Assembly: GCF_029105185.1 (NCBI RefSeq)
Contig: NZ_JAFMZK010000002.1
Location: forward strand, 310,001-374,000
Direction: 5' to 3'
DNA from: Aliiroseovarius sp. Z3
GTDB taxonomy: Bacteria; Pseudomonadota; Alphaproteobacteria; Rhodobacterales; Rhodobacteraceae
DNA length: 64,000 nt
Below are positions 1 through 64,000 of this stretch, in pieces. Within the stretch, counting starts at the first letter, position 1. Every line of letters begins with the position of its first letter. Below the pieces are notes generated by a model. The model did not search any database. It was not told the origin of the DNA and was given only the letters and a program-made list of their open reading frames with translations. The position numbers and the translations under genes were made by a program.

Positions 1-1365
1 ATCCGCGGAATGGCCCTGAACCTTGAAGCCGACAACGTTGGTGTTGTTATCTTCGGTTCGGACCGCGACATTAAAGAAGGCGACACGGTCAAGCGCACCA
101 ACGCAATCGTGGACGTGCCGATTGGTGACGAGCTTCTGGGTCGTGTTGTAGACGGTCTGGGCAACCCGATCGACGGCAAAGGTCCGATCAACGCCAAGAA
201 ACGCGGCGTGGCCGACGTGAAAGCACCGGGCATCATCCCGCGTAAGTCGGTGCACGAACCGATGGCAACCGGCCTGAAGTCGGTTGACGCCATGATCCCG
301 ATTGGCCGTGGCCAGCGTGAGCTGATCATTGGCGACCGTCAGACCGGTAAAACCGCCGTGGCTCTGGACGCGATCCTGAACCAGAAATCGTATAACGATG
401 CTGCCGGTGACGACGAGACCAAGAAGCTTTACTGCGTTTATGTGGCTGTTGGTCAGAAACGCTCGACCGTTGCCCAGCTGGTGAAGAAACTGGAAGAAAG
501 CGGCGCGATCGACTATTCGATCATTGTGGCCGCGACCGCATCCGACCCGGCCCCCATGCAGTTCCTGGCACCTTATGCCGCGACCGCCATGGCCGAGCAT
601 TTCCGTGACAATGGTCGCCACGCCCTGATCATCTATGATGACCTGTCGAAACAGGCTGTGTCCTATCGTCAGATGTCGCTCCTGCTGCGTCGCCCGCCGG
701 GCCGTGAAGCCTATCCGGGTGACGTGTTCTACCTCCACTCGCGCCTGTTGGAGCGTTCGGCCAAGCTGAACGAAGACTACGGCGCAGGCTCGCTGACCGC
801 GCTGCCGGTCATTGAAACCCAGGGTGGCGACGTGTCGGCCTTTATTCCGACCAACGTGATCTCGATCACCGACGGCCAGATCTTCCTGGAAACCGAGCTA
901 TTCTATCAGGGTATCCGCCCCGCTGTGAACACCGGTCTGTCGGTGTCGCGTGTTGGTTCGTCAGCTCAGACGAAAGCAATGTCCTCGGTTGCCGGTCCGG
1001 TGAAACTGTCGCTGGCTCAGTATCGCGAGATGGCAGCCTTCGCACAGTTCGGTTCCGACCTTGATGCTGCAACCCAGCAGCTTCTGAACCGTGGTGCGCG
1101 CCTGACCGAGCTGATGAAACAGCCGCAGTACTCGCCCCTGACCAACGCCGAGATCGTCTGCGTGATCTATGCCGGCACCAACGGCTATCTCGACAAGATC
1201 GACGTCAGCGAAGTTGGCCGGTTCGAGGCTGGTCTGCTGAACCATCTGCGTCAGAACAACGCCGATCTGTTGGCAGACATCACCAACAACGACCGCAAGG
1301 TCAAAGGTGAGCTTGAGGACAAAGTCAAAGCTGCGCTGGACGCGTTCGCCGCTGACTTCGCTTAA
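1..1365 (+). CDS. atpA: ATP synthase F1 subunit alpha (5' end outside window)
   Basis: Catalytic-core alpha subunit of the F1Fo ATP synthase on the cytoplasmic face of the inner membrane. The reading frame is open from base 1, so about 58-60 N-terminal residues are missing compared with the usual length of about 512. The P-loop GDRQTGKT lies at nt 331-354 and a Walker B-like stretch ending IIYDD lies near nt 625-642. The C-terminal helical domain is intact up to the TAA stop. It is followed 14 bp later by atpG, in the usual order alpha-gamma-beta-epsilon. Identity is certain from near full-length family resemblance; only the 5' truncation by the window edge is abnormal. Confidence 0.98.
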
Positions 1366-1379
1366 GGGGGCGTTGAACG

Positions 1380-2258
1380 ATGCCCAACCTTAAGGATCTC
1401 AAAAACCGGATCGAGAGTGTCAAGAACACTCGGAAGATCACGAAGGCCATGCAGATGGTGGCCGCCGCGAAACTGCGGCGGGCACAGGAAGCTGCCGAAA
1501 GCGGTCGGCCCTATGCAGAACGGTTCAACGCCGTTCTGGGTGGGTTGGCTGCCGCATCGACCGGTGGGGACAGCGCGCCCAAACTGCTGGCCGGTTCGGG
1601 TTCCGATCAGGTCCACCTGCTGGTGGTGATGACGGCCGAGCGTGGTTTGTGCGGGGGCTTCAACTCGTCGATCGTGAAAATGGCGCGGGCCAAGGCCGCG
1701 GATCTTCTGGCCCATGGCAAGACGGTGAAGATTTTGACCGTCGGCAAGAAAGGCCGCGAACAGATGAAGCGTGAGTATGGCGATCGCATGATCGGCCACG
1801 TGGATCTGTCGGGTGTGCGCAATGTCGGTTATGACAATGCGCAGGCGGTTGCCCACGACCTGCTCCATCGTTTCAACGAAGGCGAGTTCGACGTCGCGAC
1901 CATCTTCTACAACAGGTTCGAAAGCGTGATCACGCAGGTTCCGACCGCGAAACAGGTCATCCCGGCCAGTTTCGACGCCCCGGAAGAGGGGGCAAGCGCA
2001 TCGACGGTCTATGACTATGAGCCGTCGGAAGAAGGTATCCTGGAAACGCTGCTGCCGTCTGGTGTGGCCACGCAGGTCTTCTCGGCCCTGTTGGAAAACG
2101 CGGCGTCCGAGCAAGGCGCGCGTATGGCCGCCATGGACAACGCAACCCGTAACGCTGGCGAAATGATCGAGAAATTGACCATTCAGTTCAACCGCTCGCG
2201 TCAGGCTGTGATCACCAACGAGCTTATCGAAATTATTTCGGGCGCCGAGGCGCTCTAA
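1380..2258 (+). CDS. atpG: ATP synthase F1 subunit gamma
   Basis: Central rotor shaft of F1 that couples proton flow through Fo to catalysis in the alpha3-beta3 hexamer. The 292 residues match the family length. The N-terminal coiled-coil helix with [20 protein letters not shown] and the C-terminal helix with [15 protein letters not shown] are both present; these two helices form the shaft. The ATG at 1380 follows a GGGGG-containing ribosome site and lies 14 bp after atpA; 18 bp separate it from atpD. It is clearly part of one polycistronic unit. Confidence 0.98.
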
Positions 2259-3701
<1,443 letters not shown>

Positions 3702-3713
3702 GGAGGGCCTCTG

Positions 3714-4124
3714 ATGGCTGATACGATGCAATTCGACCTGGTGTCGCCCGAACGAAGCCTTGCTTCGCTTCAGGCGACGGCGGTCCAGCTGCCGGGCGCA
3801 GATGGCGACATGACGGCGATGCCGAACCACGCACCGACGATCACGACGTTGCGTCCGGGTATCGTTCGCGTCGAAGCGCCGGAAGGCAATGCCGAGTTTG
3901 CCGTGACCGGAGGCTTTGCCGAAGTCACCGCTGCGGGCACCTCGGTTCTGGCTGAACGCGCTGTTCCGGTGTCGGAAATGACGCAAGAGCTGCTGGATGG
4001 GTTCGTATCAGACGCCGCTGCCGCGTCTGAAAACGCGACCGCCGAGAATCTGGATGAACTGGCCAAGCGCACGGTGGATATTGCTGCCATGGCCAGCGAA
4101 TTGGGATTGACGGTCAAAGCCTGA
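3714..4124 (+). CDS. atpC: ATP synthase F1 subunit epsilon
   Basis: Small regulatory subunit of the F1 central stalk. It has 136 residues: an N-terminal beta-sandwich (residues 1 to about 85, with the typical MQFDLVSPERSL start and PGADGDMTAMPNHAPTITTL) followed by a short C-terminal helical part. It begins 12 bp after atpD, behind the AGGAGGG ribosome site. As the last gene of the operon it is followed 27 bp downstream by a strong intrinsic terminator. Confidence 0.97.
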   Translation: MADTMQFDLVSPERSLASLQATAVQLPGADGDMTAMPNHAPTITTLRPGIVRVEAPEGNAEFAVTGGFAEVTAAGTSVLAERAVPVSEMTQELLDGFVSDAAAASENATAENLDELAKRTVDIAAMASELGLTVKA

Positions 4125-4151
4125 TCCGGACCGTTGCGAAAAGATATGAAG

Positions 4152-4177
4152 GCCCCGCTTCAATAGCGGGGCTTTTT
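4152..4177 (+). terminator. Intrinsic terminator of the atp operon
   Basis: An 8-bp GC-rich perfect stem (GCCCCGCT / AGCGGGGC) with a 5-nt loop is followed by TTTTT. It stands 27 bp after atpC and before the MFS gene. Confidence 0.93.
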
Positions 4178-4217
4178 ACATTTGCGCCCAGCGTGGAATA
4201 ACGGCACTGATGTGCGC

Positions 4218-5432
4218 ATGACTGCAATCAACCCAGCATCCAATCGCACGGCCATCTGGTTTATTCTGGCCACCATCCTGCTGGACGCGGTGGGTATCGG
4301 CATCGTGTTTCCAATCATGCCGGACCTGATGCAGCGTGTGGGCGCCAGCAGCACCGCTGACGGTGCGTTCTGGGGCGGCATCCTGATGGCATCCTATGCA
4401 GCGATGCAATTCCTGTTCGCACCCGTGATCGGCGGGATATCGGATAGTCTGGGTCGCCGACCCGTCCTGCTTCTGGCGTTGGTGGCGTTGACCATTGACT
4501 ATGTTGTCATGGCTTTGGCCACCACATTCTGGTGGCTTCTGATCGGGCGCATTCTGGCCGGGATCGCAGGGGCCACCTACATCACTGCGACTGCTTACTT
4601 GGCCGACATATCCAAGCCTGAAGATCGTGCTGCAAATTTCGGATTGATCGGGGCCACGTTTGGCATCGGCTTTGTGATGGGGCCAGCGATTGGTGGGTTT
4701 GTTGCCAGCATTCATCTGACGGCCCCGTTCTGGCTGGCAGCCGCATTTGCCGGGCTAAACGTGCTTCTGGGCCTGTTTGTCCTGCCCGAAAGCCTTGCGC
4801 CCGAGAAACGCCGGGCCTTCCGGCGGCGCGACCTGAACCCGTTCGGGTCCATTCTTGACGCGTTCAAGCTGCCCGGGTTGGGTTTGCCGCTTGTCCTGAT
4901 CTTCCTTTTTGAGTTTGCGAACATGGTCTATCCGACCTTGTGGGCGTTCTGGACCCGCGAGGTGTTCGGGTGGAGCACTGCGTTGATCGGTTTGACGCTG
5001 GCGGCTTACGGAATCGCCGTCGCAGTTTCGCAGGGTGTTGTCATGCGGGTGTTGATCCCGCGTCTGGGAGAGTTTCGAACCCTCATATTTTCGATCATCT
5101 GCGCCATTGCGGCTTTCGCAGTGCTTGGTTTGACAGCAAGTGCATATGTCATGTTTGCCGCCATCGCGATTGCGGCGCTTGCCGACATGGCACCGCCAAC
5201 GATGACCGCCATGATGGCCAACATGGTTGCGGAAGACCGTCAGGGGCTTTTGCAGGGGGTTATTGCCAGTTTGGGCTCGATCGCGGCTGTGATCGGGCCA
5301 ATGATAATGACTTGGATCTTCCAGATATTTGCAGATGCAGAAGGGGCGATCTACCTGCCCGGTGCACCGTTCCTGTTTTCCGGCGCGTTGGTGGTGATCC
5401 TGTTCCCGTTTTTCTTGCGTCTTGGCCGCTAG
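4218..5432 (+). CDS. MFS transporter, TCR/Tet-type drug efflux family
   Basis: Predicted 12-helix major facilitator in the inner membrane, closest in pattern to the tetracycline-resistance (TetA-like) drug/proton antiporter group. The motif [17 protein letters not shown] lies in helix 1, and loop 2-3 carries the MFS motif A region ([14 protein letters not shown]). The 404-residue length from the ATG at 4218 fits the family; an upstream TTG at 4182 would add 12 residues that look non-coding and would overlap the atp terminator region, so it was not chosen. The gene stands alone. The substrate is unknown; Tet-like sequence does not prove tetracycline resistance. Confidence 0.88.
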
Positions 5433-5500
5433 GCGCCGCTTGTCACCCGACCGCGTTTGGGGTCTGCTGGCAAAACTAAGATAGAACGAGGCCATCAGAA

Positions 5501-5848
5501 ATGCGCAGGATCAGAACCCATATGGTTGGGGTGGAGCAGGGCAGCACGATACTGTTTTCGGATTTCGAGCATGATGGCGAGATGTGGACCGGAGATGGTG
5601 CCCGACAATTGGTCACGCCGGTTGAATTCTCGGACAGGTTCCTCCGCCCGCCGTCGGTGCATGTCAGCGTATCAATGTGGGATTTGGACAAGCGTACCAA
5701 TGCGCGGGCCGATATCGCTGCCGACGAAATCACGGAAACCGGGTTTCAGATCGTGTTCCGCACCTGGGGCGATACGCGGGTTGCGCGCATGCGGGTCGAC
5801 TGGATCGCGATGGGCGAGGTGGCCAATGACGAGGATTGGGATGTCTGA
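5501..5848 (+). CDS. H-type lectin domain protein
   Basis: A 115-residue protein most of which (approx. residues 44-108) resembles the H-type lectin domain, the carbohydrate-binding fold known from Helix pomatia agglutinin and discoidin C-termini. Visible hallmarks are VEFSDRFLRPPSVHVSVSMWD, then an alternating beta pattern ending GDTRVARMRVDWIAMG. No signal peptide or membrane segment is seen, so it is probably cytoplasmic or exported without a classical signal. It lies alone between the MFS gene and the convergent prs gene. The ligand is unknown. An alternative start at the internal ATG at 5522 is possible. Confidence 0.75.
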   Translation: MRRIRTHMVGVEQGSTILFSDFEHDGEMWTGDGARQLVTPVEFSDRFLRPPSVHVSVSMWDLDKRTNARADIAADEITETGFQIVFRTWGDTRVARMRVDWIAMGEVANDEDWDV

Positions 5849-5865
5849 TCGTGGTTGATGGGCAC

Positions 5866-5886
5866 AAAAAAGGCCCCGAAGGGACT
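5866..5886 (-). terminator. Intrinsic terminator of prs
   Basis: Read on the minus strand: AGTCCC, TTCG tetraloop, GGGCCT (one internal mismatch), followed by TTTTTT. It lies 26 bp beyond the prs stop codon and 17 bp from the convergent lectin gene stop. Confidence 0.75.
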
Positions 5887-5912
5887 TTGATGTCAACAAT
5901 AGAGGCGGCGCG

Positions 5913-6926
5913 TCAGGAGTACATGCCTTCGTAAAGCGGCTCCAGCGTGTCATGGTCAAACAGCGACGATACCGATGTCCCGCCCCAGATGTTCAGAATG
6001 GCCTGCGTAAACATCGGTGCAGTGGGTACAATGCGGATGTTCGGGGCGTTTTTTACCGGATCGGTCGGTTGGATCGAATCCGTGATGACAAGTGACTTCA
6101 TGACAGATTTCGACACCCGTTCGACCGCCGGGCCGGACATCACGCCGTGGGTGATGTAGGCGTGAACCTCTTGCGCGCCGTTTTCCATCAGAACTTCGGC
6201 CGCCTTGCACAGCGTTCCGGCCGTGTCGCAAATATCGTCGATGATGATGCAGCGTTTGCCTTCGACATTGCCGATCACGGTCATTTCGGCAATTTCACCC
6301 GCTTTTTCGCGGCGTTTGTCGACGATGGCCAGCGGAGCATTGATGCGCTTGGCAAGCTCGCGCGCGCGGGCGACACCGCCCACGTCTGGCGAGATCACCA
6401 TGACCTCATCCATGCATTCTTTGAAGTGGTGCTTCACATCCAGTGCAAAGATCGGGCTGGCATAGAGGTTGTCGACCGGGATGTCGAAGAAGCCCTGAAT
6501 CTGGGCCGCGTGCAGGTCCATGGTCAAGACCCGCTCAATCCCCGACTGGGCGATCAGGTTGGCAACCAGCTTGGCGGAAATCGGCGTGCGTGCCTTGGTG
6601 CGGCGATCCTGTCGTGCATATCCGAAATAGGGGATCACAGCGGTGACGCGCGCAGCGGATGATCGGCGCAGCGTGTCCGAGATGATCAGAAGCTCCATCA
6701 GGTTGTCGTTGGCCGGGTTCGAGGTGGGCTGGATGATGAACATATCCTCGCCACGCACGTTTTCGTAGATCTCGACAAACACTTCCTGGTCGTTGAAGCG
6801 TTCCACGCGGGCGTCGACCAGTCCGACGGAAGATCCGCGATGCATCGACATGCGTTTGGCGACGGCTTCGGCAAGCGGCCGATTGGCATTGCCTGAGATG
6901 AGTTTCGGTTCAGTGATGGATGGCAT
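5913..6926 (-). CDS. prs: Ribose-phosphate pyrophosphokinase (PRPP synthetase)
   Basis: Converts ribose 5-phosphate and ATP to PRPP for purine, pyrimidine, histidine, tryptophan and NAD synthesis; cytoplasmic. The 337-residue length is usual for alphaproteobacteria. Visible motifs are the N-terminal [13 protein letters not shown], the catalytic flexible-loop region [11 protein letters not shown]-like ([20 protein letters not shown]), and the PRPP-binding loop [14 protein letters not shown]. The ATG at 6926 precedes [10 protein letters not shown], the expected N-terminus. It is a single-gene unit, convergent with the lectin gene and divergent from the isomerase gene at 7033. Confidence 0.97.
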
Positions 6927-7032
6927 GGCAGCGGTTCCCGGCGTGGTCTGTGTGACAGAATCGTGACGTTGACACCCCTTAACATCGGGATAGATTCCTT
7001 GGAACAGTAATGGGGCAACAGGGGCCGGAAAA

Positions 7033-7635
7033 ATGACGCAGATCGACTATTATTTCACGGTGTTGTCTCCTTGGGCCTATCTGGCCGGGTCACGGCTTGA
7101 AGACATCGCGGAACGGCATGGGGCAAGTGTCACCTATAAGCCATTGGACATCGGGCAGTTGTTTGGGCGCACCGGCGGCACACTCCCCAAAGACCGCCAT
7201 CCGTCGCGGATGGAATACCGGATGCAGGAACTGAAACGGTGGTCCAAGGCGCTGAATATGCCGATGAACCACACGCCGGCGCATTGGCCCACCAATGGCG
7301 CCCCGGCCTCCTATGCGATCATCGCGGCGCAATCTGCGGGCGGTGGGGATCTTGGGGCGTTGGTGCACGGCATTATGCGCGCCTGCTGGGCAGAAGAAAA
7401 AGACATGGCACAAGACGATGTGATCAAGACCTGCCTGTCCGAAGCCGGATTCGATCCGGGCCTTGCCGACAGCGGCCTTCTGGCCGGGGCAGAAGCCTAT
7501 GGCCGCAACCTTGAAGACGCGGTCAGTGCTGGCGTGTTCGGATCGCCCTTTTATGTTTGTGACGATGGCGAAAAATTCTGGGGTCAGGATCGCTTGGCCT
7601 TGCTGGACGCGCATCTGGGTGCAGAAAAAGGATGA
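7033..7635 (+). CDS. DsbA-fold 2-hydroxychromene-2-carboxylate isomerase family protein
   Basis: A 200-residue thioredoxin-fold protein of the HCCA isomerase / kappa-class glutathione transferase family. The N-terminus [18 protein letters not shown] has Ser12 at the catalytic-Ser position of the family, and the C-terminal [20 protein letters not shown] is the characteristic cis-Pro and substrate-loop region. In naphthalene degraders the enzyme isomerises 2-hydroxychromene-2-carboxylate, but most relatives have unknown substrates. The stop overlaps the start of the next gene by 4 bp (ATGA), so the two are translationally coupled, suggesting joint action with the hydrolase. Confidence 0.88.
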
Positions 7636-8462
7636 CCCTTCAGGCATTCGCTGGTCACGAGACTTACTGGCACCGGTCAGGCAGCGGGTCGCGCTCGGCG
7701 CTGATGCTCCATTGTTCTCTGGCCCATTCTGGTGCGTGGCGTGGGTTGGAACGACACCTTTCCGGCATCCTGAATATGGTGGCGTTTGACCTGCCGGGGC
7801 ACGGGCGCAGCGCGGATTGGGATGGCGTCGGCGATTTTCAGGACAAGGCCGTCCAGATTGCCGAAGCGCTTTGGGATCAGGAGATCTCGGATCCCGTCGA
7901 TTTGATCGGGCATAGTTTCGGCGGGACCATTGCCCTGCGACTGGCACAACGTCACCCGGATCGCGTGCGAAGCCTGACCATGTACGAACCGGTCCTGTTT
8001 GCCGCCGCCAAGGACCACCCGACCTTTGCCGAGAACAGTGCTTACATGGAAGGCCCATTTGCCGATGCCATGCGTGCTGGTGATCGGATGGAGGCCGCGC
8101 GCCTGTTCAATGTCCTGTGGGGTCGTGATGCCGCGTGGCAGGCGCTTCCGATGTCTCTGCGAGAAGACATGGCCAAGAGAATACACCTGATCCCGGCGGG
8201 CAAAACAGTGACCCACGACGATATCCACGGCCAAGCTGCACCCGGTGCGTTGGAACGTCTTGACCTGCCGGTTTTGTTGATGGAGGGCGCGCGGTCGCCA
8301 GCGATGGTTGCGGCGACCCATGATGCATTGGCAGCACGCCTGCCCAATGTGCAAAGGCGGGTCTTCGCTGGTGCTGGACATATGGCCCCGATCAGCCACC
8401 CTGCAGAGGTTGGCGATGCGATTTCTGCGTTTCTATCGTCGTCCGCGCCGGTCGCGCATTAA
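7632..8462 (+). CDS. Alpha/beta-fold hydrolase
   Basis: A 276-residue alpha/beta hydrolase, predicted cytoplasmic esterase/lipase-type enzyme. The nucleophile elbow GHSFGG puts Ser at residue 95. The oxyanion region lies around LHCSLAHSGAW, the DLPGHGRS motif follows strand 4, and the GAGHMAPISHP stretch near the C-terminus supplies the catalytic His. Translationally coupled to the upstream DsbA-fold isomerase by an ATGA overlap. The last 4 bp overlap the convergent ltaE stop, leaving no room for a terminator between them. The substrate cannot be read from the sequence. Confidence 0.87.
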   Translation: MTLQAFAGHETYWHRSGSGSRSALMLHCSLAHSGAWRGLERHLSGILNMVAFDLPGHGRSADWDGVGDFQDKAVQIAEALWDQEISDPVDLIGHSFGGTIALRLAQRHPDRVRSLTMYEPVLFAAAKDHPTFAENSAYMEGPFADAMRAGDRMEAARLFNVLWGRDAAWQALPMSLREDMAKRIHLIPAGKTVTHDDIHGQAAPGALERLDLPVLLMEGARSPAMVAATHDALAARLPNVQRRVFAGAGHMAPISHPAEVGDAISAFLSSSAPVAH

Positions 8463-9511
8463 CCGCGCACCAAATCGACAAACCTGTCGATATTGTCGTC
8501 ACTCGTCGACCAGTCCGCGACCATGCGCGCCGTCAGCACCTCGTCCTGATCTGTGCCATCCAGCGTGCCTTCCCAGATGTAATAGGCGGCTCCTGCGTTA
8601 TGCAGACGCTGATGACCGGCACGTGACCAGCCCGCAAAACTCATGTTGGCATCGGGTTCGTGCAGGAATGATACGCCTTCGATCTGCTTCAGCCCGCGCA
8701 CCAGACGCGCGTTGGCCGCGTTTGACTGTCGGGCAAGGTCAAGCCACAGATTATCCGTCAGATAGGCCAGCATCTGGGCCGAGAGGTAGCGGTGCTTTGA
8801 AAACAGATGCGCCCCGCGCTTGCGCCGCAACTCGAACTCCCACGCGTGTTTCGGATCGAAGAAGATTACCGCTTCAACACCCATGCAGCCGTTCTTGGTG
8901 CCCCCAAAGCTGACCGCGTCGATCCCGGCTTTCCACGTCATCTCTGCGGGGCTGCAGCCAAGCGACACCAACGCATTGGCAAAGCGCGCGCCGTCCAGAT
9001 GGGTGGGAAGGTCGTACTGTTTGGCGACGTCGCACAGGGCGGTCAATTCAGCCACCGAGTAGACCGTGCCACGTTCGGTGACATTGGTAATCGCCACAGG
9101 GCCACGCTGCGGGCCATGCACTCCGCGACTTTCCTCGGCTTCGATGGCGCGGCGCAAGGCGGCTGGGGTTATCTTGGCATGATCCGACGGGACAAGTGTC
9201 AGCTTGGCGCCGCCCGTATAGAATTCGGGCGCATTGCACTCGTCTTCTTGGATATGCGCTTGTGTCGCGCAAAAAATGGTGTCCCACGGCTTTGATAATG
9301 TCGCCAGACTGATCGCGTTTGCCGCCGTCCCGGTCGCCACCAGATAGACCGCGGCGTCGGGGGCTTCGAATATGTCGCGGATGCGTGCGCGGACCTCGTC
9401 CATCAAGGCATCGGCACCGTAGGGCATGGCGTAGCCTTGGTTGGCTTGGACCATAGCCTCTATCACCTTTGGGTGGGCCGGCCCGGAATTGTCAGAGGCG
9501 AAAAACATCAA
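8459..9511 (-). CDS. ltaE: Low-specificity L-threonine aldolase
   Basis: PLP-dependent (fold-type I) aldolase that cleaves L-threonine and L-allo-threonine to glycine and acetaldehyde. It has 350 residues. The PLP lysine is K206 in SFGGTKNG, with HLDGAR (D173) as the ring-nitrogen Asp motif and the GTAANAIS phosphate-binding turn at residues 61-68. The start overlaps the ycgN-like stop by 4 bp (ATGA), placing it last in a coupled minus-strand run with ribF, Dabb and ycgN-like genes. The functional link to riboflavin metabolism is unclear beyond co-transcription. Related beta-eliminating lyases are possible but less likely. Confidence 0.93.
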   Translation of the reverse strand: MMFFASDNSGPAHPKVIEAMVQANQGYAMPYGADALMDEVRARIRDIFEAPDAAVYLVATGTAANAISLATLSKPWDTIFCATQAHIQEDECNAPEFYTGGAKLTLVPSDHAKITPAALRRAIEAEESRGVHGPQRGPVAITNVTERGTVYSVAELTALCDVAKQYDLPTHLDGARFANALVSLGCSPAEMTWKAGIDAVSFGGTKNGCMGVEAVIFFDPKHAWEFELRRKRGAHLFSKHRYLSAQMLAYLTDNLWLDLARQSNAANARLVRGLKQIEGVSFLHEPDANMSFAGWSRAGHQRLHNAGAAYYIWEGTLDGTDQDEVLTARMVADWSTSDDNIDRFVDLVRG

Positions 9512-9960
9512 TGCGGCTCCTCAATCAGGTGGTCTTCCCATTCTTCTTCGGGAACTTCGAATTCCGGCACGGTCCAGCCCTGCACGCTGCGCCCGGCCTT
9601 GTGCACGCTGTCACGATCGCCCGAGATCAACGGGTGCCAATCGTAAAGCGGCTTGCCCTCGTGACGCAGACGATAAGCGCAGGAGGCAGGCATGAAATAG
9701 GCGGTTTCACCGATGTTTTCGGGCGTCAGCACGATGCATTCCGGCACAAAATTCAACCGGATATCATATTGCGAGCAACGGCAGGTGTCGCCGTCCAGCA
9801 ATCGGCAAGCCACGCGTGTGAACACAACGTCGCCGGTGTCTTCGTCTTCCAGCTTGTTCAGGCAGCATTTGCCGCATCCATCGCACAGGGCTTCCCACTC
9901 GGTCGCGGTCAGGCTGTCGAGCGGACGTTCCCAGAACTTGGTGCGCAACCCTTTGGTCAT
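9508..9960 (-). CDS. YcgN family cysteine-cluster protein
   Basis: A 150-residue protein of the YcgN/UPF0260 family, with a Cys-rich putative metal- or Fe-S-binding motif. The N-terminal FWERPLDSLTATEWEALCDGCGKCCLNKLED, the later CRLLDGDTCRCSQYDIR and the distal PASCAYR are characteristic. Its molecular role is not established. Both ends overlap neighbours by 4 bp (upstream Dabb gene, downstream ltaE), so translation is coupled. Confidence 0.93.
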   Translation of the reverse strand: MTKGLRTKFWERPLDSLTATEWEALCDGCGKCCLNKLEDEDTGDVVFTRVACRLLDGDTCRCSQYDIRLNFVPECIVLTPENIGETAYFMPASCAYRLRHEGKPLYDWHPLISGDRDSVHKAGRSVQGWTVPEFEVPEEEWEDHLIEEPH

Positions 9961-10250
9961 CCGTCTGCCGTGAAATCCGCGGCGATCCGCAGCTCGCGCA
10001 ACGGGCGCACATGGGCGATGGATTGTTGATACAGTGGATGTGCCTTATAGGCGGCCAGCTGGGCTTCGTCCGCGAATTCGCCATAGACAACGACGTCGGG
10101 CGAGGGGCCGGGGATCGGGTCGGTTGCGAAATTCTCGGCAACCTCAAGCCGCAGGCTGTGGGGGATGTCTTTTAGCAATTCCAGCCCGGTGCGAATCGTG
10201 TCGCGATCCTCGGGGCGTTTTGCAGTAAAAAAGACGATGTGGCGGATCAT
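9957..10250 (-). CDS. Dabb (stress-responsive alpha/beta barrel) family protein
   Basis: A 97-residue dimeric ferredoxin-like-fold protein. The start MIRHIVFFTAKRPED and the central VVVYGEFADEAQLAAYKAHPLYQ match the Dabb family, first described as a stress-responsive plant protein. The bacterial function is generally unknown; some relatives are cyclases. It lies 9 bp after ribF and overlaps the next gene by 4 bp. Confidence 0.9.
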   Translation of the reverse strand: MIRHIVFFTAKRPEDRDTIRTGLELLKDIPHSLRLEVAENFATDPIPGPSPDVVVYGEFADEAQLAAYKAHPLYQQSIAHVRPLRELRIAADFTADG

Positions 10251-10259
10251 GTTACGGCC

Positions 10260-11198
10260 TCATAGCTTCGCCAGAATATCGCGCGCTTGGGCGCAATCTG
10301 CATCCATCTGGACAATCAGGGCTTCAACCCCGTCAAACACCTGTTCAGGGCGCAGATAGTCGATCAGGGCGACCGAGATCTGTTCGCCATAGATGTCGCC
10401 CTTGAAATCGAAAATGTAGCTTTCAAGATTCGGGCGGTTCTCGCCGAACATGGGGCGGGTGCCCATTGACGCTGCACCGCCATAGCTTCCCTTGTGCGGG
10501 CCGGTCAGGATGTCGACCTCGACCACATAGACCCCGAACTTCGGGGGATGCAGCCCCTCGATGGACATGTTTGCGGTGGGATAGCCCAGGTCGCGCCCGC
10601 GCTGGTCTCCACGAATTACGTCGCCTTCGATCCGGTGCCAGTGGCCCAGCATGCGTGCTGCATCGCGGGGGCGGCCTTCGGTCAAGGCGTCGCGAATGGC
10701 GGTCGAACTGACCTCGCCAACCTCGTCGGACATCAGGGGGGCGACGGTTACGCCAAATCCCATCTGCCTGCCCAGCATGGTCATGTCATCGGCTTTGCCT
10801 GCACGGCCTTTTCCGAAGTGGAAATCCTCGCCTATGACCACATGGCTCAGGCCCAGCCCGTCGACGATCACACGTTGGGCAAATTCTTCCGGGGATAGCG
10901 CAGACAGCGTGTCGTTAAAGCTAAGCTCATACAGCCGCTCGACCCCCAGTTTCTCCAGCCGGTGGGCGCGGGCGTCTGCGCCCATCAGTCGAAAGGGCGC
11001 GCTTTGGGGGGCGAAATACTGGCGCGGGTGCGGCTCGAAGGTCATGACGCCCAGTGGGGTCTGACTTGCCTTGGCTTCTGCTCGCGCGATGTCGATCACG
11101 TATTGGTGGCCCAGATGCACACCGTCGAAATTTCCAATCGCGACCGAGGCGCCGCGATCCGCTTTTTCAACAAACTGATAGTCCCGTACAATCCGCAT
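10260..11198 (-). CDS. ribF: Bifunctional riboflavin kinase / FAD synthetase
   Basis: Makes FMN and then FAD from riboflavin in the cytoplasm. It has 312 residues. The N-terminal adenylyltransferase domain begins with GNFDGVHLGH at residues 22-31 and carries the FxFG-type HFGKGRAG and SSTAIR motifs; the C-terminal flavokinase domain has the PTANM motif (GYPTANMSIEG) and the N(L)ESYIFDF segment. It heads the coupled run ribF, Dabb, ycgN-like, ltaE, 77 bp after the MaoC gene. The length and order of domains are normal for the bifunctional enzyme. Confidence 0.97.
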   Translation of the reverse strand: MRIVRDYQFVEKADRGASVAIGNFDGVHLGHQYVIDIARAEAKASQTPLGVMTFEPHPRQYFAPQSAPFRLMGADARAHRLEKLGVERLYELSFNDTLSALSPEEFAQRVIVDGLGLSHVVIGEDFHFGKGRAGKADDMTMLGRQMGFGVTVAPLMSDEVGEVSSTAIRDALTEGRPRDAARMLGHWHRIEGDVIRGDQRGRDLGYPTANMSIEGLHPPKFGVYVVEVDILTGPHKGSYGGAASMGTRPMFGENRPNLESYIFDFKGDIYGEQISVALIDYLRPEQVFDGVEALIVQMDADCAQARDILAKL

Positions 11199-11275
11199 GA
11201 GGTGGCATTATCGCCCCAAGCGAACGGGTGCAAGCCCGGCGGTGCCGGGTGCCGGGATTTCCTTGTGTGGGTAGG

Positions 11276-11719
11276 TCAGTCGAACTTGGCCGAGGGCGCC
11301 AGAACCTTGGCTTCGCCCTTCAGAACCGGCTTGCCTTCGACAAGGCATTCGGTCTTCAGCGTCACCCGCCGTTTGGCATGGTCGATGTCCATGACGGTCA
11401 CTTCGGCGCGCACCGTGTCACCGGGGCGGACGGGCGCCAGAAATGTCAGGCTTTGCCCCATATAGATGGTGCCATGCCCGGGAAGCTGTTCACCGATCAC
11501 AGCCGAGATCAAACCCGCGGTCAGCATCCCGTGAGCGATCCGCCCCTCAAAGATCGTGTCATTGGCGTAATCGTCGTCCAGATGCACCGGGTTCCGGTCG
11601 GTCGAGATTTCGGCGAACATCTCGATATCCCGGTCGGTGACTTCCTTGGTGACATGCCGCGACATGCCGATTTCCAGCTCTTCAATGCAGATCGTGCCGC
11701 GCGGGAAATTGTCCAACAT
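11276..11719 (-). CDS. MaoC family dehydratase (R-specific enoyl-CoA hydratase-like)
   Basis: A single hotdog-domain protein of 147 residues. The hydratase-2 motif is visible as FAEISTDRNPVHLDDDYA followed by GRIAHGMLTAGLIS, including the catalytic Asp and His expected for (R)-specific enoyl-CoA hydratases. The ATG at 11719 was chosen because the CGGAGGATCCA ribosome site lies directly upstream; an in-frame ATG at 11782 would add 21 residues without family resemblance. It probably acts in fatty acyl-CoA metabolism or polyhydroxyalkanoate precursor supply. Located between the HAD gene and ribF on the same strand. Confidence 0.88.
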   Translation of the reverse strand: MLDNFPRGTICIEELEIGMSRHVTKEVTDRDIEMFAEISTDRNPVHLDDDYANDTIFEGRIAHGMLTAGLISAVIGEQLPGHGTIYMGQSLTFLAPVRPGDTVRAEVTVMDIDHAKRRVTLKTECLVEGKPVLKGEAKVLAPSAKFD

Positions 11720-11914
11720 TGGATCCTCCGGGTCATAAAAAGACGATAAATCGCTCTGATTGGCAATAATATTACTTTGCAACTGCAGAAAATCAAGGGG
11801 AAATGTTGTCTGGAATGATTGAATGTGCCGAGCTGGAATTATGCAACACAGGCAAGGTGCGGCCTCGCGGCAGCCTCTTTTGCCTTTGTTAACAAGGGTA
11901 AATTCGGGCTGCGC

Positions 11915-12787
11915 CTAGCGCAGATAGCCGATGGCAAAGGTCGGTGTGACCATCTCTGCCGCCACAAATCGCTCAAGTGCGTCCGCATCAGGTTGGCGAT
12001 CGGTCCGGGTTTCGTCCCGTGCCAGCCCACCGGTGATGAACAGAGAATCAATATCTTCGCCTTGTGCGCCCTTCACATCGGTCAGGATGCCATCGCCAAT
12101 GGCAAGGATGCGCGAGTTGTCCACTGACCGCCCTTCGGCGATCATGCGCCGACGGGCCAGATCATAGATCGGCGGGTGGGGCTTGCCGAAGTAAAGGCTT
12201 TCACCCCCCATCTCGGTGTAAAGCTGGGCAACAGCGCCCGCACACCATTCCCGCTGCTCGCCACGATCCACCACGATGTCTGGATTGGCGCAGAGCAATT
12301 TCAGCCCGTTTTGCTTGGCCAGCAGAAGTTGCGGACGCAGTTCGTCAGGGTGGGCGTGGGGGTCGAACGGGCCGCAGCAGACGATACCTTCGGCGTGCTT
12401 CAGTTCGACCTCTTCAATCTCAACCGGATCGTTGATGATCGTCATCGGGTCGAAGAAAGACCGGTCATGCGCCTCGCCCATGAACCAGACCTTGCGACCA
12501 ACGGCCCCCGTGAACATCGCCGCCCGCGCACTGTCGCCCGAGGTCGCAATCGTATCCCAACAGGCGCGCGGCACGCCGATCTGGTTCAGCTGGGCTTCGA
12601 CCGAGGTCCGGTGACGCGGCGCGTTGGTGACAAGCACCACGAACCCGCCATTTGCGCGAACTTTGCGCAGCGCCTCGACCGCCTCCGGGTAAGCATGCAC
12701 ACCATCATGCACGCATCCCCACAGATCGACGAAATAGGCGTCGTAGTTTGCGGAAACTTCGCTGAGGTTTTCGATGATGCGGGTCAT
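11915..12787 (-). CDS. TIGR01459 family HAD-type (class IIA) hydrolase
   Basis: A 290-residue haloacid-dehalogenase superfamily phosphatase with a class IIA cap, resembling the NagD/PGP group. Motif I is DLWGCVHDG from residue 21, motif II is VLVTNAPRH with the Thr/Ser region, and motif III/IV appear as YFGKPHPPIYD and AIGDGILTDVKGA. In alphaproteobacteria this family often sits close to ribF, as here (one gene away), which makes a role in flavin nucleotide dephosphorylation an attractive but unproven idea. The start has a good AAGGAG ribosome site. Confidence 0.9.
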   Translation of the reverse strand: MTRIIENLSEVSANYDAYFVDLWGCVHDGVHAYPEAVEALRKVRANGGFVVLVTNAPRHRTSVEAQLNQIGVPRACWDTIATSGDSARAAMFTGAVGRKVWFMGEAHDRSFFDPMTIINDPVEIEEVELKHAEGIVCCGPFDPHAHPDELRPQLLLAKQNGLKLLCANPDIVVDRGEQREWCAGAVAQLYTEMGGESLYFGKPHPPIYDLARRRMIAEGRSVDNSRILAIGDGILTDVKGAQGEDIDSLFITGGLARDETRTDRQPDADALERFVAAEMVTPTFAIGYLR

Positions 12788-12908
12788 GGTGCGGCTCCTT
12801 GGTTAAGGAAGATATGGCAGAGCGGGACGGGGGTGGCTAGAGGAGTCGGGTTGGATGGCCCGCATCGTAGGCGAAGCCGCCTTTGCTATCAGAGGTGTGA
12901 ATGTCTAG

Positions 12909-13547
12909 TTAGTTTCGAGCCTCTTGCATGCCAGCCCAAATCAAGCTGGCGCCCATGGCCCCAAATGCTACCGCAAAGATACCTTCAAACCATCTTGAGA
13001 ATCGCGAGTAGCCACGCATGGCGACGCCGGTTGAAAACAGCCAAGCGTAGGTTCCGTAGATAATCAAACCCGACAATGCACCCATTGGCCCGAATGCCAG
13101 AACGTGCCAAGCACTCAGCCCTTGACCGAACAGGAACGAGGCGACTGCGGCCCACATCAGCGCAGCTTTAGGATTGGTAAGTAGAACCAGAACGCCACGG
13201 CGCCACGCAAGACCATCGCTCAGCGGTCGGGAATCGGGCGCGAAGGTCGTGTTGGCGCCACCTTTCAGCGTCGCGTATGCCGCCTTGATGCCAAGAAAAA
13301 GCAAGTAGCTACCTCCGACAAACTTCAATACCAGAAGCACTAGTGGAGACGCTTCTATCAGAGCGCCAAGCCCCAAGGCTGTCACCATAGACCAGACGAG
13401 CATGCCGGAAGAAATGCCAGCCACCACGAATAGTGCAGGCCGTCGCCCCTGCGCTAACCCGACCGACGCGACGGCCGCAAGGTTAGGGCCGGGTGAAATT
13501 TGGGCCGCCAGAACACCAAGCCACGTCAGTGCATAAATAGAAAACAT
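12909..13547 (-). CDS. LysE family translocator
   Basis: A 212-residue inner-membrane protein with the LysE/RhtB exporter architecture of about six hydrophobic segments. The AAQISPGPNLAAVASVGLAQGRRPAL stretch in the first 45 residues is the family signature. The ATG at 13547 (MFSIYALTW) gives the usual length; an upstream ATG at 13598 would add 17 hydrophilic residues without a ribosome site. Members export amino acids or homoserine lactones; the substrate is not predictable. The codon use looks slightly more AT-rich than its neighbours and the gene stands alone, so recent acquisition is possible. Confidence 0.9.
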   Translation of the reverse strand: MFSIYALTWLGVLAAQISPGPNLAAVASVGLAQGRRPALFVVAGISSGMLVWSMVTALGLGALIEASPLVLLVLKFVGGSYLLFLGIKAAYATLKGGANTTFAPDSRPLSDGLAWRRGVLVLLTNPKAALMWAAVASFLFGQGLSAWHVLAFGPMGALSGLIIYGTYAWLFSTGVAMRGYSRFSRWFEGIFAVAFGAMGASLIWAGMQEARN

Positions 13548-13632
13548 GACGATGAAGCCCCCCGAAAACACTTTTGAACATGGTTGCTGACCCGTCATGG
13601 TTTGGCAAGGTCGCGCTTATACAAATGAAACA

Positions 13633-13654
13633 GGCCCGCGCAGTTGCGCGGGCC
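13633..13654 (-). terminator. Terminator-like hairpin after ppaC
   Basis: A perfect 9-bp stem GGCCCGCGC / GCGCGGGCC with a 4-nt loop lies 25 bp beyond the ppaC stop. On the minus strand it is followed by the T-rich TGTTTCATTT. Confidence 0.72.
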
Positions 13655-13678
13655 TTCCCAATCACAAATTGAACTGAC

Positions 13679-14599
13679 TTACACTGCCAAATTCGGAATA
13701 ATCTGCTTCTTCCGGCTCATGATGCCCGGCAGGACAACGGCGTCGCCCTCGACCTTGGCGCCGAAGCTCTTTTCGGCCACGCCTTTCACAACATCGTTCG
13801 GGATCAGCAGGGTGGCTTCTTCCTTCAGAATGTCCACGACGAACAGCAGAACTTCGTCCACGCCGTCCTCGGCTGCGACGGTTTTGAAGGTTTCCATCAG
13901 GCTCTCTTTGCGGCCCAGCGGGATTTCCGGCGCGGTGGTTTCCAGAACCGACACGCGGAACTTGGTGCCCGACACTTCGTATTCTTTCGAGTCCATGCGG
14001 ATCAGTTCGGCGTCCGAGAACTCGGACACGTCCGATTTGGCGGCAAACATCTCGGCGGCATATTCGGATACGTTCACGCCCAGATCAGCGGCCAGCGCGG
14101 CCACCACTTCGCGGTCGCGGTCGGTGGTGGTGGGCGAGCGGAATTCCAGCGTGTCCGACAGGATGCAGGTCAGGGCGGCACCTTTGATGGCTTCCGGCAT
14201 CTTGGCCACATCGTCACCCATCAGGTCGTACATGATGGTCGCGGTGCAAGCCAGCGGACGGATGGTGATGTCGATCGGGCCTTTGGTTTCCAGGCCGCCC
14301 ACCAGCTTATGGTGGTCGATGATCGCCTGAACGTCTGCACCGTTGATGTTGGCGGGCAGTTCGGCCGGGTTGTTGGTGTCGACGATGACGCAAGGCTGGT
14401 CGTCGGCCACGTCCTCGATGATGTCCAGCATGTCAAAGCCCCAACGCTTAAGCATAAAGGCGGCTTCGGTGTTGGGCTGGCCCAGCAGAACCGGCTTGGC
14501 GTCAACGCCTTTCACGTCGTTCAGGTACCAAGCCCAAATCAGCGGCGAGCCGGTCGAGTCGGTGTCAGGCGATTTGTGGCCGAAAACAAGAGTGGTCAT
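13679..14599 (-). CDS. ppaC: Manganese-dependent inorganic pyrophosphatase (DHH family II)
   Basis: Hydrolyses pyrophosphate to phosphate in the cytoplasm, driving biosynthetic reactions. It has 306 residues. Metal-binding motifs are GHKSPDTDS at residues 7-15, the VDTNNPAEL stretch near residue 72, and the DHH of IIDHHKLVGG (around residue 92), followed by the C-terminal DHHA2 domain with ...GVAEKSFGAK and SRKKQIIPNL. This is the family II enzyme, unrelated in fold to Ppa. It is transcribed alone and ends in a strong hairpin. Confidence 0.95.
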   Translation of the reverse strand: MTTLVFGHKSPDTDSTGSPLIWAWYLNDVKGVDAKPVLLGQPNTEAAFMLKRWGFDMLDIIEDVADDQPCVIVDTNNPAELPANINGADVQAIIDHHKLVGGLETKGPIDITIRPLACTATIMYDLMGDDVAKMPEAIKGAALTCILSDTLEFRSPTTTDRDREVVAALAADLGVNVSEYAAEMFAAKSDVSEFSDAELIRMDSKEYEVSGTKFRVSVLETTAPEIPLGRKESLMETFKTVAAEDGVDEVLLFVVDILKEEATLLIPNDVVKGVAEKSFGAKVEGDAVVLPGIMSRKKQIIPNLAV

Positions 14600-14651
14600 T
14601 TTGGTTTATCCGTCTTTATGAGTCACTGAATTTTGCCTGCCTTATAGGGTG

Positions 14652-14700
14652 CGCGCCCGCCCTTGTCACCTGCTGCGTTGCAGCATTTTCCGCGGGCGCG
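14652..14700. repeat. Nested inverted repeat between DHFR-like gene and ppaC
   Basis: Outer arms CGCGCCCGC (14652-14660) and GCGGGCGCG (14692-14700) pair perfectly. Inside, TGCTGC-GTT-GCAGCA (14671-14685) forms a second perfect hairpin. It starts 6 bp beyond the stop of the minus-strand DHFR-like gene, but no clear T-run follows, so termination is uncertain; it may be an mRNA 3'-end structure. Confidence 0.55.
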
Positions 14701-14706
14701 ACCTGT

Positions 14707-15234
14707 TCAACGCATCAGTTCCAGCAAAGTAACGCCGGTTGCATAAGGCGTCACCGATTTGGTTTGCCAATGGGTTGTCAAAGGCGCGTCGGAAAACAGC
14801 GGAACACCTTCGCCCAGTGTTATCGGCGCGGACTTCAAAATCAGCCTGTCGATCAGACCTTGCTGCAAGACCCAGCCAGCAAACTGGCCCCCGCCGCATA
14901 GATAGATCGGCATGCCCTTCCTGGCTCGCAACGTTTCCAGATGGCTCAACCAGTCGGACCTTACGACGTTGACGTCGGACGTGTCGGGCAGGTTGATGGT
15001 GGTCGAGAAGATGTGGTGATCCATGTGCGGATAGGCACGTGCGCCCGGTTCAAGGCCGAACCCGTACCCGTATTCATAGGTGCGTCGGCCCATGATCACC
15101 GTGCCATATCCGGCCAGCCTGTTAAAATAGGGGGCAATGTGATCGCCTTCGCCGGGGAAGGCCGAAGCATCCCCGCCGGGGGCAGCAATAAAACCGTCAA
15201 GGCTGACGGCAACGTCATAAATGATTTCACGCAT
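14707..15234 (-). CDS. Dihydrofolate reductase family protein (RibD C-terminal fold)
   Basis: A 175-residue protein with the DHFR-like RibD_C fold. Typical features are the start MREIIYDVAVSLDGFIA, the VIMGRRTYEYG nucleotide-binding turn, and IYLCGGGQFAGWVLQQGLIDRLILKSAPITLGEGVPLF. Such stand-alone proteins are NADPH-dependent reductases of unknown substrate and are not proven folate enzymes. The ATG at 15234 follows an AGGA site; an ATG at 15264 would place ten extra residues across the leader. A striking inverted repeat lies 21 bp upstream of the start and may regulate it. Confidence 0.88.
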   Translation of the reverse strand: MREIIYDVAVSLDGFIAAPGGDASAFPGEGDHIAPYFNRLAGYGTVIMGRRTYEYGYGFGLEPGARAYPHMDHHIFSTTINLPDTSDVNVVRSDWLSHLETLRARKGMPIYLCGGGQFAGWVLQQGLIDRLILKSAPITLGEGVPLFSDAPLTTHWQTKSVTPYATGVTLLELMR

Positions 15235-15255
15235 GAGGTATCCTGTCGTGTGAGT

Positions 15256-15297
15256 GTAAACCAACCCGGAAACGGGTATCTGAAACGGGTGGTTTAC
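15256..15297. promoter_or_regulatory. Inverted repeat in the leader of the DHFR-like gene
   Basis: The arms GTAAACCAACCCG (15256-15268) and CGGGTGGTTTAC (15286-15297) pair over 12 bp with one bulged A. The left arm can instead pair as ACCCG-GAAA-CGGGT (15264-15277). On the minus strand the segment also holds the direct repeat ACCCGTTTC twice. Position 21 bp ahead of the start suggests an operator or leader structure. Confidence 0.5.
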
Positions 15298-15402
15298 TTG
15301 ATCACTGGCAGGGCACTCCTCTTGGATACGGACAAATTAGCCGAGCATCGGGCATTCGTAAATCCCTTGGCTCTGGCGCGTCGCTGACGTTAAAACCATA
15401 TC

Positions 15403-16056
15403 ATGTCGAAACCCGCCGAAACCGAGCTTTATGCCCCCGTGAAATCCTGGCTGGAAGGGATGGGCTATGAGGTGAAATCCGAGGTCGGCCCGGCGGACGT
15501 GGTTGCCCTGCGCGAAGGTGCGCCGCCGGTCATCATCGAATTGAAGGCGGGGTTTTCGCTGACATTGCTGCAACAGGCTGTGGCGCGGCAGGCGGTGACC
15601 GATCTGGTCTATGTCGCGGTGCCGCGCTGGACCGGCAAGCCCGGATGGAGAGCCTTCAAGGGAAATCTGCGGCTGTGCCGGCGGCTTGGTCTTGGGGTTC
15701 TGTCGGTCCGTTTGAAAGACGGGTTGGTGCAGGTCCATACCGACCCCGGTCCGTTCCAACCGCGCAAATCCAAGGTGAAATCTGCCCGGATTTTATCCGA
15801 ATTCGCGCGGCGCGAAGGTGATCCCAACACCGGCGGCACGAACGGAAAGCTGGTAACGGCCTATCGGCAGGACGCCGAGAAGCTGGCCGCTTGTCTGGCG
15901 AAAGAGGGGCCGATGAAAGGCGCAGCGCTTGCAAAGGCCACAGGTGTCGCAACAGCCACGCGCATGATGGCGATCAACCACTATGGTTGGTTCGTGCGCG
16001 TGGAACGTGGCGTCTATGGATTGACCGATGAAGGCCGGGCAGCTCTTCCGGAATAA
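15403..16056 (+). CDS. DUF2161 family putative PD-(D/E)XK phosphodiesterase
   Basis: A 217-residue protein of the DUF2161 family. The N-terminal half carries a PD-(D/E)XK nuclease-like core: SEVGPADVVAL followed by VIIELKAGFSLTLLQQAV, giving the D...ExK catalytic pattern at residues about 31-48. The C-terminal part (approx. residues 160-215) looks like a small winged-helix (GAALAKATGVATATRMMAINHYGWFVRVERGVYGLT). Biological role unknown. It stands alone, immediately upstream of the FNR box of the peroxidase gene. Confidence 0.86.
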   Translation: MSKPAETELYAPVKSWLEGMGYEVKSEVGPADVVALREGAPPVIIELKAGFSLTLLQQAVARQAVTDLVYVAVPRWTGKPGWRAFKGNLRLCRRLGLGVLSVRLKDGLVQVHTDPGPFQPRKSKVKSARILSEFARREGDPNTGGTNGKLVTAYRQDAEKLAACLAKEGPMKGAALAKATGVATATRMMAINHYGWFVRVERGVYGLTDEGRAALPE

Positions 16057-16066
16057 TCCGACTTTT

Positions 16067-16080
16067 TTGATCGGGATCAA
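16067..16080. promoter_or_regulatory. FNR-type box of the di-haem peroxidase gene
   Basis: TTGAT-CGGG-ATCAA is a perfect match to the Fnr/FnrL consensus TTGAY-N4-RTCAA. Its centre is 64 bp ahead of the chosen start codon, allowing activation from a -41.5 position with a leader of about 23 nt. Confidence 0.85.
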
Positions 16081-16137
16081 TTTCCTTTGCCACGATTCTG
16101 GATTAAGAGCGGATTTGAATGTTTAGGAGCTTTTCCC

Positions 16138-17271
16138 ATGCGCGTGTCTCTTGCCTCAGGTTTGATGATCCTGCTCGCGTCACCGGTCGCCGCGTTCGAC
16201 AGTCTTGAGGAGCTGGGCGAGGCACTGTTTTTTGATGTGAACCTGTCGAAAAACCGCACCCAGTCCTGTGCGACCTGTCATGACCCGGAATACGGCTTTG
16301 TGGACCCGCGCGAAACGGATGTGGGGCGGGCCGTATCGCTTGGCGATGATGGTGAAAGCCTTGGGGATCGCACGGCCCCCACGGCGGCCTATGCGATGTT
16401 CACGCCGGATTTCGAACAGTTGGACAAGAAGGCATGGCGCGGTGGCATGTTCTGGGATGGGCGTGCGGCCGGATTGGACGGGCAGGCAGGCGGACCGCCC
16501 CTGAACCCGATCGAAATGGGAATGCCCGACGAGGCATCGGTCGTCGCGCGCCTTTCTGAGAATTCAGACTATGTGGCGTCATTCAAGGCGCTGTTCGGCG
16601 ATGCGATCTGGGATGATGACACCGCCGCCTATGACGCCATGACACAGGCGATTGCCGCGTTTGAACGCACCGACTTGTTCGCGCCCTTCGACAGCAAATA
16701 CGACCGTTTCCTGCGCGGTGAGGCCACACTTACGGACGAGGAAGAACTGGGCCGCGTGTTGTTCTTCTCCGAACAGTTCACCAATTGCAATCTGTGTCAC
16801 CAGTTGCGGACCTCGCCCATTGCCGGGGACGAGACGTTTACCAATTACGAATACCACAATATTGGCGTGCCGGTGAACGCGGCGGTCCGGGCGGCGAATG
16901 GGGTGGACGGGCCGGATCTGGGCCTGCTGGCGAACCCGGATATCGACAGCGCCGATGCGGGCGGGCGTTACAAGGTGCCGACCCTGCGCAACGTCGCCGT
17001 TACCGGCCCCTACATGCACAATGGTGTGTTCGAGGATTTGCGCACGGTTGTCCTGTTCTATAACAAATACAACACGCTGGACGAGGATCGGCAGATCAAC
17101 CCGGAAACAAGCAAGCCATGGCTGATGCCGGAGATTCCACAGAACCTTGCCGTGACCGAGCTGATTCATGGGCCCGCGCTGGATGACAAACGTATTGATG
17201 CGTTGGTGGCGTTCATGAAGACACTGACCGACGCACGGTACGAGCATTTGCTGGATGATCAGAACAATTGA
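16138..17271 (+). CDS. Di-haem cytochrome c peroxidase family protein
   Basis: Periplasmic c-type cytochrome that reduces hydrogen peroxide with electrons from cytochrome c (bacterial CcpA/MauG superfamily). The ATG at 16138 follows TTAGGAGC and starts a signal peptide (MRVSLASGLMILLASPVAA). Two haem-c sites are visible: CATCH at residues 44-48 and CNLCH at 217-221. The 377-residue precursor is slightly longer than classical CcpA. An FNR box upstream indicates induction under low oxygen, as known for ccp genes in other proteobacteria. Without the distal-ligand analysis a MauG-like role cannot be excluded. Confidence 0.9.
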   Translation: MRVSLASGLMILLASPVAAFDSLEELGEALFFDVNLSKNRTQSCATCHDPEYGFVDPRETDVGRAVSLGDDGESLGDRTAPTAAYAMFTPDFEQLDKKAWRGGMFWDGRAAGLDGQAGGPPLNPIEMGMPDEASVVARLSENSDYVASFKALFGDAIWDDDTAAYDAMTQAIAAFERTDLFAPFDSKYDRFLRGEATLTDEEELGRVLFFSEQFTNCNLCHQLRTSPIAGDETFTNYEYHNIGVPVNAAVRAANGVDGPDLGLLANPDIDSADAGGRYKVPTLRNVAVTGPYMHNGVFEDLRTVVLFYNKYNTLDEDRQINPETSKPWLMPEIPQNLAVTELIHGPALDDKRIDALVAFMKTLTDARYEHLLDDQNN

Positions 17272-17338
17272 AGCCGTTCGATTGATTGTGCAGACCGGCG
17301 GGCTGTGTGATGCGTGTCCAAATTTCTGGTTCGATTGC

Positions 17339-17367
17339 TTGACAGCCACAAAATGACTCCCTAACTC
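17339..17367 (+). promoter_or_regulatory. sigma-70-type promoter of groESL
   Basis: A consensus -35 box TTGACA (17339-17344) is separated by 17 bp from TAACTC (17362-17367). The CIRCE element begins 7 bp further on, covering the expected transcription start. Confidence 0.8.
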
Positions 17368-17374
17368 TGCGCCG

Positions 17375-17401
17375 TTAGCACTCGCATCCGGTGAGTGCTA
17401 A
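17375..17401. promoter_or_regulatory. CIRCE operator (HrcA binding site)
   Basis: TTAGCACTC - 9 nt - GAGTGCTAA is a perfect CIRCE inverted repeat, 33 bp ahead of groES. By family knowledge it is bound by the repressor HrcA, which links groESL transcription to GroEL availability. hrcA itself is not in the window. Confidence 0.96.
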
Positions 17402-17434
17402 GAGAACTGAAACTGAGCTTAGGGAGTCTCAGAA

Positions 17435-17722
17435 ATGGCATTTACACCACTGCATGACCGTGTGTTGGTCCGCCGCGTCGAAAGCGACGAGAAAACAGCA
17501 GGCGGCCTGATCATTCCGGAAAGCGCCAAGGAAAAACCGGCTGAAGGTCTGGTTGTTGCCGTGGGCGCTGGCGCCAAGGACGACGACGGTGATCGTATCG
17601 CCATGGACGTCAAAGAAGGCGACAAAATCCTTTTCGGCAAATGGTCCGGCACCGAAGTCACCATCGACGGTGAAGAGCTGCTGATCATGAAAGAATCCGA
17701 CATCATGGGCATCATTGCCTGA
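17435..17722 (+). CDS. groES: Co-chaperonin GroES
   Basis: Ten-kDa heptameric lid of the GroEL folding chamber. The 95 residues begin [16 protein letters not shown] and hold the mobile-loop region with [13 protein letters not shown] and the conserved [16 protein letters not shown]. It lies 33 bp downstream of the CIRCE element and 40 bp ahead of groEL, so both are made from one heat-inducible transcript. Confidence 0.99.
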
Positions 17723-17762
17723 TTGTCTGACCGATTTACACGAATTTTCAGGAGTAAGCTAA

Positions 17763-19402
<1,640 letters not shown>

Positions 19403-19403
<1 letters not shown>

Positions 19404-19428
19404 ATCGAATTCCGTCAGGAATTCGATT
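19403..19428 (+). other. Perfect hairpin at the groEL stop codon
   Basis: AATCGAATTCC - GTCA - GGAATTCGATT pairs over 11 bp and starts on the last base of the groEL stop codon. No T-run follows, so it is not an intrinsic terminator; mRNA stabilisation or processing is a possible role. Confidence 0.7.
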
Positions 19429-19437
19429 GCGACAGGC

Positions 19438-19457
19438 GATTGGCCGCAAGGCCAATC
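19438..19457 (+). other. Second groEL 3'-UTR hairpin with GCAA tetraloop
   Basis: GATTGGCC - GCAA - GGCCAATC is a perfect 8-bp stem capped by a GNRA tetraloop. It lies 9 bp after the first hairpin and 28 bp before the terminator. Confidence 0.7.
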
Positions 19458-19485
19458 TGCCGAAAGCGAGACCGGAGCAGACGAA

Positions 19486-19515
19486 GGGTGCCCAATTCGG
19501 GCGCCCTTTTCTTTT
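19486..19515 (+). terminator. Intrinsic terminator of groESL
   Basis: GGGTGCCC - AATTC - GGGCGCCC (one G-U pair) is followed by TTTTCTTTT, 82 bp beyond the groEL stop. Confidence 0.9.
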
Positions 19516-19604
19516 GTGGTGGTTTTTTCAACGTCGCCCCTTACAAAAGGATCTGACACTGTCTATGTTAACGGTCGTAACATAATCTATTGGCGGGGGC
19601 AGCC

Positions 19605-20741
19605 ATGCTTCGATCCTTCATCCTTATTTTCATTACTCTTTTGGCGATGCCAGCCACCGCGCAAGAGGTTTATCGTTTCGGTAACGATGCCTATATGGCC
19701 GGGGACAACGTGACGCTGACAGGCGATGCGGTGGACGATGCGTTCATTGCCGGGAACACGGTGGTTGTGTCCGCCCCGATTGAGGGCAGCGCCCATGCAG
19801 GTGGCCGTTCGGTCTCAATCTCTGGGCCGGTGGGCAACAGCCTTTATGCCGCAGGGATGAACGTCAATGTCTCGGGCGGTGTCGGTGGCGATGCGCACCT
19901 GATGGGCGATACCGTATTGGTCAACGACAATGTTGGCGGCGACTTGCGCGCCGCTGCCCAACGGATCGAGATCAACGGGGCTGTTGGTGACAGCGCCTTG
20001 GTGGCTGCAGAGAACATCCTGCTGACCGGGGTCATTGCCGGAGACGCGAGCCTGGCGGTCGATAACATCAGCTTTGGTGATGCTGCCCGGATTGACGGTA
20101 CGCTCTATCTGTACTCCGACGATCCGAACGGCATAGAAATTCCCGAAAGCGTTGTCCCGGAAGACCGGATCGAACGGCACAACGTCGACGACTTCGATGC
20201 CAGTGCGGACGGAGATGGAGGGGCGACACTGGATCGTTCCGGCTCCAGCTGGACCGCTTGGCTGGGTGGGAAAATCACGGCGATCCTGGTACTGACAGCT
20301 ATGGTCACCTTGATTGCGGCCCTTGCGCCCACATTCCTGCTGGCGTTGCGGTTGCGCACGTTGGAAACACCCGCCCGCGCGCTTTGGATGGGCTTTCTGA
20401 CGATTTCAGCACTGGCCGGATCTTTGTTCCTGTTTGCCATGACGGGCTTCGGAATCCTGCTGATCCCGGTGTCGATTGTCCTGGCCGTACTGCTTGGCTT
20501 TGCGGGATATGTCGTCGGCACCTATATCCTTGGGGTTGGTGTCTTGGGTGCGACCAACCGCCCGTTGCCAGAAACGCTGAGTGAACGCGCCATCGCGGCG
20601 CTTGTCGGCGCTGTTGCGATCACGATTTTGGCGATGATCCCGTTTATTGGCTGGATCGTCACCTTGGCGGTTGCTGTTACGGGGGCCGGGGCGCTGGTCA
20701 TCCGCTGGTTCGCACCGGGATTCTATACCGAAGTGCGCTGA
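19605..20741 (+). CDS. Exported bactofilin-like beta-repeat protein with C-terminal membrane domain
   Basis: A 378-residue protein in three parts. A signal peptide (MLRSFILIFITLLAMPATAQ) is followed by a glycine-rich repeat domain (about residues 22-160) with short repeats of the type VxGxVxGDAHLMGDTVxV, which resembles the polymer-forming bactofilin/beta-helix fold. The C-terminal half (about 215-370) is strongly hydrophobic with four or more membrane helices. Thus the repeat part should face the periplasm. The ATG at 19605 was preferred over TTG 19590 because of the GGCGGGGGC site. Function is unknown; an envelope scaffold role is inference. Confidence 0.75.
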   Translation: MLRSFILIFITLLAMPATAQEVYRFGNDAYMAGDNVTLTGDAVDDAFIAGNTVVVSAPIEGSAHAGGRSVSISGPVGNSLYAAGMNVNVSGGVGGDAHLMGDTVLVNDNVGGDLRAAAQRIEINGAVGDSALVAAENILLTGVIAGDASLAVDNISFGDAARIDGTLYLYSDDPNGIEIPESVVPEDRIERHNVDDFDASADGDGGATLDRSGSSWTAWLGGKITAILVLTAMVTLIAALAPTFLLALRLRTLETPARALWMGFLTISALAGSLFLFAMTGFGILLIPVSIVLAVLLGFAGYVVGTYILGVGVLGATNRPLPETLSERAIAALVGAVAITILAMIPFIGWIVTLAVAVTGAGALVIRWFAPGFYTEVR

Positions 20742-20757
20742 TCCAATAAACACTGGA

Positions 20758-20791
20758 AACACCCCTGTTCGTGCAAGCTGGCAGGGGTGTT
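20758..20791. terminator. Bidirectional terminator between convergent genes
   Basis: AACACCCCTG (20758-20767) pairs perfectly with CAGGGGTGTT (20782-20791) around a 14-nt loop, ending 4 bp before the stop of the convergent NUDIX gene. Confidence 0.75.
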
Positions 20792-20794
20792 GTC

Positions 20795-21256
20795 TTATCT
20801 GACGATGGTTTCCAAAGCGTCATAGGCAGGCGCAGCTTCCGCCTCGCCCCACGCCAAAGCCGGCAGGGACAGCGGGCGGAAATGCAGCTCTGCAATCTGC
20901 GTTTTGCTGACCCATTGCCGATCCGTGACAACCGCCTCGGGATCCTGCCACGCAGGATCAAGCCGTCCGCTTAGCAATTGACACCGAAAGATAATTTCAA
21001 CCTGGTGGAAACCTGTGCCCGGATCGTGAAACTCGTTCACCAAAGCGGGGACGTCCACGGAAATACTCAGGCCGGTTTCCTCGTGTACTTCGCGCATCAA
21101 GTTTTCCGGCAGGCTTGAGCCGGGTTCCACCCCGCCGCCGGGCAGGCACAACAAATCTGACCGTCCATCGGCATAGGCGTTTACCATCAACAGCCGGTCG
21201 TCGTGCAGGATCAGGCCGCGCACGGCCAACCGGGGTGTTTTGAACGAAATCGACAT
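20795..21256 (-). CDS. NUDIX domain hydrolase
   Basis: A 153-residue NUDIX hydrolase, a cytoplasmic pyrophosphatase of nucleoside diphosphate-X compounds. The Nudix box is [24 protein letters not shown]; the metal-binding REVHEE core is intact, but the usual first Glu of the G-x5-E pattern is Ser, a tolerated variation in some members. Substrate unknown. Divergent from the esterase gene and convergent with the bactofilin-like gene. Confidence 0.9.
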
Positions 21257-21334
21257 GCGCCAAGACTTGCTTATCCATCACCCTGTGACAAGCCGCCTCT
21301 CGCAACCTGCGGGCAAGATGCGTATCTATCCGGT

Positions 21335-22105
21335 ATGTTCAGAACGCTGACACTTGCCCTTGGTTTTGCCATCACGCTTGCCGCGCCCATACGCGCGGAT
21401 TGCGTGGTGCTTTTGCACGGCCTGGCGCGGTCGCCATCATCCATGTGGGTGATGGAGGAAAGCCTGCGCGCCTCTGGCTATGACGTGGTCAATCTGGGCT
21501 ATCCTTCAACTAAGGCGAAGATCGGAGTGTTGGTTGAAGCCGCGATACCGCCAGCGTTGGAAGTCTGCGGAGATCAAAGGGTGCATTTCGTGACCCACTC
21601 GATGGGGGGCATCCTAGCGCGTGTCTGGTTGCAGGATCACCGCCCTGCAAATATGGGGCGCGTGGTGATGCTGGCCCCGCCAAATCAGGGGTCACAACTG
21701 GTCGATGCCTTCGGAAATCTAGAGCCGTTCGAATGGCTGAACGGTCCTGCCGGATTGCAGCTTGGCACCGGTGAGGATTCGGTGCCGAACAGAACCGATC
21801 ACGCCGCCTTCGAACTTGGTGTGATCGCGGGCAACCGGTCCCTGAACCCGATTTATTCGGCGGTGATCGAAGGCGAAGATGACGGCAAGGTGTCGGTGGA
21901 CAACACGCGCATCGGCGGCATGAACGATCATATTGTTCTGCCTGTGACACATACATTCATGATGGTGAACCCGCTGGTGATCGCGCAAGTCACGGAATTC
22001 TTGCAAAATGGCAAGTTCGATCACGACCTGACGCTGGCTCAGGTTTTGGACAATATCGCCACCGAGGCGGGATATCGTAACCGTATGTTGCGCAAGGATC
22101 GCTAG
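21335..22105 (+). CDS. Exported alpha/beta hydrolase (lipase/esterase-like)
   Basis: A 256-residue secreted or periplasmic hydrolase. The ATG at 21335 gives a typical signal peptide ([21 protein letters not shown]); the reading frame is open further upstream, but that segment overlaps the divergent NUDIX gene. After the mature start, [16 protein letters not shown] is the oxyanion region and VTHSMGG the nucleophile elbow; [10 protein letters not shown] near the C-terminus could carry the catalytic His. The closest pattern is triacylglycerol lipase-like proteins, but substrate is not determinable. The stop is 11 bp from the convergent hemN stop. Confidence 0.85.
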
Positions 22106-22116
22106 GTCAGGCGGGA

Positions 22117-23472
22117 TCAGACCGCCTGACTGTGACCGCTTTCATTCATTTCGTAGTCGTCGAAATGGCGCGCGATCATCCGGGCGACGGGGCGTGCCTC
22201 TGGCCGGATAACAAGCGTCGTCCCGTCCAGATCGGTCGTGTCAGGCATCGCCTGTTCCAGCCCATCGACCATGGACAGGAAGTCCTCTGCCGGGCGATCA
22301 AATTCTGCCGCCAGCTTGGCGAAATCGACGCGGAAATAGCACAGCAATTCCTCGATCACGCGTCCACGCGCAAGATCTTCATCGGTAAAGACGTGACCTT
22401 TCGCGCCAGCCAAACGTCCGTCCCGCACAGCCGCCTGATATTTCGATGTCGCCGGTTCGTTCTGTGCGTAACCCTGCGGATAGCGTGCGATCGAACTGGC
22501 CCCCACACCGATCATCACCTTGGATGCGTCCTCGGTATAGCCCTGAAAGTTTCGTTTCATGGTTCCGGCCTTGTGGGCCTTGGCAAGACCGTCCGAGGGC
22601 AGGGCAAAATGGTCGATCCCGATCTCGTCATACCCGGCGGCGATGAAAAGATCACGAGCGGTGTTGTAAAGCTCAAGCCGTTCTTCGGCAGATGGCAGTG
22701 CTTCGGTCGGAATCAGGGTTTGGCGGCGGGCGACCCATGGGACGTGGGCATAGCCAAACAGCGCGACGCGGTCAGGACCAAGGCTGATCAGTTTTTCCAC
22801 CGAATCGGTGATCCGCGCCGTGTTTTGGTGTGGCAGGCCATACAGGATATCCATGTTCAGGCTGTTGATCCCACGTGCGCGCAGACCATCCACCGCCTGT
22901 TTGGTGACTTCATAGCTTTGCGGGCGTCCGATGACTTCCTGAATCATCGGGTCGAAATCCTGCACGCCGATCGAGGCGCGATTCATCCCGGCATCGGCAA
23001 GCGCGTCCAGCCGCGGATCGTCGATTTCAGAGGGATCAATCTCGACCGAGAACTGGGCGCCTTTTGCCAGAGGCGACGTCGCCAGAATCGCTTCGGTCAG
23101 ATCGGCGATCATTTCGGGTTGTAAAAGTGTTGGCGTGCCTCCGCCCCAATGCAGATGCTCCAGCTTGATCCCATCGGCGAGCAAATCTTTGATGGTCGCG
23201 AGTTCCTGTTTCAGGCTGTTCACGTAGGCCGCAACAGGTTCGGCAGTGGTTGTGCCTTGGGTGCGACAGGCGCAGAACCAGCACAGCCGTCGGCAAAACG
23301 GAATATGCACGTAAAGCGATACTGCTTCATGCGCCGGGATCGCGCCGATCCAGTCAGACAGGGTTTCAGCACCGATTCCCGCTTTGAAATGGGGGGCGGT
23401 CGGATAGCTGGTGTAACGGGGCACGCGCGCGTCAAAAAGACCGAGGCGTTTGAGTTGCGAAGTGGTCTGCAT
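22117..23472 (-). CDS. hemN: Oxygen-independent coproporphyrinogen III oxidase
   Basis: Radical-SAM enzyme that converts coproporphyrinogen III to protoporphyrinogen IX without oxygen, for haem (and, where present, bacteriochlorophyll) synthesis. From the ATG at 23472 it has 451 residues. The 4Fe-4S/SAM motif CRRLCWFC is at residues 60-67, and HLHWGGGTPT and the HemN C-terminal domain are present. ATG 23478, two codons earlier, is an alternative start. It diverges from fnrL across a perfect FNR box centred 42 bp before this start, which fits low-oxygen induction and supply of haem to the cbb3 oxidase. Confidence 0.95.
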   Translation of the reverse strand: MQTTSQLKRLGLFDARVPRYTSYPTAPHFKAGIGAETLSDWIGAIPAHEAVSLYVHIPFCRRLCWFCACRTQGTTTAEPVAAYVNSLKQELATIKDLLADGIKLEHLHWGGGTPTLLQPEMIADLTEAILATSPLAKGAQFSVEIDPSEIDDPRLDALADAGMNRASIGVQDFDPMIQEVIGRPQSYEVTKQAVDGLRARGINSLNMDILYGLPHQNTARITDSVEKLISLGPDRVALFGYAHVPWVARRQTLIPTEALPSAEERLELYNTARDLFIAAGYDEIGIDHFALPSDGLAKAHKAGTMKRNFQGYTEDASKVMIGVGASSIARYPQGYAQNEPATSKYQAAVRDGRLAGAKGHVFTDEDLARGRVIEELLCYFRVDFAKLAAEFDRPAEDFLSMVDGLEQAMPDTTDLDGTTLVIRPEARPVARMIARHFDDYEMNESGHSQAV

Positions 23473-23507
23473 TCGCATAGGTTTGGATGACAATTGCGCG
23501 CGCAACT

Positions 23508-23521
23508 TTGATCAGGATCAA
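23508..23521. promoter_or_regulatory. FNR box shared by hemN and fnrL
   Basis: TTGAT-CAGG-ATCAA is a perfect FNR consensus in the 76-bp gap between the two divergent starts. It implies that FnrL controls hemN and its own gene. Confidence 0.92.
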
Positions 23522-23548
23522 ACAAGAAACATCTCTTGTAAAAAAACC

Positions 23549-24289
23549 ATGAACGACATCAGTTTTAACCCTCGTGATTGTGGCACATGCCCTATTCGCC
23601 ACCGTGCCGTGTGCTCGCGCTGCGAACCTGATGAGTTGGAGCAGCTTGACGCGATCAAGTACTATCGCACTTTCGAAGCGGGCCAGCCTGTGATCTGGTC
23701 CGGCGACCCGATGGAATTCGTCTCCAGTGTGGTCAGCGGCATTGCGACGCTGAGCCAGACAATGGAAGACGGCCGTACCCAGATGGTTGGCCTGTTGCTG
23801 CCGTCGGATTTCATCGGTCGGCCGGGACGCGATGCGGCGCCTTTTGATGTGGTGGCGGTGACGGATCTGACCTTGTGCTGTTTCCGCAAGAAGCCGTTTG
23901 AAGACATGATGGAAAAGACGCCCGCGATCGGCACACGGCTGTTGCAAATGACACTGGACGAGCTGGACAGCGCGCGGGAATGGATGCTGGTACTGGGGCG
24001 AAAGACCGCTCGGGAAAAGATCGCCAGCCTGCTGACCATCCTTGGGCGCAGGGATGCGTCGCTGCATAAGCGGCCCCCTCGGGATGGGATGAGCTTCGAA
24101 CTGCCTTTGACGCGCGAATCGATGGCGGATTACCTTGGACTGACGCTTGAGACGGTCAGCCGTCAGATTTCTGCGCTAAAAAAAGCCGGTGTGATCGAAC
24201 TTCAGGGCAAGCGTCGCGTCATTATCCCTGATCTTGAGGCGCTGATCGCCGAGACCGGCAGCGATATGGATGGTGCGCCAATCACCTAG
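23549..24289 (+). CDS. fnrL: FNR-family anaerobic transcriptional regulator FnrL
   Basis: Oxygen-sensing Crp/Fnr regulator with a 4Fe-4S cluster. It has 246 residues from ATG 23549. N-terminal cysteines at 11, 14, 22 and 25 (CGTCPIRHRAVCSRC) and a central Cys-Cys at 110-111 can supply the four ligands. The C-terminal winged helix has the recognition helix LTLETVSRQISAL, whose E-x-x-S-R pattern is that of proteins reading TTGAT-N4-ATCAA. Six such boxes occur in this window, one at its own promoter. Its neighbours (hemN, usp, cco) are classical targets. Confidence 0.96.
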   Translation: MNDISFNPRDCGTCPIRHRAVCSRCEPDELEQLDAIKYYRTFEAGQPVIWSGDPMEFVSSVVSGIATLSQTMEDGRTQMVGLLLPSDFIGRPGRDAAPFDVVAVTDLTLCCFRKKPFEDMMEKTPAIGTRLLQMTLDELDSAREWMLVLGRKTAREKIASLLTILGRRDASLHKRPPRDGMSFELPLTRESMADYLGLTLETVSRQISALKKAGVIELQGKRRVIIPDLEALIAETGSDMDGAPIT

Positions 24290-24320
24290 GCGCAGTTCAA
24301 GCAATTGGCTTAATGTATTA

Positions 24321-24342
24321 AGGGCGCTGAAATCAGCGCCCT
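24321..24342. terminator. Bidirectional terminator between fnrL and usp
   Basis: AGGGCGCTGA and TCAGCGCCCT form a 10-bp perfect inverted repeat separated by AA (the innermost pairs presumably open). TTTGGTTTGG follows on the plus strand; the two genes converge here. Confidence 0.8.
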
Positions 24343-24360
24343 TTGGTTTGGTCGTCTTGG

Positions 24361-25200
24361 TTAATGCGCAAGCACGATGGGCACTTCCGCCACTTCCAGC
24401 ATGTGACGTGTCGCGCCGCCAAGGATCGATTCGCGGAACCGCGAATGGCCATAAGCACCCATCACGATCATATCGGCATCCCGATCATTCGCATGTCTGT
24501 TCAGAATGTCCGAGATGCGCGGCATGGTTTTGGCCAGCACGCAGACTTCGGCCCGAACACCATGGCGCGCCAACAGTTGGCTCAGCGCCCCACCAGGATC
24601 AGACCGTTCCGGCCCATGCTGCGGCGGGTCGATGATGGCGATAGAAACAGATTCCGCCTGACGCAGGAACGGCAACGCCTGTCGCACCGCCCGCAAGGCT
24701 TCGGGGCTTTCGTTCCAGGCGACAACGATATTGCCGACGGTTTGCGGAAACTCGGCGTTGTCGGGCATCACCAGCACAGGAACATTACCGTCAAACAAGG
24801 CCGCTTCGACAATTGCTTCGGCATCATGGCCACGGCCTTCGCCATATGGACGGGGCATGACGACCAGATCGGCAAATCGCGTTCGGTGCGCGATGGCACC
24901 ATTCAGCGCAACCATCTGAGCCGTCAGCGCCTCGCTTGACCAGGGCAATGCGTGGGCCGACAGCGATTGGCGGGCGAAAGTTTCAAGCTCCATTGCATCT
25001 TCGCGGGCCTGAGCCAGATTATCCTGCACGACGACGGCAGACGCGCCAGCATAGTAAAACCCTTGTTGAGAGCGGTCCAATCCAAGACACAACACGTCAA
25101 GATGGGCATCATGCATGCTGGCGACCGCTTTGGCGGCTTCAAGCGAGCCTTTGCAGTGGGTGGTATCAGTAACAACTGTGGTTACGGTGCGGTATGTCAT
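24361..25200 (-). CDS. Universal stress protein, UspA family (tandem-domain length)
   Basis: A 279-residue cytoplasmic universal stress protein. The length suggests two Usp-like halves; the C-terminal half (from about residue 155) is the better conserved and ends with DADMIVMGAYGHSRFRESILGGATRHMLEVAEVPIVLAH, containing the ATP-binding G-x2-G-x9-G(S/T) type pattern (GAYGHSRFRESILGGAT). The N-terminal half is divergent. It diverges from ccoN across two FNR-type boxes, the nearer one centred 65 bp ahead of its start, so low-oxygen induction is likely. Confidence 0.92.
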   Translation of the reverse strand: MTYRTVTTVVTDTTHCKGSLEAAKAVASMHDAHLDVLCLGLDRSQQGFYYAGASAVVVQDNLAQAREDAMELETFARQSLSAHALPWSSEALTAQMVALNGAIAHRTRFADLVVMPRPYGEGRGHDAEAIVEAALFDGNVPVLVMPDNAEFPQTVGNIVVAWNESPEALRAVRQALPFLRQAESVSIAIIDPPQHGPERSDPGGALSQLLARHGVRAEVCVLAKTMPRISDILNRHANDRDADMIVMGAYGHSRFRESILGGATRHMLEVAEVPIVLAH

Positions 25201-25258
25201 TAGTTTGCCCTCCGATTTGGCCTGCTACTCAGCGTGCCTGTGTCGCGCCTGCGACGCT

Positions 25259-25272
25259 TTGACATGGGTCAA
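25259..25272. promoter_or_regulatory. FNR-type box (usp side) in the usp-ccoN interval
   Basis: TTGAC-ATGG-GTCAA fits the relaxed FNR consensus TTGAY-N4-RTCAA. Its centre is 65 bp from the usp start, consistent with activation of usp; it may also affect ccoN. Confidence 0.72.
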
Positions 25273-25301
25273 TCAAGGTAAATCGGCGGTGTGTGACGTT
25301 T

Positions 25302-25315
25302 TTGATATGGATCAA
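25302..25315. promoter_or_regulatory. FNR box upstream of ccoNOQP
   Basis: TTGAT-ATGG-ATCAA is a perfect FNR box, 43 bp from the other box and centred about 106 bp ahead of the ccoN start. Confidence 0.9.
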
Positions 25316-25414
25316 AGCGGTCTTGAAGGGATAGGTCCAAACCCAGAAAAGTCGAAAAGTGCCCTCATCCGGTCGTGGGAGGGGGGTGTATGACATAAGA
25401 CGAAGGGACGCAAA

Positions 25415-27016
25415 ATGTGGGATTACCTCAAATTAGCGATCTACGGCCTCATCGCAGTGATGGCCGCGATTGCTGCAAGTTATGCCCGCGACATCGCCTA
25501 CCAGATACACGCTATCCTGGTGGTTCTGATCGCGGCTGGCCTGTTTGTCTTTTCACTCCGTCGTGTGGGTGAAGAGAAGGTCATAGAAACCGGTTATATG
25601 GATGGCCCCGTGCGCGTGGGCGTTGCCTTAACCGCCTTTTGGGGCGCTGTTGGCTTTCTGGTTGGGACGTTCATCGCGTTTCAACTTGCGTTCCCAAGCC
25701 TTAATTTCGGATGGGCCGAAGGCTATCTGAACTTCGGTCGCCTGCGCCCGCTGCACACGTCTGCGGTTATCTTCGCATTCGGCGGCACTGCCCTGATCAC
25801 ATCGTCCTTCTATGTGGTTCAGCGCACGTCAGGCGCACGCCTTTGGGGCGGCAATCTGGCGTGGTTTGTGTTCTGGGGATACCAGATCGTAATCCTGCTG
25901 GCGGCCACCGGATATCTGCTGGGCGCAACCCAGTCGAAAGAATATGCGGAACCCGAATGGTACACCGACCTCTGGCTAACCATCGTTTGGGTGGCCTATC
26001 TTCTGGTCTTCATGGGCACGCTCATGAAACGGAAAGAGCCGCATATCTATGTGGCCAACTGGTTCTATCTGTCCTTCATCATCACCATCGCCATGTTGCA
26101 TGTGGTCAACAACCTGGCCATGCCGGTGTCGATCTTCGGATCCAAGTCGGTTCAGCTGTTTGCCGGTGTTCAAGACGCTATGACGCAGTGGTGGTATGGC
26201 CACAACGCCGTGGGCTTCTTCCTGACCGCGGGCTTCCTTGGCATGATGTACTATTTCGTGCCGAAGCAGGCTGAACGTCCGGTCTTCTCGTACAAGCTGT
26301 CGATCATCCACTTCTGGGCACTGATCTTCCTGTATATCTGGGCCGGCCCGCACCACCTGCACTACACCGCTCTGCCGGATTGGGCGTCGACCCTTGGCAT
26401 GGTGTTCTCGGTTGTTCTGTGGATGCCCAGCTGGGGCGGCATGATCAACGGCCTGATGACCCTGTCTGGCGCATGGGACAAGCTGCGCACCGACCCGGTT
26501 ATCCGGATGATGGTTGTGTCCATCGGCTTCTACGGCATGTCGACCTTCGAAGGTCCGATGATGTCGATCCGCGCTGTGAACTCGCTGTCGCACTATACGG
26601 ACTGGACCATTGGTCACGTGCACTCGGGTGCGCTGGGCTGGAACGGCATGATCACCTTCGGGATGCTGTACTTCCTGGTTCCCAAACTGTGGAACCGTGC
26701 CGGTCTTTATAGCCTGAAACTGGTCAGCTGGCACTTCTGGCTCGCCACCATCGGCATCGTGCTTTACGCCGCGTCGATGTGGGTAACCGGTATCATGGAA
26801 GGCCTGATGTGGCGTGAAGTTGACGCGCAAGGCTTCCTGGTGAACTCGTTCGCCGACACCGTTGCCGCCAAGTTCCCGATGTATGTGGTGCGCGGCATGG
26901 GTGGGGTTCTGTTCCTCACGGGTGCCCTGATCATGTGCTACAACCTTTGGATGACCGTCAAGCGTTCGCCGGCAGCAGAATCTGCCCATGACGCCCAAAC
27001 GGCTCCGGCAGAATAA
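25415..27016 (+). CDS. ccoN: cbb3-type cytochrome c oxidase subunit I
   Basis: Catalytic haem-copper subunit of the high-affinity cbb3 oxidase; reduces oxygen to water and pumps protons in the inner membrane. It has 533 residues and about 12-14 membrane helices. Histidine ligands are visible in [15 protein letters not shown] (low-spin haem b), [16 protein letters not shown] (Cu-B/cross-linked Tyr region), the [13 protein letters not shown] pair, and [19 protein letters not shown]. First gene of ccoNOQP, preceded by FNR boxes, so expected to be induced at low oxygen. Confidence 0.98.
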
Positions 27017-27030
27017 GGAGGGAAGGACCA

Positions 27031-27756
27031 ATGGGAATTCTCGACAAACACGTTGTTCTTGAAAAGAACGCAACGCTTCTTCTGGTCGGTAGCCTTCTGG
27101 TTGTCACCGTGGGTGGTATCGTAGAGATCGCACCGCTCTTCTACCTCGAAAACACCATCGAGGATGTGGAAGGCGTGCGCCCCTACTCGCCGCTCGAGCT
27201 TGAGGGCCGGAACATCTATATCCGCGAGGGCTGCTATGTCTGCCACTCGCAGATGATCCGCCCGATGCGCGACGAGGTTGAACGTTACGGCCACTACAGC
27301 CTTGCGGCTGAAAGCCAGTACGACCACCCGTTCCAGTGGGGTTCGAAACGGACAGGGCCTGACCTTGCCCGTGTCGGTGGCCGGTATTCGGACGAATGGC
27401 ATGTGGATCACCTGAAAGATCCGCAGTCGGTCGTGCCGGAATCGGTGATGCCGAAATACGCTTTCCTGGCGGATCGCCTGATCGAGCCGAAATATATCGA
27501 AGACCTGATGAAGGCCAATCAGATCGTGGGTGTGCCTTACACCGACGAGCAGATGGAGAACGCCGAAGCCGACTGGTTGGCTCAGGCTGATCCTGACAGC
27601 GACTATGATGGCCTTCTGGCACGCTATCCGAAGGCGCAAGTGCGCAACTTCGATGGTGCGCCCGGTGTGTCCGAGATGGACGCCTTGATCGCCTATATGC
27701 AGATGTTGGGCACGTTGGTCGACTTCTCGACCTTCACACCTGACGCAAGCCGGTAA
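27031..27756 (+). CDS. ccoO: cbb3-type cytochrome c oxidase mono-haem subunit II
   Basis: Membrane-anchored c-type cytochrome passing electrons from CcoP to CcoN. It has 241 residues with one N-terminal membrane helix (about residues 14-36) and a periplasmic domain. The haem-c site CYVCH is at residues 68-72, followed by the conserved [20 protein letters not shown]; the M of VMPKY is a likely axial ligand. It starts 14 bp after ccoN behind AAGGAGGG. Confidence 0.98.
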
Positions 27757-27765
27757 GGAGTAGGG

Positions 27766-27945
27766 ATGATGGACACCTATGGCATTATGCGAGCTTTCGC
27801 AGACAGCTGGTTCCTGATCGCGATGTTCGCCTTTTTCGTCGGGGCCGCTTTGTTTGCGTTCCGTCCGGGATCGAACAAGGTCCACAAGGACATCGCGAAC
27901 ATCCCCTTCCGCCACGAAGACAAACCTGCCGGTGACCGGGACTGA
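27766..27945 (+). CDS. ccoQ: cbb3-type cytochrome c oxidase small subunit CcoQ
   Basis: A 59-residue single-helix membrane protein (MMDTYGIMRAFADSWFLIA..., helix about residues 13-32, then a charged cytoplasmic tail ending PAGDRD). In relatives CcoQ stabilises or protects the oxidase. It begins 9 bp after ccoO behind AAGGAGTAGGG; the second ATG (27769) is an equally possible start. Its position between ccoO and ccoP confirms the identity although the sequence itself is short. Confidence 0.93.
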   Translation: MMDTYGIMRAFADSWFLIAMFAFFVGAALFAFRPGSNKVHKDIANIPFRHEDKPAGDRD

Positions 27946-27981
27946 TGTTCCCGGGCGCTCAGCTCAAAGGGAGTTGCGGCA

Positions 27982-28854
27982 ATGAGTAAGAAACCAATTG
28001 AGAAGAAAGAACCCGAAACGACGGGCCACGAATGGGACGGCATTCAGGAGTTCAACAATCCCCTGCCACGCTGGTGGGTCTGGGTGTTCTATCTGACCAT
28101 CATCTGGGGCGTTTGGTACACCATCGCCTATCCGGCCTGGCCGCTGATCAAAGGCGCAACCGCTGGCTATATGGGCTATTCCACCCGTGCCGAAGTGGCT
28201 GCCGAGATCGACCGTTTCACCGCGCTGAACGGCGAACTGGAAGCCCAGTTGGCGTCAGCAGACATAACCACGTTGGAGCAAGGCACCGATCTGCACAACT
28301 ATGCCATCCAGTCGGGTCGTGCGACCTTTGCGACCTTCTGCTCGCAATGTCACGGCTCGGGAGCGGCTGGGAATGTCGGCTATCCCAACCTTCTGGACAA
28401 TGACTGGCTGTGGGGCGGCACGATCGAAGATATCCAGCTGACACTTCAGCATGGTATCCGGTCGGAAGACGACGCTGACACACGCTACTCCGAGATGCCC
28501 GCCTTCGGAGACGACTATCTGAGCGACGAGGAAATTACACAGGTCGTGAACTATGTGATGTCGCTGTCGCCGGTCACCAAGCCCGATGCGGATATGGCAT
28601 TGGCGGCCGCGGGGGAAACGGTCTTCGTCGACAACTGCACCTCGTGCCACATGGAAGACGGTACCGGCGATCGCAGTCAGGGTGCACCGAACCTGACGGA
28701 TGCCATCTGGCTGTATGGCGACAGCAAAGAAGCCATCACCGAGATCGTGACGACCGGCCCATTTGGCGTAATGCCAGCGTGGAGCGGCAAGCTGAGCCAG
28801 AGCCAGATCAACGCTGTCTCGGCCTATGTCCACCAATTGGGCGGTGGCGAGTAA
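27982..28854 (+). CDS. ccoP: cbb3-type cytochrome c oxidase di-haem subunit III
   Basis: Membrane-anchored di-haem cytochrome c that receives electrons from soluble cytochrome c or cytochrome cy. It has 290 residues with the conserved N-terminal [16 protein letters not shown], one membrane helix (about 31-53), and two haem-c domains with CSQCH at 120-124 and CTSCH at 219-223. Last gene of the ccoNOQP operon, followed 106 bp later by a terminator. Confidence 0.98.
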
Positions 28855-28960
28855 GCCACCGGCCAACCATAAGTTCCGGGGCCTCACTCCCCGGTCAACG
28901 GCACCGACCCCTGATCCTGTTCGCGCGTTTCTCCGGGGTTGGTGCCACCTTATCTGAAAG

Positions 28961-28990
28961 CCCGGCCGCCCAGCGCGGTCGGGTTTTTTT
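28961..28990 (+). terminator. Intrinsic terminator of ccoNOQP
   Basis: CCCGGCCGC - CCAGC - GCGGTCGGG (one G-U pair) is followed by seven T residues. Confidence 0.92.
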
Positions 28991-29094
28991 AGCACGCACC
29001 GGGTTGTTTCAATGCCAATGGGCTTTTCAGTTGGCTGTCAGGGTGCGGCCAATTGACAGACTGCGACGGGATGGCGCTGTGACATTATGGAAAC

Positions 29095-29108
29095 TTGATA
29101 ATAATCAA
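29095..29108. promoter_or_regulatory. Distal FNR box of ccoGHIS
   Basis: TTGAT-AATA-ATCAA matches the FNR consensus exactly. Its centre is 54 bp upstream of the proximal box's centre and about 125 bp before ccoG. Confidence 0.82.
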
Positions 29109-29148
29109 TGACTAATCACTTATCCCATGAGCGGCGCGGCCAAATTCT

Positions 29149-29162
29149 TTGATCCACATCAA
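29149..29162. promoter_or_regulatory. Proximal FNR box of ccoGHIS
   Basis: TTGAT-CCAC-ATCAA is a perfect FNR box centred about 71 bp ahead of the ccoG start, suitable for activation from -41.5. Confidence 0.9.
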
Positions 29163-29226
29163 GGCTGCAATGTAGAATAATTCTTAGTTCCAAGATCAAC
29201 CTAATAAGCAGGAGTGGAATCTTTCC

Positions 29227-30639
29227 ATGTCTGACGCCCCCGAACAGCTTTACGCCGCGCGCGAGCCAATTTTTCCCAAGCGGGTGAAAGGCACGTTTCG
29301 CAGCCTGAAATGGTGGATCATGGGCATTACGCTCGGCATCTACTATCTTGCGCCCTGGATCCGATGGGATCGCGGGCCAAATCTGCCCGATCAGGCCATT
29401 CTGGTCGATATGGCCAACCGCCGATTCTATTTCTTCTGGATCGAAATCTGGCCGCATGAATTCTATTTCATTGCGGGCCTATTGATCATGGCGGGGCTGG
29501 GCCTGTTTTTATTCACCTCGGCCGCCGGGCGTGTCTGGTGCGGCTATGCGTGCCCGCAAACGGTCTGGACCGATCTGTTCATCCTTGTCGAACGCTGGGT
29601 CGAGGGCGACCGGAACGCCCGTCTACGGCTGCACCGACAGAACTGGAACGCCGAGAAGATCCGCAAACGTCTGATCAAGTTCACACTCTGGATCCTGATC
29701 GCGGTCGCCACCGGCGGTGCGTGGGTGTTCTATTTTGCCGATGCACCCACGCTGTTGGCCGATCTTGTCACAGGCAACGCGCATCCGCTGGCCTATTCGA
29801 CCGTATTGGTTCTGACCCTGACGACCTTCTTCTTCGGCGGTATCGCGCGCGAGCAGATTTGCATCTATGCCTGTCCGTGGCCACGTATTCAGGCCGCGAT
29901 GATGGATGAGGACACGATCACCATCGCCTATCGTGAATGGCGGGGTGAGCCGCGCGGCAAAGGCAAGAACCGCGAGGAGCTTGGCGATTGCATCGACTGC
30001 AATGCCTGCGTGAACGTCTGCCCGATGGGGATCGACATTCGCGACGGTCAGCAACTGGAATGTATCACCTGCGCCCTGTGCATCGACGCCTGCGACGAGA
30101 TGATGGAGAAGGTTGGAAAACCACGTGGCCTGATCGACTATCTCGCCTTGAAGGACGAGGCATACGAGCGCGCAGGGAACGAGAAAATCCCGGTGATCAA
30201 GCACCTGCTGCGCCCGCGCACGATTCTTTACACATCGCTTTGGGCCTTGGTCGGGGTCGCCTTGACCGTGGCGCTGTTTGTTCGCCCGAAAGTGGATGTG
30301 ACAGTGCGTCCGGTTCGCAATCCGACCTATGTCACCCTGTCTGACGGGGCGATTCGCAACACCTATGACGTGGGTGTGCGCAACCGTCATGGCGAGGAAT
30401 GGCCCTATTACTTCTCGCTTACCGATGACAGTGGTATGGTGATCGAGCTGGAGGGCAGCGATAAACTCGTGCTGGTCGCACCGCCTGATACCGAGGCGAA
30501 GCAGCGGGTTTATGTGGTGGCGCCTCCGGGATCCGAAGCCGCGCGCACTGCGCGCACTGAACTGCGCCTTTGGATCGTTGATGGCATTACGGGTGATCGT
30601 GTGCATTTGGACACGGTGTTCAACGGCAGGGGGCGCTAG
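29227..30639 (+). CDS. ccoG: cbb3 oxidase accessory protein CcoG (RdxA/FixG-type ferredoxin)
   Basis: Membrane-bound polyferredoxin required in relatives for maturation of the cbb3 oxidase, with a proposed role in reducing copper for insertion. It has 470 residues: several membrane helices, CGYACPQTVW and CIYACPWPR motifs in the membrane-proximal part, a bacterial 2x4Fe-4S module CIDCNACVNVCPMGID...CITCALCIDACDEMM (about residues 255-295), and a C-terminal periplasmic Ig-like domain. Followed 3 bp later by ccoH. Two FNR boxes precede it. Confidence 0.97.
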   Translation: MSDAPEQLYAAREPIFPKRVKGTFRSLKWWIMGITLGIYYLAPWIRWDRGPNLPDQAILVDMANRRFYFFWIEIWPHEFYFIAGLLIMAGLGLFLFTSAAGRVWCGYACPQTVWTDLFILVERWVEGDRNARLRLHRQNWNAEKIRKRLIKFTLWILIAVATGGAWVFYFADAPTLLADLVTGNAHPLAYSTVLVLTLTTFFFGGIAREQICIYACPWPRIQAAMMDEDTITIAYREWRGEPRGKGKNREELGDCIDCNACVNVCPMGIDIRDGQQLECITCALCIDACDEMMEKVGKPRGLIDYLALKDEAYERAGNEKIPVIKHLLRPRTILYTSLWALVGVALTVALFVRPKVDVTVRPVRNPTYVTLSDGAIRNTYDVGVRNRHGEEWPYYFSLTDDSGMVIELEGSDKLVLVAPPDTEAKQRVYVVAPPGSEAARTARTELRLWIVDGITGDRVHLDTVFNGRGR

Positions 30640-30642
30640 CCA

Positions 30643-31128
30643 ATGGCCAATTCACAAAACAAAAAAGAGTTCGAACTGACCGGAAAGCACGTTCTGGCCA
30701 TCGTGGTCTCGGCCTTTGCGGTGATCATTGGGGTGAACGTCTTCATGGCTTATTCCGCCATTGGCACGTTTCCCGGGCTTGAGACCAAGAATTCCTATGT
30801 CGCAAGCCAGCAGTTTGACGCCCAAAAGGCCGCGCAAGAGGCATTGGGTTGGGATGTGACCGCCGAGGTGGATGGCGAAATGTTGGTCCTGAATATCAAG
30901 GACAAGGCCGGCGCGCCTGTCACGGTCAAGTCCATCTACGGTCTGTTTGGCCGTGCGACCCACGTGAACGAGGATCAGGAACCGTCATTCGCTCAGGGTT
31001 CCAACGGTGTCTATCTGGCGCAGGTTGGCCCACTGGGCGAGGGCAACTGGAACTTGCGTTTGAATGTGGTTGCCGAAGACGGCACCAATTTTCAAAGACG
31101 CATCCCGATTTTCATCTCGTCCAAATAG
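30643..31128 (+). CDS. ccoH: cbb3 oxidase assembly protein CcoH (FixH family)
   Basis: A 161-residue protein with a short cytoplasmic tail, one membrane helix (about residues 14-36, VLAIVVSAFAVIIGVNVFMAYSA) and a periplasmic beta-rich FixH domain. Relatives are needed for cbb3 assembly together with CcoI. Second gene in ccoGHIS, 3 bp after ccoG and 30 bp before ccoI. Confidence 0.93.
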   Translation: MANSQNKKEFELTGKHVLAIVVSAFAVIIGVNVFMAYSAIGTFPGLETKNSYVASQQFDAQKAAQEALGWDVTAEVDGEMLVLNIKDKAGAPVTVKSIYGLFGRATHVNEDQEPSFAQGSNGVYLAQVGPLGEGNWNLRLNVVAEDGTNFQRRIPIFISSK

Positions 31129-31158
31129 CCCGACCGACCGTCGATAAGGAACGTATCC

Positions 31159-33354
31159 ATGGCCACACCGATCTCTGCCTGCCCAGCTTGTGACGCAGCC
31201 CCGCTTGCTGAAGCGCAGGCCGGGAAAGGGTATCAGGGCAATGGGATGGAGGCGCAGCGCATTATGCTGTCTCTGCCTCAAATCTATTGTGCCGCCTGTA
31301 TTGCCGGTGTTGAACGCGGGCTTGCGGCGCAGCCGGGGGTTCGGGCGGCGCGGGTGAACCTGACCCTGAAACGCGCCACCGTGGATGTTGATCCGAACGT
31401 TGAGGCACAGACATTGGCGGATTATCTGACCGGGATCGGGTTTGAAGCCTACGAGCTTGATCCGGGGCAATTGACCTCGACCGCGACTGACAAGCAGGGC
31501 AAAGACCTGCTGATGCGGCTGGGCGTTGCGGGCTTTGCCATGATGAACGTCATGCTGCTAAGCGTTGCGGTCTGGTCGGGTGCGACCGATGCCACCCGTG
31601 ACCTGTTCCATTGGATCAGCGCGGCCATCGCAATTCCGACCATCGGGTTTTCAAGTCAGGTGTTCTTTCGCTCTGCTTGGTCCGCATTGCGGGTTGGTCG
31701 CCTGAACATGGACGTGCCAATTTCGCTGGCGATCCTGCTGGCGCTGGGCATGTCGCTTTATGAAACCATGCATTCAGGCGAACACGCCTATTTCGATGCT
31801 GCCCTGTCGCTGACCTTCTTCCTGTTGGCCGGACGGTATCTGGATTACCGCACCCGTGCGGTCGCACGATCGGCCGCTGAAGAACTTGCTGCCCTTGAAG
31901 TGCCGCGTGCCGCCCGTGTGGTTGCCGGACAGGCCGACGAGCAGGTGGCCGTGTCCGACCTGTCGTCCGGTGACATCGTGCGCGTGGTGCCCGGCGCCCG
32001 CGTGCCAGTGGACGGGATCGTCGTTACCGGGGAAAGTGAGCTTGACCGCTCGCTTTTGACCGGGGAAAGCCTGCCGGTTGCAGCGGCGCCCGATACCGTT
32101 GTGTCAGCCGGTGAGGTGAACCTGACCGGTCCACTGACCGTGCGCGTAACGGCGGCGGGACGCGACAGCTCCCTGCATCGCATGGCCGATCTTGTCGCCA
32201 TCGCGGAAACGGCCCGCAATCGATATACATCACTTGCCGACAAGGCGGCGGCAGTCTATGCGCCCGTGGTGCACTTGTTGGCTTTCGCCGCGTTTCTGTT
32301 CTGGTTCTGGTATTCTGGTGACTGGCGCATGGCGATGAATATCGCTGTCGCAACTTTGATCATCACCTGCCCGTGCGCCTTGGGCCTTGCAGTGCCCGCT
32401 GTGACCACAGCAGCGTCCGGGCGGCTGTTCAAACAAGGTATGTTGCTGAAATCCGCCACCGCCATGGAGCGGCTGGCCGAGGTCGACCACGTTGTCTTTG
32501 ACAAGACCGGCACCCTGACCGAGGGCAAGCCAGCAATGGACGACCTGACGCATTACAAGTCCCGCGACCTTGAAATCGCGCTGGCTTTGGCGGAAGGCTC
32601 AAGCCACCCCTTGGCGCAATCGCTTGTGCAGGCGACGCGCATGGCGGGCGTGCAACCCGCCGACGTGACCGGAGTTCACGAAGTTCCGGGCCGCGGCGTC
32701 GAAGGGAACTGGCAGGGCAAGATCGTTCGTTTGGGGCGTGCGGAATGGCTGGGCGCGAATGCGGTCGGGCAGACCGCAACCTATTTGTCGGTGTCAGGAG
32801 CCAAGCCGGTCGCGTTTACCTTTACCGATGCATTGCGGCCGGGCGTCGCCGAAGCCATCACAGCCTTGAAAACCAAAGGTATGGGCATCACGCTGATTTC
32901 CGGCGATGTGCCTGCCGCAGTGGCCGATATTGCAGGCCGTGTTGGCATCACCGAATGGGAAGCCGATACCTTGCCCGAAGAGAAGGCGGAATATGTCGCG
33001 CGTCTGGGGAAGTCCGGCAAGAAAGTTCTGATGGTTGGCGATGGGTTGAATGACACCGCTGCTCTTGCCGCCGCCCATGTCTCGATTTCGCCTGCATCGG
33101 CACTGGAAGCCGCGCGCGTGGTGTCTGATATTGTTCTGTTGGGCAAGTCGATGGAGCCACTGTCCGATGCGATTGACATGTCAAAAGCAGCGACACGCCG
33201 CATCAAAGAGAACTTTGCTATCGCGGCGGGTTACAACGCTATTGCGATCCCGATTGCCCTGATCGGGCTGGCCACACCGCTGGCGGCTGCGCTTGCCATG
33301 TCAACCTCGTCCGTGACAGTGTCTTTGAACGCATTGCGGCTGAAGAAAGGTTGA
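31159..33354 (+). CDS. ccoI: Copper-transporting P-type ATPase CcoI (FixI type)
   Basis: P1B-type ATPase that exports copper for cbb3 oxidase assembly. It has 731 residues. The N-terminal metal-binding domain shows CPAC at residues 8-11 and CAAC at 44-47. The membrane CPC motif is at 404-406, the phosphorylated Asp is D448 in DKTGT, followed by SSHPLAQ (HP motif) and GDGLNDTAAL. CcoI-type pumps work slowly and supply Cu-B rather than detoxify. It stands in the ccoGHIS operon, 3 bp ahead of ccoS. Confidence 0.95.
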   Translation: MATPISACPACDAAPLAEAQAGKGYQGNGMEAQRIMLSLPQIYCAACIAGVERGLAAQPGVRAARVNLTLKRATVDVDPNVEAQTLADYLTGIGFEAYELDPGQLTSTATDKQGKDLLMRLGVAGFAMMNVMLLSVAVWSGATDATRDLFHWISAAIAIPTIGFSSQVFFRSAWSALRVGRLNMDVPISLAILLALGMSLYETMHSGEHAYFDAALSLTFFLLAGRYLDYRTRAVARSAAEELAALEVPRAARVVAGQADEQVAVSDLSSGDIVRVVPGARVPVDGIVVTGESELDRSLLTGESLPVAAAPDTVVSAGEVNLTGPLTVRVTAAGRDSSLHRMADLVAIAETARNRYTSLADKAAAVYAPVVHLLAFAAFLFWFWYSGDWRMAMNIAVATLIITCPCALGLAVPAVTTAASGRLFKQGMLLKSATAMERLAEVDHVVFDKTGTLTEGKPAMDDLTHYKSRDLEIALALAEGSSHPLAQSLVQATRMAGVQPADVTGVHEVPGRGVEGNWQGKIVRLGRAEWLGANAVGQTATYLSVSGAKPVAFTFTDALRPGVAEAITALKTKGMGITLISGDVPAAVADIAGRVGITEWEADTLPEEKAEYVARLGKSGKKVLMVGDGLNDTAALAAAHVSISPASALEAARVVSDIVLLGKSMEPLSDAIDMSKAATRRIKENFAIAAGYNAIAIPIALIGLATPLAAALAMSTSSVTVSLNALRLKKG

Positions 33355-33357
33355 TCG

Positions 33358-33519
33358 ATGAACGTGCTGGTCTATCTGATCCCGGTCTCGCTTTTGTTGG
33401 GCGGTCTTGGGTTGGCTGCGTTTTTCTGGACCCTGAAAAGCGAGCAGTATGAGGATCCAGACGGCGACAGCCAACGTATTCTCAGCGATCGTTGGGACGA
33501 TGCGCCCCCCGAAGGTTAA
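33358..33519 (+). CDS. ccoS: cbb3 oxidase assembly protein CcoS
   Basis: A 53-residue single-helix membrane protein (MNVLVYLIPVSLLLGGLGLA..., then WTLKSEQYEDPDGDSQRIL). The xxSxQYEDPxGDxxRIL pattern right after the helix is the CcoS signature. In relatives it is required for insertion of haem b and Cu-B cofactors. Last gene of ccoGHIS, 3 bp after ccoI and only 7 bp from the convergent LuxR gene. Confidence 0.95.
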   Translation: MNVLVYLIPVSLLLGGLGLAAFFWTLKSEQYEDPDGDSQRILSDRWDDAPPEG

Positions 33520-33526
33520 AGACGGG

Positions 33527-34129
33527 TCATACCATCCCACGATCGCGCGCAATCATGGCGGCGTGCGTGCGATTGCGAGCGCCAAGTTTTCGGATCACCG
33601 ATCGCATGTGCATTTTCACGGTCACTTCCTGAATGCCGAACGTGTGCGCGATTTCCTTGTTTTGCTGACCGTCGCACAGAAGCGCCAAGATCTGCTCTTC
33701 GCGCCGCGACAACAGGCCTTCGTTTCCGGATTTCGACAGGCTTCCTTGTGGCAGCACGATAAGATCGCTGCGCCCCTGCGCCAAGGTCAGAGCCGCCTTC
33801 AGATCGGCGTTCGACAGGTGGGCAGGTATGCAACCGGTCACGCCAAGGCGCAACGCCTGTCGCGCAACGGTCAGTGTCGGGGCCTGCATCAAAAGCACCA
33901 CGCGCGCGTTCGGCCGCGCTTTGATCAGGCGCGTGATCGCTTTCAACCCTCCAAGGCCCGGCGTGCCAAAATCCACGGCCAGCAGCGGCCGATCAGATTT
34001 GTCAGGCATCAGCAGCTCTGCTTCGTGTAACGTCGTGCAGATTTGTAGCGGGGCGTCACCACCCAGCTGGAAAACAGATGTGAACCTGCGTTGGATGGCA
34101 AGGTCTTCTGTCATCAAAAGGATTTTCAC
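33527..34129 (-). CDS. LuxR/NarL-type response regulator with atypical receiver
   Basis: A 200-residue two-domain regulator. The N-terminal CheY-like domain (residues 1 to about 118) keeps an acidic pair (E8, D9) and a phospho-acceptor candidate D53 (LAVDFGTPGLGG). However, the conserved Thr/Ser of strand 4 falls in LLMQAPT and the conserved Lys of strand 5 (normally in the GYLxK pattern) is replaced in GCIPAHL. Signalling may thus be phosphorylation-independent. The C-terminal LuxR helix-turn-helix (about 133-200) has LSRREEQILALLCDGQQNKEIAHTFGIQEVTVKMHM. No sensor kinase lies next to it. Its target is unknown. Confidence 0.9.
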   Translation of the reverse strand: MKILLMTEDLAIQRRFTSVFQLGGDAPLQICTTLHEAELLMPDKSDRPLLAVDFGTPGLGGLKAITRLIKARPNARVVLLMQAPTLTVARQALRLGVTGCIPAHLSNADLKAALTLAQGRSDLIVLPQGSLSKSGNEGLLSRREEQILALLCDGQQNKEIAHTFGIQEVTVKMHMRSVIRKLGARNRTHAAMIARDRGMV

Positions 34130-34339
34130 AGCGGCGCTCCGCCTCGGAAATTGTGGCCGTCATGGCCATGACCGGTTTTTAGGGGCGCAACATTCGCACA
34201 GCGAGCGGTTAACGAACAGGTGTCACTAGGGATAGGTTTTTGGGCCAAAACCTGTCTGAAAGTGAGGGTGCGTGGCCAACCTCGCGCATTGTGCAAAGGA
34301 CCATGGTTACGGCAGGGCGCTGGCTAAGCTGCCGGGTGG

Positions 34340-34993
34340 TTAAGGCAGCACGTCCAAAACCGCCGGCCCCAAGGCATCAACGATCAGGGACACGCCCTCT
34401 GCCGTTGGGTGCAACCCGTCGGATTGCAGATATTGAAGCGCACCGTTTGCGGATCCCGCGGCCTCCGTCAACCCGGCCAGGAAACTGGGATACAGCGAAA
34501 CATCGTGGTCCTGTGCCAGACGCTCGAACACTTGTTCGAACTGTGCTTTGTAGGTCGCGCCGAAATTGGCAGGGCCCGGCATGCCGATCAGCAAGCTGGG
34601 CAGTTCACGCGCCGATAGCTCGGACAGAATGGCATCGAGATTTGAGTAGGTCGCTTGCGGATCAATACCGCGCAGCATGTCATTGGCCCCCAACGCCACC
34701 AGAACCACGTCGATGTCGTCGCTCAGAACCCATCCCAGTCGCGCCGCGCCCCCTGCCGTCGTATCGCCGGACACGCCCGCGTTAATAACGGTTGCGACCG
34801 TTCCGTGGTCGTTCAGCCATGCCTCAAGCTGGGGCACGAACCCTTCTTGCTGCGGCAACCCGTAGCCAGCAGTCAGGCTGTCCCCCAGTGCAAGCAGTGT
34901 GACCCCGTCTGCACGCGCTGCACCCGACAGCAATGCAATTGCCGCCAAGCACTTGAGAAACCAGTTCAAAACCCCATATCCACGTGACATCAT
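34340..34993 (-). CDS. SGNH/GDSL arylesterase (TesA-like)
   Basis: Exported SGNH-family esterase/lysophospholipase of 217 residues, related to the periplasmic thioesterase I/arylesterase TesA. A signal peptide ends near ARA-DG (residues 25-29). Block I is ALGDSLTAGYG with Ser39; the Gly and Asn blocks are NAGVSGDTT and LGANDM; the catalytic pair is in SDGLHPTAEG. It diverges from an ABC ATPase/permease pair with which it is often found in proteobacteria (tesA-ybbA-ybbP order). Confidence 0.93.
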   Translation of the reverse strand: MMSRGYGVLNWFLKCLAAIALLSGAARADGVTLLALGDSLTAGYGLPQQEGFVPQLEAWLNDHGTVATVINAGVSGDTTAGGAARLGWVLSDDIDVVLVALGANDMLRGIDPQATYSNLDAILSELSARELPSLLIGMPGPANFGATYKAQFEQVFERLAQDHDVSLYPSFLAGLTEAAGSANGALQYLQSDGLHPTAEGVSLIVDALGPAVLDVLP

Positions 34994-35020
34994 ATTGTTT
35001 TACCCCTTGCAGGATTTCCC

Positions 35021-35689
35021 ATGTCCGAGCCGATCATCAATTTGACCGACACCCGCCTAGCGCTTGGCCATAATGCCGGTCGGACCGAGATCCTCAAGGG
35101 TATAGACATGTCTGTGACAGCGGGCGAGACACTGGGTCTGACGGGGCCTTCGGGGTCGGGCAAGTCATCTCTCCTTATGGTGCTGGGCGGGCTTGAGCAG
35201 GCCAGCAGCGGCGGCGTGACCGTTCTGGGTCAGAACCTGAGCACGATGGGCGAAGACGATCTTGCCCGGTTCCGCAGGGATCATATGGGGGTGGTGTTCC
35301 AATCTTTCCATCTGATCCCGACCATGACTGCGTTGGAAAACGTGGCGACCCCTTTGGAACTGGCCGGTGCGCGGGACGCGTTCGAGCGGGCGGCGGAAGA
35401 ACTGCACGCTGTTGGATTGTCCCACCGGCTGGATCACTATCCAAGTCAGATGTCGGGTGGTGAACAGCAGCGCGTGGCGCTGGCCCGTGCGGCTGCCCCG
35501 CGCCCGGAAATCCTGTTGGCAGATGAACCGACCGGCAATCTGGACGGAAAGACCGGGGCGACGATCATGGATCTGTTGTTCGGGCTGCGAGACCGCCATG
35601 GCGCCACGCTGGTTCTTGTGACCCACGCGCCAGAGCTTGCCGAGCGGTGTGATCGCATCCTCCAGATTCAGGACGGGGTGCTTGTATGA
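35021..35689 (+). CDS. ABC transporter ATP-binding protein (YbbA/LolD-like)
   Basis: A 222-residue ABC ATPase of the MacB/LolD type. Walker A GPSGSGKS is at residues 42-49; the signature SGGEQQRVALARA, Walker B ILLADEPTGNLD and switch His (VTHAPE) are present. The final 4 bp overlap the permease start (ATGA), so the two form one exporter. The adjacency to a divergent tesA-like esterase matches the ybbA-ybbP locus of other proteobacteria, which has a proposed envelope role. Confidence 0.94.
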   Translation: MSEPIINLTDTRLALGHNAGRTEILKGIDMSVTAGETLGLTGPSGSGKSSLLMVLGGLEQASSGGVTVLGQNLSTMGEDDLARFRRDHMGVVFQSFHLIPTMTALENVATPLELAGARDAFERAAEELHAVGLSHRLDHYPSQMSGGEQQRVALARAAAPRPEILLADEPTGNLDGKTGATIMDLLFGLRDRHGATLVLVTHAPELAERCDRILQIQDGVLV

Positions 35690-38211
35690 TGCAAACGCTG
35701 AATATGGCGTTGCGTCTGGCCCGGCGCGAGATGCGCGGAGGTACGCGTGGATTTCGTATCTTTCTGGCCTGTCTGGTGCTGGGCGTCGCAGCGATTGCCG
35801 GTGTCGGCAGCGTGCGCGAGGGGCTACGGGCGGGGCTGGCTTCACAAGGCGCGGTCCTGTTGGGTGGCGATGCATCCGTATCGTTCACCTATCGTTTTGC
35901 CGATGACGCAGAGCTGACGCTGCTGACCTTAAAGAGCGACGCGATAAGCGTGCTGGCCGATTTCCGGTCCATGGCGGTTGTCGGCGACGACCGGGGATTG
36001 ACGCAGGTAAAGGCGGTGGACGATGCTTATCCACTTGTCGGGACAGTTGAACTGGATCCGCCGATCGCTCTTTCCACTGCGCTGGACGGGCAGGAGGGAT
36101 TGCCCGGTGCGGTTATGGATGATCTGCTGATCGACCGGCTGGGTCTGTCTCGTGGAGATATGTTTCAACTGGGTGATGTCGCATTCGTCTTGATGGCCGA
36201 ACTGGTGAAAGAACCTGACAACGCAAGCGGCGGCTTCGGTCTTGGACCACGCACCATTGTGCGTCGGGACGCTTTGGTGGGGTCCGGTCTGTTGACCGAG
36301 GGCACGTTGTTCAACAGTCATTACAAAATGCGTCTGGCCGAGGGCGAAAGCCTGAACACGCTCTATGCGGCCACGATGCCGACGTTGGAGCCCAACGGCG
36401 CGCGCTGGCAGGATGCCCGCAACGGCGCTCCAGGCATGCGACGACTGGTTGATCGGTTGGGCGCGTTCCTTGTTCTGGTCGGGCTGGCAGGGCTGACGGT
36501 CGGTGGCGTCGGCATCTCGGCGGCAGTGCGCGCGTATCTGGATGGTAAGACCAGTACAATTGCGATTTTGCGAGCGTTAGGTGCCACAAGATCAACCATT
36601 TTTCTTACATATTTCCTGCAAATCGGCGCTCTGACGATTATCGGTCTGCTGCTGGGCCTTTTTCTGGGGGCTGTCGTGCCTCTGGTGCTGGCGCCGTTTA
36701 TCGCGTCTGTGTTGCCAATCACGGCAGAGATCACGATCTATGCCCGCCCGCTGGCCGAGGCTGCTTTGTATGGCATTCTGGCCGCGCTTCTGTTCACTCT
36801 GTGGCCTTTGGCGCGCACTGAGGATGTGAAGGCGGCGGCCTTGTTTCGGGACGCAGCATTGGGCCGCGCTCGTCTGCCGCGTCCGTTGTTCGTCGGATTG
36901 TGTCTGGCCATTCTCGCGCTGTTGATCTGGTCTGCTGCCGCCCTTTCGGGTATGCCCCGCCTGGCGATGTGGAGTTTTATCGGTTTGGCCGGTGCCTTTG
37001 CTGCGCTGGTTCTGACCGGATTGGCGGTGCGCTGGATCGCCCGATGGGTGGGGCACCGCAAGGCGATACGCGGCTGGCCCACGCTCAGGATGGCCCTGGG
37101 CGCCGTTGGCGGGCCGGGGGGCGAAGCGGGTGCTGTGGTACTGTCGCTTGGCCTTGGTCTGGCGGTGCTGGCTGCGGTGGGTCAGATTGATAACAATCTG
37201 CGTGGTGCGATTGCGCGGGATCTGCCGGGGGTTGCCCCCAGCTTCTTTGTCGTGGACATCCAGCCCGACCAAATTGACGGTGTGAAAGCGCGTCTGGAAG
37301 ACGATCCGCTGGTCAGCCGGATCGATACAGCGCCCATGCTGCGCGGGATGATCACTAAAATCAACGACCGCCCGGCCCGCGAAGTCGCGGGCGGTCATTG
37401 GGTTGTGCGGGGGGATCGCGGCCTGACCTATTCGGCCACGCCCACACGCACCACCGTCGTCGAAGGCGAATGGTGGCCCGAAGACTATCAGGGTCCGCCC
37501 CAGATCAGCTTTGCCGCGGAAGAGGCGGAAGAGATGGGGATCGGCATCGGCGACAGCCTGACCGTCAATATTCTGGGGCGTGACATCACCGGAGAAATCA
37601 CCAGCCTGCGCGAGGTGGATTTCAGCCAGGCAGGGATGGGGTTTGTTATGACCCTGAACCCCTCGGCGTTGGCGGGGGCGCCGCACAGCCACATCGCGAC
37701 GATCTATTCCGAGGCAGCGGGCGAGGCGGCAATCCTGCGCGATCTTGGTCGGTCCTATCCGAATATCACGCTGATTTCGGTGCGGGATGCGATCACACAG
37801 GTGACAGGGATTATGGGGCAGGTGGCCGCCGCGATCACCTATGGCGCATTGGCAACTTTGCTGACGGGGTTCGTGGTGTTGATGGGGGCGGCGGCGGCGG
37901 GCGAGCGCGCGCGGACCTACGAAGCAGCAATGCTGAAAACGCTCGGGGCAACCCGGGCTGCGATCCTGATGAATTTTGCCATCCGATCGGCCGTGCTTGG
38001 CGCGGCGGCGGGGGCTGTCGCGGTGCTGGCGGGCGGGTTGGCCGGCTGGGCAGTGACCCATTATATCATGGAAGAACGGTTTGCTTTTGATGCCCCCAAC
38101 GCGCTTGCCATCGTGTCGGGCGGTGTGGTTGCGACAGTTCTGGCGGGGCTGTTCTATGCGTGGCGTCCGCTGTCGTCCCGCCCGGCGCGGGTGCTGCGTT
38201 CGCGGGAATGA
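35686..38211 (+). CDS. FtsX-like ABC transporter permease (YbbP family)
   Basis: An 841-residue integral membrane protein with one N-terminal helix, a large periplasmic domain, and two FtsX-type three-helix bundles (about residues 258-370 and 720-830) plus central helices. This ten-helix type VII-like layout is that of YbbP. Conserved signs are AILRALGATRSTIF in the first and AAMLKTLGATRAAIL in the second bundle, the coupling-helix segments that contact the ATPase. Partner of the upstream ATP-binding protein. Substrate unknown; lipoprotein or hydrophobic-compound export is plausible. Confidence 0.92.
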   Translation: MMQTLNMALRLARREMRGGTRGFRIFLACLVLGVAAIAGVGSVREGLRAGLASQGAVLLGGDASVSFTYRFADDAELTLLTLKSDAISVLADFRSMAVVGDDRGLTQVKAVDDAYPLVGTVELDPPIALSTALDGQEGLPGAVMDDLLIDRLGLSRGDMFQLGDVAFVLMAELVKEPDNASGGFGLGPRTIVRRDALVGSGLLTEGTLFNSHYKMRLAEGESLNTLYAATMPTLEPNGARWQDARNGAPGMRRLVDRLGAFLVLVGLAGLTVGGVGISAAVRAYLDGKTSTIAILRALGATRSTIFLTYFLQIGALTIIGLLLGLFLGAVVPLVLAPFIASVLPITAEITIYARPLAEAALYGILAALLFTLWPLARTEDVKAAALFRDAALGRARLPRPLFVGLCLAILALLIWSAAALSGMPRLAMWSFIGLAGAFAALVLTGLAVRWIARWVGHRKAIRGWPTLRMALGAVGGPGGEAGAVVLSLGLGLAVLAAVGQIDNNLRGAIARDLPGVAPSFFVVDIQPDQIDGVKARLEDDPLVSRIDTAPMLRGMITKINDRPAREVAGGHWVVRGDRGLTYSATPTRTTVVEGEWWPEDYQGPPQISFAAEEAEEMGIGIGDSLTVNILGRDITGEITSLREVDFSQAGMGFVMTLNPSALAGAPHSHIATIYSEAAGEAAILRDLGRSYPNITLISVRDAITQVTGIMGQVAAAITYGALATLLTGFVVLMGAAAAGERARTYEAAMLKTLGATRAAILMNFAIRSAVLGAAAGAVAVLAGGLAGWAVTHYIMEERFAFDAPNALAIVSGGVVATVLAGLFYAWRPLSSRPARVLRSRE

Positions 38212-38215
38212 TGGG

Positions 38216-38641
38216 TCAGCCGTGTGCCGCGCGATGTTCCTTGCGGATCACAAGTTTCAAGCCCGACCAGGTCTCGTCCACGGCACAGACCTTCACGTCA
38301 ACCAGCGTTGTTTTTAGGGCGGCATCGCGGATCACATCTTCGGTCATGTCCGTGGGCCGTTTTGACGCTTTCTTGGGCCATGAAATCCAGATCATCCCGT
38401 CCTTGTCCAGTGCTGCCAGAAGATTTGGCAACGCGGCCTCGAAGTCGGTTCGGCTGTCGGTGAACATGTGGATCAGGTCATAGGGACCGGTCAGCCCCCC
38501 GGCTGTGACGTCGTTCACCACGACGAAAGCGCGGCTTGTGACAAGATGGTCTTGGGTGGCAGGGCGGTTCAGCCATGCCACCCGTTGGCCGTCTTTCAGG
38601 CCGAGCTTCTTCGGCAAGGGTGTACCGGAATACCCTGTCAT
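38216..38641 (-). CDS. DUF3052 family protein
   Basis: A 141-residue protein with the DUF3052 pattern: MTGYSGTPLPKKLGLKDGQRVA at the N-terminus and DKDGMIWISWPKKASKRPTDMTEDVIRDAAL in the middle. No membrane segment or catalytic motif is recognised. It converges with the YbbP-like permease (stop-to-stop gap 4 bp). Confidence 0.87.
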   Translation of the reverse strand: MTGYSGTPLPKKLGLKDGQRVAWLNRPATQDHLVTSRAFVVVNDVTAGGLTGPYDLIHMFTDSRTDFEAALPNLLAALDKDGMIWISWPKKASKRPTDMTEDVIRDAALKTTLVDVKVCAVDETWSGLKLVIRKEHRAAHG

Positions 38642-38863
38642 TGGGGCAGGATATGTCCGCCCAAGCCGAATGCAAAATACAATCTTGCTCTACGCCGCGG
38701 CGAACAGTGGCGCCCTACAATGCTGAAGGCTGCGATCGGTCGGTTAGGATTGCGCCCACTCCATGGCTTGGGGGATGAAATCCATCAGCATTGCGATGAA
38801 CCAATGGTTAGCTTCGTTGCGCAAGGGGCAGGGCTGGACGTGCCAAATCCCGTCGGCAGGTGC

Positions 38864-38895
38864 CAAAAGAAATGGCCGCCCCGGCAAGGGCGGCC
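38864..38895 (-). terminator. Intrinsic terminator of sdhCDAB
   Basis: On the minus strand GGCCGCCC - TTGCCG - GGGCGGCC is followed by ATTTCTTTT; it starts 28 bp after the sdhB stop. Beyond it, 38642-38863 holds no supportable gene. Confidence 0.85.
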
Positions 38896-38923
38896 AACAT
38901 GATCGCGTGAGCTATTTCGCTGA

Positions 38924-39703
38924 TCAGAGCCTGCGTTCGACCATCATCTTCTTGATCGACGCAATGGCCTTGGCCGGGTTCAGACCTTTCGGACAGGTCT
39001 TGGCGCAGTTCATGATGGTGTGGCAGCGATACAGCTTGAACGGATCTTCCAGCTCGTCCAGACGCTCACCGGTGGCTTCGTCGCGTGAATCAATGATCCA
39101 GCGATACGCATGCAGAAGCGCGGCCGGTCCAAGATAGCGATCGCCGTTCCACCAATAGCTGGGGCACGAGGTCGAGCAGCTGGCGCACATGACGCATTCA
39201 TAAAGACCGTCCAGCTTCTTGCGGTCTTCGATGGACTGCTTCCACTCTTTCGCAGGGCGGTTGGTCTTGGTTTCCAGCCACGGCATGATCGAGGCGTGCT
39301 GCGCATAGAAATGCGTCAGGTCCGGGATCAGGTCGCGCACCACCGGCATGTGCGGCAGCGGATAGATCTTCACGTCGCCCTTGATCTCATCCATGCCATA
39401 AATACAGGCCAACGTGTTGATCCCGTCGATATTCATCGCACAAGACCCACAAATGCCTTCACGGCAGGATCGGCGGAAGGTCAGGGTCGGATCAATCTCG
39501 TTCTTGATCTTGATCAGCGCGTCCAGAACCATCGGGCCGCAGGTATCCATATCGACGAAATAGGTGTCGACACGCGGGTTTTCCCCGTCATCCGGTGTCC
39601 AGCGATAAATCTGGAACTTGCGCACGTTGGTTGCGCCTTCCGGTTTGGGCCATGTTTTGCCCGTGCGGATGGTCGAGTTCTTCGGAAGTCTGAATTGAAC
39701 CAT
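38924..39703 (-). CDS. sdhB: Succinate dehydrogenase iron-sulfur subunit
   Basis: Electron-transfer subunit of complex II. It has 259 residues with the 2Fe-2S motif [21 protein letters not shown], the 4Fe-4S motif [13 protein letters not shown] and the 3Fe-4S motif [17 protein letters not shown]. It starts 12 bp after sdhA and is the last gene of the operon, with a terminator 28 bp downstream. It links TCA-cycle succinate oxidation to ubiquinone reduction. Confidence 0.99.
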
Positions 39704-39715
39704 ATCGTGTCCTCC

Positions 39716-41521
39716 TTAGAACGTCCGCGCTTTGGGCGCGATTTTCTTCAAGGCGATACCGCCTTCTTTCTCGGTGGTCAGCGGGTCGGTGATAACCGGG
39801 CGATAGCTCAGGTCGACCTTGGTGCCATCCACGCGGCTGACGGTGTGGACGCGCCACTTCTTGTCGTCGCGTTTCGGGAAATCCTCGTGTGCGTGGGCGC
39901 CGCGGCTTTCCTCGCGGGCTTCTGCACCGTGGATGGTGGCCAGAGCGTTCGGCATCAGGTTGGCCAGTTCCAGCGTCTCCATCAGGTCCGAGTTCCAGAC
40001 CAATGAGCGATCTGTGACGGCAAGGTCGTCCATCTTGGCGGCAACCTTGGTCATCTTCTCGACGCCTTCCTTCATCGTCTTGGCGGTGCGGAAGACGGCA
40101 GCATCGGCTTGCATGGTCTTCTGCATTTCAAGGCGCAGTTCTGCGGTTGGCACGGCACCATTGGCGTTGCGCAACCCGTCGAAGCGATCAAACGCCTTGT
40201 CGACCGAGGATTGGTTCAGCTTGGGATTGGCGGCGTCGGCATCCACCACCTTGCCGGCGCGGATCGCGGCAGCGCGGCCAAAGACCACAAGGTCGATCAG
40301 CGAGTTCGAGCCAAGACGGTTGGCCCCATGCACGGACGCACAGCCCGCTTCACCCACGGCCATCAGGCCGGGAACGACAGCGGTCGGATCGTCTTTGGTC
40401 GGATTCAGAACTTCACCCCAATAGTTGGTCGGGATGCCGCCCATGTTGTAATGCACCGTCGGCAGAACCGGGATCGGTTCCTTGGTCACATCAACACCGG
40501 CAAAGATCTTGGCGCTTTCCGAGATACCGGGAAGGCGTTCGGCCAGTGCCTCGGCAGGCAGGTGGTCGAGATGCAGGAAGATATGATCTTTCTCGGGGCC
40601 GACACCACGACCTTCGCGGATTTCCATGGTCATCGAACGCGACACGTAATCGCGGGGGGCAAGGTCTTTATACTGGGGCGCATAACGCTCCATGAAACGC
40701 TCGCCTTCCGAGTTGACCAGATAGCCACCTTCGCCACGCGCCCCTTCGGTGATCAGACAGCCCGAGCCATAGATGCCGGTCGGGTGGAACTGCACGAATT
40801 CCATGTCTTGCAGGGCCAGACCCGCACGGGCCACCATGCCGCCGCCATCACCGGTGCAGGTGTGGGCCGACGTGGCCGAGAAGAAGGCGCGTCCGTAACC
40901 GCCGGTGGCCAGAACGACCATCTTGGCGTTGAACACGTGCATCGTGCCATCGTCCAGTTTCCAGCAGACAACCCCCTGACATTCGCCGTCTTCCGACATG
41001 ATCAGGTCGATCGCGAAATACTCGACATAGAACTCCGCGTTGTTCTTCAGCGATTGCCCATACAGCGTGTGCAGGATCGCGTGACCGGTCCGGTCGGCTG
41101 CAGCACAGGTGCGTTGTACGGGCGGTCCGTCACCAAATTCGGTCGTGTGACCGCCGAAGGGGCGTTGGTAAATCTTGCCTTCCTCGGTGCGCGAGAAGGG
41201 CACGCCGTAATGTTCCAGCTCGTACACCGCCTTGGGGGCTTCGCGGGCCAAATATTCCATCGCGTCCGTGTCGCCCAGCCAGTCCGAGCCTTTGACGGTG
41301 TCATACATGTGCCACTGCCAGTTGTCCGGGCCCATGTTGGACAGGGACGCGGCAATGCCGCCCTGCGCTGCGACCGTGTGTGATCGGGTCGGGAACACCT
41401 TGGTCACGCAAGCAGTGCGCAGGCCCTGTTCGGCCATGCCAAGTGTCGCACGCAGACCAGCGCCACCGGCACCGACCACGACCACGTCATATTCGTGCGT
41501 TTCGTATTCGTAAGCTGCCAT
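39716..41521 (-). CDS. sdhA: Succinate dehydrogenase flavoprotein subunit
   Basis: Catalytic subunit of complex II, oxidising succinate to fumarate. It has 601 residues. The covalent-FAD histidine lies in [10 protein letters not shown], the dinucleotide fold starts at [12 protein letters not shown], and [10 protein letters not shown] and the [10 protein letters not shown] stretch are conserved. Starts 18 bp after sdhD. Members of this family share features with fumarate reductase, but the gene order C-D-A-B indicates Sdh. Confidence 0.99.
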
Positions 41522-41539
41522 TTGGGTTGCTCTCCGGTC

Positions 41540-41911
41540 TTAAAAGGCGATGCGGGCAAGGCCATACAGGCCAACCGCAAGAATTGTGTAAGCCAATGCG
41601 GTGCAGGTGATCACAAGGACTTTCTTGACTACGCCGCGAGAGTAGTCCTCGATCACCACTTGGATGCCATGGCGAAAGTGAACCATCGCGGTGACAAGCG
41701 TCATCGCTGCAATGATGGCGGGGAAGGGGCGCTGGTAATAGGCGATGGCTTCCTCGTAGGGCAGCCCAAGCGCGCAACCGAAGGTCAGCGCGAACAGCGG
41801 CATCAGGATCAGAAGGCCCACAGCCGAAATGGCCTGTCCCCAGAAGTGTTCGGTGCCAGAGCCGGCAGCCCCTTTGCCTACGGCGCGTTTGCGGTCGGTT
41901 AGATAATGCAT
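41540..41911 (-). CDS. sdhD: Succinate dehydrogenase membrane anchor subunit D
   Basis: A 123-residue membrane protein with three hydrophobic helices that with SdhC binds haem b and ubiquinone. The MVHFRHGIQVVIEDYSRG segment with its His is the SdhD pattern. The start lies 11 bp after sdhC. Identity rests on position as much as on sequence. Confidence 0.94.
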   Translation of the reverse strand: MHYLTDRKRAVGKGAAGSGTEHFWGQAISAVGLLILMPLFALTFGCALGLPYEEAIAYYQRPFPAIIAAMTLVTAMVHFRHGIQVVIEDYSRGVVKKVLVITCTALAYTILAVGLYGLARIAF

Positions 41912-41922
41912 GCCTGTCCCCC

Positions 41923-42306
41923 TTACACGATGATGGCGACGATGATCGCCAGAATGACAGACCCGATGATGACGCCAATGCCCATCTTTTCGGCAGTTGG
42001 AACATCAAGACCAATGCCAATATCCCAGATCAGGTGTCGCAGACCTGATAGCGCGTGATAGCACAAGGCCCACAGCGCCAGAAACATGATCACATCCCCG
42101 ATGAACGAGGTCATCAGACCGTTCACCAGATCATAGTAACCCGGTCCCATTGCGGCTGCGATGAACCACCACACAACCAGGATCGCGGCCCCCAGAAGGG
42201 CGACACCGGTTATCCGGGCGAAGATCGAGGTGATGGAGGTCAGCTGCGGGCGGTAAATCTGCAGATGCGGGGATAGTGGGCGATTGCCCCTATTCACGTC
42301 GGCCAT
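41923..42306 (-). CDS. sdhC: Succinate dehydrogenase cytochrome b556 subunit
   Basis: A 127-residue membrane protein, first gene of sdhCDAB. The N-terminal NRPLSPHLQIYRPQLTSITSIFARITGV is the SdhC signature; the haem-ligand His is in CYHALSGLRHLIWD. Three helices are visible. A double TGTGATCACA site lies 122-156 bp upstream of the start. Confidence 0.96.
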   Translation of the reverse strand: MADVNRGNRPLSPHLQIYRPQLTSITSIFARITGVALLGAAILVVWWFIAAAMGPGYYDLVNGLMTSFIGDVIMFLALWALCYHALSGLRHLIWDIGIGLDVPTAEKMGIGVIIGSVILAIIVAIIV

Positions 42307-42427
42307 GGCGGCCTCCTTCTGTCTGTTGCGACTGTTGTGACAGGAATAACGTCATTTGCAGTGCAGAGTCACGCGTTATGGGCAGCAAAACTGGCCGAAT
42401 TTGCGCTAACATGAAGGAAATCTTCAC

Positions 42428-42462
42428 CATGTGATCACAAAAAATATTCTTGTGATCACATG
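42428..42462. promoter_or_regulatory. Double TGTGATCACA operator upstream of sdhCDAB
   Basis: Two perfect copies of the palindrome TGTGATCACA (42430-42439 and 42451-42460) have centres 21 bp apart, two helical turns. Together they form a 13-bp inverted repeat (CATGTGATCACAA / TTGTGATCACATG). The same arrangement precedes sucC, and a single copy precedes the GntR/FCD gene at 59.7 kb, the likely regulator. Confidence 0.8.
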
Positions 42463-42560
42463 CGAAGCGTCTTTATATCCGACTGAAAATATAGGGCAAT
42501 CCGGCGCAAATGCCGCGCGGCGGCATCGGCCCTGCTTTGCCGATTATCGTCGCCAGACAT

Positions 42561-43595
42561 CTATTTTGGCATCAATGCCCAGTAATCCAGATCCAGCATG
42601 ACCTCGGGATGATACTTGCCGTCTTCGCCTTTTAGCGCGAATTCGGGCGCGCCATGTTTGACCGCAACCAAGCGCAATCGCACGGCACCCACGCCCGGCG
42701 CATCGGTGTCTGCCTTGTCCAGAACTTCAGACCATGCGCGGATGGTGTCGCCCGCGAAGCAAGGGTTGGCATGTGCCCCGCCGTTCAAGCCGACGATCAT
42801 CTGCGCATTTGCCAGCCCGTTGAACGACAAGGCCCGCGCCATCGAGATCACATGCCCACCATAAATCAGCCGCTTGCCGTCCGGGCGGAAGGTGGCGTCA
42901 AAATGCACTTTGGCCGTGTTCTGCCACAAGCGGGTCGCCAGCATGTGTTCGGCTTCTTCGACGGTCACGCCATCGACATGGTCGATCTTTTCGCCGACCT
43001 CGTAGTCGCCCCAGCGGTGCGGTTCGCCCGCAAGGGTGAAGTCGTAATCCGCGAATGACAGACCTTCAGGGATCGTCAGGTCACTTGTGTCCAACGTGCC
43101 TTTCAACTCGGGGATCACGGTGTCCGGGGCAGGGGCGTCCAGATTGCCTTTGCGCACCATCACCCAGCGCACGTATTCCAGAACCGGCTCGCCCACTTGG
43201 TTCACCCCACGTGTGCGCACCCAGACCACGCCTGATTTCCCGTTCGAGTTCTGCTTAAGCCCGATCACTTCTGAAGATGACCGCAGCGTGTCGCCCGGAT
43301 AAACCGGTTTCAACCAGCGCCCTTCCGCATAGCCAAGGTTCGCCACAGCGTTCAGGGATATGTCGGGAACGGTCTTGCCAAAGACGATATGAAACGCGAT
43401 CAGGTCATCCAGGGGCGAGCCCTCCAACCCGCAATGGCCTGCAAATTCGTCCGAGGAGTATAGCGCATGACGGGCTGGATAGAGCGCGTGATAAAGCGCC
43501 CGCTCCCCTTCTGCCACGGTGCGCGGAACAGCGTGGTCAATCACCTCGCCGAGTTTGTAATCCTCAAAGAAACGGCCGGGGTTGGTTTTTGCCAT
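42561..43595 (-). CDS. mch: Mesaconyl-CoA hydratase (beta-methylmalyl-CoA dehydratase)
   Basis: A 344-residue double-hotdog MaoC protein that matches in length and pattern the mesaconyl-C1-CoA hydratase of the ethylmalonyl-CoA pathway for acetyl-CoA assimilation. Two hotdog halves are visible: NPGRFFEDYKLGEVIDHAVPRTV...HIVFGKTVPDISLNAVANLGYAEGRW, and HRWGDYEVGEKIDHVDGVTVEEAEHMLATRLWQNTAKVHFD.... The co-operonic malyl-CoA thioesterase-like gene supports the assignment. A different MaoC substrate cannot be ruled out from sequence alone. The start overlaps the DUF1737 stop by 1 bp. Confidence 0.85.
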   Translation of the reverse strand: MAKTNPGRFFEDYKLGEVIDHAVPRTVAEGERALYHALYPARHALYSSDEFAGHCGLEGSPLDDLIAFHIVFGKTVPDISLNAVANLGYAEGRWLKPVYPGDTLRSSSEVIGLKQNSNGKSGVVWVRTRGVNQVGEPVLEYVRWVMVRKGNLDAPAPDTVIPELKGTLDTSDLTIPEGLSFADYDFTLAGEPHRWGDYEVGEKIDHVDGVTVEEAEHMLATRLWQNTAKVHFDATFRPDGKRLIYGGHVISMARALSFNGLANAQMIVGLNGGAHANPCFAGDTIRAWSEVLDKADTDAPGVGAVRLRLVAVKHGAPEFALKGEDGKYHPEVMLDLDYWALMPK

Positions 43596-43798
43596 CAGTG
43601 CTCTCCCAATTTCGTGTCGGGTGTGTAATCGCCGGGAACGACCTTCACCACGGCCTGAGCACAGCGCATTTTGCCGGTCGCGGCGTCGTGGGCATAGGCA
43701 GGATCACCGTGAAGCTCCCATCCCTTGTTCAGGGCGGCGGTCACTTTGTGGCAGAACGCCGATGTGTCATCTTCTGTCAGCAGGCGATAGAGCTTCAT
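43595..43798 (-). CDS. DUF1737 domain protein
   Basis: A 67-residue protein with the DUF1737 pattern: MKLYRLLTEDDTSAFCHKVTAALNKGWELHGDPAYAHDAATGKMRCAQAVVK. Function unknown. It lies between nnrU-like (3 bp upstream) and mch (1-bp overlap), so it is part of the same transcript. Confidence 0.85.
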   Translation of the reverse strand: MKLYRLLTEDDTSAFCHKVTAALNKGWELHGDPAYAHDAATGKMRCAQAVVKVVPGDYTPDTKLGEH

Positions 43799-43801
43799 GG
43801 C

Positions 43802-44350
43802 TTACATTCCGAACGGTGATGGGCCGATCAGCCCGTGAACAAATCCAATGACCAGCGTCAGGACAACTGATGCCACAAGGAACATTCCGTCCTTCGCGAT
43901 GGCGCCCTTGGGGTGCGGGGTCCATTCTGGCTCGGCCCGGTTGATCACGGCAATCTCGGCCACCGCCCAGATCGTTAGCGCGCCGAACAAGATCATCGAG
44001 GCAAGATCAGGGTTCACCATGATATGCGCCACGGACCAGATGATGAACCCGGTCAGCATCGGGTGGCGCATCCGGTAAAACAGCGCGCCTTTCGATGGGC
44101 CCGGGCTCATGAAGTAGATCGCGAAGACGATGGCCAGATTGTTGATGTGTTTCAGAAACGCGGGATAGGCCACAAGATCGAAGCTTTCGGTCGCTCGGTA
44201 GCCGACCACCATCAGGACCACACCGATAAGCAGGATAAGGGCGGAAACACCCTTCGCCTTTTCGCCCATCGCTGCGTGACGCGCGGGCAGAGCGCGCTTC
44301 CAGAAATGCCCCGCATACCAAAGGGCGATGCCGATGATCAGGATGGTCAT
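43802..44350 (-). CDS. NnrU family membrane protein
   Basis: A 182-residue integral membrane protein with five or six hydrophobic segments, of the NnrU/isoprenylcysteine methyltransferase-like group. The conserved HxxxM-type stretch YRMRHPMLTGFIIWSVAHIMVNPD is visible. NnrU was first named from nitrite/nitric-oxide reduction loci, but no denitrification gene lies here; in this operon with mcl2 and mch its role is unknown. Confidence 0.88.
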   Translation of the reverse strand: MTILIIGIALWYAGHFWKRALPARHAAMGEKAKGVSALILLIGVVLMVVGYRATESFDLVAYPAFLKHINNLAIVFAIYFMSPGPSKGALFYRMRHPMLTGFIIWSVAHIMVNPDLASMILFGALTIWAVAEIAVINRAEPEWTPHPKGAIAKDGMFLVASVVLTLVIGFVHGLIGPSPFGM

Positions 44351-44364
44351 GTGTGTTCTCCGCG

Positions 44365-45213
44365 CTAGCCGGCCATATTGGCAATGGCGTCTGCCTTGGC
44401 CAGAATTCCTTTTGCCGTCACAACATGCAGGTTTTCGACGATTTTACCATCCACAACTGCCACGCCCTGGCCCGAGGCTTCGGCGTCTTCAAACGCGGCG
44501 ATCTGGCGCCGGGCAAGGTCAATTTCGGCATCGGACGGTGCAAAGGCCGTGTTGGCGATGTCCAACTGTGCCGGGTGGATCAGGGTCTTGCCATCCATGC
44601 CCATGTCGCGGCCCTGATCGCATTCGACCTTCAGACCTTCTTCGTCCTTGAAGGCATTATAGACACCGTCGATGATCACCACCCCATGCGCCTTGGCAGC
44701 CAACAGGCACAGATGCAACCCGCCCATCATCGGCAAGCGATCAGCGCGGAAGCGGGTGTTCAGTTCCTTGGCAAGGTCATTGGTCCCCATCACGAAGCCT
44801 TTCAGGCGGGGATGGGCCGCAATTTCGGCAGCGTTCAGCATGCCCAGTGGCGTCTCCATCATTGCCCACAGGTCCACGTCAGGGATCAATTCTGCCAACT
44901 CATCCAACTGTGCCGCCGAATCCACCTTTGGCATCAGGATCGCGTCTATATCGGCGCCTACGAAAGCGGCCACATCATCCTTGCCCCAAGCCGTATCAAA
45001 CCCGTTGATACGGACGATCTTGGCCCGGTTGCCATAGCCACCTTTGTCCAGTTCGGCCTTCAAAACCGTGCGTGCACCTATCTTTGCGTCGGGGGCCACC
45101 GCATCTTCCAGATCAAAGATGATCGCATCGGCAGGCAGGTTGCGCGCCTTTTCCAAAGCACGCTCATTCGAGCCGGGAATGTACAGGACGGAACGAAAGG
45201 GACGAGTGGGCAT
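44365..45213 (-). CDS. mcl2: (3S)-malyl-CoA thioesterase-like protein (HpcH/HpaI, CitE superfamily)
   Basis: A 282-residue TIM-barrel protein of the citrate-lyase-beta superfamily. Conserved blocks are RSVLYIPGSNERALEKARNLPADAIIFDLEDAVAPDAK, KIVRINGFDT, ILMPKVDS, WAMMETPLGMLNA and GMDGKTLIHPAQLDIANTAF. The length fits Mcl2, the (3S)-malyl-CoA thioesterase of the ethylmalonyl-CoA pathway, rather than the longer lyase Mcl1. With mch it supports that pathway. The ATG at 45213 (MPTRPFRSV) is preferred to one at 45252. A citramalyl-CoA or malyl-CoA lyase activity remains possible. Confidence 0.82.
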   Translation of the reverse strand: MPTRPFRSVLYIPGSNERALEKARNLPADAIIFDLEDAVAPDAKIGARTVLKAELDKGGYGNRAKIVRINGFDTAWGKDDVAAFVGADIDAILMPKVDSAAQLDELAELIPDVDLWAMMETPLGMLNAAEIAAHPRLKGFVMGTNDLAKELNTRFRADRLPMMGGLHLCLLAAKAHGVVIIDGVYNAFKDEEGLKVECDQGRDMGMDGKTLIHPAQLDIANTAFAPSDAEIDLARRQIAAFEDAEASGQGVAVVDGKIVENLHVVTAKGILAKADAIANMAG

Positions 45214-45323
45214 GATTCTGATACTCCGCAATATTGTTGCGCAAGGGACCATATTTGCGCACCATTCCGCAAGTGTGGATTTGCCGCAACGCAGAAATTT
45301 CTTGTTTCAGGCGCCGTAGCTGA

Positions 45324-46082
45324 TCAGGTCAGGCCTTCCCAGATCAGCTTCGTGCCTGTGACAATCAGGAAGAAATAGGTGAAGGCAAAGAAGCTCCGCT
45401 CGGACAGGCGGTGGTGCATATGCACACCAATCCAAACCCCGATCACTGCAAACGGGATCAAGAACAGATTGGCCTTTGCCGTTTGCCACGAAAAGATTCC
45501 CAGTGCGAAATACGGGATGAATTTCAACAGATTTATCGCCCAGAAACTGATCACTGTTGTGGCTTGAAACGTGGTCTTGTCCAGCCGGCGGGACAACAGA
45601 AACACCGCTGCCGGCGGGCCGCCGGCGTGGCTGATGAAACTGGTAAATCCAGCGACCAGCCCCCAGAACCCGCCAAGCCCTGCGGACATGGGGTGGGCTG
45701 CGGGGCGGATCAGCCCCTTCGCACGCGCCAACTGGAAGCCAACGAAACCAACGGCGATCAGACCGATCAACAGGCGGAACAAATCTGGATCGGCGATCGA
45801 ATACAGAAGCGCCCCGATTGTCACGCCCGGAACGGCTCCTAGCACCAAGGCCTTGGCTGACGGTGTATCCCACTTTCGCCAATAAGGTTGTAGCGCCGTT
45901 ACATCCATCAGCATCAACAGCGGCAACATCAGCCCGATGGCTGCGCCGGGTTCCAGAATCAGCGCGAGCAGCGGCGTTGCTGCAAAGGCCGCGCCCGAGC
46001 CGAAGCCGCCCTTCGAAATACCCGCAAAGATCACTGCAGGGATCGCAAAGGCAAAGAATGTGAGGTCAAGAACCTCGGGCAT
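45324..46082 (-). CDS. TauE/SafE family anion exporter
   Basis: A 252-residue membrane protein with about eight helices in two repeats, of the sulfite/organosulfonate exporter TauE/SafE (DUF81) group. FAGISKGGFGSGAAFAATPLLALI near the N-terminus is the signature of the first repeat, and AGFTSFISHAGGPPAAVFLL of the second. The ATG at 46082 follows GAGGGA; an ATG at 46175 would add a non-hydrophobic extension. No sulfur-metabolism gene adjoins, so the substrate is open. Divergent from mdh. Confidence 0.9.
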   Translation of the reverse strand: MPEVLDLTFFAFAIPAVIFAGISKGGFGSGAAFAATPLLALILEPGAAIGLMLPLLMLMDVTALQPYWRKWDTPSAKALVLGAVPGVTIGALLYSIADPDLFRLLIGLIAVGFVGFQLARAKGLIRPAAHPMSAGLGGFWGLVAGFTSFISHAGGPPAAVFLLSRRLDKTTFQATTVISFWAINLLKFIPYFALGIFSWQTAKANLFLIPFAVIGVWIGVHMHHRLSERSFFAFTYFFLIVTGTKLIWEGLT

Positions 46083-46225
46083 GGCGCGTCCCTCAAACCG
46101 CTGCAAAACGAGTGATTTAGCGCTATCGCGAATGCAGTTCGGGGGCAAGCGCCGCGTTATGCCGCGGCGCGGCACCCTTGCGCGAATGCTTTAATCGGAC
46201 TACGCATGCGCCCGAAAACAACTGA

Positions 46226-47203
<978 letters not shown>

Positions 47204-47224
47204 TCTTATCAGAAGAACAGAATC

Positions 47225-47254
47225 GGGGCGCTCCAATCAGGGGCGCCCCTTTTT
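47225..47254 (+). terminator. Intrinsic terminator of mdh
   Basis: A 7-bp perfect stem GGGGCGC / GCGCCCC is followed by TTTTT, 21 bp after the mdh stop. Confidence 0.9.
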
Positions 47255-47310
47255 CTTTTCACGGAAGAACCTTTAGAATCACGGGGTTTTTCCATTTCTG
47301 CGCGGGTGAA

Positions 47311-47353
47311 GCAATTTGTGATCACAGTTTTTTCGGGTGTGATCACAAATTGC
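47311..47353. promoter_or_regulatory. Double TGTGATCACA operator upstream of sucCDAB
   Basis: Copies at 47317-47326 and 47338-47347 have centres 21 bp apart, exactly as at sdhC. The flanks extend the symmetry to a perfect 16-bp inverted repeat (GCAATTTGTGATCACA / TGTGATCACAAATTGC) with an 11-nt spacer. It lies 107-150 bp ahead of sucC. Confidence 0.82.
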
Positions 47354-47460
47354 CGGGTTTAGCGCAAAAATCCACCTAATCAGCAGAAAGTGTTTTCGAC
47401 CATCCGCGCAGTTGTGCATGGTGTCCGCGACCAAATGGACCAACTGGATAGGATGATTTC

Positions 47461-48654
47461 ATGAACATTCATGAATACCAGGCGAAGGCCCTTCTGAAAT
47501 CCTACGGTGCCCCTGTTTCCGACGGGCGCGCTGTTTTGAGAGCAGAAGAAGCCAAGACCGCCGCAGGTGAACTCGACGGACCGCTTTGGGTGGTCAAAGC
47601 ACAAATTCACGCAGGTGGCCGCGGTAAAGGTTCCTTCAAGGAAGCTGACGCTGGCGAAAAAGGCGGTGTGCGCCTGACCAAGTCGGTGGAAGAAGCCGCC
47701 GAGGAAGCCAAGAAGATGCTGGGCCGCACCCTTGTGACCCACCAGACCGGCCCGGCAGGCAAACAGGTCAACCGCATCTATATCGAGGCCGGGTCCGGCA
47801 TTGAGCGCGAGCTTTACCTTGCTCTGCTGGTTGACCGCCAAACCTCGCGCATTTCGTTCGTCTGCTCGACCGAAGGCGGCATGGACATCGAGGAAGTCGC
47901 CGCCGCGACGCCGGAAAAAATCCTGAGCTTCTCGGTCGATCCCGCGACGGGGTATCAAGGCTTCCACGGCCGCCGCATCGCCTTCGCGCTGGGCCTGGAA
48001 GGCGCGCAGGTCAAGCAATGCGTGAAACTGATGGGTCAGCTCTACAAGGCTTTCGTTGAGAAAGACATGGAGATGCTGGAGATCAACCCGCTGATCGTGT
48101 CTGACAGCGGCGATCTGAAAGTGCTGGACGCCAAGGTTGGCTTCGACGGCAACGCCATTTATCGCCACCCGGACATCGCCGAGCTGCGCGACACCACCGA
48201 AGAAGACCCGAAAGAGCTGGAAGCGTCGAAATACGACCTGAACTACATCGCTCTGGACGGTGAAATCGGCTGCATGGTGAACGGTGCTGGTCTGGCAATG
48301 GCCACCATGGACATCATCAAGCTCTACGGTGCTGAGCCTGCCAACTTCCTTGACGTGGGCGGCGGTGCGACCAAAGAGAAAGTGACCGAAGCCTTCAAGA
48401 TCATCACCTCGGACCCGAACGTAAAGGGCATCCTTGTGAACATCTTCGGCGGCATCATGCGCTGTGACGTCATCGCCGAGGGCGTGGTTGCAGCCGTGAA
48501 AGAAGTGGGCCTGAAGGTTCCGCTGGTCGTACGTCTGGAAGGCACCAACGTGGAAGCCGGTAAAGACATCATCAACAATTCAGACGTTGATGTGATCGCA
48601 GCCGACAACCTGTCGGACGGTGCTGAGAAAATCGTGAAAGCGGTGAAGGGTTAA
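47461..48654 (+). CDS. sucC: Succinyl-CoA synthetase beta subunit
   Basis: Nucleotide-binding subunit of succinyl-CoA synthetase, which forms succinate with substrate-level phosphorylation. It has 397 residues with an N-terminal ATP-grasp domain ([32 protein letters not shown]) and a C-terminal CoA-ligase domain ([34 protein letters not shown]). First gene of the suc operon; 4 bp separate it from sucD. Confidence 0.99.
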
Positions 48655-48658
48655 GACA

Positions 48659-49543
48659 ATGGCAGTTCTTATTGACGAAAACACCAAGGTCATCTGTCAG
48701 GGCTTCACTGGCTCGCAGGGCACCTTTCACTCGGAACAGGCCATTGCGTATGGCACCAAGATGGTCGGCGGTGTCACGCCGGGCAAAGGTGGGCAGACGC
48801 ATCTGGATCTTCCGGTCTTCAACTCGGTTCACGAAGCCAAGCACGTCACCGAAGCCAATGCTTCCGTGATCTACGTGCCGCCGCCCTTCGCAGCGGACTC
48901 GATCCTTGAGGCGATTGATGCGGAGATGGAACTGATCGTTTGCATCACCGAAGGCATTCCGGTGCTGGATATGATGCGCGTTCAGCGTGCCTTGGAGGGC
49001 TCAAAATCGCGCCTGATCGGCCCGAACTGCCCCGGTGTCATCACGCCGGACGCCTGTAAGATCGGCATCATGCCCGGCCACATCCACAAACGTGGTTCGG
49101 TTGGTGTTGTGTCGCGCTCCGGCACCCTGACCTATGAGGCTGTGAAACAGACCTCGGACATCGGTCTGGGCCAGTCGACCGCGGTGGGCATCGGCGGCGA
49201 CCCAATCAAGGGCACCGAGCACATTGATGTGCTGGACATGTTCCTGGACGATGACGAAACCCAGTCGATCATCATGATCGGTGAAATCGGTGGCTCGGCA
49301 GAAGAAGAAGCTGCTGAGTTCCTGGCCGAACAGAAGAAGAAAGGCCGCTGGAAGCCGGTCGCTGGCTTCATCGCTGGCCGCACGGCACCTCCGGGCCGCC
49401 GCATGGGTCACGCTGGCGCGATTGTTGCCGGTGGCAAAGGCGGCGCCGAAGACAAGATCGAAGCCATGCGTTCGGCTGGCATCGTGGTCGCAGACAGCCC
49501 CGCCACGCTGGGCGAGGCCGTTCTGGAAGCCATCGGCAAATAA
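48659..49543 (+). CDS. sucD: Succinyl-CoA synthetase alpha subunit
   Basis: Carries the CoA-binding Rossmann domain ([21 protein letters not shown]) and the phosphohistidine loop [14 protein letters not shown]. It has 294 residues, the normal length. Forms the heterotetramer with SucC. Followed by a 59-bp gap containing a GC-rich hairpin before sucA. Confidence 0.99.
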
Positions 49544-49554
49544 AGAAAGCACTT

Positions 49555-49582
49555 CGCGCGCCCTTAATCGGGGCGCGCGTTT
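49555..49582 (+). other. Intercistronic hairpin between sucD and sucA
   Basis: CGCGCGCCC (49555-49563) pairs perfectly with GGGCGCGCG (49571-49579) and is followed by only TTT. It may act as a weak terminator or processing/stability element that sets the ratio of sucCD to sucAB. Confidence 0.65.
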
Positions 49583-49602
49583 ACCAATTTTCAGGTGAAC
49601 CC

Positions 49603-52581
49603 ATGACGGATCAAAGCCCCAACGACCTTTTCCATGCTTCAAGCTTCATGCAAGGTCACAACGCTGAGTATCTTGAACAGCTTTACGCCCAATATGCGCG
49701 CGACCCGAACGCGGTGGATGCCGCGTGGCAGGCGTTTTTTGCCGAACTTGGGGATGACGGCGGCGACGTCACCGCCGAGGCGGCAGGCCCGTCCTGGGCG
49801 CGTGCCGACTGGCCGCCGATGCCAACCGGTGACCGGGTTCATGGACTGGACGGCCAGTGGCCGGAAGAGCCGGTGGCCGAGGCCAAGGCGGCGGGCAAGA
49901 AGATCGAAGCCAAGGCGGCTGAAAAGGGTGTTCAACTGTCCGATGATCAGGTCAAGCGCGCGGTGCTGGATTCGATCCGCGCCCTGATGATCATTCGTGC
50001 CTATCGGATCCGGGGCCATCTGGCCGCCGATCTGGATCCGCTGGGAATGCGCGAAGCCTCGGACCATCCCGAGCTTGATCCGTCCTCTTACGGGTTCACC
50101 GACGCGGACATGGATCGCCCGATCTTCATCGATAACGTGCTGGGGCTGGAAGTCGCCTCGATGCGGCAGATTCTGGAGATCGTGAAACGCACCTATTGCG
50201 GCACGTTCGCGTTGCAATACATGCACATTTCAGACCCCGGCCAGTCGGCATGGCTGAAAGAGCGGATCGAAGGCTTCGACCGTGAAATCAAGTTCACCCG
50301 CGAAGGCCGTCGCGCCATCCTGAACAAGCTGGTCGAGGCTGAGGGCTTCGAGAAGTTCCTGCATGTGAAATACATGGGCACCAAGCGGTTCGGCCTTGAT
50401 GGGGGCGAGGCGCTGATCCCCGCGATGGAGCAGATCATCAAGCGCGGCGGTCAGCTTGGCCTGAAAGAGATCGTGATCGGGATGCCGCACCGGGGGCGCC
50501 TGTCTGTGCTGGCGAACGTGTTGCAAAAACCCTATTGCGCGATTTTTAACGAATTTCAGGGCGGCAGCTTTAAACCGGAAGAGGTCGATGGCTCGGGCGA
50601 TGTGAAATATCACCTCGGCGCCAGCTCGGATCGTGAATTTGACGGCAATATCGTGCACCTGAGCTTGACTGCGAACCCATCCCACCTTGAGGCCGTGAAC
50701 CCGGTCGTGCTGGGAAAGGTGCGCGCCAAGCAAGAACAGATGAACGACCATGACCGCGATCAGGTGTTGCCGATCTTGCTGCATGGTGATGCGGCCTTTG
50801 CCGGTCAGGGGGTCGTCGCCGAAGGCTTTGGCCTGTCTGGTCTGGTGGGTCACAAGACCGGCGGCACGATGCATATCGTTGTGAACAACCAGATCGGGTT
50901 TACCACCGCGCCGCATTTCAGCCGCTCGTCGCCTTATCCGACGGATATCGCATTGATGGTGGAAGCCCCGATTTTCCACGTGAATGGTGATGACCCAGAA
51001 GCCGTTGTGCATGCCGCGCGCGTTGCGACTGAATTCCGCCAGAAGTTCCACAAGGACGTCGTGCTGGATATCTTCTGTTATCGCCGCTTCGGTCACAACG
51101 AAGGCGATGAACCGATGTTCACCAACCCGTTGATGTACAAGCGGATCAAGAAGCATCAGACCACCCTTCAGATCTATACGGATCGGCTGGTGAATGACGG
51201 ATTGATCCCGGCGGGAGAGATTGAGGATATGAAAGCCGCCTTCCAGGCCAAGATGAACGAAGAGTTCGAGGCCGGGAAAGACTATAAACCCAACAAGGCC
51301 GATTGGCTGGATGGGCGCTGGTCGCATCTTGAGCGGGAAAGCGATGAATACCAGCGCGGCAAGACCGAGATTTCGTCGGACACACTGGCCGAGGTCGGTA
51401 AGGCCCTGACCACGGTGCCCGAGGGTTTCCCCCTGCACAGAACCGTGGGTCGCTTGCTTGAGGCCAAGAAAGAGATGTTCGAAAGCGGCACCGGGTTTGA
51501 CTGGGCGACCGGCGAGGCGTTGGCTTTCGGGTCACTTCTGACCGAAGGGTTCCCGGTGCGCCTGTCGGGTCAGGATGCCACGCGCGGCACGTTCAGCCAG
51601 CGCCATTCCGGCCTGATCAATCAGGACAACGAAGAACGCTATTACCCGCTGAACCACATCCGCGAGGGGCAGTCGCGCTATGAGGTCATCGACTCGATGC
51701 TGTCGGAATACGCGGTGTTGGGGTTCGAGTATGGCTATTCGCTGGCCGAACCCAACGCGCTGGTGATGTGGGAGGCCCAGTTCGGCGACTTCGCCAACGG
51801 CGCCCAGATCATGTTCGACCAGTTCATCTCGTCCGGCGAGTCAAAATGGCTGCGCATGTCGGGCCTGACAGTCCTTCTGCCGCACGGGTTCGAAGGGCAG
51901 GGACCGGAGCACAGCTCGGCCCGGCTGGAGCGTTTCCTGCAGATGTGTGGTGGCGACAACTGGATCGTGGCCAACTGCACCACGCCCGCCAACTATTTCC
52001 ACATTCTGCGGCGCCAGCTGCATCGCGGCTATCGCAAACCTTTGATCCTGATGACGCCGAAATCGCTTCTGCGTCACAAGCTGGCGGTATCGGATGCGAC
52101 GGACTTCACCGAGGGCTCCAGCTTCCACCGCGTCTTGTGGGATGATGGCGACCGCGACAACGGCACGGGCCGGTCCGAGGCCAAATTGGTCACGGACAAG
52201 AAGATCAAGCGCGTGGTGATGTGTTCGGGCAAGGTCTATTACGACCTGTTGGAAGAGCGCGACCGTCGCGGCATCACCGACATCTATCTGTTGCGGCTTG
52301 AACAGTTCTATCCCTTCCCCGCAATGTCGCTGGTGAAAGAACTGGAACGCTTCAAACAGGCCGAGATTGTCTGGTGTCAGGAAGAGCCCAAGAACCAGGG
52401 TGCCTGGTTCTTTGTTGAACCGAATATTGAATGGGTGCTGACCCGGATCGGGGCCAAGCATACGCGGCCCGTCTATGCCGGTCGCCCGGCATCGGCGTCG
52501 CCCGCCACAGGTCTGGCATCACAGCACAAAGCACAACAAGAGGCGCTCGTGGACGCGGCGCTGAACATGGAAGGAAATTAA
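49603..52581 (+). CDS. sucA: 2-oxoglutarate dehydrogenase E1 component
   Basis: Thiamine-diphosphate decarboxylase of the 2-oxoglutarate dehydrogenase complex. It has 992 residues, slightly longer than the E. coli enzyme. The N-terminal E2-binding segment (YLEQLYAQYARDPNAVDAAWQAFF), GMPHRGRLSVLANV, the ThDP motif beginning near GDAAFAGQGVV and running to VNNQIGFTT, and the FGHNEGDEP stretch are visible. Followed 3 bp later by sucB. Confidence 0.98.
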   Translation: MTDQSPNDLFHASSFMQGHNAEYLEQLYAQYARDPNAVDAAWQAFFAELGDDGGDVTAEAAGPSWARADWPPMPTGDRVHGLDGQWPEEPVAEAKAAGKKIEAKAAEKGVQLSDDQVKRAVLDSIRALMIIRAYRIRGHLAADLDPLGMREASDHPELDPSSYGFTDADMDRPIFIDNVLGLEVASMRQILEIVKRTYCGTFALQYMHISDPGQSAWLKERIEGFDREIKFTREGRRAILNKLVEAEGFEKFLHVKYMGTKRFGLDGGEALIPAMEQIIKRGGQLGLKEIVIGMPHRGRLSVLANVLQKPYCAIFNEFQGGSFKPEEVDGSGDVKYHLGASSDREFDGNIVHLSLTANPSHLEAVNPVVLGKVRAKQEQMNDHDRDQVLPILLHGDAAFAGQGVVAEGFGLSGLVGHKTGGTMHIVVNNQIGFTTAPHFSRSSPYPTDIALMVEAPIFHVNGDDPEAVVHAARVATEFRQKFHKDVVLDIFCYRRFGHNEGDEPMFTNPLMYKRIKKHQTTLQIYTDRLVNDGLIPAGEIEDMKAAFQAKMNEEFEAGKDYKPNKADWLDGRWSHLERESDEYQRGKTEISSDTLAEVGKALTTVPEGFPLHRTVGRLLEAKKEMFESGTGFDWATGEALAFGSLLTEGFPVRLSGQDATRGTFSQRHSGLINQDNEERYYPLNHIREGQSRYEVIDSMLSEYAVLGFEYGYSLAEPNALVMWEAQFGDFANGAQIMFDQFISSGESKWLRMSGLTVLLPHGFEGQGPEHSSARLERFLQMCGGDNWIVANCTTPANYFHILRRQLHRGYRKPLILMTPKSLLRHKLAVSDATDFTEGSSFHRVLWDDGDRDNGTGRSEAKLVTDKKIKRVVMCSGKVYYDLLEERDRRGITDIYLLRLEQFYPFPAMSLVKELERFKQAEIVWCQEEPKNQGAWFFVEPNIEWVLTRIGAKHTRPVYAGRPASASPATGLASQHKAQQEALVDAALNMEGN

Positions 52582-52584
52582 GCC

Positions 52585-54084
52585 ATGAGCATCGAAGTAA
52601 GGGTTCCCACTCTGGGGGAAAGCGTCACCGAAGCGACCGTCGCCACATGGTTCAAGAAACCCGGCGATGCCGTGGCCGTGGACGAAATGCTCTGCGAGCT
52701 TGAAACCGACAAGGTCACGGTAGAGGTTCCGTCACCCGCCGCTGGCGTGATGGGCGAAATCGTCGCCGCCGAAGGCGAAACAGTGGGTGTTGATGCGCTT
52801 CTGGCAACGATTGGCGAAGGCGAAGGGGCTGCTCCGGCCCCCGCGAACGAGGCGAAGGCCGACGCCGCACCTGCCGCTTCGGGCGATGAGGCGCAAAGCG
52901 TCGATGTCATGGTGCCCAGCCTTGGCGAAAGCGTGACCGAAGCCACGGTGTCGAGCTGGTTCAAGCAAGTCGGCGACGCCGTTTCACAGGACGAAATGCT
53001 GTGCGAGCTTGAAACCGACAAGGTCTCGGTCGAAGTGCCCGCGCCTGCCGCCGGTGTGCTGACCGAGATATTGGCCGCCGAAGGCACCACGGTCGATGCC
53101 TCGGCCAAGCTGGCGGTAATCAGCGGTAGCGCAGACGGGGCCGTTGCGCCCGCTGCCAAGCCTGCCGAAGCGCAGGGCACCACCGCGACCACCGGCAAGG
53201 ATGTCGAAGACGCGCCGTCCGCCAAGAAAGCCATGGCGGAGGCCGGTCTGAAACCGGGCGACGTGCAGGGCACGGGTCGCGACGGTCGCGTGATGAAACA
53301 TGACGTGGCCGCCGCCGTTGCCGCGCCGAAAGCTGCGCCTGCCCCCGCTGCCGCACCTGCTCCCGCACGTCCTGCCGGGGATGCCGCGCGCGAGGAACGC
53401 GTGAAGATGACGCGCCTGCGCCAGACCATCGCGCGCCGTCTGAAAGACAGCCAGAACACCGCCGCCATGCTGACCACCTATAACGAGGTGGACATGACCG
53501 AGGTGATGGCCCTGCGCAACGAATACAAAGCCGAGTTTGAAAAGAAGCACGGCGTGCGCCTGGGCTTCATGTCGTTTTTCACCAAGGCCTGCTGTCACGC
53601 TCTGAAAGAAGTGCCGGAAGTGAATGCGGAAATCGACGGCACCGACATCGTTTACAAGAACTATGTGAACATGGGCGTCGCCGCCGGTACGCCTACGGGT
53701 CTTGTCGTGCCGGTGATCAACGATGCGGACGCCATGTCCTTTGCCGCGATCGAAAAGGCAATTGCCGAGAAAGGCAAACGCGCCCGCGACGGCAAACTGT
53801 CGATGGAGGAAATGCAGGGCGGCACCTTCACCATCTCGAACGGGGGTGTCTATGGCTCGCTCATGTCCTCGCCGATCCTGAACCCGCCGCAATCGGGCAT
53901 CCTTGGCATGCACAAGATCCAGGACCGCCCGATGGCGATCAACGGAGAGGTCGTGATCCGCCCGATGATGTATCTGGCGCTCAGCTATGACCACCGTATT
54001 GTCGACGGCAAAGGCGCCGTGACCTTCCTTGTGCGCGTGAAAGAGGCGCTGGAAGATCCACGTCGGTTGTTGATGGATTTGTGA
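52585..54084 (+). CDS. sucB: 2-oxoglutarate dehydrogenase E2 component with two lipoyl domains
   Basis: Dihydrolipoyl succinyltransferase core of the complex. It has 499 residues, about 90-100 more than the single-lipoyl type. Two consecutive lipoyl domains are present (residues 2-77 and 106-180) with lipoyl-lysines K43 and K146, both in ELETDKV. An Ala/Pro-rich linker, a peripheral-subunit-binding domain (about 214-248, [31 protein letters not shown]) and the catalytic domain ending [14 protein letters not shown] follow. The two lipoyl domains are nearly identical around the lysine also at DNA level, a sign of duplication or gene conversion. Confidence 0.97.
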
Positions 54085-54103
54085 AGGAAGAGAAGTATCT
54101 CAG

Positions 54104-54412
54104 ATGGTTCTAATTGTTACGTGTATAGTGATCGCGGTGATAATCAAAACCATTTGGGATCTACTTTTTCGCAAAATCGAGCGAGAGAAGCTGTTAGCGT
54201 CATATGCTGAGAGTCCTCTGTCCCATTTGTTTACAATGGTTTGGGCGGTATTCTTTGTGATGTTCTTCGTGGGAATATTCGTTCCTATGTTTGGAAATAT
54301 CCAAGTGACTGTGTCAGGCTGGAAGGTTTGGCAGATCGGTTTTTTCGGTAACTTTGGTATGTGGCTGATCACCTGGTTCATAGACGTCGATGAATTAGAC
54401 GAAAGCAGGTAG
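54104..54412 (+). CDS. Small membrane protein of unknown function inside the suc operon
   Basis: A 102-residue protein that was not recognised. It shows an N-terminal helix (LIVTCIVIAVIIKTIWDLLF), a basic stretch (RKIEREK), and two further hydrophobic segments around residues 45-65 and 80-94, ending in an acidic tail (IDVDELDESR). A ribosome site (AGGAAG) lies upstream of the ATG. It is visibly richer in A and T than sucB and lpd on both sides, pointing to insertion of foreign DNA between sucB and the MAPEG gene. Function unknown. Confidence 0.65.
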   Translation: MVLIVTCIVIAVIIKTIWDLLFRKIEREKLLASYAESPLSHLFTMVWAVFFVMFFVGIFVPMFGNIQVTVSGWKVWQIGFFGNFGMWLITWFIDVDELDESR

Positions 54413-54431
54413 GGCCAAGGAGAAACATGAA

Positions 54432-54524
54432 ATGATCGAGTGCGAATTAGGCTACAGCAGTTTCACCGACGTTTACGTTGAAAGTTGCGGAAGACATGAG
54501 CAAGCTGGGGCTAAGCACACATGA
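54432..54524 (+). CDS. Possible 30-residue leader peptide coupled to the MAPEG gene
   Basis: An ATG at 54432, 10 bp after AAGGAGA, opens a 30-codon frame (MIECELGYSSFTDVYVESCG...) whose stop overlaps the MAPEG start as ATGA. The frame is short and unlike known proteins; it could be a coupled small ORF, a remnant or chance. Confidence 0.25.
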   Translation: MIECELGYSSFTDVYVESCGRHEQAGAKHT

Positions 54525-54910
54525 CCCCCGAACTCACCATCCTCGCCCTCGCAGGCCTGCTGCAAGTGGTCCAGTTCTGCATCTACTCCGTTCTGGCGCA
54601 GATGCAGGTCGGGTCGAAATACGCGGCCTCTCCGCGCGATACGCCGCGCGAGTTGACGGGCAAGGCGGGGCGCGCGCAGCGGGCGTTGAACAACCATTTC
54701 GAAGGGCTGATCCTGTTCACCGCCGCCGTGGTGGTGGTCACCGTATCGGGGCAATCCACCGCAACCACCCAAACCTGCGCCTATCTCTATCTTGCTGCGC
54801 GGATCGTCTATCTTCCCGCTTACCTTTTCGGCTGGACGCCGTGGCGGTCGCTGATCTGGGCCGTGGGGCTGATCGCGACGGCGGTGATGTTGATCTCGGC
54901 GCTCATATGA
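54521..54910 (+). CDS. MAPEG family membrane protein
   Basis: A 129-residue four-helix membrane protein of the MAPEG superfamily (eicosanoid and glutathione metabolism in eukaryotes). Key features are RELTGKAGRAQRALNNHFEGLILFTAAVVVV, with the RAxRAxxNxxE motif typical of the family, and YLAARIVYLPAYLFGW. Bacterial substrates are unknown. It stands between sucB and lpd in the 2-oxoglutarate dehydrogenase operon. Confidence 0.9.
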   Translation: MTPELTILALAGLLQVVQFCIYSVLAQMQVGSKYAASPRDTPRELTGKAGRAQRALNNHFEGLILFTAAVVVVTVSGQSTATTQTCAYLYLAARIVYLPAYLFGWTPWRSLIWAVGLIATAVMLISALI

Positions 54911-54998
54911 ATATCACTAGGTAAAAACATGCTCCGGGGCGCGCCGGGCGGGGGCTGACAGAGGCCACGCCCGGACCCCAAATGAAAGGACAAGACAC

Positions 54999-56384
54999 AT
55001 GGCAGACTATGACGTAATCATCATCGGCGGTGGTCCGGGCGGCTATGTCTGCGCGATCCGTTGTGCCCAACTGGGTCTGAAAACCGCCTGTGTCGAAGGG
55101 CGCGAGACCTTGGGCGGCACCTGCCTGAACGTCGGCTGCATCCCCTCGAAGGCATTGCTTCATGCCTCGCACAGCCTGCACGAGGCCGAGCATAACTTCG
55201 CCAAGATGGGCCTGAAGGGCAAAAGCCCCTCGGTCGATTGGAAGCAGATGCTGGCCTATAAGGATGACGTGATCGGCCAGAACACCAAGGGCATCGAGTT
55301 CCTGTTCAAGAAGAACAAGGTCGATTGGCTGAAGGGTTGGGGGTCGATCCCTGCCGCTGGTCAGGTCAAGGTGGGCGACGAGGTGCACAAGGCAAAGCAT
55401 ATCGTCATCGCTTCCGGCTCCGAGCCGTCCAGCCTGCCGGGCGTCGAGGTCGACGAGAAGGTCGTCGTGACCTCGACCGGGGCGCTGGAACTGCCGAAGG
55501 TGCCGAAGAAGATGGTCGTGATCGGTGCCGGTGTGATCGGGCTTGAAATGGGCTCGGTCTATGCGCGCCTGGGCACCGAGGTGACGGTGGTCGAATTCCT
55601 TGATGCGATCACGCCGGGAATGGACAGCGATCTGGCCAAAACCTTCCAGCGTGCGCTGAAAAAACAAGGGCTTAAGTTTGTCATGGGCGCTGCGGTTCAA
55701 AAGGTGGACGCCACCAAAACGAAGGCGAAGGTGCACTACAAATTACGCAAGAACGACGCGGAAGAGATGCTGGATGCAGACGTCGTTCTGGTGGCCACCG
55801 GGCGCCGTCCTTATGTCGAGGGTTTGGGGCTGGACGCGCTGGGCGTGAAAATGACCGAACGCGGGCAGATCGCCACGGATCATTGGAAGACCTCGGTCGA
55901 TGGGGTCTGGGCCATTGGCGACGTGATCGAAGGCCCGATGCTGGCCCACAAAGCCGAAGACGAAGGCATGGCCGTGGCCGAAGCGATTGCGGGTCAGGCG
56001 GGGCATGTGAATTACGATGTCATTCCGGGCGTCGTCTATACCGCGCCCGAGGTGGCGTCCGTCGGCAAGACCGAGGAACAGTTGAAGGATGAAGGCCGCG
56101 CCTACAAGGTTGGCAAGTTCAGCTTCATGGGCAATGGCCGTGCGAAAGCCGTGTTCCAAGGCGAAGGTTTCGTGAAAATTCTGGCGGACAAAGAAACCGA
56201 CCGCGTGCTGGGCGTTCACATCATGGGCCCCGCCGCAGGTGAGCTGATCCATGAGGCGTGTGTGCTGATGGAATTCGGCGGCTCTGCCGAAGACCTCGCC
56301 CGCACCTGCCACGCCCACCCGACCTTCTCGGAAGCGGTGCGCGAAGCGGCGCTGGCCTGCGGGGATGGGGCGATTCACGCGTAA
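54999..56384 (+). CDS. lpd: Dihydrolipoyl dehydrogenase (E3)
   Basis: FAD/NAD enzyme re-oxidising dihydrolipoamide of the E2 component. It has 461 residues. FAD-binding [12 protein letters not shown], redox-active disulfide C42/C47 in [12 protein letters not shown]-binding [19 protein letters not shown] and the C-terminal His-Glu [13 protein letters not shown] pair are all visible. As the last gene of sucCDAB-lpd it probably serves 2-oxoglutarate dehydrogenase. A terminator follows. Confidence 0.98.
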
Positions 56385-56403
56385 TCCCACCGGAACCCCT
56401 ATG

Positions 56404-56434
56404 AAAAAAGCCACCGGATTGCTCCGGTGGCTTT
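56404..56434. terminator. Bidirectional terminator between lpd and the symporter gene
   Basis: GCCACCGGA - TTGC - TCCGGTGGC is flanked by AAAAAA on the left and TTT on the right, so it can serve both convergent genes. Confidence 0.9.
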
Positions 56435-56465
56435 CGTGTTTTGGCGCTGTCTGTTTTCTGTCAGA

Positions 56466-58010
56466 TCAGTGGAATTTGTGAATCTCACCTGACTTCAAGC
56501 GCGACAGATAGCTGTTCAACTCACGCTTCACGATTGGCATCAGGAAGTACAGGGCCACGATATTCACGACCGCCATGGCGAAGATCGCCGCGTCCGAGAA
56601 GTCGATCACCGGGCCAAGGTTGGCCGAAGCGCCGATCACGACGAAGATGCAGAAGATCACCTTGAAGACGATCTCTTTCGTGTGGCCTTCGCCGAACAGG
56701 AAGGTCCAGGCCTTCAGGCCATAGTAGGACCAGCTGATCATCGTCGAGAACGCAAACAGGATCACCGCGATCGCCAGCACGTATTTGAACCAGCCAAACG
56801 CGGACGAGAAGGCGGCCGAGGTCAGCGCCACGCCCTTGTTGCCATCTACGGTTTGGATGGTCGCCCCACCTTCGTCCAGCAGATACATACCCGTTGCAGG
56901 ATCGCTGACCAGTTGACCCGTGATGATGATCACAAGCGCAGTCATGGTGCAGATGACGACCGTGTCGATGAAGGGTTCAAGCAGTGATACGAAGCCTTCT
57001 GTGATCGGTTCTTTCGTGCGCACGGCCGAGTGGGCAATGGCTGCCGAGCCAACACCGGCTTCGTTTGAAAACGCTGCCCGTTTGAACCCCTGGATCAGTG
57101 CGCCAACCATACCACCGGCAACGCCAAGACCCGTGAAGGCACCCGCGAAGATCTGGCCAAAAGCCCAGCCGATCATATCTGCGTTCATCAGAATGATGAT
57201 CAGGGCAGTCAGCACATAGAGCACACCCATGAACGGCACCACCTTCTCGGTCACGCTGGCGATGGATTTCAGACCACCTACGATCACGGCAAAGACGATA
57301 CCAGCAAAGATGATACCTGTGATCCAGCCGGGGAAGTCACCAACCACGTTGGTGATCTGTGCGTGCGCCTGGTTGGCCTGGAACATGTTCCCGCCGCCCA
57401 GTGCGCCCAGAATACAGAAAACCGAGAACAGAACCGCCATGAATTTGCCAGCGGGCAGACCGCGTTCGGCGAAGCCTTTGGTCATGTAATACATCGGGCC
57501 ACCAGACACGGTGCCGTCGTCATACTCGTTCCGGTATTTCACCCCCAAGGTACATTCGGTGAACTTGGACGCCATCCCCATCAGACCCGCGAGGATCATC
57601 CAGAATGTGGCACCCGGCCCGCCGATACCCACGGCAACCGCGACACCTGCAATGTTGCCAAGCCCGACCGTGCCCGACAGGGCGGTGGCCAACGCCTGGA
57701 AGTGGCTGACCTCGCCCGCGTCGTTGGGGTCGGAGTAGTCACCCTTTACCAGCGAGATTGAATGTGGAAATGCCCGAAATTGGATCAGGCCGAAATAGAT
57801 CGTGAAGATCGTTGCCGCGATCACCAGCCACGCCACGATCCATGGAAAGGATGTGCCGGGGAAGGGGCTGAAGATGAAATTGACGAACCAGCCGGTTGAG
57901 CTGGCAAACATATCGTTGATTTTCTGGTCCATGGATTGGGCCATTGCGGGCGCTGTCGCTGCCAGCATGGCCGGTGCGGCCCAAGCCGCTGCCTTGAGTT
58001 TGTTGTTCAT
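56466..58010 (-). CDS. Sodium:alanine symporter (AGCS family)
   Basis: A 514-residue inner-membrane carrier importing alanine or glycine with Na+. The AGCS signature appears in FQALATALSGTVGLGNIAGVAVAVGIGGPGATFWM, and GFKRAAFSNEAGVGSAAIAHS follows. About 11 helices are visible. Unusually, the N-terminus (MNNKLKAAAWAAPAMLAATAPAMAQSMDQK) looks like a cleavable signal peptide before the first helix. The ATG at 58010 follows AGGGAT. It is 23 bp downstream of a universal stress protein gene and probably co-transcribed. Confidence 0.92.
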   Translation of the reverse strand: MNNKLKAAAWAAPAMLAATAPAMAQSMDQKINDMFASSTGWFVNFIFSPFPGTSFPWIVAWLVIAATIFTIYFGLIQFRAFPHSISLVKGDYSDPNDAGEVSHFQALATALSGTVGLGNIAGVAVAVGIGGPGATFWMILAGLMGMASKFTECTLGVKYRNEYDDGTVSGGPMYYMTKGFAERGLPAGKFMAVLFSVFCILGALGGGNMFQANQAHAQITNVVGDFPGWITGIIFAGIVFAVIVGGLKSIASVTEKVVPFMGVLYVLTALIIILMNADMIGWAFGQIFAGAFTGLGVAGGMVGALIQGFKRAAFSNEAGVGSAAIAHSAVRTKEPITEGFVSLLEPFIDTVVICTMTALVIIITGQLVSDPATGMYLLDEGGATIQTVDGNKGVALTSAAFSSAFGWFKYVLAIAVILFAFSTMISWSYYGLKAWTFLFGEGHTKEIVFKVIFCIFVVIGASANLGPVIDFSDAAIFAMAVVNIVALYFLMPIVKRELNSYLSRLKSGEIHKFH

Positions 58011-58033
58011 AACTATCCCTGTTCGCATTGTTT

Positions 58034-58468
58034 TTAAGGAACGATGGTGACGGGCACCGGCGAGATTTGCGCCAGTGTGCCCGCGACCGAGCCGAAGATG
58101 CGCGAGGACAGGCCCGAATTGCCGGTGCGCCCGACGATCACTTGAGAGGCGCCCTCGGCTTTAACGATGTCGCACAATGTGTCTGCGATGCCGCCGTATT
58201 TTAGCGCCGTTGTGACTTCGACCCCGCTGTCGGACAGACCTTTGACCAAAGGTGCCAGCACGGCTTTTTCCGCGCGCTCCAGCTCTTCCCCGCGCCGTTT
58301 ATGGCGCTCTTCCAGCTCGTTGGGTGTCAGGAACGAGTATGGCGACCATTCCAGCACATGCGCGACGACGATGGCCGCGCCCTGTGATTTTGCCAGTTCG
58401 ACCGCGAAATCCAGCGTCGCTTTCGAACTGTCGCTGCCATCGTATCCGACGACGATCTTGTTGGACAT
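58034..58468 (-). CDS. Universal stress protein, single-domain
   Basis: A 144-residue UspA-family protein. VVGYDGSDSSKATLDFAVELAK at the N-terminus and IVGRTGNSGLSSRIFGSVAGTLAQISPVPVTIVP at the C-terminus show the ATP-binding type of the family. It precedes the alanine symporter on the same strand with a 23-bp gap, and diverges from an Lrp-type regulator. No FNR box was found here, unlike the other usp gene at 24-25 kb. Confidence 0.93.
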   Translation of the reverse strand: MSNKIVVGYDGSDSSKATLDFAVELAKSQGAAIVVAHVLEWSPYSFLTPNELEERHKRRGEELERAEKAVLAPLVKGLSDSGVEVTTALKYGGIADTLCDIVKAEGASQVIVGRTGNSGLSSRIFGSVAGTLAQISPVPVTIVP

Positions 58469-58563
58469 TTTCTTCCTCCCTTGGGTGAATTTTTCGCCTG
58501 TTAAGCAACTCTAGCCTAGCAGTGGTCGATCTGAAAAGGTTCCCTTATTTCTTGCAAAGTGGG

Positions 58564-59070
58564 ATGATTTACGTAAAAACTACTGTTCAGGCAAAAATAT
58601 TCGGAAAATTTACGTTGGATAAGCTAGACACTAGAATTCTTTCCATTCTTCAGAAGGACGGCGCGATTTCGATGGCGCGACTGTCTGAAAAGGTCGGGTT
58701 GTCGATCTCGGCCTGCCACCGGCGGGTCAAGCTGTTGGAAGCGGAGGGGGCCATCACCAACTATGCCGCCCGCCTGAGCCGCAAGGCGATCGGGTTGGAA
58801 ATTCAGGTGTTCATCGAGGCCAAGCTGGTCAGCCAGCGGCGCGAAGATATTCAGGCGTTCGAGGCTGCCATCCTAGAAATGCCCGAGGTTTTGGAATGCC
58901 ACCTGATCTCGGGCGAGTTCGATTACTTGCTGCGTGTGGCGGCACGAAACACCGAGGATTACGAGAAACTTTACCGGGACCGCCTGTCCTCAATCCCATC
59001 CTTCGCGCAGATGAAAACGCTGCTCAGCTTGTCCACGGTGAAAGAATTTCGGGGGTTCCATCTGGGGTGA
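58564..59070 (+). CDS. Lrp/AsnC family transcriptional regulator
   Basis: A regulator with an N-terminal helix-turn-helix (LDKLDTRILSILQKDGAISMARLSEKVGLSISACHRRVKLLEAEGAI) and a C-terminal RAM ligand-binding domain (about residues 75-150). From ATG 58564 it has 168 residues. A TTG at 58615, just before LDKLDTRIL, or a GTG at 58522 could also be the start; the conserved domain begins only at 58615. The AT-rich leader and divergent usp-symporter operon suggest that it senses an amino acid such as alanine and controls that operon; this is inference. Confidence 0.88.
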   Translation: MIYVKTTVQAKIFGKFTLDKLDTRILSILQKDGAISMARLSEKVGLSISACHRRVKLLEAEGAITNYAARLSRKAIGLEIQVFIEAKLVSQRREDIQAFEAAILEMPEVLECHLISGEFDYLLRVAARNTEDYEKLYRDRLSSIPSFAQMKTLLSLSTVKEFRGFHLG

Positions 59071-59082
59071 TGGTTGTCGCTG

Positions 59083-59736
59083 TCAGTCGGCCACCAGCAT
59101 TTTCAGCCCCTGCGTCACATCCGTGCGCACCGCCAGCCGCAGCGCGGGTTCATCCCCGGCCGCCAATGCCGACAAGATCATCCGGTGGTGGCGCTGCAGG
59201 TCGGTGCGTTGACGACGGGCATAAAGCGCGCGCATGGTCGGGCCAAGTTGCAGCCACACCGTTTCGGCCACCGCAAGAATCGCGGGGGCCTGCGCGCGCA
59301 GATAGAGCGTGCGATGAAATTCCAGATTGGTGCGCAGATACCCGACCGCGTCCTGCTTGGTGACACATTCCGACACCCGCACGTTGATGGCGCGCAGCCG
59401 GTCGATCAGCGCCATATGGGCGCGGGGCAGGGCGCGGGCGGCCAGTTCCGGTTCCAGAAGGGATCGCAGCGCGGCCAGTTCCTCGATCCGTTCCGCCGTC
59501 AGGTCGGGCGCCGACACGCGGCCCGAACTGGACAGGGTCAGCGCGCCTTCTGCGGCCAACCTGCGCACAGCCTCGCGGGCCGGGGTCATCGAGACATCGT
59601 ATTCCTTGCCGATGCCACGGATGGTCAGGCTTTGGCCGGGGTCCAGCTCTCCGTGCATGATCCGTGCGCGCAGGCTGCGATAAACGCGTTCATGGGCGCT
59701 GGACGTATCGGTTTGTGAACGGGTTTGAGCCTGCAT
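59083..59736 (-). CDS. GntR family regulator with FCD domain
   Basis: A 217-residue FadR-subfamily regulator. The winged helix (residues about 14-75) includes VYRSLRARIMHGELDPGQSLTIRGIGKEYDVSMTPAREAVRRLAAEGAL; the FCD ligand domain has the metal-binding His residues in NLEFHRTLY and the HHRM stretch. Ligands of the class are usually carboxylic acids. The operator TGTGATCACA begins 8 bp ahead of the ATG, so autoregulation is likely. The same palindrome, doubled, lies before sdhC and sucC, so this is the best candidate regulator of those operons. Confidence 0.9.
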   Translation of the reverse strand: MQAQTRSQTDTSSAHERVYRSLRARIMHGELDPGQSLTIRGIGKEYDVSMTPAREAVRRLAAEGALTLSSSGRVSAPDLTAERIEELAALRSLLEPELAARALPRAHMALIDRLRAINVRVSECVTKQDAVGYLRTNLEFHRTLYLRAQAPAILAVAETVWLQLGPTMRALYARRQRTDLQRHHRMILSALAAGDEPALRLAVRTDVTQGLKMLVAD

Positions 59737-59743
59737 AGTGTAA

Positions 59744-59755
59744 TTGTGATCACAA
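59744..59755. promoter_or_regulatory. TGTGATCACA operator at the GntR/FCD gene
   Basis: TTGTGATCACAA, a perfect 12-bp palindrome, occupies the place of the ribosome site just upstream of the regulator's ATG (gap 8 bp from the 10-bp core). It is identical in core to the doubled sites at sdhC and sucC. Confidence 0.78.
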
Positions 59756-59784
59756 ATTAGCGTGGCGTCAACACGCCCGTTCGG

Positions 59785-60516
59785 TCAATCGCGAAAGCGA
59801 TAGCGATGCAGACTTGTGCCATGGTCGCGCAGCCACTGCCGAGGCGCATGATAGGACGGGCAAATGGTTTCAACCTGCGCCCAGAATGCGGATGAGTGAT
59901 CCATATGCACCAGATGCGCCACCTCGTGCGCGGCGACATAGTCCAGCACCGCCTCGGGCGCCATGACCAACCGCCATGAATACATCAGGTTACCTTGTGA
60001 GCTGCACGAGCCCCAGCGCGAACGCGTGTCGCGCAGCGTCAAGCGACCGAATTGGCGGCCAATCTTTTCCGCGTAATGATCACTCGCACGCGCCAACCGG
60101 TCCCGCGCCTCGCGTTTCAATAGTGCTTCAAGCCGGACGGCGGTTTTGTCTGGATCACCGGGTGGCACAAGAAACCGGCCGTCACGGATTCGCGCAACCC
60201 GTATCGGGGCCTCGGTTATCTGATGTGGCTGTCCAAGAAACGGGAGCGTGGCGCCGAGGATCGGGCGTTGTTCTGGCATCGTGTCTGCCAGATGTTTGCG
60301 AATCCAATCGGCGCGTTCTGAAACAAAGCGAATGGCCTCGCGGCGTGATGCGCCATGCGGGACGGTCAAGGTCACCTTCCCATCCAGCTTCGAGACTCGT
60401 AGGGATAGCCGCCGTGCCCGCGCAGAAGGGCGCAGCAAAACAGACACTTCCGGTGTGCCCGCCAGATCAACCAGTTCCGTTTCCGTCAGCCTGTTTGCCT
60501 GTTTTGACCAGAACAT
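59785..60516 (-). CDS. YgjP/WLM-type M48-like metallopeptidase (DUF45)
   Basis: A 243-residue zinc metallopeptidase of the DUF45/YgjP family. The HExxH motif is in YVAAHEVAHLVHMDHSSAFW, with the third ligand His typically downstream; RDTRSRWGSCSSQGNLMYSWRLVMAPEAVLDYV is the family signature. The ATG at 60516 follows AAGGAACC; the longer open frame upstream runs through the divergent TIGR02300 gene and is not used. Cellular substrate unknown. Confidence 0.9.
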   Translation of the reverse strand: MFWSKQANRLTETELVDLAGTPEVSVLLRPSARARRLSLRVSKLDGKVTLTVPHGASRREAIRFVSERADWIRKHLADTMPEQRPILGATLPFLGQPHQITEAPIRVARIRDGRFLVPPGDPDKTAVRLEALLKREARDRLARASDHYAEKIGRQFGRLTLRDTRSRWGSCSSQGNLMYSWRLVMAPEAVLDYVAAHEVAHLVHMDHSSAFWAQVETICPSYHAPRQWLRDHGTSLHRYRFRD

Positions 60517-60645
60517 TTGGTTCCTTTTTTCCTTACATTTGCCACGGTATCCGCTCATAAAGGGAAAAGCCTTTGACACCTCTGCACACATGTGGCAGTT
60601 GGCGGCAAATCTCGCACGACTTAGACAGAACGGAAAGGGTTTTAC

Positions 60646-60966
60646 ATGCCCAAGGAAGAATGGGGCGTTAAACGCGTCTGCCCGACGACTGGTAAACGTT
60701 TTTACGACCTGAATGCCGATCCGGTGGTCAGCCCTTATACGGGTGAGGTTGTGAACCTCGATACCGGTAAAGCGTCGCGCACCATGGTTGCCGACAAAGA
60801 AGACAAAGCCGCGATGAAGGACGATCTGGTCGATGACGCGGATGCGGTTCTTGAAGATGATGACGACGTTGATGTCGATCTGGGCGATGATGTTCTGGAC
60901 GATGACGACGAAGATGATGTGTCGCTGGACGAGATCGCCGATGTCGCCGCTGACGACGACGACTAA
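60646..60966 (+). CDS. TIGR02300 family protein (FYDLN acid domain)
   Basis: A 106-residue alphaproteobacterial protein. The conserved N-terminus MPKEEWGVKRVCPTTGKRFYDLNADPVVSPYTG has the FYDLN motif and a Cys; the second half (from about residue 58) is made almost only of Asp, Glu, Val and Ala, a highly acidic, probably disordered tail. Function unknown. It lies 98 bp ahead of tRNA-Ala. Confidence 0.93.
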   Translation: MPKEEWGVKRVCPTTGKRFYDLNADPVVSPYTGEVVNLDTGKASRTMVADKEDKAAMKDDLVDDADAVLEDDDDVDVDLGDDVLDDDDEDDVSLDEIADVAADDDD

Positions 60967-60983
60967 GCGGCGCTGAATTTTTT

Positions 60984-61025
60984 GCAAAGGCGCCTTTTTA
61001 GGCTTGAACCCAAAAGCGCCTTTGC
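60984..61025 (+). terminator. Inverted repeat after the TIGR02300 gene
   Basis: GCAAAGGCGC (60984-60993) pairs perfectly with GCGCCTTTGC (61016-61025) around a 22-nt loop; the left arm also contains the palindrome AAAGGCGCCTTT followed by TT. Either could end transcription before the tRNA gene; no downstream T-run is strong. Confidence 0.5.
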
Positions 61026-61063
61026 ATAAATACCGCGCATTGACGGCGGAAACGCCATCGGAT

Positions 61064-61139
<76 letters not shown>

Positions 61140-61242
61140 TTTTTTCCATTTAAAAACAATTGGCTACAGTGCGCTTGGTATTTTCCGAGATATTTCGAGA
61201 ACTCACCCGTAAGACGATCGTAAGGTGCTAGCCGAAGTCACC

Positions 61243-61656
61243 CTACCGCCTGCCGATGTTTTGGGCCTCTTCAAACACCGTCTTCAGGTAGTCGATGACT
61301 ACGCGAGCGAATTCTTGGATGGTCTTGTTTTCTATCTCTGTCCCAAGATGTCGAGTGGGCGGATCATAAGTTACACCCCTGTCGACCACTGCAATACACT
61401 TGAGAAAAAAGCAGTCGAGCAGGAGAGTACGTTGCCCAATATTCACTTGCATTGGCTCCGGGCGGAACTCCACAATCTCCCCGTGCTCAAGCCGATGTTC
61501 CAGAGCATTTCGCGCGTGAAGAAGGTAGTTTACCCCTCCCTGACTGCGGTTGTTGCGTTTAGCGTGGGACTGAACCGCTATGCCTCGAGCGGCTGGCGAG
61601 ATCGCTCTCCGTGCGCCGCTCCAATCGCGAAGGTTGTGGGTTATTATCGCCGCTTG
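61243..61656 (-). pseudogene. Degenerate or N-terminally truncated ORF of unknown family
   Basis: A minus-strand frame stays open for 137 codons and reads like real protein in its last 80 residues (...VVDRGVTYDPPTRHLGTEIENKTIQEFARVV...). It lacks an ATG in its first two thirds; the only candidates are GTG 61473 (ribosome site too close) and an internal ATG near 61452. It was not recognised. Probably the 3' end of a gene whose 5' part was lost; a genuine short GTG-started gene (76 residues) is the alternative. Confidence 0.35.
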
Positions 61657-62219
61657 TCAGGCGGTTTCTTGCACTCAGGGCACATGCGGACCCCGATTTC
61701 GTCATCGCTTCAAAACTGCTTGGCGCGGCTCATGCCCACGCACTACCCTACCTGCCTCATCACACGGGGCAGGTTGTAATCCAGATCGAGGGCGGATTTC
61801 CGACGCTTGCCTCCGTCAAACGGCCATGCCTTGAGCACTGGCTCGCAAAAGCCCGACCAGCCGAGATCATTACGGGCCACTGGCTGTGCTGGCGCCACAG
61901 CGATGTCGCCCTTCCCCCCTTTGGCCCAGTGCGGTCTGCGGCTGTGCCGCCGCTGTCGGGGCAGCTTGAGCGGCGCGGTATGCGCAACCAGCCATGCGGG
62001 TTTCGTCAGCATAGTTCCCCGTGCGCCCATCGTTCTGGGCCAGAGGACAGTCGCGGTCCAGCACGCCACTGCCCATTGCCTCTTGCACCTGTTCCTCGAT
62101 TGCCGTTGAAGCAGCTGCAGGCCAACGCAATGCGGGACTTGCGGGGCGACGCGCATGTTTAAGGCGAGCGACACGGTTCACGAAGGTGCGGGCGGAGGGC
62201 ATGTGATCAACCCTCGCCC

Positions 62220-62453
62220 TTGCCGGTCGCAAAAGCCACCCTGATCCACTCTCTCTCACCGGTTATTACCGTCGTTGCGGGTGTGGTCATGTTGGGCGAA
62301 CGGGCAACGGTATTCCGCGTCGGCGGCATCGCCCTTGGTCTGGCAGGGGTGAGCACACCAGCTCTCGACTTCGTTCGGCAGGCGTTTGTCGAAGTGTCGG
62401 AGAGCGTTTTGCTCATTGTAAGGTTCGACAACGGCCGAATCGGTTTCGGATAA
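62220..62453 (+). pseudogene. EamA/DMT-family transporter fragment
   Basis: About 40 residues (LIHSLSPVITVVAGVVMLGERATVFRVGGIALGLAGV) match the last two helices of EamA-type drug/metabolite transporters (pattern L-x-P-v-x-x-x-x-g-x-x-x-l-G-E). No upstream helices of the ten-helix family are present, and the frame runs on into unrelated sequence up to 62453. It is thus a broken remnant. Confidence 0.6.
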
Positions 62454-62703
62454 AAGCACTTGGAAACGGCCGCTGTCGTTGGTTCGATGTCCGGCCTCCC
62501 CTTCACGGGGAGGCGAAGGGCGCACATGACACGTATAGTTCGTGCGGCAAATGGCAGCTCCGGGAAGCCGCGATGCGGCGCTTCCGAGATCCGCAGTGAG
62601 GCCAAATTTCCTGATGCTGCGGGTTGCGCGAATGACTGCATTGACTGGCCAGACTGCAATAGGTGGTCCGAAGCGAGGGGCAAGTGCATTCGGCTTGACG
62701 CAT

Positions 62704-62723
62704 AAGTTAGCATTCGCTAACTT
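62704..62723. promoter_or_regulatory. Palindromic operator upstream of tetR-type gene
   Basis: AAGTTAGC-ATTC-GCTAACTT is a perfect inverted repeat of 8-bp arms, 7 bp ahead of the regulator's start codon. Almost the same sequence recurs ahead of the next gene, so it is the likely TetR operator with autorepression. Confidence 0.85.
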
Positions 62724-62730
62724 TAGGGCT

Positions 62731-63327
62731 ATGAGTTTTAATCCGCCCTTTATTCTTGACAGCGATGCGCCGGGAAAGGCGCTGATGCTTCGCGAAGCAT
62801 TGCGTCTGTTTGCCCATAAAGGGATGTCCGCGACCTCCATCAGGGATATCGCGAAAGCCACCGGATTGAGCAACCCGGCGCTCTATAAGCATTTCAAGAC
62901 AAAGGATGAACTTGCTTTGGTCCTGTTTGAAAGGCTCTACCGAAATCATGTTCTCAGTCTGCGAAATGACGTAGGGAAAGAAAGCGGTTTTCGCGCAAAA
63001 CTTCGCGCGCTTTTGAAAAATAGGTTACGGGTCTATGACGAACACCCCGATGCAACAATTTTTGCGACCGACAACCTTATGGCCCTTTGGCCAAACATGC
63101 CGAAAGAGATGAAGGACCAAACAATCCTTTCGCTCTTGCGGGAAATCATCGAACTTGGCCGATCGGAGGGGACCGTGGAGTCCGACGCCGAGATCACCAT
63201 GCAGATGGCGGTTGTCACCGGCATTCTTGAGCAAGTCACGCGTCAGAAGTTCTTCGGCAACCTTCCCGGCACGGCTTTGTCGCATTTGAACGAAGTTGAG
63301 AGGATTCTGGGCAAGGCTTTAGGATAA
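62731..63327 (+). CDS. TetR/AcrR family transcriptional regulator
   Basis: A 198-residue regulator. The N-terminal helix-turn-helix is ALRLFAHKGMSATSIRDIAKATGLSNPALYKHFKTKDELALVLFERLY (about residues 22-70); the remainder is an alpha-helical ligand domain without close resemblance. The ATG at 62731 lies directly after the operator, which must therefore overlap the leader; a start further upstream would run through the operator. Together with the twin operator before the next gene this forms a self-contained regulated pair. Ligand unknown, possibly an acyl lactone. Confidence 0.92.
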   Translation: MSFNPPFILDSDAPGKALMLREALRLFAHKGMSATSIRDIAKATGLSNPALYKHFKTKDELALVLFERLYRNHVLSLRNDVGKESGFRAKLRALLKNRLRVYDEHPDATIFATDNLMALWPNMPKEMKDQTILSLLREIIELGRSEGTVESDAEITMQMAVVTGILEQVTRQKFFGNLPGTALSHLNEVERILGKALG

Positions 63328-63343
63328 AAAATTTTCTACGTAA

Positions 63344-63361
63344 AGTTAGCGATTGCTAACT
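63344..63361. promoter_or_regulatory. Second copy of the TetR operator, upstream of the MBL gene
   Basis: AGTTAGC-GATT-GCTAACT repeats the 7-bp arms and the 4-bp spacing of the site at 62704-62723. It lies 17-34 bp after the tetR stop and 38 bp before the start of the MBL-fold gene. Confidence 0.85.
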
Positions 63362-63399
63362 AAAGCAGCTGATCAACCAGACAAACTGGAGGAGCGGAG

Positions 63400-64000
63400 A
63401 TGAAAATACACGCAATCGAAGCCGGGCGGGTCCGCGTAACCAAACGTTGGATCGCGGGAGAGGGAAAGGGTTTCAGACGCCTATTGAACGCCCTGTTTGA
63501 CAAAACCATGACCGACTGGCTGCCAATCTACGTCTGGGTTATCGAGCATCCTGAAGGCAAGATTGTCATTGATACGGGCATTCCGCATGACGCCAACAAG
63601 TCACGCTATTTCCCACCGTTTATGCCATTGGTTCAGCGGGCCGCACATTTCGACATATCAGAAGAAGAAGAGATCGGTCCCAAAATGCGCGCGCTAGGTT
63701 TGGACCCGAAAGATGTGCGTTGGGTCATTCTGACCCATTTGCATCAGGATCATGACGGCGGTCTGCATCATTTCCCGTGCGCGGAATTTCTCGTATCCCA
63801 GGATGAATGGGATTTTGCCTCCGGGCTAAAGGGCCGTTTGAACGGCTACCTCAACCAACGCTGGCCGCGTGGCTTTGCTCCGACACGTGTAAACTTTGGC
63901 GATGGGCCCCTGGGACCCTTCCCGGGCCATACGAAACTAACGTGTGCAGGTGATGTGACGCTCATTCCAACGCCGGGCCACGCGCCTGGGCACCTGTCCG
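63400..64000 (+). CDS. MBL-fold metallo-hydrolase, N-acyl homoserine lactonase-like (3' end outside window)
   Basis: A frame open to the right window edge, starting at ATG 63400 after GGAGGAGCGGAG. The 200 residues present show the metallo-beta-lactamase zinc motif HLHQDHDGG (HxHxDH), preceded by WVILT, followed by LVSQDEWDFASG and TPGHAPGHLS (third metal-ligand His). The HLHxDH-GG form and the N-terminal YVWVIEHPEGKIVIDTGIP are typical of the AHL-lactonase (AiiA/AttM) branch, but other lactonases or hydrolases of the family fit as well. It is under the second copy of the TetR operator. Confidence 0.85.
   Translation, partial: MKIHAIEAGRVRVTKRWIAGEGKGFRRLLNALFDKTMTDWLPIYVWVIEHPEGKIVIDTGIPHDANKSRYFPPFMPLVQRAAHFDISEEEEIGPKMRALGLDPKDVRWVILTHLHQDHDGGLHHFPCAEFLVSQDEWDFASGLKGRLNGYLNQRWPRGFAPTRVNFGDGPLGPFPGHTKLTCAGDVTLIPTPGHAPGHLS

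Follow-up and report, generated by a model that had tools for sequence, protein, structure and literature searches.

Two copies of the palindrome TGTGATCACA, separated by 11 bases, precede both sdhC and sucC, which serve adjacent steps of the TCA cycle, in the 64,000-nt stretch of Aliiroseovarius sp. Z3 DNA analysed here (the window). This doubled arrangement is real, very probably functional and mostly accounted for as the regulon of an AkgR-type regulator. The pairs are highly likely to be tandem operators at which a GntR/FCD regulator of this type, encoded at 59083-59736, would activate sdh and sucCD-sucAB, an assignment that rests on protein family, motif, targets and co-occurrence. A preliminary description of the window had proposed a common regulator for sdh and sucCD/sucAB; this proposal is strongly supported by the family-wide presence of pairs before these operons, and also by the finding that the gene and the doublet occur together and are jointly missing from scattered lineages. 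The same description missed that this window also contains the gene of the likely common regulator, with a site of its own (Table 1), and that a regulator of this kind had been published for R. sphaeroides.

Table 1. Positions of the sites, promoter elements and genes discussed in the window.
Feature	Position	Strand	Remarks
sdh paired palindrome, TGTGATCACA-N11-TGTGATCACA	42430-42460	-	upstream of sdhC; copies at 42430-42439 and 42451-42460
suc paired palindrome, TGTGATCACA-N11-TGTGATCACA	47317-47347	+	upstream of sucC; copies at 47317-47326 and 47338-47347
GTTAGCGCAAAT, candidate CceR (LacI-family) site	42399-42410	-	2 mismatches to GTTAGCGCTAAC; between pair and promoter
TTTAGCGCAAAA, weak candidate CceR site	47358-47369	+	3 mismatches to GTTAGCGCTAAC
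Putative sdh promoter	42344-42372	-	GTGACT 42367-42372 and TTATTC 42344-42349, 17-bp spacer; GTGAC in relatives
sdhC, succinate dehydrogenase cytochrome b556 subunit	41923-42306	-	TIGR02970, PF01127
sdhD	41540-41911	-	downstream of sdhC
sdhA	39716-41521	-	downstream of sdhD
sdhB	38924-39703	-	last gene of sdhC-sdhD-sdhA-sdhB
sucC, succinate-CoA ligase beta subunit	47461-48654	+	NF001913
sucD	48659-49543	+	behind sucC, same direction
sucA	49603-52581	+	behind sucD, same direction
sucB	52585-54084	+	behind sucA, same direction
AkgR-type regulator, 217 aa, GntR helix-turn-helix and FCD	59083-59736	-	PF00392, PF07729; proposed binder of all five sites
Single TGTGATCACA before the GntR gene	59745-59754	-	-18 to -9 of the ATG (8 bp before); overlaps expected -10
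TTGACG, putative -35 of the GntR gene	59766-59771	-	TTGAC-to-core distance kept in relatives

The preliminary description had placed the two pairs with palindrome centres 21 bp apart, and its coordinates proved exact at both loci. The sdh pair lies 123 nt from the sdhC ATG on the minus strand and the suc pair 113 nt from the sucC ATG on the plus strand, with the end of mdh (47203) upstream of the latter. A whole-genome scan, which had been suggested as a check, confined the pair to sdhC and sucC at two mismatches or fewer (3,519,893 bases), and one extra paired match appeared at C6:316928 once three mismatches were allowed. At the base composition of the window (58.6% G+C), about 1.2e-6 pairs with the 11-base spacing would be expected in the genome versus the 2 observed. 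Exact single copies of TGTGATCACA amount to 9 in the genome against about 2.0 expected by base composition: four are in the pairs, one precedes the GntR gene, one is intergenic (C4:43515) and three fall inside open reading frames. These last three (C5:172046, C5:176286 and C6:309493) were set aside. The window itself holds five exact copies, the fifth of which, before the GntR gene, went unmentioned in the preliminary description. When up to two mismatches were tolerated, 37 single palindromes were found in the window compared with a shuffled mean of 26.5, and 4 of 100 shuffles reached 37; singles are therefore mildly in excess at this threshold and exact paired sites are what stands out.

Mirror symmetry extends outward beyond the palindromes, by 6 bp further at the suc pair and by 2 bp at the sdh pair. 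The loci had been said to share no other obvious sequence, which turned out to be incorrect since TTAGCGCAAA is found between pair and gene at both (42400-42409 on the minus strand and 47359-47368 on the plus strand), with no third copy in the window. Elsewhere in the genome, the exact TGTGATCACA at C4:43515 (core at 1502 of locus L004, in a ATTTGTGATCACAAT context) is accompanied 256 bp beyond by a second core, TGTGATCACG, at 1758. This stretch is flanked by ATPase-like and folC-like genes, both named by eye, and is a possible further target.

The regulator gene lies 12-17 kb from the two pairs. Its product belongs to the GntR helix-turn-helix family, scoring 53.6 bits for PF00392 (cut-off 27) and 64.8 bits for PF07729 (cut-off 24.3), while no model in an NCBIfam scan of the protein exceeded its cut-off. 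The closest named relatives are from Aliiroseovarius and at most 91% identical, and no record named R. sphaeroides is present among the best 80 relatives. Of the 80 closest named relatives, 71 carry a core GTGATCAC near the start of akgR, and in 62 of these 71 TTGAC starts 18 bp before it. In a wider family sample, a site with at most one mismatch precedes akgR in 20 of 29 relatives and no site was seen there in the other 9, so that the arrangement is less regular than among the 80 closest named relatives. The overlap of the akgR site with the expected -10 suggests autorepression, and its being alone suggests that doubling would be unnecessary for recognition. One relative (L135, G187) carries in its akgR promoter two core palindromes with centres 13 bp apart, compared with the usual single site. 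An Lrp/AsnC-type regulator gene (58522-59070) adjoins the AkgR-type gene in convergent orientation. Metal sites of FCD domains are formed by an Asp and three His. For the protein encoded at 59083-59736, an alignment of 14 relatives shows N137, H141, H184 and D206 of the FCD domain unchanged throughout, and its ligand pocket may differ from that of the usual FCD domain.

Conservation among Rhodobacteraceae was a further check put forward in the preliminary description. Among 295 genomes of the family, each from a different genus, 250 have the pair with up to two mismatches; the reversed-pattern control gave 0. A hand count of these 250 genomes gave two pairs in 178, one in 63 and three in 9. 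The loci of 81 pairs in relatives were inspected, 29 taken from this search and 5 and 47 from further searches; G115:C1:186475, found in the family search, was left out, and doublets with other spacings (L134-L136) are also outside the 81. Among the inspected pairs, 79 precede sdhC (37) or sucC (42). The distance from pair to ATG, with the window's own two pairs included, ranges from 106 to 190 nt for sdhC (38 rows) and from 95 to 149 nt for sucC (43 rows). One pair (L038) precedes sucA, whose start is 135 nt away, with mdh on the opposite side, and another (L127, G042) is located about 135 nt before fumC; in the genome of the window, no site with two mismatches or fewer was found within 1.5 kb upstream of fumC. 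Two of the 81 pairs (L111 and L118) carry three mismatches and three (L099, L120 and L133) have their palindromes separated by 10 bp. In G197 (L017, 1501-1552), a degenerate third palindrome with two mismatches extends the 21-bp spacing on the upstream side of the sucC pair.

Outside the family, 1 of 380 genomes of the class has the pair (G440), and the reversed control also returned 1 (G367), which by count is chance level. The G440 pair (locus L081, 991-1021) has the 21-bp spacing and is followed by a GntR gene whose product is 30% identical to the AkgR-type protein; with such a neighbour, the paired design may have been put to use in parallel here. A degenerate third palindrome lies upstream of the pair at this locus.

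The spacing of the two palindromes is largely fixed. Doublets of GTGATCAC separated by 0-30 bases, searched for over whole genomes, occur in 267 of 295 family genomes, a number that includes some chance doublets, and the reversed control gave 1 match (G243). Among the 75 matches listed, counted by hand (plus strand, 37 genomes, 31 gaps allowed), centres are 21 bp apart (13 bp between cores) in 67, 20 bp apart (12 bp between cores) in 3 and at other distances in 5. Across 78 aligned pairs with the 11-bp spacer, core bases vary only twice, a constancy partly built in by the selection at two mismatches or fewer. The outer flanks favour T/T before and A/A after the pair, and inner flanks are weaker.

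The sdh pair also lies mostly at a set distance from promoter-like elements. GTGAC is present 56-59 nt past the pair in 29 of the 38 sdhC rows and at 47, 68, 77 and 78 nt in four others, while 5 rows have no GTGAC 40-85 nt past the pair. The 29 aligned promoters have in common GTGAC(A/T), an A-tract and a -10-like TA. In the same way, a doublet followed after 43-73 bases by GTGAC was found in 171 of 295 family genomes and not in 124. Among the 150 matches listed, which include some sucC pairs or pairs read away from the gene with a chance GTGAC, the distance is 56-59 nt in 125, and the remaining 25 comprise 8 at 46-47 nt and 10 at 67-70 nt (about one helical turn off) and 7 elsewhere. This closeness to whole turns was never equalled in 100,000 trials of random placement outside 55-60, over a search range that covered only about one helical turn on each side. 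At the sucC promoters just a weak GTTT is conserved, some 46-49 nt beyond the pair, and phasing was consequently tested for sdh alone. The sdh phasing agrees with activation from a single helical face, and together with the 21-bp spacing it is consistent with cooperative binding on the same face.

Gene and doublet were moreover found to go together. An AkgR-type relative at E<1e-50, a threshold set after the gap in the search results had been seen, is encoded in 268 of 295 family genomes. By hand tally, the core doublet is present in 261 of the 268 genomes with the gene versus 6 of the 27 without it (Fisher 4e-21), and the pair with up to two mismatches in 244 of 268 versus 6 of 27 (Fisher 9e-15), genera not being independent in either comparison. 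The six genomes that carry the doublet yet encode no close AkgR (G019, G096, G114, G256, G264 and G273) were searched again, and their best AkgR relatives are 27-41% identical; three of these genomes are 73-77% complete and the others are 91-100% complete, in 210-320 contigs. Conversely, the gene is found without an exact core doublet in G040, G122, G147, G155, G166, G281 and G291.

The 50 rows of a SucC tree came from 19 of 21 genomes that have neither gene nor doublet, from 25 genomes that have the pair and from a further 6, namely four with the doublet without a close AkgR as well as G040 (gene present, no exact core doublet) and G291 (likewise); G021 and G172, which lack both and yielded no sucC locus of their own, were left out. 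On this tree the state of lacking both requires at least 7 changes, at least 5 of them forced by well-supported branches. After midpoint rooting, 10 of the 19 genomes branch outside the rest and 9 inside, so that an early absence and later joint losses of gene and doublet both appear likely. No exact core was found in the 300 nt before sucC in any of these 19 genomes.

The kind of regulator, its targets and its core motif are already known from Rhodobacter sphaeroides, as far as the consulted parts of the literature go. A 2015 study by Imam in mBio reportedly equates RSP_0981 with AkgR and is said to describe AkgR as activating TCA genes. In the portions of the published accounts consulted, RSP_0981 is a GntR regulator predicted to control succinyl-CoA synthetase (sucCD), sdh and 2-oxoglutarate dehydrogenase (PMC4344238), and GTGATCAC is given among the sites of AkgR, called a transcriptional activator (PMC6365646). 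The present system thus has in common with AkgR (RSP_0981) the GntR family, these targets and the motif, GTGATCAC being contained in all five sites of the window. The assignment of regulator to targets, itself a prediction, the motif and the term activator are all taken from this R. sphaeroides literature. The same portions make no mention of palindromes 21 bp apart, of promoter phasing or of a single akgR site. A search over partial texts did not find the 21-bp doubling with phasing, which does not show them to be unpublished. The parts of the AkgR literature consulted also lack the lone site before akgR with its constant 18-bp distance to a -35-like TTGAC. In the part consulted of a study on Pseudomonas simiae, PS417_07240 is likewise a proposed regulator with GTGATCAC, located 47-40 nt before a start codon, and is 32% identical to AkgR (PMC6365646); it differs in being linked to a deoxyribonate catabolic cluster, another pathway, with one palindrome named there. 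By sequence profile, the nearest solved structure to the protein encoded at 59083-59736 is McbR (PDB 4p9f, E 1e-22), a different regulator.

The sequences themselves show the motif and its spacing, the gene context, conservation and co-occurrence, the joint absence in several lineages and the phasing to the sdh promoter-like element, and we infer the following course of events. One dimer of the AkgR-type protein would bind each GTGATCAC palindrome, and the two dimers of a pair would sit two helical turns apart on the same face of the DNA and may bind cooperatively. Their place would be roughly 80-120 bp ahead of the points where transcription starts, as estimated from the promoter-like elements. 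Pairs bound in this way would activate transcription of complex II and of sucCD-sucAB, the sites before sdhC and sucC-sucD-sucA-sucB being presumed to serve for this purpose. At the single site covering the akgR -10, the same protein would repress its own gene. The signal is probably a carboxylic acid, as for known FCD regulators.

Many GntR regulators are repressors and the site before akgR lies over the expected -10 of that gene, so that the same regulator could be imagined to repress through the pairs, the two dimers blocking transcription until an acid of the TCA cycle releases them. This is unlikely, as the end of the sdh pair and the -35-like element that follows it are separated by 56-59 nt and phased by whole turns, which is the geometry of an upstream activator, and as AkgR is termed a transcriptional activator in the part of the literature consulted (PMC6365646). 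A slightly lower probability is given to the binding of the pairs by another regulator, either an AkgR paralogue or an unrelated factor, the GntR gene of the window then being linked to them by descent only. The genome has nine FCD-domain genes, and six genomes keep the doublet without a close AkgR, both of which leave room for such a protein. Nevertheless, by coordinates the gene at 59083-59736 is the one FCD gene of the nine that adjoins any of the nine exact single sites, gene and doublet are jointly absent in several lineages, and AkgR/RSP_0981 is the protein named for this motif and these targets in the published portions consulted (PMC6365646, PMC4344238).

It was also considered that the pairs act as RNA, since their mirror-symmetric outer flanks make each of them an inverted repeat with 12- or 16-bp arms and an 11-nt loop that could form a hairpin, terminator or attenuator. 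This is extremely improbable, given that each half keeps a palindrome of its own, unneeded by a hairpin, and that recognition as DNA agrees with the upstream position and with the lone site at akgR. An intrinsic terminator was rejected because no T-run was visible by eye behind either pair. Equally negligible is the probability that the pairs are CRP- or FNR-type sites. TGTGA and TCACA are indeed the halves of the CRP consensus, and the consensus sites of these proteins read TGTGA-N6-TCACA or TTGAT-N4-ATCAA. Here, the halves abut without the 6-bp spacer and the conserved core is the contiguous GTGATCAC, on which ground this class was dismissed; moreover, no CRP analogue is predicted in R. sphaeroides according to the part of the report consulted (PMC4344238).

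If the pairs are indeed AkgR-type operators, a regulator known from one model species would become a rule for most sampled genera of Rhodobacteraceae. Sites would then form a readable code, in which a single site stands for the regulator itself and a doublet, at a fixed promoter phase, for its targets, and this code would let targets be called from sequence in many Rhodobacteraceae. The proposed two-dimer, phase-locked design would also lend itself well to testing how a GntR protein activates from a phased position. The chances are about even that it represents an old device of the family, namely an operator of two dimers fixed at 21 bp, locked in phase with the sdh promoter and sliding by whole turns, that activates complex II and succinyl-CoA synthetase/2-oxoglutarate dehydrogenase, with single versus double sites setting the sign of control (repression at its own -10).

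Finally, the sequence shared between pair and gene may point to a second input. The published motif of CceR (RSP_1663), [A/G/T]GTT N6-8 AAC[A/C/T] in the part of the source consulted (PMC4344238), is fitted by GTTAGCGCTAAC. This LacI-family protein is unlike the AkgR-type regulator in family and motif, and would be a second input and not the binder of the pairs. The likeness to CceR of R. sphaeroides lies in sdh being a predicted target there, according to the same part (PMC4344238), and in the site-like sequence between pair and promoter here. In another account, consulted in part, the CceR regulon comprises sdh, 2-oxoglutarate dehydrogenase and fumarase in R. sphaeroides and not in Paracoccus denitrificans (PMC11323563). 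Sequences like GTTAGCGCTAAC, a 12-mer picked after the window and its relatives had been viewed, are present in the first 70 nt past the pair in 10 of 38 sdhC rows and 5 of 43 sucC rows, as against 0.9 and 0.7 in shuffles of dinucleotide blocks.
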